A DNA stretch of 64,000 nucleotides from a virus: the IMG/VR virus record IMGVR_UViG_3300022932_000017, positions 1 to 64,000 of that record; one strand, written 5' to 3'. The notes under the pieces were generated by a model. That model was not told the DNA's origin and did not search any database. It worked only from the letters and a program-made list of their open reading frames with translations. The stretch's first letter is position 1. Every line of letters begins with the position of its first letter. Below are positions 1 to 64,000 of this stretch, one piece after another. The translations under genes and the position numbers were made by a program.

Positions 1-1
1 A

Positions 2-196
2 TGTATCGATAACAAAGAATCCTTCGCCTCCTTTATGCTTGCTAATGGGCTTGTAGATAGGAATCCTTTTGGGGACAATCAGCCTTATGTATCAATTTTC
101 GACACCCACTTAGATTCAGCATGTAACGTAAGACGAACTGAATGGCAAGAAGCCGAATCCAAAGTAAAAAAATATTTAATCTTAATTGTAGAGTAA
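2..196 (+). CDS. Hypothetical protein, 5' end cut by window edge
   Basis: An open frame of 64 codons enters at base 2 and ends with TAA at 194-196; that stop shares its last A with the ATG of the next gene (TAATG). The uninterrupted frame and the coupled stop/start indicate the C-terminal part of a real gene that begins upstream of the window. No recognisable domain; the product ends in residues LILIVE. Confidence 0.55.
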   Translation, partial: CIDNKESFASFMLANGLVDRNPFGDNQPYVSIFDTHLDSACNVRRTEWQEAESKVKKYLILIVE

Positions 197-474
197 TGGA
201 AAAAATTGATTACAGAAAATACACCAAAGGAGATGTATTTTGGATAACCTTCACTAATGCCAATGATACATCATTATTAAGGCAACACGCTTACGTAGAC
301 ACTGATCCTAAAACCACCGACAAAGGGAATATATCTTTATGTAACAGGTATCATGGATGGAACGGGAACGAGGATGCAGATAACGCCTCTGATTTATATA
401 GAGGTGAATTGATGGATAAACATTGCTGCAAAATATGCAGGAAGATTTTTGATAAACTAAAGGAGGCAGAGTAA
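196..474 (+). CDS. Hypothetical early protein, 92 aa
   Basis: A longer frame opens at 142, but the ATG at 196 overlaps the stop of the preceding frame (TAATG), so this start (MEKIDYRKYT) is preferred. The protein ends with a Cys-rich patch (HCCKIC) that could bind a metal, followed by a charged helix. Its stop overlaps the next ATG in the same TAATG way, so it belongs to a translationally coupled early operon. Function unknown. Confidence 0.7.
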   Translation: MEKIDYRKYTKGDVFWITFTNANDTSLLRQHAYVDTDPKTTDKGNISLCNRYHGWNGNEDADNASDLYRGELMDKHCCKICRKIFDKLKEAE

Positions 475-815
475 TGGAAAACGAACCGAAAATAACAGAG
501 GAACAAAGGATGTTAGCTATCATCGAAAATCAAGCGGATATTACAGGTTGGCACATAGGGGGAAATTCTACTATGAAAGCCATGATTTTCGCCTGCATGG
601 AAATATATGCTGATTACCGCCTATCAGCTTTAGAAGCAGCGAACCAGAAGCTAAGAGAAGCGTTGCAAATCATCGCTAACCCGATAAAACACTTACAAGA
701 TGAAGCCAAACACCAACGTTACAATTTAAATGGCGTTAATGCGGTAAAAATAGCTAACAGCGCAGATTATTTGAAAAGCATAGCAGAACAAGCACTAAAA
801 AAGGATAAGCTATGA
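474..815 (+). CDS. Hypothetical early protein, 113 aa
   Basis: Starts on the A of the preceding TAA stop and ends in an ATGA overlap with the next gene. Predicted mostly helical, with a long central helix (about residues 45-70, ALEAANQKLREALQ). No domain recognised. The coupling on both sides supports that it is expressed. Confidence 0.7.
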   Translation: MENEPKITEEQRMLAIIENQADITGWHIGGNSTMKAMIFACMEIYADYRLSALEAANQKLREALQIIANPIKHLQDEAKHQRYNLNGVNAVKIANSADYLKSIAEQALKKDKL

Positions 816-1240
816 AAAAATACATACGCAAGTGGGTGAAGGATGAAAAAAGACTTGTAAAACTATTCTTTCAAAAAGGCTTTATGGATAAGAATTGCCC
901 GCCTATTTCAGAATTATATTGGGAGGAATTCAGGCACGGAAATCGACAACGAAGAAGAAACGGTAAAGTATATGTGTTCTATGACTATTTGCCAGAAATA
1001 CATTACGGTACTTGTGATTATTGGGGCGAATATGATGATCATGCTTTGATCCCCGAAATGATTGAAGGAATTAGATGGGCTAATTTAGTTACTGAGCCAG
1101 ACTATGAACTTAACGGCGGATGGGGCACTTCAAATTTTGACGGTAAAAGCCGAGCATGGTTCATTAAGTATCTTAAAACACTGCCAACAGTTAACCGTTC
1201 ATCTGCAATAAACAGAATACTAAAGAGAACGCACAATTAG
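812..1240 (+). CDS. Hypothetical early protein, 142 aa
   Basis: Coupled by ATGA to the upstream gene. Basic N-terminus (MKKYIRKWVKDEKR) and an aromatic-rich middle. No catalytic motif recognised. Two bases separate its stop from the next ATG. Confidence 0.7.
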   Translation: MKKYIRKWVKDEKRLVKLFFQKGFMDKNCPPISELYWEEFRHGNRQRRRNGKVYVFYDYLPEIHYGTCDYWGEYDDHALIPEMIEGIRWANLVTEPDYELNGGWGTSNFDGKSRAWFIKYLKTLPTVNRSSAINRILKRTHN

Positions 1241-1242
1241 CC

Positions 1243-1626
1243 ATGAAAGACCAAATACAATTTGAAACCAACGGCGTTACCGTGTTGTCGGTGAAAGTGC
1301 CGGAGGGAACAGATTTAAGCTCAATAATTGTTACCGATTGGAATGCTTTGAGTTTTTACACTGGCGTTTCTCCAAATCACTGTACAGAAGAAATTAAATT
1401 ACCAGAAGGTGATTGGTCTATCCATGCAGTTACACCAGAGATCACAGAAGAGCAGGCAAAGCTTTTGGTTGAGTACGATAACGACAAGAGACTATTCAAA
1501 TGCTACGAACTAAAAGGAAACCTCTTTTTGTTTTATTATGCTTTAACCTCAATTTCTGGTCTTCTCCGCTCCCACGGCATAGACCCTAAACAGAAGAATG
1601 TATTATTAATTAACCGGAAGAAATGA
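1243..1626 (+). CDS. Hypothetical early protein, 127 aa
   Basis: Soluble protein with a beta-rich N-terminal half and one hydrophobic helix near residues 95-110 (NLFLFYYALTSISG). No recognised domain. Its TGA stop overlaps the ATG of the next small gene (ATGA). Confidence 0.7.
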   Translation: MKDQIQFETNGVTVLSVKVPEGTDLSSIIVTDWNALSFYTGVSPNHCTEEIKLPEGDWSIHAVTPEITEEQAKLLVEYDNDKRLFKCYELKGNLFLFYYALTSISGLLRSHGIDPKQKNVLLINRKK

Positions 1627-1790
1627 AAACTAAAATAAAAAAAGACTACAAGGTGACCCGAATTGTTGAGGAGTGTTTTTACACTGAAGCCAGTAGCAAA
1701 GAAGAAGCTGAAAAGATTGCAAGAGAAAGCAATGATCCATACATAGCAACAATAAAAAAGGTAAAAGTAGAGGTATACAAAGGCGATTAA
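1623..1790 (+). CDS. Small hypothetical protein, 55 aa
   Basis: A 55-codon frame starting in an ATGA overlap at 1623 and ending TAA at 1790. Lys/Glu rich with a helix EEAEKIARES. The spacing and overlap match its neighbours; function unknown. Confidence 0.6.
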   Translation: MKTKIKKDYKVTRIVEECFYTEASSKEEAEKIARESNDPYIATIKKVKVEVYKGD

Positions 1791-1820
1791 CCCCCATCCT
1801 ATAAACGATTTAAAACAAGA

Positions 1821-2021
1821 TTGAAAAATATGACTATCAAAGAATTAAAAGCAAAAATTAAAGACCTGCCGGATAACATGGATGTTATGATTGTGAAGTC
1901 TAACGACGAGTTTAAGTACTCATTGTGTGAAACGGCTAATACAGAAGAAGTCAACTTTGGAGAAGAACACGGCGTAGTGATGGCTACTGATGCATGCTTA
2001 GTTATTTCAGATGAAATTTAA
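1821..2021 (+). CDS. Small hypothetical protein, 66 aa
   Basis: Contains TIKELKAKIKDLPDNMDVMI, a pattern I recognise from small Bacteroidetes phage and prophage proteins of unknown function in which a short helix is followed by DLPDdm and a hydrophobic strand. The start could equally be the ATG at 1830 (MTIKEL). Confidence 0.65.
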   Translation: MKNMTIKELKAKIKDLPDNMDVMIVKSNDEFKYSLCETANTEEVNFGEEHGVVMATDACLVISDEI

Positions 2022-2031
2022 ACATTAAGTC

Positions 2032-2226
2032 ATGAAAATCACAGAAATTTTGACAGAAAATAACTACGAACAGTTTATGTATCTTGTTGATACAGGATAT
2101 AAGTTCCAAATAAGGAATCACGATCAAATAAGCTCCACTATGGATAAATCTGAATGGATTCAGATATATGGTGGCTATACTGTTCAAGAAGTCATTGACA
2201 GCCTAAATGAAGAAAGTAAATATTAA
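2032..2226 (+). CDS. Small hypothetical protein, 64 aa
   Basis: Short acidic soluble frame following the previous gene by 10 bases. No motif recognised. Supported by its place in the gapless early gene run. Confidence 0.55.
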   Translation: MKITEILTENNYEQFMYLVDTGYKFQIRNHDQISSTMDKSEWIQIYGGYTVQEVIDSLNEESKY

Positions 2227-2237
2227 TCACAAATAAT

Positions 2238-2573
2238 ATGGAAGTAGACGAAGAACTTTTCAACAGAGTTGTTGGAGCATTAATATGCTTATCTATAACA
2301 GAACAATATACAGGCTATTTAGCAGAGGTATATAAGGAACGTAAGTCAAACTATATGGTAAACAAAATAACTGCCGTAGAGAAGAGCTGTAGCGCCTTAA
2401 TGAAGACTTTAAACTTTCATTTGGATACAACCATTCCAGAAGTAAAAGCTTTGGTAGAATTTAAAATGGACTTGATATACGAGAGTACAACCCTGTCTTA
2501 TGAAGACCAACATAAAGTATTAAATTTTGTAAACGAACTTAAAAAAGGAGAATTATGCACCCTAGCTCATTAA
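2238..2573 (+). CDS. Hypothetical protein, 111 aa
   Basis: All-helical in appearance, no known domain. Its 3' end overlaps the DnaA-like gene by 19 bases, suggesting coupled translation with it. Confidence 0.65.
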   Translation: MEVDEELFNRVVGALICLSITEQYTGYLAEVYKERKSNYMVNKITAVEKSCSALMKTLNFHLDTTIPEVKALVEFKMDLIYESTTLSYEDQHKVLNFVNELKKGELCTLAH

Positions 2574-2923
2574 ACGTATTTCCAAGTACATTCATTGGAT
2601 TACCTAAATCAGATCAAAAGAAAATCAAAAAGAACATTGAGGATTATACTGCCGAAGAGATTGCCTCTATTGTATGTGAATCATTGAATATCCCTTTAGA
2701 ACTTATTTATACCCCCACACGCAAAAGGGAGGTGTCAGAGGCACGAACTATTGTTATTGGACTCATACTACGGAATAACCCTACTTATGGCTTAAAACGT
2801 CTAGGAAAGGTATTTGGCCGTGACCATTCAACAATCATCTATCAAAAAGACCTATTTGAGGACTTGTACGAGAAAAACAAGCTATTTACAGACAAGGTTG
2901 AACGGGTATTAATAGATTTATAA
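2555..2923 (+). CDS. DnaA domain IV-like DNA-binding protein
   Basis: A 122-residue protein whose residues 35-120 match DnaA domain IV: EEIASIVCESLNIPLELIY, then SEARTIVIGLILR, then the signature-type helix GRDHSTIIYQK. In bacterial DnaA this helix-turn-helix reads the DnaA box. The AAA+ ATPase, domain I and domain II are all absent, so it cannot act as a complete initiator. It could recruit or compete with host DnaA at origins, or act as a regulator. It sits two genes upstream of dUTPase in the early operon. A sequence resembling a DnaA box (TTATCCATC) lies at 54302-54310 in the control region. Family assignment strong, role inferred. Confidence 0.88.
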   Translation: MHPSSLNVFPSTFIGLPKSDQKKIKKNIEDYTAEEIASIVCESLNIPLELIYTPTRKREVSEARTIVIGLILRNNPTYGLKRLGKVFGRDHSTIIYQKDLFEDLYEKNKLFTDKVERVLIDL

Positions 2924-3093
2924 TGAAATTAGAAGATTTAACTATCGCTGACTTAAAGGCAATCCTTGATGAAGCACAGAGCATGAGCGTTCAGATTGAG
3001 AACGAAGGAAGATTAGGAGATTTTGAATATTGGTTTGACTTAGTAAACCGTACAGAGGAAGTATTACATTTAAAAATAAAACAACTTATATAA
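2923..3093 (+). CDS. Small hypothetical protein, 56 aa
   Basis: Begins on the last base of the DnaA-like gene's TAA and ends on the first base of the dUTPase ATG, so it is joined to both by TAATG overlaps. Acidic, helical (LEDLTIADLKAILDEA). Function unknown. Confidence 0.65.
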   Translation: MKLEDLTIADLKAILDEAQSMSVQIENEGRLGDFEYWFDLVNRTEEVLHLKIKQLI

Positions 3094-3533
3094 TGCAGGT
3101 AAAAATTAAAAAGCTAGTGTCGGAAGCAGTGATTCCGCATTATTCTAAAAAAGGCGATGTTGGACTGGACATTACAGCCACATCAAAAACATTAGATGAA
3201 TATGGCAACATAGTATATGGAACAGGACTCGCTTTTGAAATTCCTGACGAACATTTTATGATGTTGGTTCCCCGTAGTAGTAATTTTAAAACAGACCTAT
3301 TGCTAACAAATCACTGCGGAATAGTTGACAGTGGGTATAGGGGCGAGGTAATGTTTAAATATGCTGATTACCGTAAACATGGAGAAAGTTGGAACCCTAC
3401 AGAGGAATACGAAATTGGAGACCGTATAGGGCAGGCAATTATACTTCCTTATCCAACTATCACCTTCGTAGAAGTAGACGAGCTAAGCGACTCTGAAAGG
3501 GGTGCCGGAGGATATGGCAGCACAGGTAAATGA
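3093..3533 (+). CDS. dut: dUTP diphosphatase (dUTPase)
   Basis: Hydrolyses dUTP to dUMP and pyrophosphate, limiting uracil in phage DNA and feeding dTMP synthesis. All five motifs of trimeric dUTPases are visible in order: GDVGLDITA (residues 21-29), PRSS (about 71-74), GIVDSGYRGEV with the catalytic Asp (about 87-97), GDRIGQAII (about 119-127) and the C-terminal ERGAGGYGSTGK that closes over the active site. The length of 146 residues is normal for the family. Coupled by TAATG upstream and ATGA downstream. Confidence 0.96.
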   Translation: MQVKIKKLVSEAVIPHYSKKGDVGLDITATSKTLDEYGNIVYGTGLAFEIPDEHFMMLVPRSSNFKTDLLLTNHCGIVDSGYRGEVMFKYADYRKHGESWNPTEEYEIGDRIGQAIILPYPTITFVEVDELSDSERGAGGYGSTGK

Positions 3534-3730
3534 GAACCTACTTTAACGAGTCAGGAATAGAGATAACAGAAAGAAGTTACACAGAATATAAAAAGAAAAG
3601 ACAAATGGAACTTACCTACACAAGATGCTCATGCTGCGGACAGATGAACGACTGCATGGCTGTATTAAATGGCTTTCTATGCCAAGAATGTTATGATGAA
3701 AACGTAGAAGACGAAGATGATGAAGATTAA
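3530..3730 (+). CDS. Small zinc-ribbon-like protein, 66 aa
   Basis: Begins in an ATGA overlap with dut. It carries CSCCGQ (about residues 33-38) and later CQEC (about 52-55), two CxxC-type pairs that suggest one zinc site, followed by a highly acidic tail (EDEDDED). Function unknown. Confidence 0.65.
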   Translation: MRTYFNESGIEITERSYTEYKKKRQMELTYTRCSCCGQMNDCMAVLNGFLCQECYDENVEDEDDED

Positions 3731-3869
3731 CGAAGTTGAACTCAAAGAACAAATAGAGGAAATAATCAGTCAAGGCGCTATGTACTGCGAAGAGATAGAT
3801 ATTACCACCCAAAAGGTAATGAATGCGTTAGAGCCTCTTATTTTAGCTGTAAAAGAACTTAAATCATGA
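3717..3869 (+). CDS. Small hypothetical protein, 50 aa
   Basis: Overlaps the 3' end of the zinc-ribbon gene and ends in an ATGA overlap with the next gene. Two adjacent Met codons (3717 and 3720) are possible starts. Helical, no motif recognised. Confidence 0.55.
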   Translation: MMKINEVELKEQIEEIISQGAMYCEEIDITTQKVMNALEPLILAVKELKS

Positions 3870-4141
3870 AGAAGATAAATTTAAACTGTCAGGGCTGTAA
3901 CACTGTTCATGCCCTAGACAAAACACCTGAAATTCCCGCACATATATTTTTTATGAAATGTAATTGGTGTCCTAATTGCGAGGATACAGCACAAGGTTAT
4001 TATGAAGAATGGTGGGACGAAGATGATAACGAAGCTAAAGTAAAAACAGTTGAACCAGACCCCGTAAATCAACTATGTATGCCGTTTATTATTGACGAGA
4101 TGGGAGTTGTACTTAAAGAGAGTGTAAATGAAGGACAATAG
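3866..4141 (+). CDS. Zinc-ribbon-like hypothetical protein, 91 aa
   Basis: CQGC near residue 8 and CNWCPNC near residue 32 give a four- or five-Cys metal site. The rest is acidic. Coupled at both ends to small genes. No named family recognised. Confidence 0.65.
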   Translation: MKKINLNCQGCNTVHALDKTPEIPAHIFFMKCNWCPNCEDTAQGYYEEWWDEDDNEAKVKTVEPDPVNQLCMPFIIDEMGVVLKESVNEGQ

Positions 4142-4430
4142 CATTTTAGACGTTTACGAAACCGTTAGATTAATCGGCATTAACAAGCCAGACTATGACC
4201 CCGATAAGAGACCTTTTCTAGATGCCGTTTATCTCTTCGCTAATGGACTTAAATACTGTCCGGCAGTAAATAGTGCTGTAATCATTAGACGCTTAGAGAG
4301 AGAGATTAAAGAGGCTAAATTGTATAACGACGATTTAAAGGAAGATATGAAGGTGTTAAGGGGGAGAATAGCTAAATTTAAAAAACAACAAAATGAACAT
4401 ATTCAATTTATTCAGAAAGAAAAAGCCTAA
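4128..4430 (+). CDS. Hypothetical protein with C-terminal coiled coil, 100 aa
   Basis: Starts 14 bases before the end of the previous gene. Residues 52-90 are a strongly charged helix (RRLEREIKEAKLYNDDL) likely to form a coiled coil. Its 3' end overlaps the last small gene of the arm. Function unknown. Confidence 0.65.
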   Translation: MKDNSILDVYETVRLIGINKPDYDPDKRPFLDAVYLFANGLKYCPAVNSAVIIRRLEREIKEAKLYNDDLKEDMKVLRGRIAKFKKQQNEHIQFIQKEKA

Positions 4431-4548
4431 AGAGGAACCAAAACCAAGGAAGCCTTTTTACCCAAACAATGCAAATAGGTATAGAGATAATCCTTATCCA
4501 CAATTAAGCGACAGTGGGAGTTCAGATTGCGGAAGCAGTTGTGATTAA
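4393..4548 (+). CDS. Small Lys/Pro-rich, Ser/Cys-tailed protein, 51 aa
   Basis: MNIFNLFRKKKPKEEP followed by a tail SGSSDCGSSCD. I recognise this style of small protein from Bacteroidetes phages, with an amphipathic basic N-terminus and a Ser/Cys-rich end, but no function is known to me. It is the last plus-strand gene before the convergent terminator. Confidence 0.6.
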   Translation: MNIFNLFRKKKPKEEPKPRKPFYPNNANRYRDNPYPQLSDSGSSDCGSSCD

Positions 4549-4555
4549 GCAAAAA

Positions 4556-4583
4556 AGCCCTGCTAGATTACTCCGGCAGGGCT
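4556..4583 (-). terminator. Rho-independent terminator of the late (minus) arm
   Basis: Stem AGCCCTGC / GCAGGGCT with a 12-base loop. Read on the minus strand it is followed by TTTTTT. It lies between the convergent early and late arms and closes the lysis operon; it may also slow plus-strand transcription. Confidence 0.85.
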
Positions 4584-4602
4584 ACATATTAGAAAAACAA
4601 TC

Positions 4603-5250
4603 TTACAAAAACGGAATCTTAATCCCGAACTTCAATATCAAATATACTATAATCAATCCACCTAATCCTAGAAGCCAATATAAGCGTGTCTGCGCTATTT
4701 CCTTCCACTTATCCCTATCAACCTTCATCTCGTTATAATCTTTCGTTACATAGGCTAATTTTAGCTCTAAACTCTTCACCTTAGCGGTATTCTCTCTGTA
4801 TACAGTATTAGTCACATACAACGTATCCGGTTCACATGGCTTATATGCCTTTCTTAAAGCATCTACCTGCACCTTTAACCTACCTATTTCACCTCTATAC
4901 TTCTTTCCTATCTCACTAGTATCTGCAATAGACCTGTTTTCAACCTCTTTTAAATCCTCTGATAGACTATCTATCTTTGAGGTGTAGTTTTGGTTGTTTG
5001 CAGGAAGATATTGGATTACAGGCTTTCCTATACTGTCTTTTGGAGGATAGACTTTAGCGCAAAAGTTTGCAAAGCTATCAGGATGCTCATAAGCAACTGC
5101 TTGTGCTTTCCTAATCTTACGCTCAACCGAACAACTTCCCATCATTGCAATCAAAATAATCAATAACAATATCACTCCATAGCCTAAGAACAAAGTCCAT
5201 ATTGGATTCCTGTGTTTAGGCTCTTCATCTTCTGTGTGATTAAATACCAT
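4603..5250 (-). CDS. Candidate unimolecular spanin (membrane/coiled-coil protein)
   Basis: Residues 17-39 form a hydrophobic helix ending MMGSC, which resembles a lipobox with Cys at +1. The middle (about 85-185) is charged and coiled-coil like, and residues 190-213 (YWLLGLGGLIIVYLILKFG) form a C-terminal transmembrane segment. An outer-membrane lipid anchor plus an inner-membrane C-terminal helix in one chain is the layout of unimolecular spanins, which fuse the two membranes at the end of lysis. It overlaps the holin gene by 11 bases and is last in the lysis operon. The alternative is an inner-membrane protein with two helices; the 20-residue leader before the helix is long for a lipoprotein. 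Confidence 0.55.
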   Translation of the reverse strand: MVFNHTEDEEPKHRNPIWTLFLGYGVILLLIILIAMMGSCSVERKIRKAQAVAYEHPDSFANFCAKVYPPKDSIGKPVIQYLPANNQNYTSKIDSLSEDLKEVENRSIADTSEIGKKYRGEIGRLKVQVDALRKAYKPCEPDTLYVTNTVYRENTAKVKSLELKLAYVTKDYNEMKVDRDKWKEIAQTRLYWLLGLGGLIIVYLILKFGIKIPFL

Positions 5251-5530
5251 TGTCTGTTGATTTAGTTACATTAATATCTCCTGTAGTAGTAGTAGCTGTT
5301 GGTGTGCTCATACTAGCATTTATTGTATCATCTTTCTTAGCCGCTCCTGAACTATATCCGAAGTAATACCCCGTAGCTACACCAAATCCACTCGCTACAG
5401 CTATTAAAACCTGTGATACCGCATTACTATCCGTTTGGTATTTAAAAAGTATTATAATGAATATTGTGTATGTCATAGCGACTATTAAAAGTGCTAAGAT
5501 TGATTTTATGTTGTCTGTTATCTGTTTCAT
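5240..5530 (-). CDS. Holin (two transmembrane helices)
   Basis: 96 residues: a first membrane helix at about 10-29 (ILALLIVAMTYTIFIIILF), a second at about 38-60 (VSQVLIAVASGFGVATGYYFG), then a Thr/Ser-rich soluble tail. The size, topology and position directly downstream of the endolysin fit a class II holin, which triggers lysis by permeabilising the inner membrane. Assignment is by topology and context, not by a family motif. Confidence 0.7.
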   Translation of the reverse strand: MKQITDNIKSILALLIVAMTYTIFIIILFKYQTDSNAVSQVLIAVASGFGVATGYYFGYSSGAAKKDDTINASMSTPTATTTTGDINVTKSTDNGI

Positions 5531-5533
5531 GGT

Positions 5534-5953
5534 TTATTTTTTAAGTTCAAAATGTGGATAATCCTTGAATGTTTTCCATCCACCGCCCCAATCTACTTTA
5601 ATTCCCATACACTTTGCAGTAGCCAAAATATGAGCAGAGATGATTCTAAGGTTAGTTACATCGTTATACTGAACCTTACCATTTACATACGGATACAAAT
5701 CTACCGCCCAACCATATCCATCACTTTTTATTTGATGATTAGACTTGTTTTTAACCCCGTCAGCATTAGTCACTATCTCTCCGGCAGTAGTACGACCTTT
5801 AGCATATAATGATTGTTGATATGCCGTTGTACGAGTGCCCTGATCAATAGTGAAATCTACAGGAGTATCTATGATTGCTTTTTTAAGTACTTTGACTAGG
5901 TCAGGATGTACACCCTCTAATTTAGCTAAACTTGCTTTCCCAAATGCTGCCAT
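5534..5953 (-). CDS. Endolysin, M15 (VanY-type) L,D-peptidase
   Basis: A 139-residue peptidase of the M15 family, which cuts L-alanyl-D-glutamate or related bonds in peptidoglycan. Zinc ligands are visible: His73 in SNHQ, Asp85 in AVDLYP and His134 in DYPHFEL. Residues 35-45 (DQGTRTTAYQQ) match the family's substrate-side motif. There is no signal peptide, so release depends on the holin gene 4 bases downstream. It is single-domain, as usual for endolysins of Gram-negative hosts. Confidence 0.9.
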   Translation of the reverse strand: MAAFGKASLAKLEGVHPDLVKVLKKAIIDTPVDFTIDQGTRTTAYQQSLYAKGRTTAGEIVTNADGVKNKSNHQIKSDGYGWAVDLYPYVNGKVQYNDVTNLRIISAHILATAKCMGIKVDWGGGWKTFKDYPHFELKK

Positions 5954-5965
5954 GATGTTATTTAT

Positions 5966-6595
5966 TTAAATTAAACTTTCTAATTTTTGTCCTTTTTCTC
6001 TTATTTTTCTATGAAATGTTCTATATGACATACTGCCATTTTCACCAATACATTCATCAAACCATTTGTGTAATGATTGAGTTTTACCATTATAAGTTAG
6101 ATATACATTTGTAGTCATGTTATTCATCTGCTCCTTTGCATACGACCACCTGCAATTTGAAGGTTCATAGTCTCCGTTAACATCTATTCGATCTATGGAT
6201 GTTAAATTGTCGGGTCGTCTCCCCATATCTTTAAGAAAATTATCATAATTATCTAACCACCTGCTGCACACTTTTATTCCTCTCGCTCCATATCGATAAT
6301 ATTTATTACTATTTACATTATAACATCTATTTTTCATTGCAACCCAAGCCCTAAATTCTATAGTCTTGCAATCCCCATGTTTTGTTATAGATTTAAGTAA
6401 AGCATCTGCACGAGTACATCCGCAACTAAATGTATTTTTAATACCGCTCGCCTGTACCTCTATTGTATTCCCACACTCACATAAACAATTCCAATATGAT
6501 ACTTTTCTTTTTGAAACACTTCTAATTCTAGTCGGCGCTTTACTTATAACCGTCAGCTTCCCTGATACTAACCCTATCCTATTAATTTCTCTCAT
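5966..6595 (-). CDS. HNH-type homing endonuclease (paralogue 1)
   Basis: N-terminal module GKLTVI with a Cys pair (CLCECG) and CGC, a probable zinc site, then the HNH-like core SIDRIDVNGDYEPSNCRW, and a C-terminal helical region resembling the DNA-binding repeats of phage HNH proteins. Very similar in order and motifs to the product of 8077-8775. It lies between a 21-codon remnant of another gene and the endolysin, so it looks like a mobile insertion into the lysis operon. Confidence 0.82.
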   Translation of the reverse strand: MREINRIGLVSGKLTVISKAPTRIRSVSKRKVSYWNCLCECGNTIEVQASGIKNTFSCGCTRADALLKSITKHGDCKTIEFRAWVAMKNRCYNVNSNKYYRYGARGIKVCSRWLDNYDNFLKDMGRRPDNLTSIDRIDVNGDYEPSNCRWSYAKEQMNNMTTNVYLTYNGKTQSLHKWFDECIGENGSMSYRTFHRKIREKGQKLESLI

Positions 6596-6600
6596 AATAT

Positions 6601-6666
6601 TTAGCTTGGTCTATACGTGACTTGCTTGCCGTCATTACCGTATAGAAAATGATTTATAACCTTCAT
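6601..6666 (-). pseudogene. Remnant N-terminus, probably of a lost amidase endolysin
   Basis: A 21-codon frame, MKVINHFLYGNDGKQVTYRP..., stops just before the HNH gene. From memory of the family, this resembles the first residues of Bacteroidetes phage N-acetylmuramoyl-L-alanine amidases (M-x-INH-L-x-DG-x-QV). It sits exactly where a lysin should start, behind a promoter-like box. Inference: the amidase was replaced or truncated when the HNH gene arrived. It could instead be a real leader peptide. Confidence 0.4.
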
Positions 6667-6683
6667 AATATCTTTTGTTTATT

Positions 6684-6691
6684 CAAAGGTA
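6684..6691 (-). promoter_or_regulatory. Putative -7 box TACCTTTG for the lysis operon
   Basis: Read on the minus strand this is TACCTTTG, matching the Bacteroidetes -7 consensus TAnnTTTG, 17 bases upstream of the remnant frame. No good TTTG -33 element at the usual distance. Confidence 0.5.
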
Positions 6692-6722
6692 ATGACTATC
6701 AATCAATTTGCCTAGAAACAAA

Positions 6723-6751
6723 AAAGGATGCACCATCCGGCAACATCCTTT
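6723..6751 (-). terminator. Rho-independent terminator after the membrane-protein trio
   Basis: Stem AAAGGATG / CATCCTTT with a 13-base loop; on the minus strand the stem runs into TTTTTTG. It lies 30 bases beyond the stop of the gene at 6781. Confidence 0.75.
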
Positions 6752-6780
6752 ACTAAACTAAACGCTCTCACACGTATCTT

Positions 6781-7146
6781 TTATTCCTTTATATCGCTTA
6801 TTTTCTTAAATAACCACCTGTATGTATTGTATATAGCGAGCCATAAGGCAATATTAATAAAAAGTGATGCTTCTGGTCGTACAAACATTTTATTCTGTCT
6901 GAACGGCTCTATTAGAAGCAATATGGTAGGACACAATGACATTATCAATAAAATACACCAATGATATTCTTTATGCTCTCTAAGCCAATCTCTATAGCAT
7001 CTGTTACGCCTAAACCACGCATTAACAGTAATGTGATAAATGCCGTAACCATTAAATCTAACTTGAGAAACAAACCTTGTTGCCAAGTACACTAGCCCTA
7101 TCATTAGGCATATTAATACAAATCCTGAAAACTGCGCTAAACTCAT
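6781..7146 (-). CDS. Membrane protein, three predicted helices, 121 aa
   Basis: Hydrophobic segments at about 6-26, 61-82 and 95-113; Arg-rich loop between the first two (WFRRNRCYRDWLREHKEYH). Last of three membrane-protein genes joined by ATGA overlaps. No family recognised. A place between the lysis and tail genes might suggest lysis timing or superinfection exclusion, but nothing in the sequence decides this. Confidence 0.7.
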   Translation of the reverse strand: MSLAQFSGFVLICLMIGLVYLATRFVSQVRFNGYGIYHITVNAWFRRNRCYRDWLREHKEYHWCILLIMSLCPTILLLIEPFRQNKMFVRPEASLFINIALWLAIYNTYRWLFKKISDIKE

Positions 7147-7598
7147 AAAATATCCTCCGATTTAGGTTCCGGTGCCGTGGGTGGTGTCTGATTCACCGGA
7201 GCACTTTCAACCGCAATTAACTTGCCTAACTTTATTCTTAACCAAGATTTAAAGCCCACCTGAAATACTTCTTCAAATTGACTAACCATAAACACAGCAA
7301 AAAGTGAGTTAATAAATAGATATATCTCAAATCCTCGTGTGTAATTTAAAAATGTATTCCAAACTAGAATCATAAAAAAACTCCAAGATATAGTGTATAT
7401 AGATTGGTACAATAAAGCAGACCATGTAAGTTTATGCTTCTTATGCTCCATACCTAACCTTAAAACAAACGCTAAAGCAATACATAAAGAGTACCATGCC
7501 CACACCATAGGGTCTACATGAGCCGCCAATGGTAAAGCAATAACATTAAGTATGACAAATTCTCCGGTGGCTGTGACTATTTTCATTACTACATTCAT
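7143..7598 (-). CDS. Membrane protein, four predicted helices, 151 aa
   Basis: Hydrophobic segments at about 13-27, 31-50, 60-80 and 92-108, then a Pro-rich soluble tail (PPTAPEPKSEDIL). It overlaps both neighbours by 4 bases. The first residues (VMKIVTATGEFVILN) and topology vaguely recall holin-like proteins, but the assignment is weak. Confidence 0.68.
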   Translation of the reverse strand: MNVVMKIVTATGEFVILNVIALPLAAHVDPMVWAWYSLCIALAFVLRLGMEHKKHKLTWSALLYQSIYTISWSFFMILVWNTFLNYTRGFEIYLFINSLFAVFMVSQFEEVFQVGFKSWLRIKLGKLIAVESAPVNQTPPTAPEPKSEDIL

Positions 7599-7933
7599 GA
7601 TTTTGATAAAGCAAAGTGAACCATTAAAACTAAAAAGCCTATACCTGTCACGTAAGCGAAAATATCAGTATTGTAGATAGCAAATCCCTTGCCCCGAATC
7701 ATACAACATAAAATATACAAGCAATTAGCTAAAGAAAGCCATTTCACATAAACAAATAACAACCGCTCTATTTCTAAATTATCATATTTGTCCTCATTTA
7801 AGTAACACAGATAACAGATAAAAGCTGATTGGGTGATTAAGTTAACACCTCCCCAAAAGTAGCTAGAATCAGCTATTGGCGTTAAATAAAGCGTAGACAG
7901 AAAGACATAAAGAAATATAACGGTTGTCTTCAT
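7595..7933 (-). CDS. Membrane protein, four predicted helices, 112 aa
   Basis: Hydrophobic segments at about 3-21, 28-45, 58-79 and 91-109 with little soluble sequence. First of the membrane-protein trio and coupled to the small Pro/Lys-rich gene just upstream. Function unknown. Confidence 0.68.
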   Translation of the reverse strand: MKTTVIFLYVFLSTLYLTPIADSSYFWGGVNLITQSAFICYLCYLNEDKYDNLEIERLLFVYVKWLSLANCLYILCCMIRGKGFAIYNTDIFAYVTGIGFLVLMVHFALSKS

Positions 7934-7934
7934 A

Positions 7935-8042
7935 CTACTTGGATTTTTTAGTAGATGGTTTTACAGGGTGTTCTTTTTTCGCAGGAGGCGCTTTCTGTTG
8001 CGGCTTGCGAGGGTCTGGCTTAATAGGCGAGTTGTCTGGCAT
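7935..8042 (-). CDS. Small Pro/Lys-rich protein, 35 aa
   Basis: MPDNSPIKPDPRKPQQ followed by alternating Lys/Pro, ending KSTKKSK-like. Its TAG stop lies 1 base before the ATG of the first membrane gene. Too short for family assignment; kept because of spacing and low-complexity but intact frame. Confidence 0.45.
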   Translation of the reverse strand: MPDNSPIKPDPRKPQQKAPPAKKEHPVKPSTKKSK

Positions 8043-8076
8043 AATTCATATATATTAAGCAGTAAAAGTAATAAAA

Positions 8077-8775
8077 TTATAAACAAAATCTTTTATACAC
8101 ATCATCCATTGTGGCACCATCTCTCCTAATCATCCTATACAACTTACTGTAATCGCACCCTATTTTTACCGCCCACTGTTTTATACTCAATTTAAAACCT
8201 TTATATTCAATAATTACTGATTGTCTTTTGTTGTTGGTCTGTAACTCGTCATTAGCCCATCTAACATTCCCGGGCTCGTAATTACCATCCACATTTATTC
8301 TATCTATAGAGTTCATGTTTTCAGGTCTCCGTCCTATGTAATCTAAAAATTTAGTATAATCATCCTCCCATTCTTTAAATACCTTTATGCCTCTGCCTCC
8401 ATAAGATTCGTATTTACAATGATTTTTTCTATTACATCTAGCTTTTATAGAACACCACGTCCTATACTCTATACTTTTTGAATCATTATGAGTTCTATGG
8501 GAACCTAATAGTCGTATACAACCACAACTTTTTTGTTTCCCTATTCGTTGTGTAGGTATCTCTACGGTTTTACCACAGTCACATTCGCATAACCAATATA
8601 TTTTTTTCTCTTTGCACTTATCCTTGTCTAAGAATCCTATTTGGCTTATGACTGTTAATTTATTAAATTTCATGCCAATCCTATTATTATTAGGCACCAA
8701 ACCTTTGTTTACTCTAATGTATTTTCCTCGTTCTATCATAGTGTAAATATAGATTATTTTTATCTGTTCTGACAT
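8077..8775 (-). CDS. HNH-type homing endonuclease (paralogue 2)
   Basis: Same architecture as the protein of 5966-6595: NKLTVI, then CECDCG and CGC (zinc site), then RTWCSIKARC, GGRGIKV and the HNH-like core SIDRINVDGNYEPGNVRW, ending in a helical DNA-binding region. A second possible start is Met13 (8739), closer to the conserved domain. It lies alone between a terminator and the small Pro/Lys-rich gene, as expected of a mobile insertion. Confidence 0.82.
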   Translation of the reverse strand: MSEQIKIIYIYTMIERGKYIRVNKGLVPNNNRIGMKFNKLTVISQIGFLDKDKCKEKKIYWLCECDCGKTVEIPTQRIGKQKSCGCIRLLGSHRTHNDSKSIEYRTWCSIKARCNRKNHCKYESYGGRGIKVFKEWEDDYTKFLDYIGRRPENMNSIDRINVDGNYEPGNVRWANDELQTNNKRQSVIIEYKGFKLSIKQWAVKIGCDYSKLYRMIRRDGATMDDVYKRFCL

Positions 8776-8798
8776 TAAAGTTACACCGAAATCAAAAA

Positions 8799-8824
8799 AG
8801 CCTCACAACTTACGCTATGAGGCT
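8799..8824 (-). terminator. Rho-independent terminator
   Basis: Stem AGCCTCA / TGAGGCT, loop of 12, followed on the minus strand by TTTTTT. It ends transcription of the tail-fibre region after the gene at 8842. Confidence 0.85.
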
Positions 8825-8841
8825 AAACAATAGATAGAGGA

Positions 8842-9183
8842 TTACGCTTTTACCAATGTCGCTGTATAGGCAACAGAAGGCTTAACTCCAACGCTTTCTA
8901 GTAACAATTTAACACCGGACTCATAATCCACTGAATAAACAATACTAAAGCAAAAAGCATCATAAATAGATACAGGAGTTCCATTATTAAATCTAGGATT
9001 CAGTTCAGCATAATACGTGCCGGGGATAGTTTCTCCCGTAACTTGTCCGGGCAACTGAAAATTATCACCTAAGCGTTTCATAGCAATAGCTAAGCTGTTT
9101 GTCATGTTACTTCCTGTAGTCGATGCTGCAATATCAGCAAGAGTAACATTAATTGTAAGGGTAGTTGGTTCTGTAAAAGGCAT
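8842..9183 (-). CDS. Hypothetical protein, possibly virion-associated, 113 aa
   Basis: Ala/Thr-rich, beta-looking protein with no catalytic motif. Follows the signal-peptide fibre genes and ends at a strong terminator, so a minor structural role is possible but unproven. Confidence 0.55.
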   Translation of the reverse strand: MPFTEPTTLTINVTLADIAASTTGSNMTNSLAIAMKRLGDNFQLPGQVTGETIPGTYYAELNPRFNNGTPVSIYDAFCFSIVYSVDYESGVKLLLESVGVKPSVAYTATLVKA

Positions 9184-9261
9184 GATTATTTAAATTAAAG
9201 GGTTTGATTTGTTTGATTTCCATTGTTTCCTAGTTAAAACCAGAAGTCAGCGGCATAATAG

Positions 9262-9840
9262 CTAAAAATCGGGTCTATAGTAGAATATTGACCTAATTGA
9301 AGCTGTGCCCAACACAATAAGTCCACTCCATTGAGCTGTAATATCCAACGCTTGAGGTTGAGTCATGTCAGTAGTTAAAGAAGAATAGAATGTTCCATTG
9401 GCATTCGTGAGGTTTAATATCGTCCCGTTAGGCTGTATTATATCAGTAAGAACAACTTGAGTAGATATCCCTGTAGCTAATATAGTGCCTCTAATCCTAA
9501 TACCTGCATTTGTAAGACCTGCTGTAACACCTGTAGCATTTACCATTGCCACAATATTACTCCCCAACCTGACTTTAAGAGCTAAGTTCGGAAGGGAAAG
9601 TGCAGGAGTAGTTACAATACAAGCCATTTCAAATCTATATGGACGGTACGGCACAAGAGTATTAGGTTTTATAGTATCCTTAACCGACCCTAATAAGCTA
9701 GTCTCGTCACCTGTATTGTTTAACAGGGTAATATTAGGAGAGAAAGATTTTACTGACCCTACAGGGGTTAATAATGGCTTTGTTATGCTTTGAGCATATA
9801 CCGAAGTCGAAAGCAACAATAGGAATAATAGTTTTTTCAT
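9262..9840 (-). CDS. Secreted beta-rich protein of the tail-fibre cluster, 192 aa
   Basis: Starts with a textbook Sec signal peptide (MKKLLFLLLLSTSVYAQS, cleavage after about residue 17, Gln at +1 as usual in Bacteroidetes). The mature part is Thr/Asn/Ile-rich and beta-like, similar in composition to tail fibres. It sits 9 bases from the next fibre gene, which also has a signal peptide. Export of a phage fibre-type protein is unusual; it may act on the cell surface rather than in the virion. Confidence 0.65.
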   Translation of the reverse strand: MKKLLFLLLLSTSVYAQSITKPLLTPVGSVKSFSPNITLLNNTGDETSLLGSVKDTIKPNTLVPYRPYRFEMACIVTTPALSLPNLALKVRLGSNIVAMVNATGVTAGLTNAGIRIRGTILATGISTQVVLTDIIQPNGTILNLTNANGTFYSSLTTDMTQPQALDITAQWSGLIVLGTASIRSIFYYRPDF

Positions 9841-9849
9841 GATTGATTT

Positions 9850-11370
9850 TTATAAAGGTGATAAAGTCCCTTGTGAGGATGTAATTACAAAAGTATTTGC
9901 GGCAACAAGCCTAAGTGTTATCGTACAATACCTATCTGTACTGGAAATACTACCTCCGGACGATGTAGTGACACCTACTCCTTTAGCTGTATATCCGGCA
10001 GGGAAGTTTATACGCCAGCCTCCTGCCCCCTCGCCCACAACTTGAATTAATGAACCTATTATTGTTGCACTTGGTGCTGTAATAGTTGTTAATGCTGCAT
10101 TATGAGGGATATAAATCGTGTTAGCGTTAGCTGTTTGGGTTGTTCCTGTAATTTCGACTACTTGAGTTAAATCACTTGTATATGCCACCGTACCACTAAA
10201 AGGTCTCCATGTTGCAGTAACGTCACTAGTAAATGATGGAGTAGCAAAACTAAGAGGGAAATTACTATTAGCGTTTAATAAAGCAAAATTACCATTATAC
10301 TGCTGAATTGATAAGTCAGTAGCGGTAGAGCCTGTATACGTACTGGCATTTGGCCCAAATATCCAAGAAAAAGAAGTCCTTTTTGGACTTGTTAAATTCT
10401 GATAGGTATCCTTTGTTAGAAATTTACTTGAGTCTACAGCTATAGTAATAACCGGAGTTGTTGTTGGATTTGCTACACTAGCTGAAATACCATAGCCATT
10501 TACTCTTGAAACATTTGTTACAGTCCCCGTATTTGACGTATATCCATTAGGATTTGAGGCTAGATAATAAGTACTGTTATCATAACTTATTGTAGTTCCT
10601 GATGCCTTAACAAAGCCCGTACCGTTCAATTGAGGCTGTTTAGCTGTCCATGATGCTTGATCTGTAGTTGTTGGAATAGAATAACCAGATTGTAACGCTA
10701 CTGCTAACGTTCCAGATGTCGTAATAGGACTGCCTGTTACCGTTAAACCTGTAGGCGTTGTCATTGCCACACTAGTCACCGTCCCAGAGGAAGTAGCTGG
10801 CGTTGGTATATTTAAAGCGCCCGTACTTTGGTTAAACGTAGCTGCTCCTGAACCTGTAGTTGTTAGTGTTACTAAGTTTTGTTTTGACGCAATAGAGCTG
10901 ACATTAGCACTTATCTGACCTTGTAGCTTTTGAAATGCACCTAAATAGGTGTCCGTAGCTGCAAGTGACGTATTTGCCCCAATAGCGTACCCTGTAAGCA
11001 CGTAAAGCAAAGAACGAGCATTTGTAGCATACAAGTTAGTTCCTTCGGGTACAGCCGTTGTGTTCAGTGTCTGGAATGTTTTATCACCTCTGTAGTACTG
11101 TGTAGTTGTTCCGGCAGCAATTAAAGGATTATAAGTTGTAGTAGCTAACGTTTCAGTAAGCAAATTCTGCCATACCGTGCCATTATGAATTGCTAATTTA
11201 AATGTACTAGGTTGAAACCATAGACCCCCGGAAACAGCAATACTTGGTGCGCTTGCTCCGTTAGGCGTATAGAGTCCATTAGCAAACCTAAATGGTGTAT
11301 TATTAACTGACTGACCAAATGATATAAAACTCCATATGGTAATTATATATATTAATGTTATTCTTTTCAT
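9850..11370 (-). CDS. Tail-fibre-like protein with Sec signal peptide, 506 aa
   Basis: Residues 1-19 form a signal peptide (MKRITLIYIITIWSFISFGQS). The mature protein carries the fibre motif YYRGDKTFQTLNT...VPEGTNLYAT (about 90-115), repeats of the GTVTSV / GTVTNV type near 195 and 280, and a beta-rich C-terminus. Such repeats are typical of phage tail fibres that bind host surfaces. Placed 4 bases from the SGNH spike gene, in the same operon. A fibre with a signal peptide is odd: it could be borrowed from a secreted host protein or work as an exported adhesin or decoy. Confidence 0.72.
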   Translation of the reverse strand: MKRITLIYIITIWSFISFGQSVNNTPFRFANGLYTPNGASAPSIAVSGGLWFQPSTFKLAIHNGTVWQNLLTETLATTTYNPLIAAGTTTQYYRGDKTFQTLNTTAVPEGTNLYATNARSLLYVLTGYAIGANTSLAATDTYLGAFQKLQGQISANVSSIASKQNLVTLTTTGSGAATFNQSTGALNIPTPATSSGTVTSVAMTTPTGLTVTGSPITTSGTLAVALQSGYSIPTTTDQASWTAKQPQLNGTGFVKASGTTISYDNSTYYLASNPNGYTSNTGTVTNVSRVNGYGISASVANPTTTPVITIAVDSSKFLTKDTYQNLTSPKRTSFSWIFGPNASTYTGSTATDLSIQQYNGNFALLNANSNFPLSFATPSFTSDVTATWRPFSGTVAYTSDLTQVVEITGTTQTANANTIYIPHNAALTTITAPSATIIGSLIQVVGEGAGGWRINFPAGYTAKGVGVTTSSGGSISSTDRYCTITLRLVAANTFVITSSQGTLSPL

Positions 11371-11373
11371 ATC

Positions 11374-14184
11374 CTATCCTATTTTTGATTTAATATTTCC
11401 TTCATACCTAAATCCCTCTCTATAATGGCCATTCGCGTTTAAATGATAACTGTCTGGTTGTCTTAATAAAGTTGTTTGAGCAGCATTATCCCAATCAAAT
11501 GTTGCTTCGCTAATATTATCCACTATGTAAATGCCATGATTTCTACAAGCTATCTTTGCAGCGTCAAAATATGATTGATAACCTATAGTTTGAGGTCTTG
11601 GGTATATGCCTATCCAAATTATTTTTATATCTGGAATTTGTGTTTGAATGTATTCAAGGCTATAATTCATAGCGCCATAAACCGTACTTTTATCAGTACT
11701 ATTTTCTGTACCTATAGGTTTGCCTTGTGCCGCATCATTCGTTAAAATATCTATTATTAGATATTTTGTATCCAATGGTATATCCGCTAATCTATTAACC
11801 ATAGGAATGCCAGAACCTCCAGTATTATCAGTTAGTAAATTACCATTTATACCTAAATTTAGATATGTCATACCATTTCTTTGCGCAATCTGATAACCAT
11901 ATACCTGATCGGCAGGTAATCCATTTCCTTTACCCATAGAATCACTAATAACCACCAACTTTTGACCAAACATGGGATTAAAACCAGATGTATTTTGATA
12001 TTCTCTTATAAAATCTATTAATTGTAATTTGTTATAGTATATAGGTTTTTGAGCACACACATATCCAACACCTAACTGTCCATTATTGACAATTGACGTT
12101 ACTAAAGACCCTGTGTTTTTCCCAGCTAATCGAGCTAACTGCTTACCTGTTTGCCCACTTCTATAGTAAAGAGAAGTGGATACATCTGACATGAATATTA
12201 AAAAATTACCAGCAGGGACAGGAATATTCACATTATAATCAAAAGTATTCGCTATTAAATTTAAACTGTACTCGGCTGTATATGTCAAAAAACTTGTACT
12301 CCCTATAAATGGATTTCTTGGATTTATTTCACCTACTACAATAGTCAGAATCGCATCTACCAAGGTTCTAATAGTCAACTGTTGAACTATCTCGTCCTCT
12401 TCAAAATACAACTCATTATCAGTCCAGTATTGATTCACAGCTACAAGAGAAGTAAAAGAGCTAGGAGTAATAGATCTAATATTTATCTCTGCATCGAGTG
12501 TTTTAGTTGTAATAGATATATCTTCTAAAGTCTCAATTTTTGAGTCTATTTCTGATTCTGAAACAGTATTATCTTCTACTAAATCTATTAACATCTCCTT
12601 TTTTAGATATTCATTAGATTCAGCCACAGTCCATCCTATACCTAATTCGGAATTAGCAACAATTTGACTTATAACCGTACCTGTTCCACTTAAAAGACGA
12701 GCTATAGTCTTTCCTGTCACTGGAACTCCATTCCTATACTTAAGTAATCCTGCTACAGTAGGCCTAAACAATAAAAATTGACCTGCACTTATGGGTATAT
12801 TTACGGCATACTTGTTAACCCCATTAACACATGGCACAGTATATGTGCCAGTAAACACTGCTATAGAACTATTAACTACAAGTGGTAAAGGAGATATATT
12901 CGCAACATATACCATCAAATCTCCTGAAACAGAAACTGGGATAGTTAATTCATTAATCACCCTTGTATTTTGAAATTGCATTAATGCACTAGTCCAAGTA
13001 ACATTTACAGTGGCATTTACGGTGTATAATTCTGGTATGATAACCCTATTATCTCCCTGACTGCTTGAGGCCGATAAAGTATCAACAGTTATTGCTTGTT
13101 GTTTGGTAACCAAAGAACTTGGTATAATTACAGGATCTCCACTCTGACTGTACAATACGCCTACATCCTCCGATGCTGATATACTTCTAGGAAAAGTATA
13201 AACACCAGTTCCCATATCAAACTGTACTATCTTAGGAGTTTCACTATTAACAGATGCAGATATGGCGTATTCCTGCCCCCCTACAGTTACAAACTTAGGA
13301 AACTGCCCCACCGAGGTTGAATCCGTAATAGTGTTTGTTCCATCAGCCACTAACCTTTTAAAAAGAGTTAGAGATTTATCAATATTTTGCTGTAAAATTG
13401 TCTCGGCAGATATAGCTCTATTAGTCTCAATGTATATAGAATCACTTAAATTTTGATCTTCTACTTCTCTATTTGAAGATTCTAAATCTAATGCATCATT
13501 AACCTCATTAATAGCAGGAACAACTTCTTTGGCCATTGTCTCTAAAGAAGCATCTTCGGATAATTGAATCGAGTATAATGGTTCTTCACCTGTTGCGTCA
13601 AATTTAAAAAATTTCAGTTTATTATCTGAATCAATGCCTATACCCCATGTATCTCCGCTTTGCAATCTTCCTCTTGTAAGATATATAATAGGTGCATCGA
13701 TATCATTATCTGTAACTGCTAATAAAGATCTTGAAATATTATCAGAAGCCATTGCTCCTTTATTACCTCCTGAAGCTACAAACCCCGGAGTAGAAACATT
13801 TGTAGCTGAAATATCACCAGTGAAATTCTGTCCAGATACAGCTGCTTTATCATCCAAAAGATCATTAGTCTGCTGTTGTGTATAATAATTTGATAGATCG
13901 GTCTCGATGAACTTTAAAACTAAGTCTTCGTCTGTAAGGCTATTTGGATCTGGCCACCAATATTCTCTAGCTCCATCTTCATCAACTAATACAGCCCCTA
14001 TAACGCCTTTTCTTTTGTTAGCAGTATCAAAGTAGCCTAATATCTCTGTAATTGAATTAAATGGTCTCTTTACGCCTGTAGTTTGATCATAGAACCAACT
14101 CTTAGCGGTATCTGGCTGTCCTGATGTAGCATACGGCTTATTAGAGCCTGTAAACATTGGATTTGATGGATTATACGTTGCCAT
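11374..14184 (-). CDS. Tail spike/fibre with C-terminal SGNH esterase domain, 936 aa
   Basis: The N-terminal 120 residues, with YYTQQQTNDLL, look like a virion-attachment and trimerisation region. The middle is beta-rich with two related segments (KTIARLLSGTGTVIS... and KQLARLAGKNTGSLVT...) that suggest an internal duplication. The last 200 residues are an SGNH/GDSL hydrolase: block I VVISDSMGKG (about 746-755), Gly in LGINGN, block III LTNDA (about 816) and block V DSYHLN (about 913), giving a Ser-Asp-His triad. Such domains remove acyl groups from surface polysaccharides, so this is the likely receptor-processing protein. No signal peptide, unlike the next two genes. Confidence 0.82.
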   Translation of the reverse strand: MATYNPSNPMFTGSNKPYATSGQPDTAKSWFYDQTTGVKRPFNSITEILGYFDTANKRKGVIGAVLVDEDGAREYWWPDPNSLTDEDLVLKFIETDLSNYYTQQQTNDLLDDKAAVSGQNFTGDISATNVSTPGFVASGGNKGAMASDNISRSLLAVTDNDIDAPIIYLTRGRLQSGDTWGIGIDSDNKLKFFKFDATGEEPLYSIQLSEDASLETMAKEVVPAINEVNDALDLESSNREVEDQNLSDSIYIETNRAISAETILQQNIDKSLTLFKRLVADGTNTITDSTSVGQFPKFVTVGGQEYAISASVNSETPKIVQFDMGTGVYTFPRSISASEDVGVLYSQSGDPVIIPSSLVTKQQAITVDTLSASSSQGDNRVIIPELYTVNATVNVTWTSALMQFQNTRVINELTIPVSVSGDLMVYVANISPLPLVVNSSIAVFTGTYTVPCVNGVNKYAVNIPISAGQFLLFRPTVAGLLKYRNGVPVTGKTIARLLSGTGTVISQIVANSELGIGWTVAESNEYLKKEMLIDLVEDNTVSESEIDSKIETLEDISITTKTLDAEINIRSITPSSFTSLVAVNQYWTDNELYFEEDEIVQQLTIRTLVDAILTIVVGEINPRNPFIGSTSFLTYTAEYSLNLIANTFDYNVNIPVPAGNFLIFMSDVSTSLYYRSGQTGKQLARLAGKNTGSLVTSIVNNGQLGVGYVCAQKPIYYNKLQLIDFIREYQNTSGFNPMFGQKLVVISDSMGKGNGLPADQVYGYQIAQRNGMTYLNLGINGNLLTDNTGGSGIPMVNRLADIPLDTKYLIIDILTNDAAQGKPIGTENSTDKSTVYGAMNYSLEYIQTQIPDIKIIWIGIYPRPQTIGYQSYFDAAKIACRNHGIYIVDNISEATFDWDNAAQTTLLRQPDSYHLNANGHYREGFRYEGNIKSKIG

Positions 14185-15037
14185 TTACTGATAATTTAAG
14201 TTTTCTATTATTTCCATCAAAGGTAAAAATCCCTGTTGAATTATATACCCCTCTTGAATTGACTATTATTCTGTCATTCATAATAAAATCAGTGCCTAAC
14301 TCCCCTTGATTTAAAGCTGTGTTATACCAGAAAAACTTTTCAGGTTCAGATTGAGGTTCGCTAATCGATATATACACATCTCCTGTCAAGACCTCTAAAG
14401 GGAACTCCACTTCATAACTTGTAGCTCCTGCAACGATACTTTTAGAACCTTGATAAGCAAATGTAGCAGGGTTGATAGGGGAAGAACTATATCCGAATAA
14501 TATTGTGATGTTGTTTGCTGTAACAGTAAGTTTAACTGTATCGCTCGCAGTTAGCCCATTACCATCTGTAACTGTAATCTTGAACTCGTATTGACCCAAA
14601 GGCATACCTCCAATAGTACCGCTTACTGTTAATTGAGAAGTGGTGGTTCCTGTCATTAGAACGCTACCACCACTTACTTTAGTCCACAAGTAAGATGTAA
14701 TAGGTGCCGAACCTTGAGTAGCTACAGCGTTGAATACTGCACTCTGACTAGCTTGTTTTGTTTGGTCGGCTCCTGCGTTAACTGTCGGAGGATACTTGAT
14801 AACAGCACTTCCAATAATTAACAACATCTCTGTGTATAGTTTTTCTGTAATGTCACTAGGTACAGTCTCTACCGTAACTCTATAATTTAAGCTATCAATG
14901 ATGTACGACAAGCAATCATAGTCTCTAGGTTTGCAACCACATCCGCTTTTAAGTTCTGCTACCCATTGATCTGTCAACACAAGGTAAACCCCTTCTGCCC
15001 GATCTAAATCCGTTATAATTTCTGCTATAGTACTCAT
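14171..15037 (-). CDS. Tail-associated protein with PKD/Ig-like domain, 288 aa
   Basis: Residues 1-80 contain a Cys-rich patch (KSGCGCKPRDYDC). Residues about 92-175 form a PKD/REJ-type beta-sandwich (VNAGADQTKQ, SYLWTKVSGG, YEFKITVTDGNGLTASDTV). The C-terminus is beta-rich. Ig-like domains on phage tails often bind surface carbohydrates. It overlaps the spike gene by 14 bases. Confidence 0.72.
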   Translation of the reverse strand: MSTIAEIITDLDRAEGVYLVLTDQWVAELKSGCGCKPRDYDCLSYIIDSLNYRVTVETVPSDITEKLYTEMLLIIGSAVIKYPPTVNAGADQTKQASQSAVFNAVATQGSAPITSYLWTKVSGGSVLMTGTTTSQLTVSGTIGGMPLGQYEFKITVTDGNGLTASDTVKLTVTANNITILFGYSSSPINPATFAYQGSKSIVAGATSYEVEFPLEVLTGDVYISISEPQSEPEKFFWYNTALNQGELGTDFIMNDRIIVNSRGVYNSTGIFTFDGNNRKLKLSVNGNV

Positions 15038-15291
15038 TGTGAAGCGTAATTATATAAAGTGTAGTACGTAGCCTGAACATATGATTTATATCTAGGTTCA
15101 TCACTAACTTTAGTCGCTATATCTGTAGCTCTCATTAGATTACTAGCGTCACTAAGAATATCCTTCATTCTGGCACTTGAACAGCAATGTTTTTGTTGTG
15201 ATACAAGGTCACTAAACATAGCGTTGTTTTCGTTCTCTACATCCCCGTAATCCAAATTTGGGTCGGAAAAGTCTATTTTTGCGTATATCAT
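15034..15291 (-). CDS. Hypothetical protein, 85 aa, first gene of the receptor-binding operon
   Basis: Short soluble protein with adjacent Cys residues (KHCCSS). ATGA overlap with the PKD gene. A -7 box lies 17 bases upstream, so it is probably the first gene of the operon at 8842-15291. Function unknown. Confidence 0.62.
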   Translation of the reverse strand: MIYAKIDFSDPNLDYGDVENENNAMFSDLVSQQKHCCSSARMKDILSDASNLMRATDIATKVSDEPRYKSYVQATYYTLYNYASQ

Positions 15292-15307
15292 AATTTTGTT
15301 TTTTTAC

Positions 15308-15315
15308 CAAAGGTA
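15308..15315 (-). promoter_or_regulatory. Putative promoter -7 box TACCTTTG
   Basis: Minus-strand TACCTTTG fits the Bacteroidetes TAnnTTTG consensus. The preceding terminator's T run lies about 13 bases upstream and may stand in for the -33 element. Confidence 0.55.
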
Positions 15316-15333
15316 TTAGTTTTATCATAAAAA

Positions 15334-15356
15334 AAGGTGCCGTTTCCGAACACCTT
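15334..15356 (-). terminator. Rho-independent terminator after the giant virion protein
   Basis: Stem AAGGTG / CACCTT with an 11-base loop, then TTTTTTT on the minus strand. It starts 5 bases after the stop of the 2173-residue gene. Confidence 0.8.
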
Positions 15357-15361
15357 GTATA

Positions 15362-18300
15362 TCAGTCTTTCTCTTGAAGCCCTTTTCTAGTTTCCTCTAT
15401 TTTCTGTTTGGCTTCTTTAATCTTTTCCTTCCTTTCTGCATCACTAAGTGGTTTATCACTTTCAGCATCGGGAGTAAGACCTAAGTAGTTTACAAACCCA
15501 TCCCTGTAGAAACTGTTCCAAAAGCTTTTAGTAGAATAGTCAGGAGAGATCTGCGGTTGTCCTGTAACGCCTCTATAAATATTTTGAACCTGTCTACCGA
15601 ATCTATAAGGTATAATAGGTAAAGAGGTTTTACTTCCTAATACATCTCCGGCATATCCTCCTGCTTTCTTTAAATCTCCTTCTGTAGCTGCTTCAATACT
15701 TTTCACCACCTTAGCCCCATCATCAAATGCTGCTACTTTCTGGTTTAGAATCTGTTGCATGAATTTACCCATCTTCTTGTCTTCTAAAGCAAGTAAGAAA
15801 CTTAAAGCAGGAGGTGAAATTACATTGAAGTACTTCTTAGCCCATTCGTTCTTTTTAAGCCAACCTGCGAGGTCTTTATCCTTTCCAGATGATATTGTCG
15901 CACCCGCAGCTAGTAAAGAGACTGTAGCCCCTATAAATACTCTTCCAGCTGTACTCTTAGCTTTAGCTTCACTCATTAAAGCATACTCCATGTCCTTAAT
16001 TCCTTTTTCAGTAGTCAAATCAAGCTTTCTTCTCTTTACAAAGTTCTCTAAAGGACTCCAAGCATCAACTCCTGCTTTTTGAAGCGTAAGTGTAACCCAA
16101 TTACTAGCACCACCGACAAAAGGATTTAGAATGTTCTTTGATAAGATTGAAGTGAACGTAAGCATTGCAGCCTCATTCCACCTTTTCTCTTTAATGGCAT
16201 CTTTCAATTTACCTTCATTGTACGAGTTTAACAATCCTACAGTCCTAGAAGCAAAGTTATTCGCCTCATGCCCCATACCTAGACCTGCAACCGTATATCC
16301 TGCCCTGTAAGAAGCTTCAATCTGATCTAAGGTTAACTTCTCTCCTACAACCAAAGCCTCCTTTACAATGTCCATAGCAAGCCTGTTCGTAAACTCTTTG
16401 TTCTCCGGCAGAGTCTTTTTACCTGACAGCCTGTTTACCTTTTCAATAATCTCGTTAGCCGTTACAAGTGCATCACTAAACTTCTGTCCTGTAAGATTCT
16501 CCGATACATACTGCACCGCTTCATCCTGCCCCATACGCTTAGGGTTGTTCTTGTCTGTAAGCACCTTTATAAGGTTTCTAGTGAAGTACTTTTCAGTTAG
16601 GTTAGCTTTATTCAAACCATCCATGCCCTCTAAATAGATACGTCCTAAGATGCCTGATACAACAGCATGATATTTTCTGCTTGTCGAAACATTGTTGATG
16701 TAGTTCTCTGTAGCACTTTTCACCAAGAACGGATTTGATATGTCTCCATAGTCTAGTCCGGCATTGTAGATAGCATCCTTTAACACATTTCTTCCGGCAT
16801 CCCTTCGTTGTTTCTCTAATGCCTTTGTATCGTTCTTTTCAAATGCAAACGTTAGTTTGTTAAACGTCCTTTCAATATATCCACTAAGCGTGTTATCTCC
16901 AAGCTGTTTTACTGTGGTTAAAATAGCACGTTGAGCCATACTCAAATACTCTTGAGTGATTTTAGCTGCTTTAAAAGCACCATTACTCTCATTCCAAGCT
17001 ACCTTACTCAATAACTGCTCTATCTGGTGGTTAATTTGATTTACTGCACTATTTAGCCCAAACTCGTTAATCACCCTACCATCGCTTCTTGACTGATACA
17101 ACTCTGATAAACTCTTAGCAAGTACTTTAGCTTGAAAGAATGCCTCCTGACCAATACCATTAAGTCCAATAGCATTATTCATCAGGTAATCATACGTATC
17201 ACTGTTCTTCTCAAACAAACCGTAGTTATACAATTCTGCTAATCTCTTTGCTGTAGTCTTAGTGTTTGTCTTAGGCTTCTCTGTATTGCGTGTTTCTAGC
17301 TCTTTTAAGCCCTTTTCTATTACAGAGGCACGTAAGTCATTGTATTCCTTTTCAAAGCTGTCCTGTAGCCTGTCAATCTCTACATCAGAATAGCCTTTAT
17401 CCTTTAAGACTTTAGCTACATTTTCCTTCATCCGGTCAATACTACCTTCTTCTCCGGCTAGTTTCTTCCAATCTAAAGTTTGTGTTTTCTCTTTACGCTC
17501 CACCACATTGCCATTGGCATCAGTCTCTTTACGTGTAACTGTAATCTCTCTGCCATAGCCCGACTCAATCAAGGCTTCTTTCACGAATATTTTAGGCGTA
17601 GGGTCTAATTGCTCAAGAACTTCTAATGCAGCTTTCCTTTCTCCTTTTAACCTATTGATTTCAGGACTCTCTATTGGGTCTTTCTTCGCTTCACGTTCCG
17701 CTTTCTCCCCTTTAGCAATCTGATCGTTTAAACGTTCCAAGTCATTCTGCAATTTCTTTACTGCCGTAGCCTTCATACGCTCGTCTACAATCGCTTTACT
17801 CTCCGAAGTAAGGTATTTCATCGCCTCACGTTTATAAGCGGATTCTTCGGCTTGTAATGACTGTAATTCAGGATCAGTTAATCTGCTGGTTGCTTTGAGT
17901 TCAACTTTCTTATCTGCTATCTGCTGTTTAAGGTCTTCAATGCGCTTTCTGATGTTCTCTTTAGCATCAGCTAACTTTTCAGCATCACTCTTAACTTTAC
18001 CTCGCTTAGTGCCGGATTCAGTATCAATGTTCTCTTCTTTGAAACCATCAAGCATATCCTTTCTAAAATCGTCTTCCTTAGCCCATTTCTTTTGAGTCTC
18101 CTTGATTTTATTTATACCAAGCTCAATAGCATCAGCAATGTTTACTCCGGCCTTTATAGCGGCTTTAATGGTAGTTATCCCTGCATCAATAATAGCAACC
18201 GGAACACCTATACTAGCATCGTAAGTTTTACTTCTAAGTTTCTTCTGAATCTTGTCTAGTGCCGCAATAGCTTTGTCTGCCGCTTCCCTACGCTTAGTAG

Positions 18301-21300
18301 GTAGTTTCTCGTAAAGACTGTTTACTTCCTTCTCTACTCCTTTAGCAATAGCATTTTCAATATCAGGACTCAACACATCTACAGCATCAGTTTCAATTGA
18401 TTGTGCTTCCTTATTAATCGCATCAGGACTAGCTTCAATGCTTTTTTCAATAGTAGCTTTCTCTTGCCTTTGAGCGGAACTAAAAAACTCCTTGGTAATT
18501 TGACCCATATCATAAGCCGCTCGCGCAGCCTGTCTGAATCTACCATAACCAATAGCAATAGCAGCAGACCTTTGAAACTTAGTAGATATATCCCTTACAT
18601 ACTTTAATTGCTTGTTTACAGCTACTTCATTCTCTGGTTCTGCTAATATCCTTCTCTCAAGCTCATTCTCTAGGGATACAGTAATTAAACTTCGCTTATC
18701 TACAGGAAGCTTATTCTCTTCAACATACTCCATAAGTTTAGTGGCATATTCGTCACCAAACTCTTTTTTAGCATTTTGAACAATATCATCCCCATGCTGA
18801 AAATCAATAAGGCTGTCTTTCCGCTTGTACTCTTTCTCCGAAGCATCTAAAGTCCTTCCTGTCTCACGCTCTACGTTGTTTAAAGTATTACGGATTTCAT
18901 CAGTCTCTAGGTTCTTATTAACCAACTCAACAAACTTGTTGCTTACTTTTCCTTTGGCGGGTTCTGCTTGCTCTGTTTTACTTCCTGTATTTTCTTTTGC
19001 ATTTGTTCCTCCGTCATTTCCGGTTGGTTGTATAGTTTCCGCAATAGGTTCAGCTTGTTGTTCGATTGCTCTTCTTTCATGTTCGATAAAATCATTTGTT
19101 GTTAATTCTTCGTTTTTAAATTCATTTTCAAATTGTGTAGTCTCTTCCGTTGTTAAATTCTCTGCTTTAATCTTAGAGGCGCTATCTGCCAATACATCAT
19201 CAAACCTAGTTTTAAGTTCATCAAATTGTTTGGTAGTAATCTCTCCCTTACTCTTAGCCTCCGTAAGTCTTTTTAATGATGCCTCTGCTTTAAGCGTTTT
19301 ATTAGCTACTTGTTTTAAGGCTTTAAGGTCATCCTCCGCTTTGTCTAAGACTTCTTTAGTTCTTTCCGGTGATACACTCTCTTGAGCCACATTCTCTTGT
19401 GCAGGTACAGGTTGTTCAACTTCATTTGTGCCTTGTTTTAATTTTTGGTCATTTTCTAAATTAACAGGATTCCTTATTTCAGTTTCTTTAGGTTTATATT
19501 CCGTTACTAATATATCTCTTGATCTTCCACCATCAAATGCACCAACAATACCTTCTGACTCCATCTGATCCATTATCTCTTTCGCCCTCTCGTAGCTTAT
19601 ATTCAATTTTTTACTTAAAACAGCTATAGAACTATCTTTAGATTCCACAACTGTTTTTGCTGCTTCATCAAATAATGGGTCTAGTGTTCTAGGCGTCTCT
19701 ACAGCAGATGAAGGCTTATCCTGCACAACTTCATTTTCTTTTTCAAAATCATAAACTTTAACATTAATACTAGTTTTACCGCTCTGTATGTCATTAGCTA
19801 TCCTATGATGCCCATCTAACACATAATATTTATCACCTTCTTTTAATAAAGCAACATCTTCTGTAGGATTATTTTGGTTTTTAGTTCCTCCTAATTTATC
19901 AGCTTGTAGCGATTCTTGAGTTGGCACTATATCATTAATATCAACTATCTGCTTCGATTCTTCATAACCTGAATTATCGCCCTCTTTTGACTTACTCCGT
20001 TGTTCTTTAATAAGTCTATTTGCTTTTAAAACCTTTTCACTAGTTGCTTGGCTTATTTTATTTTTAAAAATATTTTCAGAAGGTATTTTATTATCAACCT
20101 GTTTCTCTCTTACTGTAGTGTTACCGCCTACTTCTGTATTAATAACCTCTTGTGGAACTTCTGGCTTGCTTCTTTCAGTCTGTTCAAGATTGTATCTTTC
20201 CTCTGTAATTTCAACAGGTTTCTCTTTACCGATCTGTTTAGTGTAGGTTCCTTTCTCTTCATCAAAGCTATACTTGGTTTTAAGACCTGTAGCAAGCTCT
20301 CTAAGCTTATCATTAGACTGATCGATCTTATTCTCTAAAGCAATCTCTTCGGGTAGTTTAATCTCTCCTAATGCAGGGTCGGTAGGAGTCTTCGTAGATT
20401 TAACATTATCCAAAGCTTCCTGCATCTCATTACGCCCTGTAATCAAATCCACTCCTTCATCAAATTGTTTAGGGGTAAATTGTTCCGGTAACTTAGACAC
20501 AGCATCAGCAATAACCATAGCTTGCTTTTGAGTGTTTGCTATCTCTTCTGGTTTCCACCCTTGCTTAGCGCCTAACACACCAACATCTTCAATTACCTTG
20601 GCGACATTTTCAGGACTCCTGTCAGCTTTAACAGCATCAATAACCATATTCTTATACGGAGACTTGCTAAACATCATCCCTACATCTTGCCTCATGCCAA
20701 GACCCGCAAAGATTGGCGCATCTTCCGTAAGTATCTTTCCAATCGTATCACTCATTTCTTGAGGACTTTGCGCCTGAAAGGCTTCCGACTCATTTACATC
20801 ATTAGCTTTTTTCTTTAACTCATTATCCACATACGCTAGTGCCGTTAAATCAAGTGAGGTATTACGATAAGCCTTGGCGCCTTTATTTAAGAACTCTGGA
20901 ATCTTCTTAGCAATACTCACACTTTGCTGTTTCATGGCATTAGCGATACTCTCTGCTGTAATAGCCTCTCCTGAATCAACCAAACCCTTCATAGCATTAA
21001 CAGTAGCTTGTCCGGCTAAGTCGTCTCTAACCGCAGCAGGAAGCTTATTAAATAATACATGTGAGTTAAGCGCTTTCATCAACGTGTAATCAGTAATCAT
21101 TTTGCCAACTCTATACAGGTCATCAGCACCATTCTTAAACTCTACACCATTCTTTTTAGCCTCACGAATCTCTTTATCTGCTGTTCCCGCTCCATTCATA
21201 GCGAAACTCATTCCCCCTGTAGCCTCTGCGCTAAGCATAGCAGGAACAAACTCTGCAAGTGAACCTACAGCCCTATCTACAGGAGTGAAGCCCCTAAAAT

Positions 21301-21883
21301 TATCCTCAAGTCCCATAGATGTTTTTTCTTGAGCTTTATCAAAAAATTCATTGTTTATCTTTTCTTCTTCGGGAGTATAATCTTCACCACCTAATACTTT
21401 TCTTCTTAGAAGGTCTGCCGCAGACAATACGCCTTCTCCAAGATTTACAGCACCTCTAGCAAGTCCCCTTCCAATAATCTTAGTGATTCCCTCCATTCCG
21501 GTCTGTACACCGCCCCAATAAGTATCCCCGTATTTCTTTTTATAGGATTCTAACTTATCGTTAATGACCTTTTCTTCATCTACCGAAGTATCAGGATTTT
21601 CTATGCGCTGTTGAGCAGTTAATTTAGTAGGATCTACCCTATAGTTAGCAGCAGTCTGTTCTTGAACTGTTATAGGTTTGTATGCTCCTAAAGCAGTCAA
21701 GTCTAGTTTTACTTTAGGAGTCTTTACAGGTGTTTGTCTTAGTTCTTTTGGTTGAACTGAAAATGATTCGTCTTGCAGGTTATTAGCCGCCTGTAATATA
21801 TTAGTACTTTGGAAAGGCTTTGAGCCACTTCCAGATGTTTGAACACCACTCTTTGAAACGGCTGAACCCCCCCCCAGCCCCAT
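15362..21883 (-). CDS. Giant polyvalent-type virion protein, ParB-like and FtsK-gamma-like, 2173 aa
   Basis: A very long, mostly helical protein. Residues about 640-710 contain a ParB/Srx-like fold with the hallmark VLDGHHRIAND. Residues about 745-805 resemble the FtsK gamma winged helix (IAVLSKKLNISYERAKEIMDQ, SEGIVG). Long charged coiled-coil regions follow, and a Gly/Ala-rich, weakly hydrophobic stretch lies near 1990-2010. This mix matches polyvalent proteins, described as large proteins delivered with phage or plasmid DNA to protect or process it. No RNA-polymerase DxDGD motif was found. The frame apparently begins too late: an N-terminal extension in another frame (21801-22019) joins it if one G is dropped from the G9 tract. 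Confidence 0.75.
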   Translation of the reverse strand: MGLGGGSAVSKSGVQTSGSGSKPFQSTNILQAANNLQDESFSVQPKELRQTPVKTPKVKLDLTALGAYKPITVQEQTAANYRVDPTKLTAQQRIENPDTSVDEEKVINDKLESYKKKYGDTYWGGVQTGMEGITKIIGRGLARGAVNLGEGVLSAADLLRRKVLGGEDYTPEEEKINNEFFDKAQEKTSMGLEDNFRGFTPVDRAVGSLAEFVPAMLSAEATGGMSFAMNGAGTADKEIREAKKNGVEFKNGADDLYRVGKMITDYTLMKALNSHVLFNKLPAAVRDDLAGQATVNAMKGLVDSGEAITAESIANAMKQQSVSIAKKIPEFLNKGAKAYRNTSLDLTALAYVDNELKKKANDVNESEAFQAQSPQEMSDTIGKILTEDAPIFAGLGMRQDVGMMFSKSPYKNMVIDAVKADRSPENVAKVIEDVGVLGAKQGWKPEEIANTQKQAMVIADAVSKLPEQFTPKQFDEGVDLITGRNEMQEALDNVKSTKTPTDPALGEIKLPEEIALENKIDQSNDKLRELATGLKTKYSFDEEKGTYTKQIGKEKPVEITEERYNLEQTERSKPEVPQEVINTEVGGNTTVREKQVDNKIPSENIFKNKISQATSEKVLKANRLIKEQRSKSKEGDNSGYEESKQIVDINDIVPTQESLQADKLGGTKNQNNPTEDVALLKEGDKYYVLDGHHRIANDIQSGKTSINVKVYDFEKENEVVQDKPSSAVETPRTLDPLFDEAAKTVVESKDSSIAVLSKKLNISYERAKEIMDQMESEGIVGAFDGGRSRDILVTEYKPKETEIRNPVNLENDQKLKQGTNEVEQPVPAQENVAQESVSPERTKEVLDKAEDDLKALKQVANKTLKAEASLKRLTEAKSKGEITTKQFDELKTRFDDVLADSASKIKAENLTTEETTQFENEFKNEELTTNDFIEHERRAIEQQAEPIAETIQPTGNDGGTNAKENTGSKTEQAEPAKGKVSNKFVELVNKNLETDEIRNTLNNVERETGRTLDASEKEYKRKDSLIDFQHGDDIVQNAKKEFGDEYATKLMEYVEENKLPVDKRSLITVSLENELERRILAEPENEVAVNKQLKYVRDISTKFQRSAAIAIGYGRFRQAARAAYDMGQITKEFFSSAQRQEKATIEKSIEASPDAINKEAQSIETDAVDVLSPDIENAIAKGVEKEVNSLYEKLPTKRREAADKAIAALDKIQKKLRSKTYDASIGVPVAIIDAGITTIKAAIKAGVNIADAIELGINKIKETQKKWAKEDDFRKDMLDGFKEENIDTESGTKRGKVKSDAEKLADAKENIRKRIEDLKQQIADKKVELKATSRLTDPELQSLQAEESAYKREAMKYLTSESKAIVDERMKATAVKKLQNDLERLNDQIAKGEKAEREAKKDPIESPEINRLKGERKAALEVLEQLDPTPKIFVKEALIESGYGREITVTRKETDANGNVVERKEKTQTLDWKKLAGEEGSIDRMKENVAKVLKDKGYSDVEIDRLQDSFEKEYNDLRASVIEKGLKELETRNTEKPKTNTKTTAKRLAELYNYGLFEKNSDTYDYLMNNAIGLNGIGQEAFFQAKVLAKSLSELYQSRSDGRVINEFGLNSAVNQINHQIEQLLSKVAWNESNGAFKAAKITQEYLSMAQRAILTTVKQLGDNTLSGYIERTFNKLTFAFEKNDTKALEKQRRDAGRNVLKDAIYNAGLDYGDISNPFLVKSATENYINNVSTSRKYHAVVSGILGRIYLEGMDGLNKANLTEKYFTRNLIKVLTDKNNPKRMGQDEAVQYVSENLTGQKFSDALVTANEIIEKVNRLSGKKTLPENKEFTNRLAMDIVKEALVVGEKLTLDQIEASYRAGYTVAGLGMGHEANNFASRTVGLLNSYNEGKLKDAIKEKRWNEAAMLTFTSILSKNILNPFVGGASNWVTLTLQKAGVDAWSPLENFVKRRKLDLTTEKGIKDMEYALMSEAKAKSTAGRVFIGATVSLLAAGATISSGKDKDLAGWLKKNEWAKKYFNVISPPALSFLLALEDKKMGKFMQQILNQKVAAFDDGAKVVKSIEAATEGDLKKAGGYAGDVLGSKTSLPIIPYRFGRQVQNIYRGVTGQPQISPDYSTKSFWNSFYRDGFVNYLGLTPDAESDKPLSDAERKEKIKEAKQKIEETRKGLQEKD

Positions 21884-22019
21884 CGGTGATGGAGCTTTTA
21901 TATTCTGGATACTTTACTAACATCTTATCTGCTAACTCTGTATCGTCTACATCCTTGTACTCTGGATATTTCTCTTTTATTTTTTGAGCAAACTGTTGCT
22001 TGGTTACTTTATCAGGCAT
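21801..22019 (-). CDS. Out-of-frame N-terminal segment of the giant virion protein
   Basis: The first 45 residues (MPDKVTKQQFAQKIKEKYPE...) contain a duplicated pattern, KEKYPEYKDVDD and VKYPEYKSS, that I recognise at the N-termini of large phage virion proteins. At the G9 tract the frame leaves the giant coding frame and stops after 72 residues. With eight G instead of nine the two frames fuse through a Gly/Ser linker, giving a protein of about 2218 residues. A sequencing error, phase variation or slippage are all possible. Confidence 0.6.
   Translation of the reverse strand: MPDKVTKQQFAQKIKEKYPEYKDVDDTELADKMLVKYPEYKSSITDGAGGGFSRFKEWCSNIWKWLKAFPKY
21867..21875. repeat. C9/G9 homopolymer at the frame junction
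   Basis: Nine consecutive C on the plus strand (G9 in the coding sense), exactly between the end of the conserved N-terminal segment and the start of the giant frame. Long G runs are slippage-prone and rare in this AT-rich sequence. Confidence 0.95.
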
Positions 22020-22028
22020 AATTTATAT

Positions 22029-23348
22029 TTAGAAAAGACCTAATGGGTCATTTTTCGGTTTAACTGTTTTTTGTTTGTTTACTCTGTCACGTTCCGTTTG
22101 TATAGCACCTTTAACTTTCCCTGCGGCATTACCTGTCTGGAATTTACTTTCGGATACATTCTCTCCGGTAATGTCGCTTAACAAGCGGTTTAACTTCAAC
22201 TTCCCTTCCGGTGAACGCTTGTCTATAGTAACCGTATATGCAGGAGTCTCTTTCATCTTAACCTTACCCTCTGCATCATACGATTCAGTTACCTTTTTAG
22301 GAACCCTCACCTCAATGAAATTACCTTTAGAACCTATCATGTTTTTAACAGCATTCTGGTCATAACCCGGCATTGCGCTTACAATAGCTTTAAACCTTTC
22401 TCCTGAACCTGCAACTCCGCTAAGCATATCATTTACCGTCTTCTGCCTGTACAACGTAGCTTCATCTGCTGCTCCTTTATCATTCTTTCTTGCCCTTTGA
22501 AGCATATCAGAATAATTAGCTCTTTCTCTCCAATCGTCATTCTCTTTAAAGACAGGTTTAGCGGGCTCTTTCTTTACCCTATCCTTTACCAATTGACTAA
22601 TTAAAGTGTTTTTTAATTGAACGGGATCAGTTATACTTGCCGCTAGATCAGGATACAATTGTTTTGCCGCTAACTTGAAGTCTGTATCTGCATCCCATTT
22701 CGCTGAATACCTCTGCGCTTGCATTACAGGGTCTATTACCCTTTCTTGAGTAACTAATACCCCTGACTTATTTCCTTGCTTGTGAGGCACTTCTAATGGG
22801 TTGTTCCATTTAGAACTCTTTAATACTAATTCATCGTCTTTATCCAATTCGGAAAGAACCTTGTTAACGTCAATTTTTCTTTCAAACGTAGTTAAATCCC
22901 TGATGTATTTAGGATCGTTCCTTGACAAGTTTTTAGATTGCTGATATTTAGTAACAGCATCATCAGTGAAGTTATCTCTCTTAGCAGGATCCATAAAGAG
23001 AGCATTCAATGCAGTTTCTCCTTTAGCTAAATTCTTAGAGTCATATACCATATTCTGCAAGTCTAACTCTTTTTCATCAAACTGACGCTTTAACATAGCT
23101 TTCTTCTGCAAATCTTTTTCCGCTTGAATCTGTCCGTAAAGGTTTTTCCACTCGTTATACTTTGAGGTATATTCAGGAACATCACCCTGACGAACTCCAT
23201 CAATCTTAACCTTACCCATTTCTTCCTGCAAAGCTTTCTGTTCTGCCTGACGTCTAGCCTCATTCTGTTGAGCTTGTTTAAGGTAGTAGTTTACAGATCC
23301 ACTAGTGTCAAATACAACCGAATCATTAGCGTTTAGTCCTTCTCTCAT
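22029..23348 (-). CDS. Probable internal virion (ejection) protein, 439 aa
   Basis: Highly charged, helical, no hydrophobic segment; the first 90 residues are a coiled coil (QQNEARRQAEQKALQEEMG). It follows the muzzle and precedes the giant protein, the place where podovirus-like phages encode cargo proteins injected with the DNA. It starts on the same base where the upstream gene stops. Assignment by position and composition only. Confidence 0.6.
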   Translation of the reverse strand: MREGLNANDSVVFDTSGSVNYYLKQAQQNEARRQAEQKALQEEMGKVKIDGVRQGDVPEYTSKYNEWKNLYGQIQAEKDLQKKAMLKRQFDEKELDLQNMVYDSKNLAKGETALNALFMDPAKRDNFTDDAVTKYQQSKNLSRNDPKYIRDLTTFERKIDVNKVLSELDKDDELVLKSSKWNNPLEVPHKQGNKSGVLVTQERVIDPVMQAQRYSAKWDADTDFKLAAKQLYPDLAASITDPVQLKNTLISQLVKDRVKKEPAKPVFKENDDWRERANYSDMLQRARKNDKGAADEATLYRQKTVNDMLSGVAGSGERFKAIVSAMPGYDQNAVKNMIGSKGNFIEVRVPKKVTESYDAEGKVKMKETPAYTVTIDKRSPEGKLKLNRLLSDITGENVSESKFQTGNAAGKVKGAIQTERDRVNKQKTVKPKNDPLGLF

Positions 23349-23974
23349 TAGAATCCTGCTGATGGTAAATAATTTCTAATATAACCGTTACTTCCTTGAG
23401 GTGGCATTTGAGAATTAGTACCGCCACCTTGTTGTCCACCATAGTAGCTTTGGGCTAATTGGCTAAGATCGGTTAAGGCTCCAAAACTGTTTCGCTTTCC
23501 ATCTGCAATAGTTTGAGAAGCTGCGTTCCCTTGTTGGATGTATTTTTGCTTTTTATTCCAATCCCATACCCTTTGTTCTTCATTAGCTAACACACCTCTC
23601 TGTCCCATAAGAACGCCCTGATTTCTTAATCTAGTATTAGCATCCTGAACATCAAGGCTTAATGTGGCATCATTAGAAGCTCTCACAAGAGACGCAAGCC
23701 CCGCACTCGGATTAGCACTTCTACCCAATTGAGTTAAAACCCCTTGTTGGTTCCTTTGAATGTTCTGTGCTGCTTGGTTATACTGTTGCTGTGGTAAACC
23801 TACTTGAGCCATTTGTTCCGCTTGCGCTACATTCTTTAAAATATTGTTGTTTACTTGAGCTGTTGGAAAGGGGTTATTTTTAGCCATTTTATTCCCTTTG
23901 AGAATTCCGGCTATTCCGGCTATTCCTTTTAAAACCGATGGTGCAACTGCTGCCGCTATTAATGGTAAAGGCAT
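23348..23974 (-). CDS. Probable internal virion protein, 208 aa
   Basis: N-terminus is hydrophobic and Ala/Gly-rich (IAAAVAPSVLKGIAGIAGIL), followed by a Gln/Asn-rich helical body. Small virion proteins of this make-up, encoded between muzzle and large ejection proteins, are typical of podovirus-like phages and may line the DNA channel or insert into the host membrane. No defining motif. Confidence 0.6.
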   Translation of the reverse strand: MPLPLIAAAVAPSVLKGIAGIAGILKGNKMAKNNPFPTAQVNNNILKNVAQAEQMAQVGLPQQQYNQAAQNIQRNQQGVLTQLGRSANPSAGLASLVRASNDATLSLDVQDANTRLRNQGVLMGQRGVLANEEQRVWDWNKKQKYIQQGNAASQTIADGKRNSFGALTDLSQLAQSYYGGQQGGGTNSQMPPQGSNGYIRNYLPSAGF

Positions 23975-24023
23975 AATATTTATTTTTTTTATGTTATTTA
24001 CTTAAACAAAGTACGTCAATTAT

Positions 24024-24944
24024 TTAGCGTGTTCCAATTTTACTCGGTATACTGTTCACCGCAACGTTCTTCAACCGTAGTATTCCGTTCTCTGTAGTCA
24101 CAAGTTCGATTACAATATAAGTCCCTTTAAGGTCGTCTCCGTTAATAATATCTACATTCTTATCTTTCATAAACGAAGCACTAAACACACCTTCTACACT
24201 ATAAATATCCACTTGGTCAACTCCATCATCCATTACATCTTTCAGAAAGTCATATTCAATTAATTCTGATACCTGACCCAAACTTGTAGAAATACCATCA
24301 ACACTTGTTATCATCAGCATATTACCCTCGTAAGATAAGCTTTCAAATGTTTTAGGCTGTCCTTCATTTCCATTAGCAGTGAATTTTATCAGTGTTTTAT
24401 ATTGCATACCATAATATCTGTTTCTGCCTTCAATAGAAGCCTTGTGAGCGTATAACTGCCCAGACTTGAATGTATATAGGTTTGTGAACAACGAAAAGCC
24501 TGTATCGAAGTTTAACGGCTTAAAACAACTCCATTTATTGTTCTTTTCCGACCATGACAAAGTGTTCTTCTGTTTTAGGCTCGTATCCTCTACTGTATCG
24601 CTAATTGTAAAGGAAGTCAGTTTAAGGTTAGCGTTAGAATAAACCGTAAGTATAGGGTCACTACCTGTAGCTGTAATGGTTAGATTTACAAAACCCGGAG
24701 TGGTTCTATTTGCGGATGCCGCTGTTCCTGCATTAACCCTGAAAAATCCTGAATTTATATACTCCAAACTATAACTAATCTGATAAGTATGTCCAGAAAT
24801 CAAAGGATAATTTCTTAAAGTCATCTGCCCTGCATTACATACCTCATGTATAGCGTAATCCTCGAATATAGTCCAACCAAATGACTTGCCTAATGTGAGC
24901 AAGTCTAAAGTGATCGGTGTGTTCTGTAGTGTTGTAAAGCTCAT
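24024..24944 (-). CDS. Tail-associated beta-rich protein, 306 aa
   Basis: The first 110 residues resemble a carbohydrate-binding beta-sandwich (YQISYSLEYINSGFFRVNAG, LTVYSNANLKLTSF). The remainder is mixed alpha/beta, possibly propeller-like. It stops within the muzzle operon, 1 base downstream of the muzzle gene. Likely part of the distal tail; no family named. Confidence 0.58.
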   Translation of the reverse strand: MSFTTLQNTPITLDLLTLGKSFGWTIFEDYAIHEVCNAGQMTLRNYPLISGHTYQISYSLEYINSGFFRVNAGTAASANRTTPGFVNLTITATGSDPILTVYSNANLKLTSFTISDTVEDTSLKQKNTLSWSEKNNKWSCFKPLNFDTGFSLFTNLYTFKSGQLYAHKASIEGRNRYYGMQYKTLIKFTANGNEGQPKTFESLSYEGNMLMITSVDGISTSLGQVSELIEYDFLKDVMDDGVDQVDIYSVEGVFSASFMKDKNVDIINGDDLKGTYIVIELVTTENGILRLKNVAVNSIPSKIGTR

Positions 24945-24945
24945 A

Positions 24946-27900
24946 TTATGTAAAGATTACTTCTGCTGTTAATGTTGTTTTATTATACCGTATAACCCCT
25001 ACTTTATAAGAGTTTGCAGGTGTATGTGTGCTATTGTGTATAGTAGTGTTTAATAGCCTAGTATCGCTAGATACCGTAACACCACCTGTATTTACGATAT
25101 TCGTCCCTACCTTACTCATAGTCCCTCCTTTATAAGTAACAACCTCTAAAGTGAAGTCACCAGAAGCAACCGAACCATACCAGACACAATACAATCCAAC
25201 TTCAACGATATTAGGACTTGAAGGAAAGTCTGTCACAAACTTTAATATGTTAACCAAAGCTCCTTCTATACCTTGTGGAGCAGCGCTTGAATTGGTATCA
25301 TCTAAACCCCACCACAAGTAAGCATTTGATTCAGGAGTTGTGCCAGAAAGGACAGTATCATCAACATTCCCAAACCCAACAAATATATTATCAATAGTAG
25401 GCGTATCATTATTTTCAAATTGAACTTGAATATCTAAATCACTCCCCGCACTAGGGTAATCCCAAAGGAACCTAGCTACCAAGAAGTCAAAGTCAGGAAT
25501 TAAAATGGTTGTGCCTGTATTTACATTAAAGATTCCGTCTACACCACCTATCGTTAAAGTTGTAGAAGTAGTTGTATCTTCTGTTGCAGAACTTGTCTGT
25601 CTAACTTGTACAGTTTGTCCATTACTCACGTTTCCCGCAGCCGATGTATAAGCCCCTCCATTGATTCTATACTCGCCACCTGTAATAGTTGTTGGTGAAG
25701 GTGCCCCAAGCCCTGTAATAGTTACAATATTCGATTCATAAACCGTAGATAATTCAGCATCACTAATATCAATAAAATCAAAAGGATCGGGTTCTGTATC
25801 GGTCTTAGTTTTAGCATCAAAAGAATCTGAATAACCTCCTACGGTAAGAACAGAACTCGTTGTTGTATTATAAGAGGCACTTGTAGTTTGTCGAACCTCA
25901 ATCGTATCTCCTGCATTAACATTTCCCGCTATATTTGTCCATGCGCCTCCGTTAATCCTATATTCACCTCCTGTTATGCTTATTGGCGCCGGAATAGTAT
26001 TTCCTCCAATCAATATAGAGTTAGAAATTACAACAGTACTTAGCTCCTGATTAATCAAATCTATAAAGAAGAATGAATTTACATCAGTGCTTCCGGCAGT
26101 AATCGTTCCACATACATTGCTTTGAATAACGTTTTCTCCAATCTCAAAAGAGAAGATAAACCCTACTGACCCTGTATAGTCTGTTTCAGGAGTAAATACC
26201 GCTTGTCCTGTAGTTGTGTTGATAACTACGCTTCCATGATTGGAACTAACCAATAGTAATGTCGAAGGATCAATCCCAAAGTCAAACTGATATTGCCATG
26301 TAGAACTATTGAATTTAAAGCTCGTCACAATGCCACCTAACGTTTCAATGTGTATCGTATACTCTTCGTTGTAATTATCAAATAACCCATATATCTTTTT
26401 ACCATCCTTCTTAGCTTGTTGTAATACCCTCATAAAGAACTTGGACATTTTAACTGCTATTGGTGCCACACCATTATATCCATCCCGTATAGGCAATGAA
26501 TTATTTGGGTCAACAAAGTATATTGTTCCATTCCTAGACTTCACAAAGCTTTCCTTAGCGGTGCCTATCCCAAAGCTACCTGACTGCAAGTATCTGGCTT
26601 TATTCAAAAGCTTATCGGAGATTGCTACATTCTGATTCTCTGCCTGATCTTCTAAAATTGAAATGTTAACAGGAATATGAATTAATTTCAACTCTTGAAT
26701 ACATACTAAGTATGAATCTCTTTGGCTAAGCACTCCAATAGCTCCGAACTGTGAAGAGGTTTCTCCTGCTCCATCACCATAAATACGCTCTCCATAAAAC
26801 CTAGAAATGCCATTCACCCTGCTTCCGGTAATAAATGTATCAGAATATCTTATAGAAGCTTTCTTTCGTGTCTCTTCCTGTTCATCGTTATAGAGTCTTG
26901 GCCTTCCATAGGAGTAGTAATTAGATTTATAAAAGTCACTGAAATTAAAATCTTCAACAAGGAAAGTATAAGGGATGTTAACATCGATATTGCTTACAAG
27001 ATTTCTTGTTTTAAAATACGCATCAGCTTCTCTTATAACTCCTGACTTAACGGTATAGTCTCCATTCTGAATAAGTATCTGCTCTCCTATTTCATAAAAT
27101 AATGTAGAAGTTTCCGAAGTTACACCATCATTAGTTTCTGTTCTTTTCTTTGGTGAATATATCTCTAAAAGGACTTCTTTACCTGTTATGTCTGCAATAT
27201 TTATAGATGCTGACTTTCTAACCTTAAGATTATACTTGGTTGTATTAGGATCTACACTAGTATCTACCACAATATCTAACCCCACAACTTCAACGTCTAT
27301 AGCAGGTGCATCAAACCATTTTACAGGAGTAGATGTGCTCCCTGTAAACGTAAACATAAATGTACACCTATCTCCAACAGAATAGTCATAACTTAAAATT
27401 GAAGAAGAATTGACTTGGTTAAATCTTAAAAGCGAAGTTATATTAAAAACTAAATAATCATCATTGGATAGAAAAGCATCCAAGGCACCATTAATATATA
27501 AGTCCGTAGCGTGTGTATTATTAAAAGAAATCAACCACTGTGCACTTTCTGCTCCGGCAGGAGGTAGACTATTTATCTGCCAACTTATTTGAGGAATAAA
27601 ACCATGTGTCTGCGCGTACGATGGGGTCTTAATCATAAATCTCTTATCACTGACAATAGGAAAGTAATTCCCTGCACCTTTGTAATGTGCTAAAGCCAAT
27701 TGATAGGCCGAATTTAATTTTATACTATGTATAGATTTTGACACTCCCGTTCCGGCATTCTGTAAAGTAACTGTTGCATATGAAAGCTCAAAATAAGGGT
27801 CGGTCTTTATATATAATGCGAAAGGAGTGGTATTACTGTTGGGTATACCAATAGAAAATGAATTTATTGCGGATATGGTATCGTTGTTTTGAGTTATAGG

Positions 27901-29187
27901 GACTGTATAAGAATAGTTTTGAGTTACTGAAAAATCCCTTAAATCCCTCAATTGAACGTTAAAAACATCTCCCGTTTTAGCAATCCCATCATACCCTATA
28001 GTAACGTTTCTTCTGTGTCCTCCTGCATTACCATCATCATAAGCCTTAGTGACCCTTAAATAATCGTATACAGGAGGATCGTTTTCAATTTGAGGGTCAT
28101 ATACACTCACTGATAAATTAACATCAACTACAGGTCTATTTTCTCCTTCTGTAAGGTCTCCTAACGTAAGAATGCTACCATTGATTACTTCTAATGCTCC
28201 TGCTCTTTTAGGAACATAATCATAAGGTAAATCAGTTTCTAATACAGGTATGTTGTTGTATAACCCATCATTATAAAAAGCAAACGAATAAATATTTGTA
28301 GCAGGGTCATAAGCCTCGTAAATCTCTTGTGAAACATCTACCGTAGTATTAGGCAAACTAACAATATCTTTCCTGTCTACAGACTTCACCAAAAACCAAT
28401 CTAAGTTGTCATACCTAGCACCTACATTTATTGTTTTCACCCTGTCATTACCCGCATCTACAGAGACAATCAAGTTATTGGCTTTAGTTACATCCGTTCC
28501 TATTGCAGGAGTAGGTTCATCACTAGGAACATTTCTTTTTGAATATGTACTCCACGCACTATATTCATCATCTAACCTGATAAACTGCTCTGTGAATTGA
28601 AATAAACGCTTCTGGATAAGGTTTACCGATCTTCCGGCATCATCACCATACACATAAGTTGGAAGCTTTATTGGTTGACCTTTCAGTAGTGTAATATCCT
28701 CTTGCAGTAAAATCCCGTATCCCCCACTTTTAAGCCTTTCTAAGTTGATTATTCCCGGCTGTATATTGTCAGCATTAAAGATTAAATACTTGCCCTGTAA
28801 TAGCTTTATTTGATTTACCGAATATTTAGGGTCTAAAGGCAGAATATCTACATTACCGCTATCCGTAATATTCTCGAAAATGACTGTTTCAGTTTCAGTA
28901 TCATAATCAAACTCTGTAATTTGGTTTAGCTTAGATGAATTATAAACAAAAGAATAAGCTTTCCTTGCATCATCAAAACTTGCAGTGCCCAATGTTTTGT
29001 TTAACCCTGATGGTTTAGCGCCTGATATAAGCTCATTTGACTCCATACTAGTACCATCACCATCCTCTTGTTCTACAGTTCCGGTAACACGAAGGTTGAA
29101 TGCCTCTAGGTAATCGTTTGGCGCTATATCCTGAATAGCACTATCGCTATCCATACCGCCTCCTTTAAATTTCTTTATTTCCTGCAT
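24946..29187 (-). CDS. Muzzle-like large tail protein with tandem Ig-like repeats, 1413 aa
   Basis: Begins with KKFKGGGMDSDSAIQDIAPNDYLEAFNLRV, the kind of opening I associate with large tail nozzle/muzzle proteins of crAss-like and related podoviruses. Residues about 40-960 are beta-rich. Residues about 1035-1130 and 1133-1228 are two homologous Ig-like repeats, both with ITGGEYRINGGA and a VRQT strand. A separate domain ends the protein (about 1229-1413). It follows the ring-protein genes, supporting a role as the tail tube end. Name inferred from size, opening motif and context. Confidence 0.68.
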   Translation of the reverse strand: MQEIKKFKGGGMDSDSAIQDIAPNDYLEAFNLRVTGTVEQEDGDGTSMESNELISGAKPSGLNKTLGTASFDDARKAYSFVYNSSKLNQITEFDYDTETETVIFENITDSGNVDILPLDPKYSVNQIKLLQGKYLIFNADNIQPGIINLERLKSGGYGILLQEDITLLKGQPIKLPTYVYGDDAGRSVNLIQKRLFQFTEQFIRLDDEYSAWSTYSKRNVPSDEPTPAIGTDVTKANNLIVSVDAGNDRVKTINVGARYDNLDWFLVKSVDRKDIVSLPNTTVDVSQEIYEAYDPATNIYSFAFYNDGLYNNIPVLETDLPYDYVPKRAGALEVINGSILTLGDLTEGENRPVVDVNLSVSVYDPQIENDPPVYDYLRVTKAYDDGNAGGHRRNVTIGYDGIAKTGDVFNVQLRDLRDFSVTQNYSYTVPITQNNDTISAINSFSIGIPNSNTTPFALYIKTDPYFELSYATVTLQNAGTGVSKSIHSIKLNSAYQLALAHYKGAGNYFPIVSDKRFMIKTPSYAQTHGFIPQISWQINSLPPAGAESAQWLISFNNTHATDLYINGALDAFLSNDDYLVFNITSLLRFNQVNSSSILSYDYSVGDRCTFMFTFTGSTSTPVKWFDAPAIDVEVVGLDIVVDTSVDPNTTKYNLKVRKSASINIADITGKEVLLEIYSPKKRTETNDGVTSETSTLFYEIGEQILIQNGDYTVKSGVIREADAYFKTRNLVSNIDVNIPYTFLVEDFNFSDFYKSNYYSYGRPRLYNDEQEETRKKASIRYSDTFITGSRVNGISRFYGERIYGDGAGETSSQFGAIGVLSQRDSYLVCIQELKLIHIPVNISILEDQAENQNVAISDKLLNKARYLQSGSFGIGTAKESFVKSRNGTIYFVDPNNSLPIRDGYNGVAPIAVKMSKFFMRVLQQAKKDGKKIYGLFDNYNEEYTIHIETLGGIVTSFKFNSSTWQYQFDFGIDPSTLLLVSSNHGSVVINTTTGQAVFTPETDYTGSVGFIFSFEIGENVIQSNVCGTITAGSTDVNSFFFIDLINQELSTVVISNSILIGGNTIPAPISITGGEYRINGGAWTNIAGNVNAGDTIEVRQTTSASYNTTTSSVLTVGGYSDSFDAKTKTDTEPDPFDFIDISDAELSTVYESNIVTITGLGAPSPTTITGGEYRINGGAYTSAAGNVSNGQTVQVRQTSSATEDTTTSTTLTIGGVDGIFNVNTGTTILIPDFDFLVARFLWDYPSAGSDLDIQVQFENNDTPTIDNIFVGFGNVDDTVLSGTTPESNAYLWWGLDDTNSSAAPQGIEGALVNILKFVTDFPSSPNIVEVGLYCVWYGSVASGDFTLEVVTYKGGTMSKVGTNIVNTGGVTVSSDTRLLNTTIHNSTHTPANSYKVGVIRYNKTTLTAEVIFT

Positions 29188-29190
29188 AAT

Positions 29191-29952
29191 TTAGCTCTTG
29201 GCAACAAGTTTATTTCCTGATCTGGCAACGTCCTGTAATTCGTTCAAAATAAAAGGGTTCATTCGCATCTTAGTTAATCTTTTGGCGTTGTAATACTCTG
29301 ACCTCATAGACATAACTTCATTCCTTCCGTATTTCTTTCTTTGTCCGGCAGCATCTTTCCACTTCATATAAAGAGACATTGCCTCTGCGGCTCTAATGTC
29401 AATAACAAAATCTCCATCTTCTTCTACGTATCCATTAGACAAGTACTCAAGTAATATCTCCTGTTGGCTGTTTCGAGGGTCTAGGAAGATTAATTTCTGA
29501 CCATTATCTACTTTATACTCACCGTATGTTGCAGTGCCGCTATCAGCTCCAAACAACCTGTAAGAAGCACCATTGAAATAATAGTTGTGGTAATAGTCAT
29601 TATCGTAAGGATACCCATACCCGTCCACCGTAGTAGAAGATATAATTCCCTTAGTCCTGTTAAAAGGATTTGTATTTAATGTAGATAGTTGTGAGTTCCT
29701 TTTATACGTCAAAACTTCCCCTCTACTATTAATCTGTCCTATCTTAGAATACTGAATGTAGTCACAAGGCAGTTCAACTGTTTTGTTAGGTAGTATCGGT
29801 AGTAACACTGTTTTAAATGTGCCAGTAACATCTAAGTTAAACTCTGTCTCTAGTCCCCATTTAGCGATATTATATAGCCTTAAAAACTGATGTGAAGACA
29901 AATCATCAGTGTTCAAATGGTTAGCTACGATTTTTTTAAGTCCAATATTCAT
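29191..29952 (-). CDS. Tail ring/tubular protein, 253 aa
   Basis: Contains LPCDYIQYSKIGQINSRGEV, a pattern I associate with ring (tail tubular A-like) proteins of crAss-like phages, and IDIRAAEAMSLYMKWKDA near the C-terminus. The length fits. It lies directly upstream of the muzzle gene in transcription order. Confidence 0.65.
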   Translation of the reverse strand: MNIGLKKIVANHLNTDDLSSHQFLRLYNIAKWGLETEFNLDVTGTFKTVLLPILPNKTVELPCDYIQYSKIGQINSRGEVLTYKRNSQLSTLNTNPFNRTKGIISSTTVDGYGYPYDNDYYHNYYFNGASYRLFGADSGTATYGEYKVDNGQKLIFLDPRNSQQEILLEYLSNGYVEEDGDFVIDIRAAEAMSLYMKWKDAAGQRKKYGRNEVMSMRSEYYNAKRLTKMRMNPFILNELQDVARSGNKLVAKS

Positions 29953-29954
29953 GA

Positions 29955-30581
29955 TTATGCAGGGTTAGAAACGCCATTATTTAAATTATCTTGAGGAATT
30001 TGTTTTAAAGGAAGCAACTTAGCCATTATTTTATCCAATACATAAGCCTCGTAGTTCTTTGGAATATTAACATTGGACGTTAACAAGTCGTCTCCGCTTA
30101 CAGAACCTATCATTTTGATAGTTGCGGTGCCTTCTAAGAGATTATTATCGCTTACATATACAATCTTACCATCTTCAACTTTATATAGCACCATGCCTTT
30201 AGGAATGCCTATTAAATCTTGAGCAAAAGAACTTTGATTTTTCATAGGTATGCAATCCGAACAAGTATTTCCTGTAATCCTTACCGATACAATCTCCTGT
30301 CCATTAGGAAGCGCCGTAGGTGTCTGCGGAAGTACCGTATATTTTTCACCTCCAACCGATAAAATAGGTTGATTTTTAAATACGCTGATAAACTGATTAT
30401 TTGCGTAAGCACTTTCACCTTGGTTAGAATTGGTAAATGAATCAAAAGTAGATGCTTCTGCTATATAAATCGCACATAATTCAGCAAAATAACGCAAGCT
30501 GTGATTCTTATCATCTGAACTTTTACCGTTGTAATACATTTCTAACGCCAATTGCGCTAACTTTTTATATGTTGTTGCCAT
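29955..30581 (-). CDS. Head-tail connector / ring-like structural protein, 208 aa
   Basis: Helical N-terminus (YKKLAQLALEMYYNGKSS) then beta-rich body. Starts on the base where the upstream gene stops and is followed after 2 bases by the tubular protein gene. Ring role inferred from position. Confidence 0.58.
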   Translation of the reverse strand: MATTYKKLAQLALEMYYNGKSSDDKNHSLRYFAELCAIYIAEASTFDSFTNSNQGESAYANNQFISVFKNQPILSVGGEKYTVLPQTPTALPNGQEIVSVRITGNTCSDCIPMKNQSSFAQDLIGIPKGMVLYKVEDGKIVYVSDNNLLEGTATIKMIGSVSGDDLLTSNVNIPKNYEAYVLDKIMAKLLPLKQIPQDNLNNGVSNPA

Positions 30582-31213
30582 TATGCTTGTGTTTGAATGT
30601 CTCTAGTTACTACCTGTTCCGCTTGAAAGTCCCTCATATTAAATAAAAGCATATCGCAAGCCATTAATATAATCTTGTCAATATCATCATCCTTCCATTT
30701 AGGTTGTACCGAGGTAGCGGAATTATATACCGGACGGTTATTAACCAACGTATATCCCCATACAGAAGGAACCAACTCTTGCAAGTAAATGAATATTGCC
30801 TCACCTAAATCTATAGGGTAAAACTGCAAATAACTAGCGTATTCTGTGTATACAGGGAACTCTGCTGTAGGATAATCATATTCACTCTTTAAATGACTTG
30901 AAAGCCTATCCTTCTCTACTCTCTGTATTTCATCGTTATTAACGCTCATTAGCGTGTCTATATGCAATAAATTATCTGGCTTAACATATCTGCCTGTATC
31001 AAGTATATCAATCGATATAGGGTCTGATAAGTATACACTCAAAGACTCTGTGTTGTTCTGGTCTACACCGTATCCGGCATAAAGCTTATTGTAGTACTTC
31101 TGTTCGGCTGAACCAAAAACAAGATTGAACTGACTAGGACTTATATTCCCGTTAAACCCCGATTTATTAGCTAAGTATTGAAGTAATTTCTTGCAATCAT
31201 CTATTGATCTCAT
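30581..31213 (-). CDS. Head-tail connector-like structural protein, 210 aa
   Basis: First gene of the tail operon, behind a terminator and a -7 box. Mixed alpha/beta with aromatic-rich segments (YASYLQFYPIDLGEAIF) and an acidic C-terminus. No motif; assigned from order between capsid and tail genes. Confidence 0.58.
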   Translation of the reverse strand: MRSIDDCKKLLQYLANKSGFNGNISPSQFNLVFGSAEQKYYNKLYAGYGVDQNNTESLSVYLSDPISIDILDTGRYVKPDNLLHIDTLMSVNNDEIQRVEKDRLSSHLKSEYDYPTAEFPVYTEYASYLQFYPIDLGEAIFIYLQELVPSVWGYTLVNNRPVYNSATSVQPKWKDDDIDKIILMACDMLLFNMRDFQAEQVVTRDIQTQA

Positions 31214-31237
31214 ATCGCATTGTTAATTAACATAAAA

Positions 31238-31245
31238 CAAAGGTA
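31238..31245 (-). promoter_or_regulatory. Putative promoter -7 box TACCTTTG for the tail operon
   Basis: Minus-strand TACCTTTG 25 bases upstream of the first tail gene and 10 bases after the capsid-operon terminator stem. Confidence 0.55.
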
Positions 31246-31254
31246 AAATAAAAA

Positions 31255-31285
31255 AGGGTTAGTAGTTTATTAGACCACCAACCCT
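31255..31285 (-). terminator. Rho-independent terminator of the capsid operon
   Basis: A 12-base stem (AGGGTTGGTGGT with ACTACTAACCCT on the minus strand, two G-U pairs) followed by T6. Confidence 0.82.
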
Positions 31286-31312
31286 CAAGCAAAGCAACAT
31301 ATGGAAAAAACT

Positions 31313-32194
31313 TTAAGGCGCTGTAATCTGCAATTGTTCGTAAAATCCTAAAGCTTCTTTATTCCTAGACATAACTAGGCGTGCTACCTGTTCTGCAACG
31401 TCTCCTTGTGGGTTTACGTCACAAATAACGTTAAGTGTATCTACATAGACCAACTTGCCTTCAATCAAAGTGAAGGATACTATATTGTTCATTAGCGCCT
31501 GTGAAATCAGGTACTTAATTTTATTTTTCGGATTAACAAACTCCCTCATAAATACATTAGGAAGCTCAATAGCCTTCAAGATTAGTTTCTTACGAATAAT
31601 AACCTCGTCATCAATACCTCCTGATACATCAATACCAAATACAGCAGCGACCGGAGCCATTTCTTCAAATGTAGCCTCTCTAACCGCAGATTGAGCTTGG
31701 AAGCTAATATCACTGTCTTCAAATAATTTGTTGAGGTCTTCATCAGGATTAACTAACTTATATGCTGTAGGCACAGGACGTACTTGGTTTTTATTTCCTT
31801 CAAACTCGTCTTGAACCTCTACCGCCATAACTTTAGCTTTGTCAGCAGAATCAACCTTCAATAAGCCGTTTTTGAATACAATTTCGTTTTGTGGAGATTC
31901 TAACTCTGTTTTAGTTGGCTTAGGCTTCTCCTGATCATCTAACCAAATACTAGGGTAACCGTACACATATCTCCATCTGCGCATCTCTCCGGTCTTAGGG
32001 TCTTTAGCGACACCTTCTGTAGGAAAAAATCTGATTGGAGGATAAGGAGCATGATCGGATTCTCTTGTTTCGTTATTAACAGGCTTCATTCTTTCAAAAG
32101 TCTGTGTTAAAATATAACGGTACTCTTTTGGAGTTTCCTTTGTCTTCGCTTTACCTAAGTTTGGATTCCCTCTTTTTGTTGTTACTGTTTCCAT
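31313..32194 (-). CDS. Head-associated protein, 293 aa
   Basis: Basic disordered N-terminus (METVTTKRGNPNLGKAKTKE), then a mixed alpha/beta body. Follows the major capsid protein and precedes a terminator. May be a capsid auxiliary or head-completion protein; no motif seen. Confidence 0.55.
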   Translation of the reverse strand: METVTTKRGNPNLGKAKTKETPKEYRYILTQTFERMKPVNNETRESDHAPYPPIRFFPTEGVAKDPKTGEMRRWRYVYGYPSIWLDDQEKPKPTKTELESPQNEIVFKNGLLKVDSADKAKVMAVEVQDEFEGNKNQVRPVPTAYKLVNPDEDLNKLFEDSDISFQAQSAVREATFEEMAPVAAVFGIDVSGGIDDEVIIRKKLILKAIELPNVFMREFVNPKNKIKYLISQALMNNIVSFTLIEGKLVYVDTLNVICDVNPQGDVAEQVARLVMSRNKEALGFYEQLQITAP

Positions 32195-32219
32195 ATATTA
32201 TTTATTGTTAAATTAAGAA

Positions 32220-32249
32220 ACCTCCATATCAATTAAGACATGGAGGTTA
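32220..32249 (-). terminator. Hairpin terminator or attenuator behind the major capsid gene
   Basis: Stem AACCTCCAT / ATGGAGGTT, 12-base loop, followed by TTCTTAATTT on the minus strand. The T tract is interrupted, so partial read-through into the next head gene is likely; this would keep capsid protein in excess. Confidence 0.7.
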
Positions 32250-32255
32250 GTGATT

Positions 32256-33608
32256 TTATTGACCTTTGAATATCGCATACTGTTGGCATCCAATGACTCT
32301 AGCCCCAAAATAACCGATGGTAGTGTTTACCAATTCAGCTTTAGTTGAAGTCGGAGTATCCGCAAATAATCCGTTTTGAGCTACGTGCCATTTATTACCT
32401 CCTTTTGGAGTTTGGTACATAACAGTGAAACGAGGTACAGTTACAGTTGAACCTGATTCAGTGTTAGAAGAAGTCTTACCAACAGGCATAAACAAACTAA
32501 AGTTTGAACGTGCACCTAAGCCGCTTGAACCATAAGTTGTTTGTTCGTCAAATAAACCGTAGTTCGTAAAGTTGTATTTACGTCCGTAGATGTTTAACGA
32601 TTTGAAGTTCCTGTTGATATCAATTCCACCACGAGTTCCTGCATTGTCTGCATATATCACCGCACCGTTATTAACCTCGGTAAACAAAGCGTTTTGTTGC
32701 GCTTGGAAAGCTAAACCATCTGAAAGGATGTCATATTCTTTTGGTGCGCCTACTGCATTTAACGCTCTGTCTAAAGTAGCAAACTGTGCAGTACTCCAAA
32801 CTCCGCTACCGTTAATACCGTTAGCCTGAACTTGTTTAATAACACCGTTGGAACCTTCCTCAACATAAGGCAAGTTGTTGGTTTGTGTACCCTCGAACAA
32901 CAGCAAGTCCAATTCACGCATTAAACGCATATCAGTGTCTTTTTGTTGTTTAGTAACATACGAGTATTGTCCGTTCACTTGGAACTCAATTTTCTCTGCC
33001 ATTGCTAAGTCACCGAAGGTATCATCAGCACGAATCTCTGTACAGTAGTTGGTATACAAGTCAGTATTACGGATGATTGTATCAGTTTTATCAGATTGCT
33101 CACCCAAGTACTTGTAACCACGTCCCAACAGTTCGTCTCCTGCGATAACCGAAGCATTCTCACCTGTGTTAACCGGAGTTAATACCATAGTGTGTGCATT
33201 TGGAGTAGCCTTGTTAGGAACAGCAGATACACGGGATTCTACACCTGTACGTGAGTTATAGAAAATGAATCCTAAGCCTCCAAGAGATTTAGTTCCTGAT
33301 TGTGAGTAAGAACCTGTACCCAAAGTGATTGTTGCAGGTGCACCATTAGCAACAGTTACAGCGCCATTTGCAGTAATAAAACCTAAAGGGCGACCATGTG
33401 ATTGATACCATTTGAATTGTTTGTTTGTCGATTTCTCTTCATTACCCATGATTTGGGATAATGCACCGTAAGGTACGAAACCGTAAAAGTCGAAATACTG
33501 ATTGAACGCATGTACGTTTACAATATTCAATCCTGAAATTAGTCCGTATCTGGTGATCGACGGATCAGTGTAATTTGCAGGGGTGGTATTTGGAGTGGTA
33601 ATTGGCAT
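32256..33608 (-). CDS. Major capsid protein, 450 aa
   Basis: Length, composition and place (after scaffold, before head-tail genes) fit an HK97-fold capsid protein of crAss-like type. Visible features include a long spine-like helix region (KQQKDTDMRLMRELDLLLFEG) and a beta-rich peripheral part. Followed by an attenuating hairpin. There is no catalytic motif to rely on, so the call rests on synteny and overall character. Confidence 0.78.
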   Translation of the reverse strand: MPITTPNTTPANYTDPSITRYGLISGLNIVNVHAFNQYFDFYGFVPYGALSQIMGNEEKSTNKQFKWYQSHGRPLGFITANGAVTVANGAPATITLGTGSYSQSGTKSLGGLGFIFYNSRTGVESRVSAVPNKATPNAHTMVLTPVNTGENASVIAGDELLGRGYKYLGEQSDKTDTIIRNTDLYTNYCTEIRADDTFGDLAMAEKIEFQVNGQYSYVTKQQKDTDMRLMRELDLLLFEGTQTNNLPYVEEGSNGVIKQVQANGINGSGVWSTAQFATLDRALNAVGAPKEYDILSDGLAFQAQQNALFTEVNNGAVIYADNAGTRGGIDINRNFKSLNIYGRKYNFTNYGLFDEQTTYGSSGLGARSNFSLFMPVGKTSSNTESGSTVTVPRFTVMYQTPKGGNKWHVAQNGLFADTPTSTKAELVNTTIGYFGARVIGCQQYAIFKGQ

Positions 33609-33639
33609 TTTTTCTTTAATTTAAAAGGTTAAAACTTAG

Positions 33640-34704
33640 TTAAGCATTACCCCATATCATACTTGGAACATCGGCACTCAATTCAGGACTTCCTTGTGGC
33701 GTAGTAAGGTCAAGGTTTTTGATCTCCGCTACAACCTTCTTAGTTGCCTCTGTTTTCATTTGAGTTGCTGTAGATGCAATGATCTTCTTAATGTTTTCAA
33801 GCTTATACACATCCTCGGTAATCGCTTTAACATTAGGGTTTCCTTCTGCATCAAACCATCCTCTTTTAGTAAGATAGTCTTTCACTTCAAACTGCTTCAT
33901 GTATTCAGTCATAACCCCTTTCTCCTGATCCGTTATCTTATAGCTGACTTCCTCGCCGTCTATGTCAAACTTGAAATCCGATACTGTAGGTATTCCTGCT
34001 ACAACCTTAGCCTCCCACTCACGATTTGATTCGTCAATCTGCTCTTGAGTTAATGCGGGTGTTTGAGGTGTTGCCTCTGCTGTTGGTATTTTGGGTAATT
34101 CTATTGCTTTTTTCTGTTCATTGTTCCATAACCTAGCATCTCTGCCGTCACGCTCTAGCATAAGCTCTCTGCGTTCCACATCTTCATTGTGGGCTATAGC
34201 TCTCTGATATTTTTCGGGTTCTAAATCCGCATCAATTGAATCTGTATCAATTCTGTCGAATGTTTTACCGTATTTGAATTTAATCTCCGACTCAATGTCT
34301 TTCTGACTCCAAGAAGGGTTTTCCTTTTTAAGCTTGTACTCAATGTTCTCTCTATCGGAGATTACTGTGTAGTCCCTAAACTTCTCATCGAAGTAACTTT
34401 TTAACTCTTCTTCTTTGCCGTCTAAGATAGCTTGGTAGATTTGCTTAGAATAGTCATCCTTAAATTCAGGGTGCTTCTCAATAATCTTTTCTACCTCTAC
34501 AATCTTTTCTTGGATAGTCGGTTCTACGACTTCTGCCGCAGGAGTAACTACAGGCACATCTACAGTTGCCGGAGGTTCAGGTGTACCTACTACAGGAGGA
34601 GTCTCTTCTACTTTATGAGCTACTTCCGGTGTAGTTCCACCCCATACATCAGGTGCTACGTTTTGTACTTGCTCTACTTGTGTTTCTACTTGTTGATTTT
34701 CCAT
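33640..34704 (-). CDS. Capsid scaffolding / head assembly protein, 354 aa
   Basis: Val/Pro/Glu-rich disordered first 85 residues, a highly charged helical middle (ENIEYKLKKENPSWSQKDIE) and a short conserved C-terminus. It lies between the portal and capsid genes, where scaffolds are usually encoded. No protease triad seen. Confidence 0.68.
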   Translation of the reverse strand: MENQQVETQVEQVQNVAPDVWGGTTPEVAHKVEETPPVVGTPEPPATVDVPVVTPAAEVVEPTIQEKIVEVEKIIEKHPEFKDDYSKQIYQAILDGKEEELKSYFDEKFRDYTVISDRENIEYKLKKENPSWSQKDIESEIKFKYGKTFDRIDTDSIDADLEPEKYQRAIAHNEDVERRELMLERDGRDARLWNNEQKKAIELPKIPTAEATPQTPALTQEQIDESNREWEAKVVAGIPTVSDFKFDIDGEEVSYKITDQEKGVMTEYMKQFEVKDYLTKRGWFDAEGNPNVKAITEDVYKLENIKKIIASTATQMKTEATKKVVAEIKNLDLTTPQGSPELSADVPSMIWGNA

Positions 34705-34755
34705 AATCGTTTACAAATCTTGTGTTATTTATTCACTATTCCAAATTAGTTCTTT

Positions 34756-37245
34756 TTATGCCACCATTTGAGGCTGTTCAGGAGCTTCTTCTTGCATCGG
34801 CTGACCCATCGCCTCACCTTGCGGTAATTGTCCTTCCTGTGTAGCCATTTGCTGTTGTTCCATCTGTTGTTGTTCGGCTTGCTGATCTTCCTGTTCCTGC
34901 CTTATTTGTTCCATTAAAATTTGCTTGTTGGAAATGTCGATCAATCCCACGCCTTCAAAAATAAATCCGGGCAAATCTTTCATTGAACTACCTTCTTTAG
35001 AAAGTATTGATTTCATTAGCTCAACTTTTAGTATAGAGGTATACTTAACAAGTTCGTTTTCTTTCAATGCCTCTGTTTCTTCTACAACACCTTGTGATTT
35101 AAGTTGCGCCTTCAATACTTCTAGCTCTTTGTCTTGAGTTCCTTTTTCTTGTGCCGCAGCAACAGCAGCTTGTGTATTCTCTTGTGAGGCTCGTGAGGCT
35201 TGTTCCTGCGCTTCTTTAAGACGTTTCTTCATCCTTGATGATAGCATATAGCTTGCATATTTAAGATTGTTCTTAGCAAGCAACCTTACGTCAATAGCAT
35301 CTTCCAAAGTAATCTCTTTCTGTGATAATGCCACCTGAATGTTTTGCTCTAAGTATTGAGCTTCCTTGTCATCTATTACCGCCTGTATCTTAACATCAAA
35401 GTTGCACTTCTCAAAATCATCCGTAGCCTCTAACCTGATATATTCAATTCTTTCAGAACCTAATGCCATTCTGTACCCATCGTAATATCTTTCTCCTTTC
35501 TTCTTATGAACGAGTATGTCCCATAACCTCTGCCCTGCAATCTTAGCAGTTCTTTCGTCTATATCAAGGAAAGCGTCATAAATGTAATTTGAAGCGCTCT
35601 CACCGATTTGTTTTGCGTCCTGTAATGTTTTATTCCCTACAGCTTGATTGGTAATGTTACCTGCCGCTAGGTTATTGTCCCCAATGATCTTTTGAAGTTT
35701 ATCGTATTCAGCATTCCATACCCCCATCAACTGTTCTAATTTAGCAGAGAAAGGAACGTTTGCCGGAGTAATAGGAGGTTGATTGTCCCTAGAGTTAATT
35801 CCTTCATCAGAAACTCTCTTGTAATACTGAATACCCGTTTGTTTGTAGATTTTGTAAAGTTCAAATGGACTTACACTCTCCATTCCCTCTCCCAAAGTAA
35901 TATCACTCATTTGAGAAATATCTACCATGTATCCATCCGGTGCGGCAGCAGCAATGATTTTCTGTTGTTGCAGTTGAACCAATTGCATCATCTTAATAGA
36001 TGGAATCATAGTTTCAATAAGCGGAGTATTTACCATCTTATTGTTCCCATACATGTGAGTGACATACGGAAGAGTTACCTCTAAAAGATTTTTGTCATTC
36101 TTAACTTGGTTCTTTGCTAATCCCCACTCTAAAACAAATTGGCTTTTAGTCAACATAACCCCGACATATTCTACTTCGTATGGTGGAGACTGAATATTTG
36201 GTTTTTCAGGGTTTAACTTTTCTTTTCTGTCTAAAACCTCCTTGCCGAACCTATCTGTGTTAACCTGATATTTTAAGTTGTTTACCGCTTTAAAGGATAG
36301 TTGTATTACCTCAACACTAAACCCATCGTAAGGTCTGTCAATAGCCTGATTGTATTCAGGTGTCCATCCCCAACCAAAGTTAGTATCGTTGCCGTTAAGA
36401 CCCTTATTTGATATTGCCAGTTCAAATAGCTTTTCTTCACCACCAAGTCTAGTAACTGCTTTAGGGTACTTCATCCTTATCTCTGATATTTTCATCAGAT
36501 TCACCCCCCCCTTGTAAGTAGCGTCTCTAAAGTCATCCCACTCACTGTAAGAAGATACAATATTCTCCGGCTTAGTTACTCCAATTTTAATCTTGCCGTT
36601 ACCATCTAGGTAAGTATATGTTTGGGCGATACCTGCGGTAATCAAATCATATAGAATGCGTTTCTTAATGATCTTATCCCAATTGTTATCGTAAAATATT
36701 AAGTCAATGCCCTGTTCTAAAATAACCTCTTCACGCTCCTTATAGTTGAATCCGAAGTGAATGTCAATCTCCCGTTCGTCTTTAGGATCATCATCACTAA
36801 ATTCTTCCAGTTCTAATCCAGACTCCTGTTGTATAGCTTGAATCTTTTCTTTATTCTTCATCTTGAACAAAGCATCCATCTTCGCTTTATCTTTTTTGCT
36901 TTGCGTAAAGGGGTCAATAGCATTTGCCTGAATCTTCTCTATACGCTGCATGTAACGGTCTATAAGACGGTTTACAAAGGGAATAGCAATGGGCGTAGGG
37001 GAATAGTCTAGGTTTATCATAGACATATCTCCATCAAGGTCTAATATATCTTTATACTCTTGCATGGGTTGTTTACCCATAGCAAATAACCTGTTGTAAT
37101 CATATCGGTTCCTTCGTCCTGATGCACCTTCCGTAGTACCGTTCGTCCACTTCTCATAAGCAGAGATTAACAGTCTTTTTCCAAATTCTAAACTATCCTT
37201 TGTAGTGTCCGGTGCTATAGGTGAAAGGTTTACTGCATCATTCAT
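34756..37245 (-). CDS. Portal protein, 829 aa
   Basis: Large helical protein directly after terminase, with a portal-like core and a long C-terminal Gln/Glu-rich coiled coil (QQAEQQQMEQQQ) consistent with a barrel extension. The size resembles crAss-like portals. A TACATTTG box lies 16 bases upstream, so it may also have its own promoter. It contains a G8 tract that stays in frame (coding GGV). Confidence 0.78.
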   Translation of the reverse strand: MNDAVNLSPIAPDTTKDSLEFGKRLLISAYEKWTNGTTEGASGRRNRYDYNRLFAMGKQPMQEYKDILDLDGDMSMINLDYSPTPIAIPFVNRLIDRYMQRIEKIQANAIDPFTQSKKDKAKMDALFKMKNKEKIQAIQQESGLELEEFSDDDPKDEREIDIHFGFNYKEREEVILEQGIDLIFYDNNWDKIIKKRILYDLITAGIAQTYTYLDGNGKIKIGVTKPENIVSSYSEWDDFRDATYKGGVNLMKISEIRMKYPKAVTRLGGEEKLFELAISNKGLNGNDTNFGWGWTPEYNQAIDRPYDGFSVEVIQLSFKAVNNLKYQVNTDRFGKEVLDRKEKLNPEKPNIQSPPYEVEYVGVMLTKSQFVLEWGLAKNQVKNDKNLLEVTLPYVTHMYGNNKMVNTPLIETMIPSIKMMQLVQLQQQKIIAAAAPDGYMVDISQMSDITLGEGMESVSPFELYKIYKQTGIQYYKRVSDEGINSRDNQPPITPANVPFSAKLEQLMGVWNAEYDKLQKIIGDNNLAAGNITNQAVGNKTLQDAKQIGESASNYIYDAFLDIDERTAKIAGQRLWDILVHKKKGERYYDGYRMALGSERIEYIRLEATDDFEKCNFDVKIQAVIDDKEAQYLEQNIQVALSQKEITLEDAIDVRLLAKNNLKYASYMLSSRMKKRLKEAQEQASRASQENTQAAVAAAQEKGTQDKELEVLKAQLKSQGVVEETEALKENELVKYTSILKVELMKSILSKEGSSMKDLPGFIFEGVGLIDISNKQILMEQIRQEQEDQQAEQQQMEQQQMATQEGQLPQGEAMGQPMQEEAPEQPQMVA

Positions 37246-37260
37246 AATTTAATTTTTTAT

Positions 37261-37268
37261 CAAATGTA
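37261..37268 (-). promoter_or_regulatory. Putative -7 box TACATTTG before the portal gene
   Basis: Minus-strand TACATTTG, between the terminase stop and the portal start. Matches the box but no clear -33 element, so a read-through promoter is uncertain. Confidence 0.4.
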
Positions 37269-37272
37269 GATA

Positions 37273-39456
37273 TTATACGTTATATTTCTTTGATTTACGG
37301 ATTTTCATGAACGTTACGACCTTGTTTACTGTTGTTTGTTTGCCTGTAGCTTCTTTCAATCCCATCAGCGCATATCCCCACGCCATACAAGCATCATAGT
37401 CTCCACGATCGTTAATATCAAAGTCCCTCATATCTTTTAGAAGTCTAAGAAACTTGATTTTCTTCATGTTGTTTATGGAGTATTCAATCATTTCCGTTAA
37501 ATGCTGCTCTCTGGCTTCTTTATTCTGTGGAGGTACACCATACGTCTCTCTCTTATCAGAAAGTCTTGTAGTCATCAGATAACCAAACTTGTGATCGTGG
37601 TTTAATGGAGAGGCTAAACGTCTTGTGGGTGAAGTAGCATAATCTTCCCAATCTGTAGGGGCACGCTCTGCGAGCATTTTTATGCCGTAGTATTCTAATC
37701 CCCAAAATACCTGATCGTGAAACGCTTCTTTTGTTTTAGGTCTTCCAATAAACATTGCTATAGGCATTCCTGATTTTTCAGGGTTTAACGCATCGTATCT
37801 CTTATGAACGATCAAACAAGCATCAGATCCTTTATCTACAGCCGCCTTAGCATTAGCAAATGTATCTAGTCCGGCAGCACCATATATTGTGTTTTCAGGG
37901 CATTTAATGTTTCCCCTATACGTAGATCGATTAGAACCTTCATCTAACAGTTCAATGATATACCACATTCCTTTAGGGTCATCTACAGGTATCTTCTTTC
38001 CATCATGCCCATTTTTAAAGCTCATGCGCCTACCGAACTCTTGCTTCCCACCCATACGGACTAATTCATCTTCAATGTACTGGATCTGTTCGTTTAAAGC
38101 ATCTAAATCAAAATTACACCTGTTGTTAGCACCCTTAAATACTTCTTTCCATTCAAAAGGGTATTTACGAACCTGCTCTGCATATTGTTCAGGATCATTA
38201 GCTTTCATGTTCCTAGCTTCCTGTAAGAATGCCTTTGCTCCAATTGTAGGGTCAAGACAAGCCAAGTCCCCTGTAGAAGGGTCAATTACCGTAGCCATGA
38301 ATGCGGATTGTTCAGGAGTAGGAGTTTCCACTACAGAATTACCGTATTTATCAATATATCCTAATAAACCTCTATACCCTGCAATAAAGAATCTTTTTAA
38401 GCACGTCTCTGTTCTACCGAACCTGTCTTTCTTTCCGTCAATATGATTTGAACCATCCCATATCTTTCTAAAGTTCTCTCCCCCTTTATCTCCTTTGTTT
38501 ACCGTACTGAACACCGACACGTGACCTCCAATAGAGGAACCTACAACAAGCGTATCACTGATTTTATTTAAAAGGGTTTGTACGTTGACCTTCTCAAACT
38601 TACCCGCTTCATCAATGATAATCCTTCTTGCACGTCTACCATCATAAGCATTCTCCGCAGTATCTAGGTAATTAATCCTATTGTTCAACCCTTTATCAGA
38701 GGTAACCATTTTGTTATTGCTGCTGATCTTCTTTTGAGGCTTTGCGATATGGATTTCAGATTCAGTTACCTTGTTTAGTTCCGGCATAAAGAACGGAGGT
38801 AAGTTTTCCAACCCATTCTTTATCATCAAGTACATCTCATAAGCATCCGTACCCGTCTTAGATACAATACCTTGTAAAGTATTGTTTTCTATTATGCCTA
38901 TCTGTAAGTGAATAGATGATGCCATAGAGGACAATCCTAAACGTCTACCCTTTATCCCGCAATCCCCTAATGTTCCCCGATCTTTTTCACATAATTCATA
39001 GAACCTGTAGTACTCTAGCGAAGTATCCTTATAAGATGGGAATATCTGTTCAATTAATAAAACAAACCATTGGTGGAAAAATAAACAGTATTTATTAAAG
39101 TAGGTTGGCACTCCGTTTATCATTATCCATTCTCCGGTATGCAAACGTTCAATAGCAGACTCGTACCAAGTCATCTGTTCTTCCCACTTCTTGTACTCTC
39201 TTTTCTCTGCGGCATTTAAAGTATTCTGTCTCTTTTCGTAATTAGGGATAGGGTTAGTAAACCATAAACGTCCTAATAAAGGGTCAGTATTCCATTCCCA
39301 TCTTTCGTATTCAGTATCCCGAACCCATACCTGATCTTCTATGTTCTCTTCCCAATTACGAATAGACCTTAATGGAGGGATAGGAGGATCTGTATAAATT
39401 AAACCCTGAACTTCATGTTCTACAACCGCTCCTACATTAATCTTACTTTGCGCCAT
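37273..39456 (-). CDS. terL: Terminase large subunit, 727 aa
   Basis: ATP-driven DNA packaging motor with a nuclease domain. Walker A-like GRRLGLSS lies near residue 168, Walker B IIIDEAGKFE near 280, and the RNase H-type nuclease acids are suggested by GLDTF (about 531), DWEDY and DYDACMAW (about 689). The length is typical of crAss-like terminases. It overlaps the upstream small gene by 14 bases and is followed by the portal. Confidence 0.92.
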   Translation of the reverse strand: MAQSKINVGAVVEHEVQGLIYTDPPIPPLRSIRNWEENIEDQVWVRDTEYERWEWNTDPLLGRLWFTNPIPNYEKRQNTLNAAEKREYKKWEEQMTWYESAIERLHTGEWIMINGVPTYFNKYCLFFHQWFVLLIEQIFPSYKDTSLEYYRFYELCEKDRGTLGDCGIKGRRLGLSSMASSIHLQIGIIENNTLQGIVSKTGTDAYEMYLMIKNGLENLPPFFMPELNKVTESEIHIAKPQKKISSNNKMVTSDKGLNNRINYLDTAENAYDGRRARRIIIDEAGKFEKVNVQTLLNKISDTLVVGSSIGGHVSVFSTVNKGDKGGENFRKIWDGSNHIDGKKDRFGRTETCLKRFFIAGYRGLLGYIDKYGNSVVETPTPEQSAFMATVIDPSTGDLACLDPTIGAKAFLQEARNMKANDPEQYAEQVRKYPFEWKEVFKGANNRCNFDLDALNEQIQYIEDELVRMGGKQEFGRRMSFKNGHDGKKIPVDDPKGMWYIIELLDEGSNRSTYRGNIKCPENTIYGAAGLDTFANAKAAVDKGSDACLIVHKRYDALNPEKSGMPIAMFIGRPKTKEAFHDQVFWGLEYYGIKMLAERAPTDWEDYATSPTRRLASPLNHDHKFGYLMTTRLSDKRETYGVPPQNKEAREQHLTEMIEYSINNMKKIKFLRLLKDMRDFDINDRGDYDACMAWGYALMGLKEATGKQTTVNKVVTFMKIRKSKKYNV

Positions 39457-39877
39457 TCAATTTTAGTTTAATCTTTTCTGTTGCTTCTTCAAAGACATTC
39501 CTATGCTCCCCTTTAAACTCTGGTTCATCTTCTTCCTCTTTTTTAGGCTTAGCATCTTCCTTAGTTAAAGTAGTGACCATTTCCTGCTTAGCGAAGTCTG
39601 ACAATGCTTTGAAGTTTTTCATATTCCCAATCAAAGATAAGAACCGTTCATAGATTTTATTCTTCTTGGAGCCTAGCATCAACAGTTGATTGTCTAATTC
39701 ATCATCAGCAAGCGTGCTACTAGCGATTCTAACTACATCATCAGCTATTACCCCTGCTACATCATTACATGCCTGTACAAGCCTCTGTATATTATCCCCG
39801 TTGAACTTCTCTAGCTCGACAATATAATCATCAACCTCTTTTTTTCCGCTCCTTATATACGACTTTATGGTTTTCAT
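39443..39877 (-). CDS. Possible small terminase subunit, 144 aa
   Basis: Helical, with an acidic Lys/Glu tail (KPKKEEEDEPEF). Directly upstream of terL and overlapping it by 14 bases. Position and size suit a small terminase subunit, but no helix-turn-helix is evident. The next gene upstream is also a candidate. Confidence 0.5.
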   Translation of the reverse strand: MKTIKSYIRSGKKEVDDYIVELEKFNGDNIQRLVQACNDVAGVIADDVVRIASSTLADDELDNQLLMLGSKKNKIYERFLSLIGNMKNFKALSDFAKQEMVTTLTKEDAKPKKEEEDEPEFKGEHRNVFEEATEKIKLKLNGAK

Positions 39878-40616
39878 CTATTTTAGGTATTCTAATCTTA
39901 GTTTTTGCTTTCTTGGAGTCGTCAATAACTAATCTTGGTTTAACATTATGGTTTTTAAAGGTTTTATCAAATCCCTCAAACATTGTTGATATTTTAGCTT
40001 TGAACTCTTTCTGGAACAACTCAAATAACTTCTGTCCCTGTAGAGTAGCGGAGTAAACAAACCCAAATCCTGCACCTCCTTTGTACTTAGCGGCTAACCC
40101 TCTTGCAACAACCCTATTTAGGGACGTTCTAAGCAACGATAAACTGTATGGCAGGAATAACACTAGGTCTTTAACATTAATCCACTCATGGCAGCATAAC
40201 ACCACTAGAATTGCAAATTCTCTTTCAGCAAGATCATTGTCTTTTGTAAACTTCTGAATAACCGGAAAGGCAATAACCCCATCCACATAGTTTGACTTCT
40301 CTAATAAGTCCCTTTTTATTTTAAGGTAGTATACATCTGTAGCACGCTCTGAAATCTTTCTTTGGTTTATAGCAGACTTCTTTAGGTACTTCTTGAATCG
40401 GTCTGTCTGAATCCTTCCTACAGTTTTTTTGTTTATGGTTTTACGGTCATCAACCTTGGCCTTCATCTTTACAATCTGCCGCCTTAAATCAGCTATGATC
40501 TTCCGGTAACGGATAGGAGCGACTCTAGGGTCATTCTGCTCAACCAAAGTCTGAAATTCCCTAGCGGTAATGTCTCCTAGTAATTCGTCTTTGTATAATG
40601 ATTGATTTTCTGTCAT
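39831..40616 (-). CDS. Winged-helix DNA-binding protein, 261 aa
   Basis: Residues about 125-205 read like a MarR-type winged helix (DLAEREFAILVVLCCHEW, SLLRTSLNRVVARGL, then AGFGFVYSATLQG as the wing). A very basic N-terminal helix (KKTVGRIQTDRFKKYLKK) and basic C-terminus flank it. It overlaps the following gene by 47 bases. It may be the DNA-recognition part of packaging or a late regulator. Confidence 0.55.
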   Translation of the reverse strand: MTENQSLYKDELLGDITAREFQTLVEQNDPRVAPIRYRKIIADLRRQIVKMKAKVDDRKTINKKTVGRIQTDRFKKYLKKSAINQRKISERATDVYYLKIKRDLLEKSNYVDGVIAFPVIQKFTKDNDLAEREFAILVVLCCHEWINVKDLVLFLPYSLSLLRTSLNRVVARGLAAKYKGGAGFGFVYSATLQGQKLFELFQKEFKAKISTMFEGFDKTFKNHNVKPRLVIDDSKKAKTKIRIPKIDENHKVVYKERKKRG

Positions 40617-41272
40617 GACTTAACCCCTATAATCTCCCTGTCTTTAAGTACAACGTATTCTTTGCCTTCGTATTGAATGACGTAATTGTTCTTGTCCATT
40701 GGCAATACGGTATCACCCACTTTAACATGCCTGTACTCCCTCGCACATTTATCAGGTACATGAGTAATTACAATAGCAAGGTCGTTCTTTATCTTTTCAT
40801 CAGACGAGGTAAGGAAGATGCCACTTTCTGTCTTAGGTGCATCTTCTAATTCCCATGTTCCAAGGAATACTCCATCATTCATTATGAATTTATCTCCTTC
40901 TATTTTGAATAGTACATGTTGAGCACCTACCAATGAAAACTCTTCTCCGGCAAACTCTACTTTGTCTTCCCATTCTTTAGCCATGTAATGCAGGAATACC
41001 ACTTCTCCTTTTGCGTATCCTTTCTCAATATACTTCTCGGAGCCGTCAGGATTAAAACCATCTCTTAGCTTACATATCGCATTGCGTTTAACTGTGGCTA
41101 CCTGTGGGTGTGTAAGGAGTTTGTTTACATTACTCTCAAATGTTCTTGCTCCCTGCTCGTCTTCACTCATTTCCCACATATCAGGACGTATAAGGTCTAC
41201 TCCGGCTAAATTAAATACCTTGTTGTGGGATACATCAAATTCTACGAATAAATTGTTGTTTATGGTCACCAT
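40613..41272 (-). CDS. Tandem GroES-like co-chaperonin, 219 aa
   Basis: The C-terminal half (about 125-219) reads like GroES: SGIFLTSSDEKIKND (matching SAGGIVLTG), a VITHVPD strand, VKVGDTVLP, then YEGKEYVVLKDREIIGV (matching the IDNEEYLIL...DILAI end). The N-terminal half repeats this plan: NNLFVEFDVSHNK, AGVDLIRP, ATVKR, KGEVVFLHYM, FAGEEFSLV, AQHVLFKIEG. Phage GroES-like proteins (T4 gp31 type) reprogram host GroEL for folding a capsid protein. The gene starts the terminase-to-head region. Double-GroES proteins are otherwise best known from plant chloroplasts. Confidence 0.65.
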   Translation of the reverse strand: MVTINNNLFVEFDVSHNKVFNLAGVDLIRPDMWEMSEDEQGARTFESNVNKLLTHPQVATVKRNAICKLRDGFNPDGSEKYIEKGYAKGEVVFLHYMAKEWEDKVEFAGEEFSLVGAQHVLFKIEGDKFIMNDGVFLGTWELEDAPKTESGIFLTSSDEKIKNDLAIVITHVPDKCAREYRHVKVGDTVLPMDKNNYVIQYEGKEYVVLKDREIIGVKS

Positions 41273-41274
41273 AC

Positions 41275-41406
41275 CTAGCCTAATTTTATGATGTTGTTTT
41301 TAACCATGACTTTTAATTTCTTGTAGATGATGTTGTAATTTCCACCTGTATCAAGAGAGATTTTACGTGCCTGTAGTCTTAATTTCCGTGCTGCTGAACT
41401 ATTCAT
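41275..41406 (-). CDS. Small basic protein, 43 aa
   Basis: MNSSAARKLRLQARKI..., Lys/Arg-rich. The TAG stop lies 2 bases before the GroES-like start. It is the first gene after the divergent control region at 41407-41579. The style (SxARKLR...YKKLKK) recurs in small Bacteroidetes phage proteins; function unknown. Confidence 0.5.
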   Translation of the reverse strand: MNSSAARKLRLQARKISLDTGGNYNIIYKKLKVMVKNNIIKLG

Positions 41407-41434
41407 AATGTTAAATTAACCCCACCAAAAGGAT

Positions 41435-41509
41435 GCTTATTCAAACTGCTGTTCGATTCCTAATGGTGAGGTGTGTCTAAAATATGTGATTCCATACGTT
41501 TGAATAAGC
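41435..41509. repeat. 12-bp inverted repeat between divergent genes
   Basis: GCTTATTCAAAC at 41435-41446 and its perfect reverse complement GTTTGAATAAGC at 41498-41509, 51 bases apart. On the minus strand the left arm contains TTTG followed 23 bases later by TAATTTAA, a plausible promoter for the late head genes. It may be an operator or a large hairpin. Confidence 0.75.
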
Positions 41510-41533
41510 AATACAAACTTAGTTATTTTTATA

Positions 41534-41541
41534 TACTTTTG
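41534..41541 (+). promoter_or_regulatory. Putative promoter -7 box TACTTTTG
   Basis: A perfect TAnnTTTG match 38 bases upstream of the isolated plus-strand gene. No good -33 TTTG at the usual spacing. Confidence 0.5.
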
Positions 41542-41579
41542 TCCTAGTCCATTTATTTACTCACTTAAATCAATACAAA

Positions 41580-41840
41580 TTGGCAAATTTAATCCCCATC
41601 ACAAGCTTTAGTAAACTCGCTAACCAAGAGGTTAGTGGAACTACTACCACGCCATTAGTCATTAATGTGGCTAATATTATTGCTATTAGCACAAGGGTTA
41701 CTCCATTCTCAACTACTGGAATTACTGATGTGCTCTACTCACTTCCGGTTAACAATACTAGTTACCAAATCACACTTGTCTGTACCGAAACAAGAGCAGC
41801 ATTATTAGCACTTGCAAACGCTAATGCAGTGGCAACTTAA
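41580..41840 (+). CDS. Isolated plus-strand small protein, 86 aa
   Basis: A TTG-initiated frame (MANLIPITSFSKLAN...) in an otherwise minus-strand region. Thr/Ala/Val-rich, beta-like. It has its own -7 box and is followed by a strong bidirectional terminator, which supports independent expression. I have a faint memory of similar short proteins in Bacteroidetes phages; a decoration or structural role is possible. Confidence 0.6.
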   Translation: MANLIPITSFSKLANQEVSGTTTTPLVINVANIIAISTRVTPFSTTGITDVLYSLPVNNTSYQITLVCTETRAALLALANANAVAT

Positions 41841-41861
41841 ACAGTTTATGCTTAAAAAAGC

Positions 41862-41896
41862 AAAACCCCTTACTTCTTTTCGAGGCAAGGGGTTTT
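41862..41896. terminator. Bidirectional terminator
   Basis: Stem AAAACCCCTT / AAGGGGTTTT with A and T runs on both sides. It serves the converging genes 41580-41840 and 41917-42306. Confidence 0.88.
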
Positions 41897-41916
41897 TTAA
41901 TGGATTAACTTTTTTA

Positions 41917-42306
41917 CTATTCCGAAGCAGGGGTAACAAGCTTTCCTGCGGCACTTAATGCAGCCATTGCCTGTTCATTAGTTTCGTACTTAGGCTGACC
42001 AGATTGAGGATCAGCAACAAGTGGTTTCTGTAAAATAGATGCTGTGTGTGCATTTACAGACAAACTACCATCTTCAAGTTTATCTTTTACTTCTTGATCG
42101 GCTTCAATGACCTCTTTTGCTTTATCATCATCTGCCATTTCAACTAGAGGTGCGTCAACTGAACTGGATTCTGCTTTAGCCGACTCTAGTGTTTCATCAA
42201 CGGTTTCATCTACAGGTGTAGTTTCCGGAGTTTCTTTTACTGTTTCTTTAGTTTCAGGAGCTACAGTTTTAGCTTCTTCTTTGGTTGTTTCTTTTTTTGC
42301 TGTCAT
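41917..42306 (-). CDS. Acidic, Thr/Glu-rich protein, 129 aa
   Basis: Low-complexity first half (KETTKEEAKTVAPETKET) then ADDDKAKEVIEADQEV. Probably largely disordered. It has its own -7 box and a terminator, so it is a monocistronic unit. A high-copy structural or accessory protein is conceivable; unknown. Confidence 0.6.
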   Translation of the reverse strand: MTAKKETTKEEAKTVAPETKETVKETPETTPVDETVDETLESAKAESSSVDAPLVEMADDDKAKEVIEADQEVKDKLEDGSLSVNAHTASILQKPLVADPQSGQPKYETNEQAMAALSAAGKLVTPASE

Positions 42307-42342
42307 GACTTTTAGTTTTTAAAGTTTCTACAATTGTGAGTC

Positions 42343-42350
42343 CAAAAGTA
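42343..42350 (-). promoter_or_regulatory. Putative promoter -7 box TACTTTTG
   Basis: Minus-strand TACTTTTG, 37 bases upstream of the acidic gene. No clear -33 TTTG. Confidence 0.5.
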
Positions 42351-42356
42351 TGAATT

Positions 42357-42524
42357 TTATGAGAATAGTTCTAGTTGTTCCACCGTTGGCAGTTTAAATC
42401 CTATTTCCTTCCACCTCTTTCTCATGTGGGACTTGCTGTATAGCTTAGCTACATAAAATTCTCTCTCAAAAGTCTTATCCTTTTCATCTACAGAACGTCC
42501 AAGGTATTTTTCAAAGAGACTCAT
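42357..42524 (-). CDS. Small basic protein, 55 aa
   Basis: MSLFEKYLGRSVDEKD... ending LELFS. ATGA overlap with the gene upstream. Helical and basic (KSHMRKRWKE); no family known. Confidence 0.5.
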   Translation of the reverse strand: MSLFEKYLGRSVDEKDKTFEREFYVAKLYSKSHMRKRWKEIGFKLPTVEQLELFS

Positions 42525-42697
42525 AACGTCATGTTTTTAAAGTCTCCCCAACATTCTAATACCTCATAAGAGATAATCCCTTTTATTCCGTATATCCATC
42601 TAGTGAATCCTCCTGTGTACATACCTCTTGATAATCCTGCTTTACCCCAATGAGTATGCTTAGCTTTCTTTCCTATTTTTATTTTTCTCTGTTTCAT
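42521..42697 (-). CDS. Small basic protein, 58 aa
   Basis: MKQRKIKIGKKAKHTH..., then WGKAGLSRGMYTGGFTRWIYG. Highly basic at its start. Its stop overlaps the next ATG and its start lies 1 base after the 42699 gene's stop. Unknown. Confidence 0.5.
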   Translation of the reverse strand: MKQRKIKIGKKAKHTHWGKAGLSRGMYTGGFTRWIYGIKGIISYEVLECWGDFKNMTL

Positions 42698-42698
42698 C

Positions 42699-43088
42699 TT
42701 ATTTTAATTTAAGTTCCTCTCCGTTTAAAGCATAATATAAATTCTGCAATTGATGTACTTGGATAATATCAGGTGTATGAGTACTTATCTTTGCGTAATC
42801 ATTTTTAAAATATAAATATGGTTTACCCTCAAAAGCTAATGTTCCATCATGCAATGTATTTACTTTTTTAAATCCAAAATTAACTATCCACTCTTCTGTT
42901 AATAGAATGCCAGACACACTATCAGCACTTGTTTCAAAAAAATATCCATCAGTAAATAATTCCAATTCTGATTCCTCAAGTCTTGAATTACCTTCCTCTA
43001 TAAACTTTTTTGATGTAATGCACTCTACTGTACAAATTGAACCATTGTGATCTACTAAATTTCCAATCCTTAATTCTTCTGCTTTCAT
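42699..43088 (-). CDS. Bacteroidetes conserved hypothetical protein, 129 aa
   Basis: ELRIGNLVDHNG at the start, LTEEWIVNFGFKK in the middle and QVHQLQNLYYALNGEEL at the end. I recognise this pattern from many Bacteroidetes phage and prophage proteins of unknown function. Complete at both ends. Confidence 0.7.
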   Translation of the reverse strand: MKAEELRIGNLVDHNGSICTVECITSKKFIEEGNSRLEESELELFTDGYFFETSADSVSGILLTEEWIVNFGFKKVNTLHDGTLAFEGKPYLYFKNDYAKISTHTPDIIQVHQLQNLYYALNGEELKLK

Positions 43089-43089
43089 C

Positions 43090-43437
43090 CTATTTTTTAG
43101 TTAATTGTTCCACAATGTAATTTCCTAAGTCATCTTGTATGTCTGCTGCTTCCGTATCGCTTATTTTTAAGCCACCAGATCCAGTTAAATAACCCCATCC
43201 ACGTATTTCTATCAGTTGTGTATTTGAGTGTCTTATAAAGCCTAATTCGTAGCTTATATCTGAAAACTTAGTCTGAACGTATGATGTGTTTATTGCAATT
43301 AATAATTCCTGCCTGTCTTTAGGGTCTGAAATACGAAACTGCATACACATCTCTCCTTTACTGTCTTCTATCCAACTACCATACTTTACAGTTTTGAATG
43401 GAGGGGTAAATGCTTTTTCAAATAATCTTTTCATCAT
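43090..43437 (-). CDS. Hypothetical protein, 115 aa
   Basis: Mixed alpha/beta with a Gly-rich strand (RGWGYLTGSGGLKISDTEAAD). ATGA overlap with the upstream gene. No domain recognised. Confidence 0.58.
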   Translation of the reverse strand: MMKRLFEKAFTPPFKTVKYGSWIEDSKGEMCMQFRISDPKDRQELLIAINTSYVQTKFSDISYELGFIRHSNTQLIEIRGWGYLTGSGGLKISDTEAADIQDDLGNYIVEQLTKK

Positions 43438-44027
43438 TTTAGTTCTTTAATTATGTTTTCAGCGAATGCCATTACTTGATTTATAAACTCGTCACGCCTT
43501 TTAATGCTTTCTTGAAGTGGAACCTGATTACCTAATTGATTTTGCTTAATGGCATATCCCCCAATTTCATAATCGTTAGATGGAAACGACTGCAACATTG
43601 CTATGATATCAAATGCTGTACGGCTTTCGGTTAAATCATTTTTAGTTAATGAATGTTCTTGGTGATGTTCAAATTCTTGTCTAATCCAAGTCATAAATTC
43701 ATTTAATGGTCTACCGCACCTATAGCATGAATCTATGCTATCATGATCTCCGTTATTATCCATATACCATTCTTTTATTTTATACTCTGGATATTTTTGT
43801 TGCAGTTCCGAAAGAGTGGCTAATACACATGAATCATTATTGCAAGTATCGTATTCTATCAAATCCAAATCATCACTTTTATCCCCATCTGTATCTACAG
43901 ACTCGAAATAGGCTATCTCATGTGATACCTCTTCTTTGTTGTATGGCCTTAATAACTCAATAGCTTGTTCGAGAATAGCTTCTTGGTGCTCTGTCAATAT
44001 TATCCTGTAGTCGTATGCTGTTTTCAT
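43434..44027 (-). CDS. Hypothetical protein, 197 aa
   Basis: Acidic, with CYRCGRPLNEFMTW (a Cys pair) near residue 100. The first 40 residues are helical (HQEAILEQAIELLRPYNKEE). Unknown function; between the methyltransferase and small hypotheticals. Confidence 0.58.
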   Translation of the reverse strand: MKTAYDYRIILTEHQEAILEQAIELLRPYNKEEVSHEIAYFESVDTDGDKSDDLDLIEYDTCNNDSCVLATLSELQQKYPEYKIKEWYMDNNGDHDSIDSCYRCGRPLNEFMTWIRQEFEHHQEHSLTKNDLTESRTAFDIIAMLQSFPSNDYEIGGYAIKQNQLGNQVPLQESIKRRDEFINQVMAFAENIIKELK

Positions 44028-44051
44028 TACTTCTGTCTCCCTAATTTCTTT

Positions 44052-45635
44052 TTAAAATAACTGTGTTTGAATTTTAAATGGTTTTATCTTTTTATCTGCA
44101 ATCTTACAGTAGTCACTACTCATTTCTGAACCTACATAGTTTCTTCCTGTTCTTAATGCCATGATAGCGGTATTACCTGAACCCATAAAAGGGTCGTAAA
44201 TTAATCCTCCTTTCGGACAACCTGCGATAATTGGTTTCTTTATGAGTTCATCGTTGTAAGCAGCATAATGGGCATCCGTAGATGGTTTAGTTGGTATATC
44301 AAAAAAATCAAATTCTCTATTTAACTCTTGAGGAAATCTAAGCCTCTTTCTGTCAAGCGATCTGGTATACCCACTATAAGCATAATCATAAAAAATAGCA
44401 GCATCATTATCAACATATGATAATCTATAAGTTCCTTTTATTTTTTTTGGTGTTTGATTGTACATTCCCGTTTTATATAATCTATCAGAAACCCAAATCA
44501 ATAGTTTTTCTTTTCCAAGAAGTTCTAACCAATAACGCTCTGACCCTTTATAACCCGAATATACACCAACAGAACCGTCACCATCAAATAGTCCTCTAAT
44601 AAAAGCATATTCAAAATCATGTGATATATTAGGAACTTCCTTTGATTTATATCCCAATGACTTTAGATCCGAAACCAATTTTTGGCTGCCCAAAGTTAAT
44701 CTTACTGAACTTGTCTTATTCCTTTGCCTCTCATATATAAGATGATTATCCATTAAATCCTCTTGAAAAGATAACAAATGCTCTTTATCCTTAGTATGAA
44801 TTTCTAATTCTAGTGAGTTCTTATTAAGATACGCATCTGCCCATATAAACCCTAACCAATAAGCCTTATCATCGCTGTCTATAGTTTCAAAATAATTTTC
44901 TCTAAAAAAATATTTTCTGTTTGGATAGCTTTTTCCAGTATCCCAAAAATCAGATACAGAGCCAGGGTTCTTTCCCTTATCTTCATCACCCCAAACCCTA
45001 AAACCCTCTGAAAATTGTGATGAACCAGAACCTCTGCCATATATTTCACTTGCTTTATTCCGAATAGAAACATTGTTTTTAAGTTTATCCCTTATACCAT
45101 CCAAATCAAAATAATATTTATTGGATTTAGTCATTAAGAAAAAATACTCATGCTTCTTACTGAACCTATCTGTTACACTCTCTGGCATAGCATTCCTTTT
45201 AGCCCACACAATATCATTCCTAACCATTAAACCTCTGTCAATACATCCTATAGCGAATCTATGAGGCAATAATAACAGTGATTTGTGAATGCTTTTACTT
45301 TGCTGAACTTTAGCGCCTGAACCTGCGTGTTTTGATTCCTTTGATGAATAATCAACTGAACTTGCCATACCTCCTGATTTTGTACCATAAGTGTCTCCAA
45401 GGTTTATCCACATTGTTCCATTAGATTTTAATTTTGGTATTAATGCTTCTATCATAGACCAAAGATGCTCTAGGTATAATTCAAATGTTGGCTCTAATCC
45501 CCATTGTCCATCGTAGCCATAATCTCTAAGCTGCCAATATGGAGGCGAAGTAATTACACAATCAATAGAATCATCGTCAAACCTTTTTATGGTTTCTAAA
45601 CATGGTTCTTGGTATATTTTATTTAATTCTATCAT
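44052..45635 (-). CDS. DNA methyltransferase interrupted by a LAGLIDADG domain, 527 aa
   Basis: An amino-methyltransferase (N4-cytosine or N6-adenine) of the beta class: SPPY catalytic motif at residues 30-33 (VITSPPYWQLRDYG), target-region residues 60-232 and motif I DPFMGSGNTAIM near 485-500. Between SDFWD and IPTKPS, residues about 233-446, lies a homing endonuclease with two LAGLIDADG motifs (LGFIWADAYL and FIRGLFDGDGSV). Removing it restores SDFWD-IPTKPSTDAHY, the usual sequence of this family. Intein splice residues are absent, so the insert may stay in the protein. The host enzyme may protect phage DNA from restriction. Confidence 0.85.
   Translation of the reverse strand: MIELNKIYQEPCLETIKRFDDDSIDCVITSPPYWQLRDYGYDGQWGLEPTFELYLEHLWSMIEALIPKLKSNGTMWINLGDTYGTKSGGMASSVDYSSKESKHAGSGAKVQQSKSIHKSLLLLPHRFAIGCIDRGLMVRNDIVWAKRNAMPESVTDRFSKKHEYFFLMTKSNKYYFDLDGIRDKLKNNVSIRNKASEIYGRGSGSSQFSEGFRVWGDEDKGKNPGSVSDFWDTGKSYPNRKYFFRENYFETIDSDDKAYWLGFIWADAYLNKNSLELEIHTKDKEHLLSFQEDLMDNHLIYERQRNKTSSVRLTLGSQKLVSDLKSLGYKSKEVPNISHDFEYAFIRGLFDGDGSVGVYSGYKGSERYWLELLGKEKLLIWVSDRLYKTGMYNQTPKKIKGTYRLSYVDNDAAIFYDYAYSGYTRSLDRKRLRFPQELNREFDFFDIPTKPSTDAHYAAYNDELIKKPIIAGCPKGGLIYDPFMGSGNTAIMALRTGRNYVGSEMSSDYCKIADKKIKPFKIQTQLF
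44298..44939 (-). mobile_element. LAGLIDADG homing-endonuclease insertion within the methyltransferase
   Basis: About 642 bases, in frame, coding a domain like free-standing phage homing enzymes (ENYFETIDSDDKAYWLGFI...). The insertion is flanked on the coding strand by near-identical GATTTTTGGGATA (start) and GATTTTTTTGATA (end), 11 of 13 identical, suggesting a duplicated target. No intein splice motif and too little extra sequence for a group I intron. Confidence 0.78.
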
Positions 45636-45982
45636 TTTTGTCTTCCTACCTTTCGTTTAAACTCTTTCGAGTCGTATGTTTTAATCTTTACTTCTAAATG
45701 GCTGTAGTCCCAAACCGTATACCTATTTGATTCATCCCATTCTATTCTTGCACTTATGCCATTAGGGTTCTCCACTCCCTTTATAAATTCAGAGTAAGGT
45801 TCTATCCTTCGGAATTTAGTGTAGTCGTTACTGAACTCAAAGTCTCCATACATGTCTATTCTTGTTTTAATAGCTTCTACGAAGTCTTCTCTGTCGGGTC
45901 TTTCTACTGAATACCATTTATTAAATTCAGTTTTATTTTCTAAGTTATAGAACAATTCTTTTAAATACATATCAGTGACCAT
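45632..45982 (-). CDS. Hypothetical protein, 116 aa
   Basis: ATGA overlap with the methyltransferase gene, so probably co-translated with it. Aromatic-rich, charged; no domain recognised. Confidence 0.6.
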   Translation of the reverse strand: MVTDMYLKELFYNLENKTEFNKWYSVERPDREDFVEAIKTRIDMYGDFEFSNDYTKFRRIEPYSEFIKGVENPNGISARIEWDESNRYTVWDYSHLEVKIKTYDSKEFKRKVGRQK

Positions 45983-46355
45983 CTTCCAAATCCTTTTTTA
46001 AAATTAATTCCTCAATAGAGGCTTTCAAAATTTCTATTTCCTTTTTCAACCCTTCATTCTCTCTATGGAAGTCTCCTAGTAACCTATTTATTTGCCAATT
46101 GAAAGAATGTATATCTGCAAATTCTCCTACTACCTTACGAAGAATATTCAATCTATGTATTTGCGCATCTGACTTTTCAGTCCTTGGTCTGTCCAAATGA
46201 AAAAATGCTAGATCACTTTCCATTTCAACTATTACTCCTTTTGCTAACATTATTTGGATATTCCTATAAGACATATCTTCATACCTAGATAAATAAACTT
46301 CTGCTAGTTTAAGATACTTGGCTTCTAATGGTGTTAATTTTGGTTTTTTAATCAT
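45972..46355 (-). CDS. Hypothetical protein, 127 aa
   Basis: A longer frame reaches 46424, but it would overlap the ATPase gene by 68 bases; Met24 (46355), 2 bases after that gene's stop, is the natural start. Helical, with a C-terminal coiled coil (ENEGLKKEIEILKASIEEL). Possible helicase partner; unknown. Confidence 0.6.
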   Translation of the reverse strand: MIKKPKLTPLEAKYLKLAEVYLSRYEDMSYRNIQIMLAKGVIVEMESDLAFFHLDRPRTEKSDAQIHRLNILRKVVGEFADIHSFNWQINRLLGDFHRENEGLKKEIEILKASIEELILKKDLEDGH

Positions 46356-46356
46356 T

Positions 46357-47304
46357 TTAAAAGGGCGGTAAGTTATTATCAGTTTCGCTATCTTCTGGAA
46401 ATTTTTCATATTGGAATGCTCCACATTTGTTATTCCCTATCATTTCATAATACCTACTTCTAAAGAAATCGTAATACAAACTTCCCATGCCTTTGTTCGC
46501 AACACCTTTTGGTTTCGCTTTCTCTATCATATAAACCATTTCATTAGCTTCATAAGGTTTGTCGTGATACCCTTTTAAACCTACTGGTGGTCTCCACACA
46601 TTAATCCATGTCATAGCCTTCCTGAATAGAGATTGTCCGCCAGAAGCTTCCCTAGCAAGAGGTATCGGGTAATATCTAACTGATTGTCCGTTTATCTTTT
46701 CTTCTTTCAAATGTTGAGCAGCAGGATGAAGTGTAATAATCATGTGAGTATCCATTTTTTTATTGGCTCTACGAACATCTCCCATTAAGTCTTCAATGTA
46801 CAAATCCTGTCTAGCGCCATATAAAGACATATCGTGTTTATGTTCATTGTACGGATCGGCTAATATTATTTTTTCGTCAGTCCTCATTTCAAATATCTCA
46901 CCGAATGAATAAGACTTTTCTTCTGTATCTATGATGGAAAACCAATTATCAACATAAGCTACAGCTTTTTTGAAAGTCTCGTAATCTATTGCCATAGGAT
47001 GTGAGGGATAAATTGACCTATTGAAAACCTTATGAATTATTTCCGCATAGATGTCAGCCACAGAGCCCGTCTCCGAAGAACTTATTATTGCTCTTTTTTT
47101 GTATTTACGGACTTGATTTAAAGCTAACTCAAAGCTTAATTCGGATTTACCTTGATGTGGCGCTCCTAATATGAATGTATAACTGCCCTGTTTTAGTGTA
47201 AATAGCTTATCTAAGCTCCTAAATCCGGTAGAGTCACCTAATGGACTTCCTAATTTTTTTAATGCCTCTAATTGATCTTGTACGTCTTTATATTTTTTTA
47301 TCAT
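46357..47304 (-). CDS. DnaB/RecA-like replicative ATPase, 315 aa
   Basis: A RecA-fold ATPase of DnaB/Twinkle helicase type: GFRSLDKLFTLKQGSYTFILGAP leads to Walker A GAPHQGKS (about 47-54), and Walker B is IILADPYN (about 144). Later motif-like segments include IITLHPAAQH (about 190) and PLAREASGGQSLFRKA, matching the LREIGGSGQLEK-type loop of helicases. No primase or DnaB N-terminal domain is fused. Followed by a coiled-coil protein and preceded by a helix-turn-helix protein, as in phage replication modules. Confidence 0.8.
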   Translation of the reverse strand: MIKKYKDVQDQLEALKKLGSPLGDSTGFRSLDKLFTLKQGSYTFILGAPHQGKSELSFELALNQVRKYKKRAIISSSETGSVADIYAEIIHKVFNRSIYPSHPMAIDYETFKKAVAYVDNWFSIIDTEEKSYSFGEIFEMRTDEKIILADPYNEHKHDMSLYGARQDLYIEDLMGDVRRANKKMDTHMIITLHPAAQHLKEEKINGQSVRYYPIPLAREASGGQSLFRKAMTWINVWRPPVGLKGYHDKPYEANEMVYMIEKAKPKGVANKGMGSLYYDFFRSRYYEMIGNNKCGAFQYEKFPEDSETDNNLPPF

Positions 47305-47308
47305 GATA

Positions 47309-47983
47309 TTAGTTCAATGGCATTAATGAATAATTCTGTTCTTCCTGAATCTCAATTATAGTTTCAAATTCATCTAACCATCTTTTCTGATTAATATACT
47401 TAGACGGATACATTTGCTTCAACCAACTCTGCTCTGGCTTTTTTAGGTAATTCAAATAATTAGGCGTTAATCTAATGCAATCTTGCTTTTGTTTTGTGGT
47501 AAGCTTTGACCATGATTTTTCACTAGAATCCCGTTCTTTTTTTAGTCCGTATAAATTCCAAAAAATTTCAAAAGAAGGTTCTTCTATGTTATTTCTTAAA
47601 GTGTTATTCTTAGGGTCAACGTCCTTTACTACCCCTAGTAAATCTAGTTGACTAGGGTAGTCAATCTCCTTTACTACCTCAACTTCTTCAATTAGATATA
47701 AAGGCTCATAAACATTGTTACCGTAATCCCCTTGTTTAGTTATCTTTTTTTGAACTACAACCAAGCAGTTATTTTTAAGTTCGTTTATAGATTTTATTAT
47801 AGTTGGTTTAGATAATTTTAAGTTTTTGCAAATTGTATTTATAGAAGGATAGCATGTAGCCTTATCTCCTGCGTAGCTAACTAAAAGTGCATATAAAGCT
47901 TTTGCATTGGCGCTAATTGCATCGCTTGTCATTATATCTCTCTGTATCATACCAAATCCCTCTTTTATTCTTGCTGTCCTCAT
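47309..47983 (-). CDS. Replication-type helix-turn-helix protein, 224 aa
   Basis: Residues 8-90 form a winged helix common in phage replication proteins (GFGMIQRDIM, AKALYALLVSYAGDKATCYPS, NLKLSKPTIIKSINELKNN). The C-terminus includes WNLYGLKKERDSSEKSW, resembling the replication-module HTH protein tails. It ends 4 bases before the ATPase gene, suggesting helicase loading or origin recognition. Confidence 0.7.
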   Translation of the reverse strand: MRTARIKEGFGMIQRDIMTSDAISANAKALYALLVSYAGDKATCYPSINTICKNLKLSKPTIIKSINELKNNCLVVVQKKITKQGDYGNNVYEPLYLIEEVEVVKEIDYPSQLDLLGVVKDVDPKNNTLRNNIEEPSFEIFWNLYGLKKERDSSEKSWSKLTTKQKQDCIRLTPNYLNYLKKPEQSWLKQMYPSKYINQKRWLDEFETIIEIQEEQNYSLMPLN

Positions 47984-48642
47984 ACGTATTGTGGGTTTTT
48001 AAGGTTATTTAAATCATCTGCCCCATAAACAAGGTCTCCATGAGTTATTATGGTATTTCTTTGCTCTAGTAGATCGTTTAAAGCATCTAATCTAAATTGC
48101 CTCCATTCTTTTAATGGATAATATTTATTCATATAATCTTCTTTATATTCAAGATCGCTCATGTTTTTATATTTTAAAAAATTTAAATAATACCATTGAA
48201 CATCACCAAATATCAATTTAGGTTCTAAAGAAGAGCAATTACATGAAATTACATATTCATGAGTTACGATAGTAGGCATAGTATTATGACCATTTTTATA
48301 TATTGATGGGAACTCTATACTTGACCTTGTGTATTTCTCCTTTCCTAGGTTGTCATATTTATCTGGATATACTTCCCAAACCGGAGAATGATTTTCGTGT
48401 TCATAAGTAAATTCAGGTTCTTCTTTTTGGTGTTCTTTTGCATGGCAACTTGCGCATATTGTTTCTAATTCTTCCAATTTAACATCCCAAGGATTTCCTT
48501 TATAGGAATTATGGTGTACATGTAGAGTGCTTTTATCGTCTCCGCATCTTAAACATGTGAAACTATCTCTACTAAGAACCTCTAATCTTTTTTTCTGCCA
48601 CCTAGGATCAAGTAATTTTTCTTTATATGTAGTCTTTGTCAT
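47980..48642 (-). CDS. HNH nuclease, 220 aa
   Basis: HNH motif with zinc-binding Cys pairs: CLRCGDDKSTLHVHHNSY and, later, LETICASCHAKEH. The N-terminal YKEKLLDPRWQKKRLEVLSRD is standard for phage HNH proteins. The following 130 residues are of unknown function. ATGA overlap with the HTH gene. Could be a homing or replication-linked nuclease. Confidence 0.82.
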   Translation of the reverse strand: MTKTTYKEKLLDPRWQKKRLEVLSRDSFTCLRCGDDKSTLHVHHNSYKGNPWDVKLEELETICASCHAKEHQKEEPEFTYEHENHSPVWEVYPDKYDNLGKEKYTRSSIEFPSIYKNGHNTMPTIVTHEYVISCNCSSLEPKLIFGDVQWYYLNFLKYKNMSDLEYKEDYMNKYYPLKEWRQFRLDALNDLLEQRNTIITHGDLVYGADDLNNLKNPQYV

Positions 48643-48690
48643 TTGTTTGTTGTTTAAAAGTGTTATAAAAAAGTCGACAGCAAAGCCTAG

Positions 48691-48840
48691 CTATGCTATT
48701 TTGACGAATTTTACTCCATCTATTTGAACTAGAGTAATTAGTTTAGCTTTTGCTTGATCGTACACCCATGTAGTGCTTTTGTTTTTCTGTCTGGCGAAGG
48801 TGCTTACCTTGACGAGATCTGTTCTTATTTGTGTTTCCAT
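48691..48840 (-). CDS. Small MerR/excisionase-like DNA-binding protein, 49 aa
   Basis: VSTFARQKNKSTTWVYDQAKAK followed by DGVKFVKI: a minimal helix-turn-helix (first helix, TTWVYDQ recognition helix) with a short wing-like end. Such small proteins occur in many Bacteroidetes phages. A perfect promoter lies 6 bases upstream of its ATG. Confidence 0.7.
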   Translation of the reverse strand: METQIRTDLVKVSTFARQKNKSTTWVYDQAKAKLITLVQIDGVKFVKIA

Positions 48841-48845
48841 ATAAA

Positions 48846-48876
48846 CAAAGGTATAAGGTTATTTGGAAGTTTCAAA
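48846..48876 (-). promoter_or_regulatory. Promoter TTTG-N19-TACCTTTG
   Basis: Minus-strand -33 TTTG at 48876-48873 and -7 TACCTTTG at 48853-48846, 19 bases apart: the Bacteroidetes consensus. The ATG of the small HTH gene follows within 6 bases, so its message would have almost no leader. Confidence 0.72.
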
Positions 48877-48910
48877 GTATTCGGTAATATTTATTTTTTA
48901 CCCAATAAAA

Positions 48911-48935
48911 AACCCACAGTATCACTACGTGGGTT
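48911..48935 (-). terminator. Rho-independent terminator
   Basis: Stem AACCCAC / GTGGGTT with an 11-base loop; T6 on the minus strand. Closes the operon ending with the gene at 48983. Confidence 0.82.
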
Positions 48936-48982
48936 AACCTCTATCTCACGACAAGGCTTGACTATTTAACAGGTCTTAAATG

Positions 48983-49231
48983 CTATGGATTTTGCACCTT
49001 TTTTATGTCTTCTGCCGGACTGAAAGTAATATAGTACTCTTCCCCTGCTTCAAAGAAGCCTAGTGCATCAGGGTTCGTTATATGAAGCTTAATTGAGCCA
49101 CTAGGAGTATACATACTGAAAGATTTGTTTTCTTCACTTCCTGATACAACCGGAGAAAGGTTTGCTTCGTGATTGTTGTTTCCGTAGTCTACGACAGAGC
49201 CTACTTTGAATTTTGCTTGTAATGTTCTCAT
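48983..49231 (-). CDS. Conserved phage hypothetical protein, 82 aa
   Basis: NKSFSMYTPSGSIKLHITNPDALGFFEAGEEYYITFSPAE: a pattern I recognise from small phage proteins in Bacteroidetes, function unknown. Own promoter and terminator. Confidence 0.65.
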   Translation of the reverse strand: MRTLQAKFKVGSVVDYGNNNHEANLSPVVSGSEENKSFSMYTPSGSIKLHITNPDALGFFEAGEEYYITFSPAEDIKKVQNP

Positions 49232-49257
49232 TGCTTATGTTTTTAAATTGTAAGTCT

Positions 49258-49265
49258 CAAAAGTA
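49258..49265 (-). promoter_or_regulatory. Putative promoter -7 box TACTTTTG
   Basis: Minus-strand TACTTTTG, 26 bases before the ATG of the 82-aa gene and about 17 bases after the T run of a terminator. Confidence 0.5.
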
Positions 49266-49287
49266 CAGAAAATAGCAGACATAAAAA

Positions 49288-49308
49288 AAGAGGGACATAA
49301 CCCCTCTT
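49288..49308 (-). terminator. Rho-independent terminator
   Basis: Stem AAGAGGG / CCCTCTT with a 7-base loop, then T7 on the minus strand, 70 bases after the gene at 49378. Confidence 0.78.
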
Positions 49309-49377
49309 CCTTGATAAACAGAATAATATATTTTTTTTAAATGTTTATAAATCTATTAATTGTTATTTTGTTGCTGA

Positions 49378-49950
49378 CTAAGCGATTTTAAGTTGTCTGC
49401 CTTTTAGTTCTTTTCCCTTAGCTAACCAAGAGTCAATAGCCTCAATCATTTCGTATACTTGAGCATCTAACAGGCTTACCAAGGGGTAGTACATGTCATC
49501 TGTCTTATTCAGATTGATAACTCCACTTTTAAATGAGTTTTTAAATGGTTTTGAGCGCTTTACAGCCACTTTATGTCCGGTGATGTTGATTCCTGCCAGT
49601 TGACCATCTTTGTTCTCTATAAACTGTATTTTGTCGATGTCAACATTGTCAAACCTTACGTCTTGTTGAAGACCTTCCTTCTGCCATTCAAATTCCTTGA
49701 ACCATTTTTCGTAGTCCATGTCTTTATCAAGGTTGATAGAATTGTCAATAAACTCCGAACTAAATAAAAGATGGGGAATCATTTTTTCTATGCAGTCTGA
49801 CAGTTCTTTGTTTAGAGGTTGATTGCTGCTCTTAGTCCATTTAACGTCGTACACCTCTTGAGTATTGGATACTTCGGCATCAGGAAACACTACAGTGCAG
49901 AACACCTGATTCTTTTTACGTTGGATTGTTAGTTCTTTGTACTTTACCAT
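49378..49950 (-). CDS. Hypothetical protein, 190 aa
   Basis: The upstream TTG (49974) falls inside the -7 box, so ATG at 49950 (MVKYKELT) is chosen. Lys-rich beta strands followed by a central helix; no domain recognised. It is followed by a terminator. Confidence 0.6.
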   Translation of the reverse strand: MVKYKELTIQRKKNQVFCTVVFPDAEVSNTQEVYDVKWTKSSNQPLNKELSDCIEKMIPHLLFSSEFIDNSINLDKDMDYEKWFKEFEWQKEGLQQDVRFDNVDIDKIQFIENKDGQLAGINITGHKVAVKRSKPFKNSFKSGVINLNKTDDMYYPLVSLLDAQVYEMIEAIDSWLAKGKELKGRQLKIA

Positions 49951-49971
49951 TTTTGTTTTTCTAATTGTTTT

Positions 49972-49979
49972 CAAATATA
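49972..49979 (-). promoter_or_regulatory. Putative promoter -7 box TATATTTG
   Basis: Minus-strand TATATTTG (TAnnTTTG), 21 bases upstream of the chosen ATG of the gene at 49378. Confidence 0.5.
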
Positions 49980-49983
49980 TTAA

Positions 49984-50334
49984 TTATTGTTTTATTAGCT
50001 TTCCGTCTCTAACTATATTCATTTTAGCCCACGAGTTTACATCTTCATCAGAAGCATTTAAAAACTCATAAGGTAGACGTTTAAGGTAAATAGTCCAAGG
50101 TGTTCCTGTGCTATCGGAATAAATCTCTGAAATATTTTCATTTCCAATAATATCCCTAAGCCACCCTCTTATCATTTCAATGTCTTGTTCTTCTTGTTTA
50201 GTGCCTTTGTCGTAGAGCGACGGATTAGCTACCACGATACGGATAAAAGGTGATGATTGGTCTGTTTTTCCAAGTGTTACTACCGCTCTGCTTGGCAAGG
50301 CTTCCCTTACTCTGTTTAAATCAATTGTTTTCAT
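49984..50334 (-). CDS. Hypothetical protein, 116 aa
   Basis: MKTIDLNRVREALPSRA..., soluble, with an EEQDIEMIRGWLRDI helix. Last of the operon 49984-53786; no recognised domain. Confidence 0.58.
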   Translation of the reverse strand: MKTIDLNRVREALPSRAVVTLGKTDQSSPFIRIVVANPSLYDKGTKQEEQDIEMIRGWLRDIIGNENISEIYSDSTGTPWTIYLKRLPYEFLNASDEDVNSWAKMNIVRDGKLIKQ

Positions 50335-50345
50335 AATTCTTTGTT

Positions 50346-50903
50346 TTATTCGGGTACTTCAATGTCTCCTAGTGGAGTGCTTTCTATTCTGGTTTTAGGT
50401 TTTGGATTAGCTTTATCAGCTATTTTGTAATTAGTCCATGCGCAACCTATCTCAAACATATCTCTGTTGCCAAGGATTAAGGTTCTGCAACCATCCATTC
50501 TCTGCCATTCAATATCTTGTTTGACTAACCATGAACGAAATAGAGATGAACATTCCATTACAGGCACTCCTTCTTTGATAGGTTCTAAGTCTACAGGACG
50601 ACCTACAGAAGTGAATTGCAAAGGTTGCCTATCAAAATCATGAAGCATCTTAACAAGTTGGTCTTGCTGTTCTTTCTGCCACTCTTTATCTATCTCAACT
50701 ATCTGCCAGTCTTCACGTAGAACTGTTGCTTCTAGCCAAGGTGTTGTAGATACAGTGCCATCATGCTTCATTACATTGATCTTTCCGGCCTCTAGAAACC
50801 AATAGCCCGACCATTCGGGACACCTTACCCACTTTCTCTCTTTGAGAGCTTGTAGAGCCTCGGAGAAGGTTAAATTACGCTGTACAATTGTTAGTTTTTT
50901 CAT
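50346..50903 (-). CDS. DUF2829/Tad2-like protein, candidate anti-Thoeris, 185 aa
   Basis: Residues 10-70 carry the DUF2829 pattern: LTFSEALQALKERKWVRCPEW, then YWFLEAGKI, DGTVSTTPWL and LREDWQIVE. Members of this family include Tad2, which sequesters the Thoeris signal molecule gcADPR. The C-terminal 100 residues (SVGRPVDLEPIKEGVPVMECSSLF...) form a second, unrecognised domain, so this could be a fusion. Surrounded by small unknown genes. Family membership moderately supported; anti-defence role inferred. Confidence 0.6.
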   Translation of the reverse strand: MKKLTIVQRNLTFSEALQALKERKWVRCPEWSGYWFLEAGKINVMKHDGTVSTTPWLEATVLREDWQIVEIDKEWQKEQQDQLVKMLHDFDRQPLQFTSVGRPVDLEPIKEGVPVMECSSLFRSWLVKQDIEWQRMDGCRTLILGNRDMFEIGCAWTNYKIADKANPKPKTRIESTPLGDIEVPE

Positions 50904-50905
50904 CT

Positions 50906-51184
50906 CTATAGTTTATTAGGTGAACATACTAAATCAAACTCTTCTGCATACTCGGTTGCCGACTCTTCGGAAAAGTCTCTAATAAACCTTCTGCAAGCAT
51001 CTGCATTGTGAAACCTAACTAGTTCGAAGGCTATTTCTTCATCACTGTCTTTGTTGTATCCATAGCATTGTATGGTTACAATTTGATTTCCATCGTCATC
51101 TGTGTCTCTGAAAAGTAGAACATCAGGTAGTGGATTTTTTAATTCAATAGTTTTAAATTCCATGTTGTTTTCTATTTGTTTCAT
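50906..51184 (-). CDS. Hypothetical protein, 92 aa
   Basis: Acidic; ends FSEESATEYAEEFDLVCSPNKL. Met8 is an alternative start. ATGA overlap with the NinB-like gene. Unknown. Confidence 0.58.
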   Translation of the reverse strand: MKQIENNMEFKTIELKNPLPDVLLFRDTDDDGNQIVTIQCYGYNKDSDEEIAFELVRFHNADACRRFIRDFSEESATEYAEEFDLVCSPNKL

Positions 51185-51645
51185 AATAAATCTATTTCTT
51201 TTTGCTCATTGGGAGAGGGAATGTAGTGGTTCAAAAACTCCATGCTCCACTTTTGGATTGCATCTATGTAACTCATAAACTCTGTAGTGGTTAATTCAGT
51301 AGTTGATTTGGTTATACTGATGTATTCCCCGCTAAATTCAGGTGATGGTAAGTCCTCTGTAAGGAATTTATGCCTAAGCATATCGTGTACTACCTCAAGA
51401 TTAAGTGAACTAGCTTCGAATCCTGCCTCTATAAGCCCGTCTAATACTTCCGGCACACAGCAACTCCAATAATACGAGTTCTGTAGCGTAGAGCGCATCT
51501 TACGTGGCTTCCTGAACACTCCAATGACAGTCATGCTTTTGAATAAGTTTTTCATGTCATTTTCGAAGGCTTTACGATTTACAATCTTGATTTCTTTGCC
51601 ATCTTCGGAGACTTTAAATTGATATTTAAGTTCTTTAGTTGCCAT
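51181..51645 (-). CDS. NinB-like recombination protein, 154 aa
   Basis: The start at 51645 (MATKEL) overlaps the stop of the next upstream gene (TAATG). Residues about 55-150 match the NinB/Orf family pattern: RSTLQNSYYWSCCVPEVLDGLIEAGFE, a DMLRHKFL helix, ISITKSTTELTTTEF, and YIPSPNE. NinB helps early recombination-mediated DNA annealing. Pairs functionally with the Rad52-like gene on the other arm. Confidence 0.6.
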   Translation of the reverse strand: MATKELKYQFKVSEDGKEIKIVNRKAFENDMKNLFKSMTVIGVFRKPRKMRSTLQNSYYWSCCVPEVLDGLIEAGFEASSLNLEVVHDMLRHKFLTEDLPSPEFSGEYISITKSTTELTTTEFMSYIDAIQKWSMEFLNHYIPSPNEQKEIDLL

Positions 51646-51776
51646 TATCCTAATATTATCCAATACATGCCACAAATCTTTTTTTCACGAATCCACATCG
51701 TATGTAATCCGTACATGTGAAAAGCTAATATCCCCGCTCCTACATGAATTATTTTAAGTGTTGTTAGTCTACTCAT
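51645..51776 (-). CDS. Small protein, 43 aa, possible membrane
   Basis: MSRLTTLKIIHVGAGILAFH...: a short hydrophobic stretch near residues 8-20 and a TAATG overlap with the next gene. Its ATG overlaps the stop of the upstream gene. Unknown. Confidence 0.5.
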   Translation of the reverse strand: MSRLTTLKIIHVGAGILAFHMYGLHTMWIREKKICGMYWIILG

Positions 51777-52042
51777 TTCAATTGGTCTTTAATTTTAAGT
51801 ATTGATTCTTGGTCTACTTCAACATGATCCATGTCATCTGCAAAGTATGCGTAATTGCCTTTCATAATATGTTTGTTATGTCTTTCTATTTTTAAGTATG
51901 CTTTATCTGCTGCGGCATCTATAGCTTGTTCAGCGTATAACTTCATGAAATTGATAACATCTTTATACGTATATAATTCATCAAATTGACTTACGTCATC
52001 GGCTTGCCAATATTCTTGTAAAATTTCTAGTCCTGTTTTCAT
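51773..52042 (-). CDS. Hypothetical protein, 89 aa
   Basis: Helical (VINFMKLYAEQAIDAAADKAYL), DNA-accessory-like in style but without motif. ATGA overlap downstream. Confidence 0.58.
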   Translation of the reverse strand: MKTGLEILQEYWQADDVSQFDELYTYKDVINFMKLYAEQAIDAAADKAYLKIERHNKHIMKGNYAYFADDMDHVEVDQESILKIKDQLK

Positions 52043-52045
52043 GGT

Positions 52046-52288
52046 TTAATCTTCAATTATAAGTTCAAATTCTCTAACATACCAATCTTGAAACCTGCCA
52101 AATTCAAATGGAATATAATCTTCATGTTTATAGCATTCATCCCATTCTGACTTTTCCTGCGCTTTGTGTTTATTCATTGCCGCTATTGCTCCTTCTTCTG
52201 TTCTGTGGTAAGATTCAATATAAGATGCGCTTTCCTCTGTCATTGGGTTGTAATAGAATGCCCAAAGTTTAATTGTTTCGTTTTCCAT
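52046..52288 (-). CDS. Hypothetical protein, 80 aa
   Basis: Trp/Tyr-rich acidic protein (IKLWAFYYNPMTEESASY). Three bases from the next gene. Unknown. Confidence 0.55.
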   Translation of the reverse strand: MENETIKLWAFYYNPMTEESASYIESYHRTEEGAIAAMNKHKAQEKSEWDECYKHEDYIPFEFGRFQDWYVREFELIIED

Positions 52289-52292
52289 GTTT

Positions 52293-52550
52293 TTAAATTA
52301 AAGCCGTTACAGCCGTTTTAAGCTCTTCATAAGTTAATTCCGATATATATTCATCTCCACCAGAACAAATGCATCCAAAGACCTTATTTGACCAATTAAA
52401 TGAATATCCTGATATGTTATCTATAGTAAAGAACATACATTCCCTAGTTTCAGGTCTTTCATCGCTTATTTCTATGCCTAAGTCTAGCAGTTGTGTTGCC
52501 TCCGGTGTATTCCAGAATATGTTTAGGGCTAGTGGGGTTTTAAGATTCAT
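52293..52550 (-). CDS. Hypothetical protein, 85 aa
   Basis: Contains GCICSGGDEYISELTYEELK, a Cys-x-Cys patch. Overlaps the upstream gene by 11 bases. Unknown. Confidence 0.55.
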   Translation of the reverse strand: MNLKTPLALNIFWNTPEATQLLDLGIEISDERPETRECMFFTIDNISGYSFNWSNKVFGCICSGGDEYISELTYEELKTAVTALI

Positions 52551-52857
52551 GTGTTTCTTGTTTTTCTTTTTCAGCTATATTCAAGAGTGTTCTCCTGATT
52601 CCTCGCTTTGTAAATTCTATAGACAATAATCTATAGCACTCGTCACGATAACTTTCTTTATCTTCCGTCGCCATTTTACCATAATAAGGCCCTGTGCCTA
52701 GTCTATACATTAACTTATCACTTCCTGTATACAAACAAACTGTAGCGGTTTCATCTGTTATTTCTTCTTTGAAATACATAGACGTACCTTCTTCCATATT
52801 TATTTCGTCAATTAGCTTTCTAAAAAAGCCTCTGCTTAAATTCTTTCTGTATGCCAT
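52540..52857 (-). CDS. Hypothetical protein, 105 aa
   Basis: Charged, ending EKEKQETHES. Overlaps its upstream neighbour by 38 bases; a later Met (52797) would avoid this. Unknown. Confidence 0.5.
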   Translation of the reverse strand: MAYRKNLSRGFFRKLIDEINMEEGTSMYFKEEITDETATVCLYTGSDKLMYRLGTGPYYGKMATEDKESYRDECYRLLSIEFTKRGIRRTLLNIAEKEKQETHES

Positions 52858-53074
52858 TTCTATTTATTTTTAAACCTTCAACCTGCATTAATAGATCTTC
52901 TTCTCTCTCTTTAATTCTAACACTTCCGTTTCTTAAATTGGGAGCAGTAAACATTATAATCCCATCCTCATTTATATCGAAAGCCCCCTTACATCTATCG
53001 AGAAACAAATTAATTTTAGTTCCGTCAGTAGTATCATCCGATGATACAGTAATCGTTATTCTTTTATCTTCCAT
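52820..53074 (-). CDS. Hypothetical protein, 84 aa
   Basis: MEDKRITITVSSDDTTDG..., beta-rich N-terminus. Starts on the base where the next upstream gene stops. Unknown. Confidence 0.55.
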   Translation of the reverse strand: MEDKRITITVSSDDTTDGTKINLFLDRCKGAFDINEDGIIMFTAPNLRNGSVRIKEREEDLLMQVEGLKINRNGIQKEFKQRLF

Positions 53075-53304
53075 TATTTGAATATTATAGCACCCCTTAC
53101 TTTTGTTTTTGTATGAGGCAGTTTAACCCATCCTATTTGTTGCCTCCCATCTTTAGCTCGTGAGAAGTCGTTGAACTTCATAAATTGAAAAACTATAATA
53201 TTATCACAATCAGATTTGAAAGATGCAATTTTTGACTTACCCGCTAATGACAGCAATGAACATGAATATCTAGTATTCTCATGAACTATATACCACCTTC
53301 TCAT
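53074..53304 (-). CDS. Hypothetical protein, 76 aa
   Basis: Beta-rich (YIVHENTRYSCSLLSLAG). ATGA overlap with the first gene of the arm. Unknown. Confidence 0.55.
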   Translation of the reverse strand: MRRWYIVHENTRYSCSLLSLAGKSKIASFKSDCDNIIVFQFMKFNDFSRAKDGRQQIGWVKLPHTKTKVRGAIIFK

Positions 53305-53786
53305 TTTACCTCCCTAGTTAATGTTGTTTCTACTCCATGCTTAAATTCCATAATATACTTTATAGATGAAATCCTTTTTGAATCATCCTCTACAAAGTAG
53401 TATAATGGGTTTATCTTGTAAACTCCCTTAATCATAGATACTAAAAACCCAACATCAGAAAGCTGCCTGAAAGCTTTATTAATAGCATCATCACCATAAC
53501 TCTTGTTTGCCTTCCCTTTATGTTTAGAATGAAAGTCCGCAAACGTCTTTCTTGTTATAGCGTTGTTATTAATAAAACCATTTTCTGTCATATTACCAGA
53601 CAACCATTCCATCAAATGCATTCCACACCCTGTTATACCCATTATAAGGCATACAACCGAATTATACCTTCTAGTGAATTTAACATCCGCACTAATAAAG
53701 TCGTACTCATAAGTCTTATCACCATCAGCATCTTTAAGAACCTTCTTTCGATACTTAATCTCTACTATATCTGTTTGTTTTTTCAT
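53301..53786 (-). CDS. RepL-like winged-helix regulator, first gene of the late/middle arm, 161 aa
   Basis: The start at 53786 (MKKQTDIVE) is chosen because the earlier Met (53801) lies inside the promoter. Residues 75-135 resemble RepL plasmid-replication winged helices: NAITRKTFADFHSK, SYGDDAINKAFRQLSDVGFL, then GVYKINPLYYF. Because it leads the operon it may control transcription or replication. Confidence 0.62.
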   Translation of the reverse strand: MKKQTDIVEIKYRKKVLKDADGDKTYEYDFISADVKFTRRYNSVVCLIMGITGCGMHLMEWLSGNMTENGFINNNAITRKTFADFHSKHKGKANKSYGDDAINKAFRQLSDVGFLVSMIKGVYKINPLYYFVEDDSKRISSIKYIMEFKHGVETTLTREVK

Positions 53787-53790
53787 ACAG

Positions 53791-53798
53791 CAAATATA
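53791..53798 (-). promoter_or_regulatory. Promoter -7 box TATATTTG for the minus arm
   Basis: TATATTTG on the minus strand ends 4 bases before the ATG, implying a leaderless or near-leaderless message. A TTTT at about 13 bases upstream is a weak -33. Confidence 0.55.
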
Positions 53799-54071
53799 CA
53801 TATAGTATTTTAAAATCCTAATCTTATGTATAAATAAATATCATTATAGCATACGCCTCATCCTATACAACTGTACGCCACGTACGACAAGTACCCCAAA
53901 AATCGGTGTGCCAAACTATTAAAATCACTACTCAACACACATTAAACATCGATTTTCAACATTCCAAGATTCCCTATTACATTTACGGGTGTACTAAACA
54001 AATAACGTAAACTATATACAATAAAAAATCTCCAAAATTTTTCTAGATATTCGATGAGGACATACTATCCA

Positions 54072-54128
54072 CCCCATTATCACCCCGCCCCACCCCAAAA
54101 TGAATCAATCCCTACAAACGGGGGTGGG
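54072..54128 (-). promoter_or_regulatory. G-quadruplex motif with overlapping hairpin
   Basis: On the minus strand 54096-54072 is GGGGTGGGGCGGGGTGATAATGGGG reduced to four G4 runs with loops of 1, 1 and 7. On the plus strand the C4 runs can also pair with GGGGGTGGG at 54120-54128 (CCCACCCC/GGGGTGGG), so two structures compete. Confidence 0.8.
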
Positions 54129-54198
54129 CTAACAATCAAAATCAATCCATCTTGTTTATCCCTCTCCCTGTCATGTATTAATCAAAAGCGAATCAATC
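54102..54198 (+). repeat. Short iteron-like repeats (A/G)AATCAATC
   Basis: Three direct copies at 54102-54110, 54139-54147 and 54190-54198, spaced 37 and 51 bases. Short, so chance cannot be excluded, but they cluster beside the G-quadruplex. Confidence 0.45.
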
Positions 54199-54233
54199 TA
54201 AGGATATCTCCTTGTTAGCTTATCATACTAAAG

Positions 54234-54268
54234 CAAGGCATACCAATAGATATATCTATTAGACCTTG
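54234..54268. repeat. Cruciform: perfect 16-base palindrome inside CAAGG/CCTTG
   Basis: AATAGATATATCTATT at 54245-54260 is self-complementary, and CAAGG (54234) and CCTTG (54264) flank it. May be a protein-binding operator or replication structure. Confidence 0.7.
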
Positions 54269-54333
54269 TAATGGATTAACTTTAGTCATTAGTGTTATTG
54301 GTTATCCATCTATAATCACAGGCTTAAAGCTAA

Positions 54334-54402
54334 TTGTTTGAATTTCATAGTAAAGTCTCCCAGTTTACGGGGTTTATACTATAATGTTGTTTGAATTTCA
54401 TA
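54334..54402 (+). repeat. Two 16-base direct repeats TTGTTTGAATTTCATA
   Basis: At 54334-54349 and 54387-54402, separated by 37 bases containing a GTAAA/TTTAC hairpin. Possible paired operator sites; not enough copies for a CRISPR array. Confidence 0.75.
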
Positions 54403-54810
54403 AGGAATAAGTTTTGACTATTTAATTCATTCATTTGAATAGTTTTGTTAGTCATTTGAATGAAAATGAGGTATAAAAACCCCTTAAAAAACAGTAAAAA
54501 TACCTTAAATCCCCACTTAGTCTAATCTTGATTAATATGTAAGTATCTAATAAATAAAGTGTTGTTGTTATCTAAGATGGTTTATAATAGCTTGATAGAC
54601 GTATTTGTTATGGAGTCATAGTTGTTATTATATATAATAGATAGTTGTTTGTGCGGTGTTATAATGGTTTATAGGGTTATTATGGGAATAAGGTTAATAT
54701 AATGGCATATATAGTAGTTGTTGGTATAAAAATAGTTTACATTGATTTGTGGGTTTAAAGTACATTAAAGACTGATTAGCATGTTTTATATTAAAATATA
54801 TCAAATATTA

Positions 54811-54843
54811 TTTGGTAATAATAAATATAATGTGTTATCTTTG
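54811..54843 (+). promoter_or_regulatory. Promoter TTTG-N21-TATCTTTG for the plus early arm
   Basis: TTTG at 54811-54814 and TATCTTTG at 54836-54843, 21 bases apart: Bacteroidetes consensus with usual spacing. First gene ATG at 54921, so the leader is about 70 bases. Confidence 0.7.
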
Positions 54844-54920
54844 TTGAAGACAAACGGGAAGAAATAAGGGTCATTTCGGGTTTGTACTAAATAAAGGACA
54901 TTAATTTAAAACTTGCAATT

Positions 54921-55211
54921 ATGAATACTACAGACAAAATCAATCAACTACTTAATGAAGGTGTAACGGCTAGCTTTGCTAAGTTCCATGGAATGGAACA
55001 GGATGATGTTAACGATTATACTAGAGGTGCTATACAAACGGCAAATGCTTTAATGCCTGTTATAGCTCAAATGATATTATTAATGGAGCAGGATGCTATT
55101 AAATTTAGGGATTGGTGTACTAATGTACAGGCACCATATTTAAGAAATGGTTGGCAAGATATGAGCACAGAAGAACTATATATATTCTATAAAAACACAA
55201 AGTCACTGTAA
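54921..55211 (+). CDS. Hypothetical early protein, 96 aa
   Basis: First gene after the plus-arm promoter. Helical, with an acidic start (MNTTDKINQLLNEG) and MEQDAIKFRDW in the second half. Function unknown. Confidence 0.65.
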   Translation: MNTTDKINQLLNEGVTASFAKFHGMEQDDVNDYTRGAIQTANALMPVIAQMILLMEQDAIKFRDWCTNVQAPYLRNGWQDMSTEELYIFYKNTKSL

Positions 55212-55215
55212 AGTT

Positions 55216-55274
55216 CCGCAAGTCTTTGCGGTCTGTCTGCCTCGCCTCCTTAATTGGTTGCGGGGATTAGGCAG
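55216..55274 (+). terminator. Two tandem hairpins, possible attenuator
   Basis: CCGCAA(GTCT)TTGCGG at 55216-55231 and CTGCCT/AGGCAG at 55237-55274. No T tract follows, so full termination is doubtful; may shape read-through or RNA processing. Confidence 0.5.
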
Positions 55275-55314
55275 TAGTAAGACAATGTAGTTTTACATTT
55301 TAGCTTTATCTCAC

Positions 55315-55473
55315 ATGAACACATTACAATCACTTCAACCGTTTAGCCTTGTTAGAATATCTCATGGAAAGTGGCAAGTATTAGACTGCAACGGTATAGA
55401 TTACATTGGGGAGTATGTAACATTGAAAGATGCTAAACGTACTACTGGAAATAAATATATAATAATTAAATAA
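55315..55473 (+). CDS. Small hypothetical protein, 52 aa
   Basis: MNTLQSLQPFSLVRIS..., basic; 7 bases before the secreted-protein gene. Unknown. Confidence 0.5.
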   Translation: MNTLQSLQPFSLVRISHGKWQVLDCNGIDYIGEYVTLKDAKRTTGNKYIIIK

Positions 55474-55480
55474 CTAAACT

Positions 55481-55738
55481 ATGAAATTCATTCTCACACT
55501 AGCTTTATGTTTGTCTATGACAGGTGTATTAAGCGCACAAACGATTAAAAAAGACTTATCCGGTAACTATATTCAAGTATCTAAAGATAGTGTATCTAAA
55601 GCCTTAAAAACAGGCAATACGTTTACAGACTCTAAAGGGGTTGTGTATCCATTGTATAAAGGTTCTAAAGGAGGTCTGTTTTACAATAGAGTATCTAAAG
55701 CGGGTAAAGAGTATAAAGTTTATATTAAGGGGGTTTAG
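55481..55738 (+). CDS. Secreted small protein, 85 aa
   Basis: Signal peptide MKFILTLALCLSMTGVLSAQ, cleavage after SA with Gln next. The mature 66 residues contain FTDSKGVVYPLYKGSKGGLFYNR and EYKVYIK, a pattern I recognise from small secreted proteins in Bacteroidetes mobile elements. Likely periplasmic or surface. A phage-exported early protein could alter the envelope or block superinfection. Confidence 0.68.
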   Translation: MKFILTLALCLSMTGVLSAQTIKKDLSGNYIQVSKDSVSKALKTGNTFTDSKGVVYPLYKGSKGGLFYNRVSKAGKEYKVYIKGV

Positions 55739-55741
55739 GTT

Positions 55742-55951
55742 ATGAAATACTACGTTGTAAAACTTAAAGACGATAAAGCAACACAATTTATTAAAACGTG
55801 CGCTTTGAATGATGACGGACTAAGAAACATTATCATGAATGCTTATAACTGTCCCGAATATGCAATAGAGTTTAAAGAGGTGCCATTTAGTTCATGGAGT
55901 ATGGGCGCAAAGTTCTTATTTAACAACACGCCAAGCAATGAAAAATATTAA
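55742..55951 (+). CDS. Hypothetical protein, 69 aa
   Basis: Mixed alpha/beta, begins 3 bases after the secreted protein; overlaps the next tiny gene by 14 bases. Unknown. Confidence 0.58.
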   Translation: MKYYVVKLKDDKATQFIKTCALNDDGLRNIIMNAYNCPEYAIEFKEVPFSSWSMGAKFLFNNTPSNEKY

Positions 55952-56030
55952 AGCACCATCGCAACGATTTACATACGCATTAGCGGCATTATTAGTTATC
56001 GCAGCAGTATTTGTATACCTAATCTTTTAA
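55938..56030 (+). CDS. Single-helix membrane microprotein, 30 aa
   Basis: A 15-residue positive start then a hydrophobic stretch (ALAALLVIAAVFVYLIF). Tiny but intact, overlapping the previous gene; unknown. Confidence 0.5.
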   Translation: MKNIKAPSQRFTYALAALLVIAAVFVYLIF

Positions 56031-56088
56031 ATGCCTTAAAAGGGCTTAAAATCAATCAAATTATTAACAGTATTTAAAACATATTAAA

Positions 56089-56502
56089 ATGAACAATTCA
56101 GAAACACAAACCGGAGCAATTGACCTACGTAAAAAAACAGAACTACCTTCATTCCATTACACGTTCCAAATAACAAAAAGTATAATGTTTAATGTTTCAT
56201 ATTATAGATTAGGTAATAATAAAAATAAATACTTTGCTACATCTGCCGATTTATTTAATAAACCTAAAAGCGATTGGAGCGAATGCGGTCAAGCTCAAAG
56301 CAACTTGCTAAGTGGGCTATCTATGAAATTCTATAAAAAATGGGATAACTACCACACTCTTGATTTAAGCAAAATTGAATACGATGCACTATTAATAGAT
56401 ATAGAAGCTTTAAAAAACGCTTATAATTTTCTACACACAGACACCGACAATGATTTTAATTTTTCAGATATAAGGACTTTTTCAAAACAAAAAACTAAAT
56501 AA
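56089..56502 (+). CDS. Hypothetical protein, 137 aa
   Basis: Soluble, beta-rich, with a charged C-terminus. 4 bases before the next gene. Unknown. Confidence 0.6.
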   Translation: MNNSETQTGAIDLRKKTELPSFHYTFQITKSIMFNVSYYRLGNNKNKYFATSADLFNKPKSDWSECGQAQSNLLSGLSMKFYKKWDNYHTLDLSKIEYDALLIDIEALKNAYNFLHTDTDNDFNFSDIRTFSKQKTK

Positions 56503-56506
56503 GGGA

Positions 56507-56800
56507 ATGAAATCTAAACTAACCTGCCTTATACTGTTAATGAGTTTATCGGGATTTAGCCAACGTTATAAAAGCATATTAGTAGCTGATGAAACAACAA
56601 TAAAACAATTAAAGTATTCATTCATAGTAAACACTTGCAATGACAGCATTTTTAATCTCATACAGACACGATTTAATGTTAATGTCACTGATTACTACAG
56701 AAAGAAAAGAAAGTCCTTTAAAACGCCTTATTTCGATTACACGATTAGGTTTAGACAAACACAATTAACAGAGGTAGAACAATATTTAAAATCACTATGA
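56507..56800 (+). CDS. Secreted protein with signal peptide, 97 aa
   Basis: MKSKLTCLILLMSLSGFSQ is a Sec signal peptide with a Bacteroidetes-style cleavage site after FS. The mature part is basic at its end (YYRKKRKSFK). ATGA overlap with the next gene. A second early secreted protein; role unknown. Confidence 0.62.
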   Translation: MKSKLTCLILLMSLSGFSQRYKSILVADETTIKQLKYSFIVNTCNDSIFNLIQTRFNVNVTDYYRKKRKSFKTPYFDYTIRFRQTQLTEVEQYLKSL

Positions 56801-57051
56801 AAACTGAATGGCATAATGCATATATAACTGACAAAACAGGGGCAAAACTATTTTGCGCAAACGCAACCGGATTTGGCATACAATCAGAGTTAAAGAATTT
56901 ACAGCGCCACATTAATAATGCAAAAAGTAATCCAGAGCATTACAGATTTTTAGATTTAGAAACGGCACATATAATTTTAGATGGTGAAAGATACGGCACC
57001 GCACTTAATGACATTTTAGATGATGACCTTCTTAATCAATTGCTAGGATAA
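56797..57051 (+). CDS. Hypothetical protein, 84 aa
   Basis: Helical; ends DILDDDLLNQLLG. Coupled to the secreted protein by ATGA. Followed by the structured RNA region. Unknown. Confidence 0.6.
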   Translation: MKTEWHNAYITDKTGAKLFCANATGFGIQSELKNLQRHINNAKSNPEHYRFLDLETAHIILDGERYGTALNDILDDDLLNQLLG

Positions 57052-57057
57052 AACATA

Positions 57058-57357
57058 TTCCCTAATTGCGCTTAATCCGTCATCGCACCGGATAGGGAAC
57101 CAACACAAAACATATAGTGTATAAATGTATGTCGTATTGCAATGTTACGTCATTGCACGTGTGCTAACGAAAAAGCTAGGGATATGATGCACTAAACCCA
57201 AATCAAAACTATGTGCCGTTAAAACGTCTGTAATGGACAGTATCCTAAAGAGAAATAAGGAGAAAGCGCAACACTCGGAATCGTGTCTAAGGTAATACCG
57301 TAACACCCGTAAAAATATGTAATGATACTACGCTATGCGTAAAGGTTGCAAGTCCTT
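57058..57357 (+). ncRNA. Probable structured non-coding RNA
   Basis: A 343-base gap between genes with many short stems and no good frame. Stem 1: TTCCCT with AGGGAA plus inner ATCCG/CGGAT (57058-57099). Stem 2: TGCAATG/CATTGCA (57138-57157). Others: ACAC/GTGT and GGT/ACC near 57268-57293, TACGC/GCGTA (57329-57341) and AAGG/CCTT (57342-57357). It lacks intron or riboswitch hallmarks I can name. Expressed from the early arm if real. Confidence 0.5.
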
Positions 57358-57394
57358 GTAAAATTCAGAGCACATAAATGGAAACATAAAACAA

Positions 57395-57604
57395 ATGAAT
57401 ATGGAAGGAATCAATTTAAATACTGTGTATATGGTTTATTGTTTAAAAAATGAATCAATTGCATTAATTACCGAATCAGAGACAACAGCAAAATCAATGG
57501 TTTTTAATGATAATGGTTTAGAGTATTCAATCTACCCTCCATTTACATTTGTCTCTAACAAAGTGCAACCGCAGCTTTACGAAACTACATTATTAGAATA
57601 TTAA
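57395..57604 (+). CDS. Hypothetical protein, 69 aa
   Basis: Mixed alpha/beta; the ATG at 57401 is an alternative. Unknown. Confidence 0.55.
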   Translation: MNMEGINLNTVYMVYCLKNESIALITESETTAKSMVFNDNGLEYSIYPPFTFVSNKVQPQLYETTLLEY

Positions 57605-57617
57605 CAAACGTTGTATT

Positions 57618-58289
57618 ATGAGTTATAAATCATATTGGTTTTTTACAGCCGGAATAAATAAGACTTTAATAGTAAAAAAAGGAACAAAACAATGGATAGA
57701 ATACAATATCCAAGAAACAGAGGAGACTCTAAACATTGAGAGGGAGAAATATATGGACAATCCTGTACGGTGGAAATGGAGCGATTACAAGGACATTAAA
57801 AATGAAATTCTATGTGAAGTAGCTGAAAGGCATAATAATTTCACTAAGAGGCTATACGATCGCATAAATGAATGTCAAAAAAATATACCTACTGAATTTG
57901 AAGAGATAACACCATCCGATTTTGCTGAATACCTACCTGCACTATCCACAATAACAGTGCCCCCTGAAAGATGGACAGGAGATTATTATACTGAACAAAT
58001 GAATGTTATGTATAGGGTAATGCGAGGCCAAGGAGAGGACGATGGAATTTATTTAGATGCTCCTAAATTATCCATCAAACAAGCTGCGGGAGTTATAAGA
58101 CTTTTTAGTGAATACCTAGATAAGGATGATAGGCGCTTAGATGTACCTAAAGGACATGATTATTTAGCATCAAGTTATGATGGTGGCTATGAATGGTGTG
58201 AAAAATGTGGTGCCATAACTTATGATGACTCGTTATCATGTAGAACTAGAAAATGTCCACTAATTAAAGAGTATAACCGAAACGATTAA
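57618..58289 (+). CDS. Hypothetical protein with C-terminal zinc ribbon, 223 aa
   Basis: A mixed body with a helical bundle (ERHNNFTKRLYDRINECQKN) ends in CEKCGAITYDDSLSCRTRKC, a zinc-ribbon pattern near residues 193-213. No named family. Confidence 0.65.
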   Translation: MSYKSYWFFTAGINKTLIVKKGTKQWIEYNIQETEETLNIEREKYMDNPVRWKWSDYKDIKNEILCEVAERHNNFTKRLYDRINECQKNIPTEFEEITPSDFAEYLPALSTITVPPERWTGDYYTEQMNVMYRVMRGQGEDDGIYLDAPKLSIKQAAGVIRLFSEYLDKDDRRLDVPKGHDYLASSYDGGYEWCEKCGAITYDDSLSCRTRKCPLIKEYNRND

Positions 58290-58293
58290 TCAA

Positions 58294-58410
58294 ATGGAAA
58301 CTATACTATTCCTTACCCTCCCTATCATTCTATTAATACTAATTGCTTTGTTTGCTGATTGGCTGACAGAATGGCTTCCTAAATGGTGGGCTAAACATTT
58401 TAACGATTAA
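58294..58410 (+). CDS. Membrane microprotein, 38 aa
   Basis: One hydrophobic helix at about 3-21 (TILFLTLPIILLILIALF), then Trp-rich tail. Small membrane peptide of unknown role. Confidence 0.5.
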   Translation: METILFLTLPIILLILIALFADWLTEWLPKWWAKHFND

Positions 58411-58422
58411 AAATTAGAACAA

Positions 58423-58581
58423 ATGAAAAACACAAAATTCAGAGAAACACAACTAAAGCTAATTGAAAAATACCTCAAACAACCTAAACCGCCTATGATA
58501 AAGATTCATTCCGGCTCTATGGCGCTGCGGTATTCTATGAAAGTATTACTTCACCCCAATATTGACCAATTATATTTATAA
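58423..58581 (+). CDS. Small basic protein, 52 aa
   Basis: MKNTKFRETQLKLIEK..., basic. Five bases before the ATG of the next gene. Unknown. Confidence 0.5.
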   Translation: MKNTKFRETQLKLIEKYLKQPKPPMIKIHSGSMALRYSMKVLLHPNIDQLYL

Positions 58582-58585
58582 GGAT

Positions 58586-58969
58586 ATGGAAAACACATTA
58601 GAAAATAAAGCGAAGTTCTTTGCTCAATATTGGAATCAAGATTGCTTTTTTTGTGGCAGACCAGAACAAAAAGAACCTTACAAAGTGTATCACTATCAAG
58701 GTATTCTTGAAAAATATCCGGACATATCTTATTTGCATCTTAAACCACTATCATCAATTACAGATGAAGATGCTAATGCAATAACGATTTATGGTCTATA
58801 TTCAAAAGGTAGATTTAATGAGGTAGGATATGATACCCCATCAGGTTTTCAGCGCTATTCTAGCGATAGCATAGACTTTATTCGTTCACGTGGATATGCA
58901 ATTAGATACTTAGGCTTATCAGTAGAAAAAATGATTGAGTATGGATGGATTAAGCTTCAAGAAGTATGA
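58586..58969 (+). CDS. Hypothetical protein, 127 aa
   Basis: Start at 58586 (MENTLENK) is chosen over an earlier in-frame ATG at 58562, which overlaps the preceding gene. One Cys pair (CFFC) and an aromatic-rich body. Overlaps the next small gene by 4 bases. Unknown. Confidence 0.58.
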   Translation: MENTLENKAKFFAQYWNQDCFFCGRPEQKEPYKVYHYQGILEKYPDISYLHLKPLSSITDEDANAITIYGLYSKGRFNEVGYDTPSGFQRYSSDSIDFIRSRGYAIRYLGLSVEKMIEYGWIKLQEV

Positions 58970-59055
58970 TAACCCTATTAATATGCTTATATATCTGCCT
59001 ATTGGATATACTAAGCGACTGCGAAGAACTAGACCCTAACGATACTAACTTTTAA
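58966..59055 (+). CDS. Tiny hydrophobic peptide, 29 aa
   Basis: MITLLICLYICLLDIL..., hydrophobic start with an acidic tail. ATGA overlap with the preceding gene. Expression plausible but unproven. Confidence 0.4.
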   Translation: MITLLICLYICLLDILSDCEELDPNDTNF

Positions 59056-59067
59056 ACTTAAAAATAA

Positions 59068-59412
59068 ATGAAAAGCATAAAACAAATAATAGAACAATTA
59101 GAGTTCTGTAAATTCACAGATGAACATGGACATCCGTTAGAGAATAATGTTGCATTCATGTCTTTAAAAACACTTGAAAACAGAACTTTACTACCTGAAT
59201 ATGCTGCCGGAGATATTGTGTACTTTATGCACAAAGAAAAAATAACTAAAGCTAAAATCACTAGCTCACAAATTTTCAATTGCAATTCTAATCAAGCTAA
59301 GATACAATATACGGCAGAAGATTTTAACAATCCTGTAACGTGGATTGACTATCAATACTTAAATCCAAATCAATTGTTCAGTTCTAAAACGGCATTAATT
59401 GAATCACTATAA
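59068..59412 (+). CDS. Hypothetical protein, 114 aa
   Basis: Mixed alpha/beta; begins with basic MKSIKQIIEQ and AAGDIVYFMHKEKITK, a small beta-barrel-like stretch. Unknown. Confidence 0.6.
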   Translation: MKSIKQIIEQLEFCKFTDEHGHPLENNVAFMSLKTLENRTLLPEYAAGDIVYFMHKEKITKAKITSSQIFNCNSNQAKIQYTAEDFNNPVTWIDYQYLNPNQLFSSKTALIESL

Positions 59413-59413
59413 C

Positions 59414-59689
59414 ATGGAAAAAGATTTATTACCCGAACACTACACTTACAAAAATCAACCTTACTACAAAGGTGATGGAGTGTTAAACGTTACACAGCTT
59501 GAAACATTAGCTAAGGATTTTACAGAATATGTACATCAGCAAGCAATTATAAAAGACAAGTTGATAAAAGCGTTGAATGAGATTAACGATATTGATACAT
59601 CTTATGAAAAGTCAATTAATGACACATGGATTAGAGGCAGATCTAGCGGAGTATTAAAATGTCAAAAAATAGCACAAGAAGTACTTTAA
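59414..59689 (+). CDS. Hypothetical protein, 91 aa
   Basis: The start at 59414 (MEKDLL), 1 base after the preceding stop, is preferred to 59399. Helical. Unknown. Confidence 0.58.
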   Translation: MEKDLLPEHYTYKNQPYYKGDGVLNVTQLETLAKDFTEYVHQQAIIKDKLIKALNEINDIDTSYEKSINDTWIRGRSSGVLKCQKIAQEVL

Positions 59690-59700
59690 ATAAAAACAAC

Positions 59701-59892
59701 ATGGAAACTAACACACGTATAAGCCTCACTAAGGCATTAAAAAACAACAACAGCATAATTGACTTGCTTACTAAAGATAAGACCAGAGAGCAAGGCATTG
59801 CGCTTCTAAGCGAGAAATCAAATGTATCTGTTAACTTTCTTACTATTCACTTTGCAGAGGTAAGGAGAATGGTATTTGAATTAAGTATGTAG
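59701..59892 (+). CDS. Hypothetical protein, 63 aa
   Basis: The start at 59701 (METNTRIS) follows AAC like several neighbours; the earlier ATG at 59659 overlaps the previous gene. Helical, perhaps DNA-binding (SEKSNVSVNFLTIHF). Unknown. Confidence 0.55.
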   Translation: METNTRISLTKALKNNNSIIDLLTKDKTREQGIALLSEKSNVSVNFLTIHFAEVRRMVFELSM

Positions 59893-59897
59893 GGATT

Positions 59898-60116
59898 ATG
59901 GGAAAATTAAGTGAAATGCCAGAAATTGTAGATGTAGCGAAAGACTTATTAGCACACAGACCAGATTGTCACGAGACAGCACAAGTAATTTACAACAAAC
60001 TAATGAGCATGTCTCAAAATATGTGCGTATACGTAATGCTTGCTGCGTATGAAGCTCAAAAAGAAGAAGCGGAACGGCATAAAAAAGCATTAGAAGTTTA
60101 TTTAAACAACAGATAA
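59898..60116 (+). CDS. Hypothetical protein, 72 aa
   Basis: Helical with a charged C-terminus (AQKEEAERHKKALE). 4 bases before the XRE gene. Unknown. Confidence 0.55.
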   Translation: MGKLSEMPEIVDVAKDLLAHRPDCHETAQVIYNKLMSMSQNMCVYVMLAAYEAQKEEAERHKKALEVYLNNR

Positions 60117-60120
60117 GAAG

Positions 60121-60468
60121 ATGAAGGATTTTGTAGAACAGGAGATTGCAATCAGAATTGCTCAAAACATAAGGTCAGAAAGATTAAAGCAGGGGATTAA
60201 AGCCGTAGATATGGCAGACCTTTTAGGTATTAGTGCCCCAAGCTATTCTCAACTTGAAACAGGTAACATTCTATTTAGCGTAGAACGTATTCTTAAAGTA
60301 TGTCAGGCATTACAAGTGCCATTACATGCAATAATTGAACATGAGCTAGTACCTAAGATAGATGAAGAGATTGAAAGGCTTAAACAGCAAGCGGTAAGGG
60401 ATAAGGAATTGATTATTGATTTACAGAACAGACTTTTGAAAGAGAGTCGAAAAAAGAAACTATTATGA
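60121..60468 (+). CDS. XRE/Cro-family transcriptional regulator, 115 aa
   Basis: HTH_3 domain at about 12-66: IRSERLKQGIKAVDMADLLGIS, then SYSQLETGN and VERILKVCQAL. The remainder is a coiled coil (EEIERLKQQAVRDKELIIDLQNRL) likely to dimerise. Ends in an ATGA overlap with the DUF551 gene. Possible repressor or early-arm regulator. Confidence 0.85.
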   Translation: MKDFVEQEIAIRIAQNIRSERLKQGIKAVDMADLLGISAPSYSQLETGNILFSVERILKVCQALQVPLHAIIEHELVPKIDEEIERLKQQAVRDKELIIDLQNRLLKESRKKKLL

Positions 60469-60722
60469 ATATAGCAGAAGCACAAGCGTTACGATATGGC
60501 GCACAAATAGTGAAGACATATCCAGATTGGATACCAACATCTGAAAGATTGCCAGAAAGTAATACTACGGTGTTAGTAGTAGCCAATAAAGGCTCTATTT
60601 TTATGATGTATTTTGGATTAGGGAATAGCGGTGTTGATGAATGGTTTCACAACGATTGTGAGATTAGGCCTTATATGATTCCTAAATATTGGATGCCATT
60701 ACCCGAATTGCCCAAAGAATAG
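60465..60722 (+). CDS. DUF551-like protein, 85 aa
   Basis: DWIPTSERLPESNTTVLVV and YWMPLPELP are the signature ends of the DUF551 family found in phages, function unknown. Two Trp-x-Pro-Leu motifs. Confidence 0.75.
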   Translation: MNIAEAQALRYGAQIVKTYPDWIPTSERLPESNTTVLVVANKGSIFMMYFGLGNSGVDEWFHNDCEIRPYMIPKYWMPLPELPKE

Positions 60723-60725
60723 AAT

Positions 60726-60893
60726 ATGTCAAAGCATGATAAACAAACCGCTCAATTCGGCAAGTACAAAGGCAAGCTAATTTCATGGATATTAGAAAAT
60801 GACCCTGCTTATGCTGAATGGTTAGCTAAAAGATCTAACTCCAAAACTAAATCTAAAAGAGCAGCACAATCATTATTAGATAAATCAAAATGA
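60726..60893 (+). CDS. Small ExoX C-terminal-like protein, 55 aa
   Basis: FGKYKGKLISWILENDPAYAEWLAK matches the small motif at the C-terminus of exodeoxyribonuclease X and DUF3820 proteins. Only this DNA-binding-like module is present; no exonuclease domain. ATGA overlap with the next gene. Confidence 0.6.
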   Translation: MSKHDKQTAQFGKYKGKLISWILENDPAYAEWLAKRSNSKTKSKRAAQSLLDKSK

Positions 60894-61000
60894 GTAAACA
60901 GAAATACTACCCCATAAGCGAAATAGTACTCGCTATATTAGGTTTATTAGCTTTGATCGTACTACTAGACTACTTTAAAATTATTCACCTCACACATTAA
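60890..61000 (+). CDS. Membrane microprotein, 36 aa
   Basis: One hydrophobic helix at about 13-29 (VLAILGLLALIVLLDYF). Coupled by ATGA. Unknown. Confidence 0.5.
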   Translation: MSKQKYYPISEIVLAILGLLALIVLLDYFKIIHLTH

Positions 61001-61009
61001 AATTATGAA

Positions 61010-61627
61010 ATGAGAACAAGAAGAAGATTTCAAGAAGATAGCCCAGAAGAAGTCAAGGCTGCTTTTATTAGCAAGTTCAACTACAATCCAATAAGCGGAG
61101 AGATAACAAATACTTTAAGCGGTAGATTTTATTTGAAATTGAACAAAAAGAAGTATAGACAGGAATTATCTGTTGGACTTAACAAAGTCGAACACTGCGT
61201 TAACTATCATAGATTATGTTGGTTCTTACATTACAATCAAATTGTACCTGATGACATGCAAATAGACCACATAAATAACGTTAAGGATGATAACAGGATA
61301 GTCAATCTACGTATTTGCTCGAATCAAGATAATGCAAAGAAGCAACTACTAAGAATGGACAATAAAACCGGATACAAAGGTGTATCATATTGCTATGATG
61401 TAAATCAACAAGGCAAAATTTATTACTATTATACTGCCGCTATCGGACTAGATAAAAAACCAACTAAAATTGGAAGATTTAAAGATCCTATAGAAGCAGC
61501 AAAGTTTTACGATTCAGCAGCTAGATATTATTTCGAAACATTCTCTAAGTGCAACTTTGAAGAAGAGTTTATACCGCCAATGTCAGTTGAGGAACTAAGA
61601 ATCCTAAAGAAACAAAAGAAATTATAA
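61010..61627 (+). CDS. HNH-AP2 homing endonuclease, 205 aa
   Basis: N-terminal NUMOD-like strand pattern, then HNH core HRLCWFLHYNQIVPDD and IDHINNVKDDNRIVNLR, then an AP2 DNA-binding domain (TGYKGVSYCYD, YYYYTAAIGLDKKPTKIGRF, PIEAAKFYDSAARYYFE). This is a standard free-standing HNH endonuclease of phages. Unrelated to the paralogous pair on the other arm. Confidence 0.88.
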   Translation: MRTRRRFQEDSPEEVKAAFISKFNYNPISGEITNTLSGRFYLKLNKKKYRQELSVGLNKVEHCVNYHRLCWFLHYNQIVPDDMQIDHINNVKDDNRIVNLRICSNQDNAKKQLLRMDNKTGYKGVSYCYDVNQQGKIYYYYTAAIGLDKKPTKIGRFKDPIEAAKFYDSAARYYFETFSKCNFEEEFIPPMSVEELRILKKQKKL

Positions 61628-61632
61628 CAGAC

Positions 61633-61806
61633 ATGGAAGACAACCTAAAAGTATTAAGAGGCAAAATAGAAGCACTTATTGTCGATTTAGATGCCGATGA
61701 AAAGGCTGAACTCAACAAACCTAATTCTGACTTTACAGAACTAGTTAGTATCACTTCTAAAATAAATGCCTACCGAACAGTAATCAACTTATTATACGAG
61801 CTATGA
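61633..61806 (+). CDS. Small acidic protein, 57 aa
   Basis: MEDNLKVLRGKIEALI..., helical, acidic. ATGA overlap with the next gene. Unknown. Confidence 0.5.
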   Translation: MEDNLKVLRGKIEALIVDLDADEKAELNKPNSDFTELVSITSKINAYRTVINLLYEL

Positions 61807-62132
61807 AAGGAAAACCAATAACCTTCACCCGTAATATTAACGGAGAGGACGTAGAAATAGACGATGGATATGAGACTACTTGGGATGATTTTGATGAAGA
61901 CTATCCTGATGATACAGAAAGTCGCTTAGAACTGCTTAAAATCATTAATACATGTCATTTATTCTACAGTACAACAATAACAGAACACTTTCCTCTTAGA
62001 AGTCAATTTAAAGATATGTTGATATGTCATTGCGAACAGAAGCTGTTCGATGTTGAGTTTAGTGAACAAGCTAAAAGAGAGATTAGCACAGTAGGAGAAT
62101 TAATTGATTACCTTATAGAACAAGGAGTATGA
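61803..62132 (+). CDS. Hypothetical acidic protein, 109 aa
   Basis: WDDFDEDYPDDTESRLELLK: highly acidic. ATGA overlaps on both sides. Unknown. Confidence 0.58.
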   Translation: MKGKPITFTRNINGEDVEIDDGYETTWDDFDEDYPDDTESRLELLKIINTCHLFYSTTITEHFPLRSQFKDMLICHCEQKLFDVEFSEQAKREISTVGELIDYLIEQGV

Positions 62133-62398
62133 AAAAGACACAATATAAATGGACGGTACAACCAGATAGTCCACACACAATTGCCGTAACAGATGGAGAA
62201 CGGGATATATGTATTGTAGAATGCAAAGGCGATGTATTGAGCGAAGAAGATTGAAATATTGCACGATTAATAAGCGCTGATCCCGATTTATTTAAAGCAG
62301 CGTATGAATTTGTAGCAAAGGTTGATAATGGGCAAGCAAAGTCCGTAGACAGCTACAGTAAATTTAAAGCAGCTATTAAAAAAGCGATGTTAACATGA
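62129..62398 (+). pseudogene. Conserved hypothetical gene with an in-frame UGA
   Basis: Frame opens at 62129, reaches TGA at 62252-62254 (after ...VLSEED) and continues uninterrupted to TGA at 62396-62398 (NIARLISADPDLFKAAYEFV...). The second part matches a Bacteroidetes hypothetical-protein pattern (N.A.LI..APDLL.A...FV.K...), so the two halves are one gene. Either a nonsense mutation or read-through; neighbouring genes end normally in TGA. Confidence 0.62.
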
Positions 62399-62538
62399 CA
62401 CCAATGTTTAGGCAACCCCGATCAAAGTTTGTCCGCAAACTACCAATGCAACAGAAACTAGTCACCCAAGACGGAGAAGTATATAACTATAGCTTTAAGG
62501 GCGGACTACACTTTATATTTTCACACTTTATTAAATAA
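62395..62538 (+). CDS. Small hypothetical protein, 47 aa
   Basis: MTPMFRQPRSKFVRKLPM..., basic N-terminus; ATGA overlap with the preceding gene. Unknown. Confidence 0.5.
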   Translation: MTPMFRQPRSKFVRKLPMQQKLVTQDGEVYNYSFKGGLHFIFSHFIK

Positions 62539-62540
62539 CA

Positions 62541-63266
62541 ATGGAAACTAACAAAGAATATTTACAACGATTATTGCCCCTTCTAAAGAAGGAGATACCT
62601 TCACAATGGAGGGTACAAAGCTACTCTAAGAACAAGCCTATTGCTACGGTAATGAGTTACATCGACCAAAGAGATTTAATGGATGTACTAGACGCTTATT
62701 GCGATTATGGATGGGAAAAGAGATACGAAGAGGTTGCCGGAAATGTATTCTGCTCGATTGGCATACACATGCCTGATGGTACAACTCATTGGAGAAGTGA
62801 TTGCGGAGTAGAAAGCCAGTCAGATGCCGAAAAAGGGCGTGCAAGTGATGCAGCTAAAAGGGCAGGTGTTAATTGGGGTGTTGGGAGGTTCTTATATGAC
62901 AAGAAAATACAATATGTACCAACTAATGTTAAAAAAGAAGGAAATAACTATCCGTATTGCATAGACGAACAAGGTAAACAGATTTGGGACTTGACTACCT
63001 ACATTAACAACAAGAATCCGAATGCTCCTAAAGCACCTGTTAGCGTAGCAGAACCTACAATTGACCAAAAGGTTCAACAAATGAATCCTGCTAAGTCACC
63101 ATTAACCGAAGAAAAATTAAAGCAATACAAAGAGGCTATTGATAAAATAGTATCAGCTACAGGCTTAACAGGGTATTACAACTCACTTGCCGCAGATGTA
63201 CAGGCAAATAAAACAGTACAACAGTATTTAAAAGACAAACGTGATTCACTTAAAGCTAAAGCATAA
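62541..63266 (+). CDS. Rad52-like single-strand annealing protein, 241 aa
   Basis: Residues about 65-135 carry the Rad52/22 family core: CSIGIHMPDGTTHWRSDCG, VESQSDAEKGRASDAAKRAGVNWGVGRFLYD. Such phage proteins (Sak type) anneal complementary single strands in recombination-dependent replication. The C-terminal 90 residues are less conserved and may bind a partner such as SSB. Overlaps the next gene by 1 base. Confidence 0.87.
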   Translation: METNKEYLQRLLPLLKKEIPSQWRVQSYSKNKPIATVMSYIDQRDLMDVLDAYCDYGWEKRYEEVAGNVFCSIGIHMPDGTTHWRSDCGVESQSDAEKGRASDAAKRAGVNWGVGRFLYDKKIQYVPTNVKKEGNNYPYCIDEQGKQIWDLTTYINNKNPNAPKAPVSVAEPTIDQKVQQMNPAKSPLTEEKLKQYKEAIDKIVSATGLTGYYNSLAADVQANKTVQQYLKDKRDSLKAKA

Positions 63267-63757
63267 TGGAAGAGAACATTGAACACAAACTACAGAATGA
63301 GCTACAGGTAAATACCGTAGGCTTATTAAAAGCAAGTAAATCGGATATAGCCAATATCGTTAAAGACGTAATGTATAACGTTAATGAAGGCTACGTAGAT
63401 AAATTAGATTCTTACATCTTCGCTAAGAAGCTAGAAACATTAGCAAAAGACTTAGTTAAGAAGCTAAAGCCTCTAGCGGAAGAAACACCAATCAATAAAG
63501 GATTCGTAAAGCATAACGTTGCCATTACAGAGGGTAATAAAGGCGTATCATGGGATTATTCAGAAACAGGAGACGTTGTACTGCCGGAACTATTAAGAAA
63601 GCAGGAAGAGCTTAAAAAGGAGATTGAGAACAGGCATAAGTTCTTACAGACTATAACCAAACCTACTCCTTTAATTGATCCTGATTCAGGAGAGGTATAT
63701 ACGGTAAATCCTCCTATTAAATCTGGTTCATTGGGATTCACTCTAAATATTCAGTAA
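63266..63757 (+). CDS. Hypothetical protein of the recombination module, 163 aa
   Basis: Helical N-terminal half (IFAKKLETLAKDLVKKLKPL), then a Trp-containing segment and a long helix (RKQEELKKEIENRHK), ending GFTLNIQ. It follows the Rad52-like gene directly, so may cooperate with it. No family named. Confidence 0.62.
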   Translation: MEENIEHKLQNELQVNTVGLLKASKSDIANIVKDVMYNVNEGYVDKLDSYIFAKKLETLAKDLVKKLKPLAEETPINKGFVKHNVAITEGNKGVSWDYSETGDVVLPELLRKQEELKKEIENRHKFLQTITKPTPLIDPDSGEVYTVNPPIKSGSLGFTLNIQ

Positions 63758-63934
63758 ATGAAATTCAGCAAAATAATAGCAACTAACAAAGGCACTCAAG
63801 AGAATTTAACGTTCTACTTCATCCTTGTAGGTAACAGTGTAAATCTTCTACCTATACATACCGATACAGAGCCTTTTAAATATGAGAGCATACATTATAT
63901 GCTTGAAGAGTGGATTAACATAACTAAATTTTAG
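63758..63934 (+). CDS. Small hypothetical protein, 58 aa
   Basis: MKFSKIIATNKGTQEN..., mixed; starts immediately after the preceding stop. Unknown. Confidence 0.5.
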   Translation: MKFSKIIATNKGTQENLTFYFILVGNSVNLLPIHTDTEPFKYESIHYMLEEWINITKF

Positions 63935-63937
63935 ATC

Positions 63938-64000
63938 ATGGACAAAATAAGATTATTAGCTATTGACCAAGCAAGTGCTTGTGGATGGGCTACAGCGAAT
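63938..64000 (+). CDS. RuvC-like Holliday junction resolvase, 3' end cut by window edge
   Basis: The first 21 codons read MDKIRLLAIDQASACGWA..., matching the start of RuvC-like nucleases, in which the Asp of LAID is the first catalytic metal ligand. The rest lies beyond the window. Fits the adjoining recombination module. Confidence 0.65.
   Translation, partial: MDKIRLLAIDQASACGWATAN

Follow-up and report, generated by a model that had tools for sequence, protein, structure and literature searches.

Bacteriophage T4 gp31 is an established case of a phage-encoded lid that works together with the GroEL of the host in capsid folding. Lids made of joined GroES units have otherwise been reported for the plastids of plants and of malaria parasites. 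The Cpn20 proteins of chloroplasts and apicoplasts consist of two GroES-like modules arranged head to tail, with a mobile loop in both of them. For Arabidopsis, three cpn20 chains are reported to combine with one cpn10 into a hetero-oligomer that is functional (PMC3542282), and a plastid co-chaperonin complex on ClpP (Cpn11/20/23, Chlamydomonas) has been described as well (PMC8889267). Furthermore, engineered GroES concatamers of six to eight modules work with GroEL (reviewed in PMC5780408). T4 gp31 is a single-domain, heptameric protein (PMC6318259). Phage co-chaperonins and tandem Cpn20 are therefore known kinds of protein; for the tandem or triple architecture in phages, no paper was found in the literature searched (which holds few subscription papers), and this architecture appears to be the undescribed part.

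The gene studied here lies in a window of 64,000 bases, i.e., the whole stretch of DNA that was analysed, which corresponds to the first part of a virus record of 73,820 bases. It occupies positions 40613-41272 on the minus strand, starts with ATG and encodes a protein of 219 amino acids, which was assigned as a putative tandem GroES-like co-chaperonin on the basis of Pfam and PHROG matches, AlphaFold/Foldseek comparison and homologues. Its TGA stop codon and the ATG of the following gene overlap within the letters ATGA. This following gene (39831-40616) codes for 261 aa; behind it, likewise on the minus strand, come a 144-aa gene (39443-39877) directly ahead of the terminase large subunit (TerL) gene, TerL itself (37273-39456; PHROG 6681, E 9.7e-71) and the portal protein gene (34756-37245; PHROG 6547, E 8.5e-72); genes similar in size to the 261-aa and 144-aa genes are found at the same places in relatives. 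The tandem gene is thus located three genes upstream of TerL, in line with the preliminary description, which had placed it next to the head genes. Neither GroEL nor a second GroES module was found in a search across the whole 73.8-kb record. A weak match at 1821-2021 was considered as a second GroES and rejected, as it corresponds to a 66-aa open reading frame without a Cpn10 match in Pfam.

Some other genes of the window can be mentioned here. A DNA methylase (44052-45635, minus strand; Pfam N6_N4_Mtase, E 8e-40, residues 24-514) has its domain split by an inserted stretch, in frame and ~270 aa long, that matches LAGLIDADG_3 (E 2.6e-6); inspection by eye revealed no obvious intein splice-junction motif in it. 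In a 2173-aa protein (15362-21883, minus strand), residues 735-794 correspond to an FtsK gamma domain (E 2.3e-18); this protein also matches PHROG 13700 (FtsK/SpoIIIE-like). Look-alikes of HNH/AP2-type homing endonucleases were recognized by eye at 5966-6595 and 8077-8775 (both minus strand) and at 61010-61627 (plus strand).

The C-terminal module (residues 127-219; 40616-40894, minus strand) is readily recognized. Residues 143-217 match Pfam PF00166 (Cpn10) with an E-value of 2.5e-9 and 37.5 bits (cut-off 21.1), the C half matches PHROG 3188 (co-chaperonin GroES, E 7.4e-10), among PDB sequences it comes closest to Thermus Cpn10 chains (E ~2e-4), and the C halves of the family align with GroES with an HHalign probability of 97.0%. 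The AlphaFold2 model of the complete protein, calculated from an alignment of 11 sequences, contains two barrels (pLDDT 76.7, pTM 0.70). In our reading of this model, both halves keep the order of GroES, i.e., strand, mobile loop, strand, dome, three strands, short turn and last strand. In comparison with single-domain GroES/Cpn10 (PF00166), which has one module per chain, the window protein has two, of which the C half scores above the Pfam cut-off and the N half is highly diverged, both being GroES-like by profile and by model.

Both modules have retained the mobile-loop motif by which GroES contacts GroEL. All 14 family members examined carry its G-hydrophobic-x-hydrophobic pattern where the loop is expected, in the N as well as in the C module (for a loop of 25 residues the background is ~0.11, and the 14 members are related and do not represent independent trials). 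In the window protein, the motif reads G24-V25-D26-L27 in the N module (41192-41203, minus strand) and G151-I152-F153-L154 in the C module (40811-40822, minus strand). The N-loop motif lies within the only segment of the model with pLDDT below 50 (residues 19-34), and pLDDT also dips near residues 151-160 in the C mobile loop. The numbering of the N-loop motif equals that of E. coli GroES (G24-I25-V26-L27). In the latter, I25D and L27D abolish GroEL binding, whereas V26D does not (PMC5575113), so the acidic middle residue of the N-loop VDL is compatible with GroEL binding.

We consider it probable (roughly 0.8) that the protein is a Cpn20-like tandem co-chaperonin of the phage that caps the host GroEL so that virion proteins can fold, judging from sequence, predicted structure and gene order. 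The comparison with T4 gp31 and RB49 CocO is a functional analogy only, in which the use of a phage lid on the host GroEL for capsid folding is assumed for our protein.

Searches with the tandem protein itself gave no match in isolated phages (tblastn) or in a single-sequence scan of IMG/VR, and relatives were reached through TerL-based scans leading to related IMG/VR contigs, in some of which the copy is cut off by the contig end. In contigs whose TerL is at least ~41% identical, a relative of the tandem protein is found wherever the stretch upstream of TerL is present; in more distant contigs, the relative adjoins GroEL. The same arrangement is found in isolated flavobacterial phages, i.e., Flavobacterium phage elemoF (gp30), Cellulophaga phages phi13:2 (gp96) and phi38:1 (gp89) and Maribacter phage Panino, where proteins of 180-200 aa in the same position beside TerL are all annotated as 'co-chaperonin GroES'. 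Aligned with the window protein, these proteins show an identity of only ~12-23%, their annotation is silent on the tandem architecture, and several of these phages have their own GroES and GroEL. However, the forms of phi38:1, elemoF and their relatives can be aligned with the window family over both halves: a set comprising phi38:1, elemoF and one contig (L036) matches it with an HHalign probability of 98.0% (E 1.6e-13, 170 columns). Furthermore, phi38:1 gp89 matches PHROG 13932, and a protein of this type is located at TerL in the window as well, where the direct hmmscan match to PHROG 13932 covers only the C half (E 0.0044). In Tenacibaculum phage Gundel_1, TerL is present and no GroES is detectable, which means that the tandem gene is not universal. 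When bacterial and archaeal genomes were scanned, the tandem protein retrieved no relative and the phage single GroES retrieved two bacterial GroES genes only; neither scan led to a host. The preliminary description had suggested that a tandem form would be unusual in a phage. The form is undescribed in the papers searched, but within this group of phages it occurs commonly, with homologues already deposited as 'co-chaperonin GroES' or 'chaperonin cpn10'.

Two observations on the neighbourhood in relatives may be added. A gene for a protein of 129-131 aa lies upstream of the tandem gene both in the window (41917-42306, minus strand) and in contig L029 (4335-4730), where it is placed between a single GroES gene and the tandem gene; the two products share the C-terminal sequence LQKPLVADP.SG.P.YET. 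In contig L021 (5429-8470; also in L022 and L023), the TerL gene has ~1014 codons and contains an in-frame insert that starts with ECMSPDTKILCDG, ends with TLTMNC and looks like an intein.

Several relatives are longer (247-307 aa) and possess a third GroES-like module. It is N-terminal in L010 (Pfam Cpn10, E 4e-14), L011 and L021, and C-terminal in L017, L025, L026, L030, L032, L036, L038, L053 and L051; in the last of these it gives a strong Cpn10 match (E 1.3e-20), and seven C-terminal third modules taken as a set match GroES with 92.4%. Two free-standing GroES from other phages of the set share 34-38% identity with the N-terminal module of L010 (E ~1e-15). The three-module AlphaFold model of L010 is of low confidence (pLDDT 62) and was used as support only; its best matches are GroES and Cpn20, all with E-values of 0.001 or more. 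In L029, L031 and L037, single-domain GroES is encoded by a gene of its own close to the multi-module gene; in phi13:2, elemoF, phi38:1 and G004, the last of which has a three-module gene as well, such a gene lies elsewhere in the record. The phages phi38:1 and elemoF combine GroEL, a single GroES and the tandem gene; GroEL has been reported in phi38:1 relatives (PMC5332604), and that of phi38:1 has been detected by mass spectrometry (PMC13288928). Furthermore, three contigs have the multi-module gene next to a phage GroEL gene: L052 (with L042) in the order GroES-GroEL-tandem, L053 in the order GroES-triple-HNH-GroEL, and L051 with the tandem fused to GroES and lying beside GroEL. These three contigs (L051, L052 and L053; records G012, G013 and G015), with GroEL beside single, tandem, fused or triple GroES, form a natural set of lid-chamber pairings. 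Of all the evidence, this GroEL neighbourhood argues most strongly, in our view, for multi-module proteins that cooperate with Cpn60.

The position of the gene could also be explained if a GroES-fold protein had been recruited as a virion or packaging component, e.g., as a ring or plug near portal or terminase, and were no longer a co-chaperonin. Such a role would agree with the location in the packaging block beside TerL, with the retention of the gene there even where the phage has separate GroES and GroEL genes at another place, and with a module number that does not fit a heptamer. However, the mobile-loop motif, which would be needless in a purely structural protein, is kept in both modules, and in other contigs multi-module genes lie beside phage GroEL or are fused to canonical GroES. 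We consider this explanation unlikely. Still, phages equipped with GroES and GroEL retain the tandem gene, which may thus serve some further or other purpose.

In the Foldseek comparison of the model with PDB, the first rank was taken by a tandem Cpn20 chain (7ekq_R; E 3.5e-5, 153 columns), and ranks 2 to 30 were all GroES or Cpn10. The TM-scores to 7ekq_R were only 0.40/0.44, meaning that the two modules are not arranged identically. Among viral models, the top matches include a 200-aa 'Chaperonin cpn10' of Cellulophaga phage phi18:3. Cpn20, the best PDB fold match, is a eukaryotic plastid protein to which the window protein has no close sequence similarity (phmmer E 0.24), so that we speak of a Cpn20-like architecture and do not class the protein as a member of Cpn20. 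The phage family also differs from Cpn20 in the occurrence of three-module forms, and the phage tandem likely arose by a duplication independent of that of plastid Cpn20. As the chain 7ekq_R is a Cpn20 within a ClpP complex, one could think of a lid mimic with a use other than folding, which would inhibit the host GroEL or cap another ring such as ClpP. This is very unlikely in our opinion: the match reflects the fact that Cpn20 is the tandem co-chaperonin of the library rather than contacts with ClpP, and the genes of relatives are associated with GroEL.

The N-terminal module (residues 4-126; 40895-41263, minus strand) is far more diverged than the C-terminal one, and its assignment relies on the joint N-half profile and the strand order of the model. 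Compared to single-domain GroES, it has an extended mobile-loop region plus an insertion. The N half alone has no co-chaperonin match in Pfam or PHROG, it cannot be aligned directly with the C half (HHalign probability 0.8%), and a narrow N-half profile of the window family matches GroES with 43-74% and over a part of the domain only. A profile search of PDB with the N halves alone placed GroES chains, aligned over their full length, at ranks 2 and 3 with marginal E-values of 0.015-0.017, behind an unrelated enzyme (E 0.01). However, the N halves of the window family match those of the phi38:1/elemoF/L036 set with 98.1% (E 9e-14), and the joint N-half profile of this wider family matches GroES with 96.9% (E 1.4e-10, 87 columns) and a score of 57.0, compared to a maximum of 11.7 for 60 column-shuffled profiles. 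The likeness to GroES is thus above chance for both halves. A protein with a GroES module in the C half alone, whose N half would be a beta domain of another kind that might serve as client adaptor, would fit the failed and partial matches of the N half listed above, but is highly improbable given the lengthwise match of the wider profile with its large margin over the shuffles, the alignment of the phi38:1/L036 family across both halves, the strand order and loop position in the model, and the loop motif at GroES numbering. Taken together, Pfam Cpn10 for the C half, the joint profile for the N half, and the Cpn20 and GroES matches of the AlphaFold model bear out the two GroES-like halves proposed originally, and neither profiles nor model pointed to an unrelated fold or to a single GroES-like domain. 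As N-terminal modules of this kind escape Pfam, annotation either takes such genes for ordinary GroES or overlooks them.

For the tandem co-chaperonin that we favour, we suggest that the two GroES-fold modules of each chain, each with its mobile loop, would assemble into a lid for GroEL. This GroEL is taken to be that of the host because none was found in the 73.8-kb record of the phage. Under the lid, phage clients would be enclosed and folded, most likely capsid or other large virion proteins; we infer GroEL binding and lid function from the features described above, and the virion-protein clients are a guess from gene position. With two modules per chain, whole copies cannot total seven modules, and either a mixed ring with single-domain GroES or a ring of six or eight modules is needed. 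Three tandem copies and one single-domain GroES would make seven modules, the single-domain partner being supplied by the host in our case and by the phage itself in some relatives; alternatively, six or eight modules could come from the tandem protein alone. We infer that the mixed ring of three plus one is the most likely one: adjoining or fused single-domain GroES in relatives suggests a mixed ring, although it does not fix the stoichiometry. More tentatively, and with chances that we put clearly below even, chains of two or three modules together with one single GroES (3x2+1 or 2x3+1 = 7) might form an asymmetric lid on GroEL, in which distinct loops on each module would tune lid affinity or cavity shape to the phage clients.

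If this is true, laboratory-made concatenated GroES would have its natural counterpart in the three-module co-chaperonins. The phage family, in which two- and three-module proteins occur and GroEL is encoded by some members but not by others, provides natural material on lids with the wrong number of modules over a sevenfold chaperonin. It points to chaperonin-dependent virion assembly in these phages, for which culturable representatives exist among the phages of Cellulophaga and Flavobacterium.

Follow-up and report, generated by a model that had tools for sequence, protein, structure and literature searches.

Homing endonucleases are thought to require a self-splicing intron or intein to reside in conserved genes. 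The locus described here raises the question of how such a nuclease could lodge in frame within a phage DNA methyltransferase (MTase) gene, and whether it is spliced out or made as part of the enzyme. The stretch of DNA analyzed (the window) covers 64,000 nt of a 73,820-bp IMG/VR virus record. Its minus strand carries at 44052..45635 a stop-free ORF for a 527-aa beta-class DNA methyltransferase with an in-frame LAGLIDADG insert. Pfam detects in the product a single N6_N4_Mtase domain (PF01555, residues 24-514, E 8e-40), into the middle of which falls a match to LAGLIDADG_3 (E 2.6e-6). PHROGs assigns the outer parts of the protein to the phrog_67 DNA methyltransferases (E 9e-49) and residues 239-433 to the phrog_4645 endonucleases, with E 5e-38 for the whole protein and 9e-39 for the insert alone.

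The amino-terminal part of the MTase (residues 1-232, 44940..45635, minus strand) ends in NPGSVSDFWD, shares 54-67% identity with uninserted homologues, and spans motif IV (TSPPYW, 45534-45551) to motif VIII and the variable target-recognition region. The carboxyl-terminal part (residues 447-527, 44055..44297, minus strand) starts with IPTKPS, is mostly 52-68% identical to the same homologues, and holds motif X (HYAAYNDEL) and motif I (DPFMGSGN, 44172-44195). This order of motifs, IV to VIII, target-recognition region, X and I, with SPPY early and the DPFxGSG signature (here DPFMGSGN) late, assigns the enzyme to the beta class of N6/N4 MTases.

The surroundings of the ORF are those of a tailed-phage replication region: neighbouring genes encode a DnaB-like ATPase, an HTH protein that resembles replication initiators and an HNH protein, and genes for terminase and portal follow downstream. 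The HNH endonuclease-like protein (47980-48642, minus strand) is encoded two genes from the DnaB-like ATPase. At 40613-41272 (minus strand) a 219-aa protein has a GroES-like (Cpn10) domain restricted to its carboxyl terminus (residues 143-217), leaving about 140 amino-terminal residues without explanation. Many of the closest cellular records are Bacteroidetes MAGs, so that a Bacteroidota host is plausible for this phage.

A preliminary description of the locus, made from the sequence alone, had placed a LAGLIDADG domain between SDFWD and IPTKPS and taken SDFWD-IPTKPS as the uninterrupted sequence of the family. It proposed alignment with uninterrupted MTases to place the exact junctions, and considered that the homologues might all carry the segment natively. 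Related MTases were collected from viral contigs (49 loci and 80 more, repeats included) and from bacterial genomes (24 loci); removal of duplicates reduced 115 MTase loci to 65 distinct proteins. Alignment positions the insert at 44298..44939 (minus strand), exactly 642 nt or 214 codons (residues 233-446), and bears out both the location and the family sequence. All 65 distinct homologues are uninterrupted, with DFW followed by 1-4 residues and then T/S-K/A; their shared pattern can be written DFW[D/A/N/E/K]-x-x-T-[K/A], and 29 of them have exactly DFWDIPTK. As none of the 65 carries the segment, it is not a native target-recognition domain, and that reading is ruled out.

The insertion point falls in the most conserved stretch of the MTase gene. 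DFW is invariant in an alignment of 40 sequences (40/40) and, at the nucleotide level, 31 of the 55 distinct empty sites have GATTTTTGGGAT without a mismatch; in three loci (L003, L176 and L180) the identity continues beyond it to GATTTTTGGGATATACC. The empty site is present in the closest syntenic phage relative (L002), which shares about a dozen ORFs with the window in conserved order. Judged by sequence comparison with the intact homologues, the 642-bp segment was inserted precisely and in frame.

Other copies of the filled site were sought in several ways. A direct search with the junction peptide finds no other copy of the insertion, nor does a search with the insert alone. The pattern W-D followed by KAYWLGF gives 15 matches, none of them in an MTase of the window family, and no second filled copy is present in the 80 further MTase loci (repeats included) or in 396 Bacteroidota genomes. 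A chimeric locus produced by an assembly that joined a nuclease gene into the MTase gene would fit this lack of other copies and the origin of the sequence from a single metagenomic contig. We regard such an artefact as highly improbable: both junctions are in frame, the two halves belong to one MTase gene with nothing missing, the neighbourhood agrees with that of L002, and the G+C content of the insert (31%) is near the phage value (36%).

If the insertion is real, the insert could leave the protein or the RNA by splicing. Inteins are typically seen as an in-frame LAGLIDADG domain inserted at a conserved protein site, a feature shared by the window insert. LAGLIDADG-bearing inteins differ from it in having a splicing domain and splice residues, both of which are missing here. 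No Hint/intein block is detected in the 527-aa ORF at E<=1 in Pfam or NCBIfam. The insert starts with T-G-K and finishes with F-F-D followed by Ile at position +1; there is neither a Cys/Ser/Ala at position 1, nor a terminal His-Asn, nor a Cys/Ser/Thr at +1, as had been noted initially. Without a Hint domain and splice residues an intein is rejected. Even a degenerate or non-canonical one, formerly or still splicing, is barely credible, the nearest kin of the insert being non-intein nucleases without Hint domain, intron-borne or free-standing.

Excision from the RNA was assessed from the possible splice junctions. In group I introns U ends the 5' exon and G ends the intron, and group II introns begin with GUGYG. 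All in-frame junction pairs near the insert ends were screened: five restore SDFWDIPTKPS, and none of the five obeys the U...G rule or has a GUGYG 5' end. This lack of valid splice junctions speaks against an intron. The nuclease core takes about 600 of the 642 nt and only about 40 nt lie outside it, too little space for a ribozyme, in agreement with the initial statement that a group I ribozyme has no room; overlaps between ORFs and group I cores in the list of PMC3073962 reach at most 81 nt.

Several relatives of the nuclease do reside in split genes, which gives some ground to a cryptic group I (or II) intron whose ribozyme, hidden in the coding sequence, would remove the insert from the RNA. 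Elements bearing a phrog_4645-type nuclease split a recD-like helicase gene of Bacillus phage PJN02, recA of Staphylococcus phage Quidividi and an SNF2-like helicase gene; these three classes of split gene are seen in L051, L055 and L056, respectively. Rfam has no match in the window, and it is equally blind to these three introns even at E<=1. Since introns with the same nuclease family are missed too, the silence of Rfam is given no weight. A cryptic intron remains very unlikely in view of the little sequence outside the core when compared to the known overlaps, of the unsuitable restoring junctions and of the frame of the insert, which stays open through all 214 codons. The preliminary description had left three readings side by side: the tolerated domain insertion is supported as the most likely, while the degenerate intein and the unusual intron are not supported, for want of a Hint block and of a valid junction, respectively.

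The insert itself has the hallmarks of a homing endonuclease. Its LAGLIDADG core (about residues 239-440, 44316..44921, minus strand) matches positions 91-300 of the 308-position phrog_4645 profile and has two LAGLIDADG motifs with their catalytic Asp retained: KAYWLGFIWADAYL (residues 257-270, 44826..44867, minus strand), which reads ADA rather than ADG, and AFIRGLFDGDGSV (residues 344-356, 44568..44606, minus strand). This core match and the two motifs identify it as a phrog_4645 member. Profile positions 1-90, corresponding to the amino-terminal HTH part that is usual in the family and not essential, are missing. The insert starts at the conserved core (NRKYFFRENYFETIDSDDKAYWLGF) and ends soon after the conserved LDRK, with TGKSYPN and NREFDFFD forming linkers outside the nuclease core proper. 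Of 33 conserved positions, the nuclease departs from the consensus at 3. Its activity could be weakened by Gly268Ala in the first motif, by the loss of about 6 residues and by a Lys/Glu difference close to residue 333.

AlphaFold modelling with nuclease relatives gives a pLDDT of about 95 for the nuclease core, with values of about 90-97 for residues 241-430, flanked by low-confidence linkers (up to 236 and 441-453). In the PDB the best fold match of the predicted insert structure is I-Tsp061I, and I-AniI and other LAGLIDADG enzymes are also among the best; a PDB sequence search with the insert gives no significant match. There is no in-frame ATG, GTG or TTG between residues 178 and 287 and, assuming canonical starts, the nuclease would therefore be made solely within the MTase chain.

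The nearest relatives of the insert are two-motif phage LAGLIDADG endonucleases with about 30-43% identity, like those of the PJN02 recD and Quidividi recA introns, Streptomyces phage Jada gp204 and crAss-like cr116_1, which belong to the same nuclease family. Its 80 nearest kin are all stand-alone ORFs, several within split genes, and most have an HTH of about 50 aa ahead of the core start RKY...FxxIDxEEKAYWLGF. The window copy shares with them the core from RKY...F(E/D) to (L)xRK; unlike these separate ORFs it has neither a start of its own nor the HTH that most of them possess at the amino terminus. In the nuclease tree the insert forms a long branch (2.25) and no supported group includes it.

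Two arrangements among related nucleases are of interest in their own right. One clade of stand-alone nucleases of the phrog_4645 type, represented by L057 (2824-4498) and about 20 other loci (L059-L106), is encoded directly upstream of a different beta-class MTase gene; the nuclease gene of L057 overlaps the MTase gene, and the nuclease-MTase gene pair is conserved. A human-gut phage contig (L052, 2222-3229) encodes a related nuclease with one in-frame stop between two homologous halves, for which stop-codon recoding is possible.

The preliminary description had also reported 13-base near-repeats flanking the insert, and these are present. The 5' copy, GATTTTTGGGATA (44939..44951, minus strand), is native MTase target sequence, and the 3' copy, GATTTTTTTGATA (44297..44309, minus strand), overlaps the end of the insert and the carboxyl-terminal part of the MTase. 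The two are identical at 11 of 13 positions and spaced by 642 nt. Ten of the final 12 nt of the insert are identical to the end of the preceding exon, a score reached in that register by 0.02% of inserts shuffled with a first-order Markov model. This suggests that the target was partly duplicated by the insertion event, although the near-repeat could alternatively reflect selection for a DFWD-like segment on either side of the insert. Translational bypassing as in T4 gene 60, considered solely on account of the near-repeat, is unnecessary given the length of 642 nt and the intact ORF.

We favour as the probable explanation an unspliced, lone endonuclease gene that inserted into an orphan phage MTase gene and is made with it as one polypeptide. 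A two-motif LAGLIDADG homing-endonuclease gene of the phrog_4645 family, whose members are intron-borne or free-standing, would have entered the orphan beta-class MTase gene in frame at both ends, with no self-splicing carrier and without its usual HTH domain. It probably arrived when a break was repaired, either at the nuclease's own cut site or close to it. The insert may persist since the frame is intact and since it sits in a loop that leads from the target-recognition region to motif X. Translation would then yield one 527-aa polypeptide from whose loop the nuclease bulges as an autonomous domain, while the halves of the MTase still fold with each other. The gene might be tolerated either because the MTase is still functional or because orphan MTases are dispensable.

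The nuclease would cut MTase alleles with an intact GATTTTTGGGATATACC region, and recombination would copy its gene into the break; its own copy would be immune, the site being split. We infer homing of this insert by analogy, because no second filled allele was found. Splitting of the own site is the general basis of self-immunity of homing elements. The preliminary description saw in the locus a striking self-protecting design; such self-protection is common to homing elements in general and not special to this locus, and the cleavage of empty alleles would be part of that same scheme.

The state of the MTase bears on how the insert is tolerated. The flanks resemble intact homologues about as closely as the intact homologues resemble one another, all MTase motifs are retained and the frame is uninterrupted. 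At 130 near-invariant positions the window MTase has 8 changes, versus 5 in L002, 4 in L003 and 6 in L032. Most of the 8 are conservative, the exception being Trp136Leu. An MTase-rich AlphaFold model has a confident core assembled from both halves (residues 1-30, 61-80 and 470-520), and its Foldseek matches, which span the insert, are to M.MboIIA, M.BceJIV, CcrM and the RsrI and PvuII MTases. With mean pLDDT values of 65 and 55, the two models are of modest quality over the whole chain, so that modelling supports tolerance of the insert by the MTase, short of proof.

The insertion may instead have killed the MTase, the gene of a dispensable orphan enzyme persisting only as a vehicle for the nuclease. 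This is unlikely on balance, yet it carries appreciable weight. The insert divides an invariant stretch adjoining motif X, the Trp136Leu change affects an otherwise near-invariant position, and orphan MTases are patchily distributed among phages (PMC9957025). Against inactivation speak the undecayed flanks, with a number of near-invariant changes little above the 4-6 of the nearest kin, the catalytic motifs and frame that are all preserved, and the core that assembles from both halves in the model; a recent lethal hit to the MTase would, though, look the same.

Another conceivable outcome is a domesticated enzyme in which the nuclease came to serve the MTase as a module for targeting or cutting DNA, a single chain that would resemble a restriction-modification system. 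The insert lies where the target-recognition region meets motif X, the motifs of nuclease and MTase are both intact, and related MTases (L015, L029, L040, L008) have other accessory domains nearby. The fusion is a single case conserved in no relative, and LAGLIDADG sites are long and rare, as argued for Taj gp79 (PMC9957025). Domestication thus appears improbable, and we attribute a similarly slight chance to a working 527-aa bifunctional chimera with a co-opted nuclease and both activities dependent on the fusion.

The accessory domains of these relatives are a separate feature of the MTase family. An inserted domain (EHRQGMH...EHWYR...GFAFPS), about 120 aa long and different from the nuclease, lies immediately ahead of GKNPG in the MTases of L015 (2293-3525), L018 (1866-3098), L029 (6186-7484), L040 (4646-5920), L043 (6001-7296) and L137 (3285-4577), and a similar one is located after CNKCGKPREK in L008 (4471-5841). 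The same kind of accessory module apparently occupies two sites within one MTase family. L137 (3285-5032) and L008 (3715-5841) each have a tandem pair of beta-class MTase genes on one contig; both members of the L137 pair are of the window MTase subfamily, one of them with the accessory domain.

Returning to the lone endonuclease gene within the MTase, the preliminary description had proposed that the domain insertion may be novel. Its kind is already published. A lone LAGLIDADG endonuclease is reported in actinophage DNA methylases, among them Akhila gp67 and those of F-cluster mycobacteriophages such as Taj gp79 (Gosselin et al. 2023, PMC9957025), and a later paper restates that no intein and no intron was detected for the Taj gp79-type insert (Arsenault et al. 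2025, PMC11855218). The ShiLan domain is a hidden-HNH insertion in the same methylase family as Taj gp79 (PMC11855218).

On re-examination Taj gp79 shows PF01555 together with LAGLIDADG_1 (PF00961) at residues 63-160 and, compared to the uninserted PopTart gp63, its insert lies shortly after motif IV. The sequence features of this kind of insertion, an in-frame stop-free nuclease at a conserved site that is missing from homologues, are present in the window. In both proteins a LAGLIDADG domain sits in frame and uninterrupted within an N6/N4 methylase of a phage (PF01555, phrog_67); no intein or intron is detected in either, the nuclease resembles those of group I introns, and uninserted homologues are common. 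They differ in the nuclease, a single-motif LAGLIDADG_1 domain of about 139 aa in Taj gp79 versus a two-motif LAGLIDADG_3/phrog_4645 insert of 214 aa in the window, and in the site, soon after motif IV versus past the target-recognition region and ahead of motif X. The near-repeat flanking the window insert sets it further apart from Taj gp79, and the window MTase is only distantly related to it, with short matches only.

The ShiLan insertion resembles that of the window in being a selfish insertion into a phage methylase, open in the host frame and with no detectable splicing element, the insert being presumably kept in the protein. Its HNH nuclease is hidden in another frame, whereas the window nuclease occupies the host's frame. 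No hidden HNH ORF as in ShiLan is found in the window insert, whose out-of-frame open stretches are of 22-66 aa.

The window locus is thus a second, independent instance of a known phenomenon, published for other phages in 2023; it is considered independent because the nuclease subfamily, the site and the MTase lineage all differ from those of Taj gp79. This suggests that phage methylases repeatedly offer unspliced nucleases a permissive place to settle. The locus now provides a clean pair of empty and filled sites together with a candidate target, GATTTTTGGGATATACC and its flanks, making simply testable the question of whether the full-length chimera both methylates and cuts DNA.
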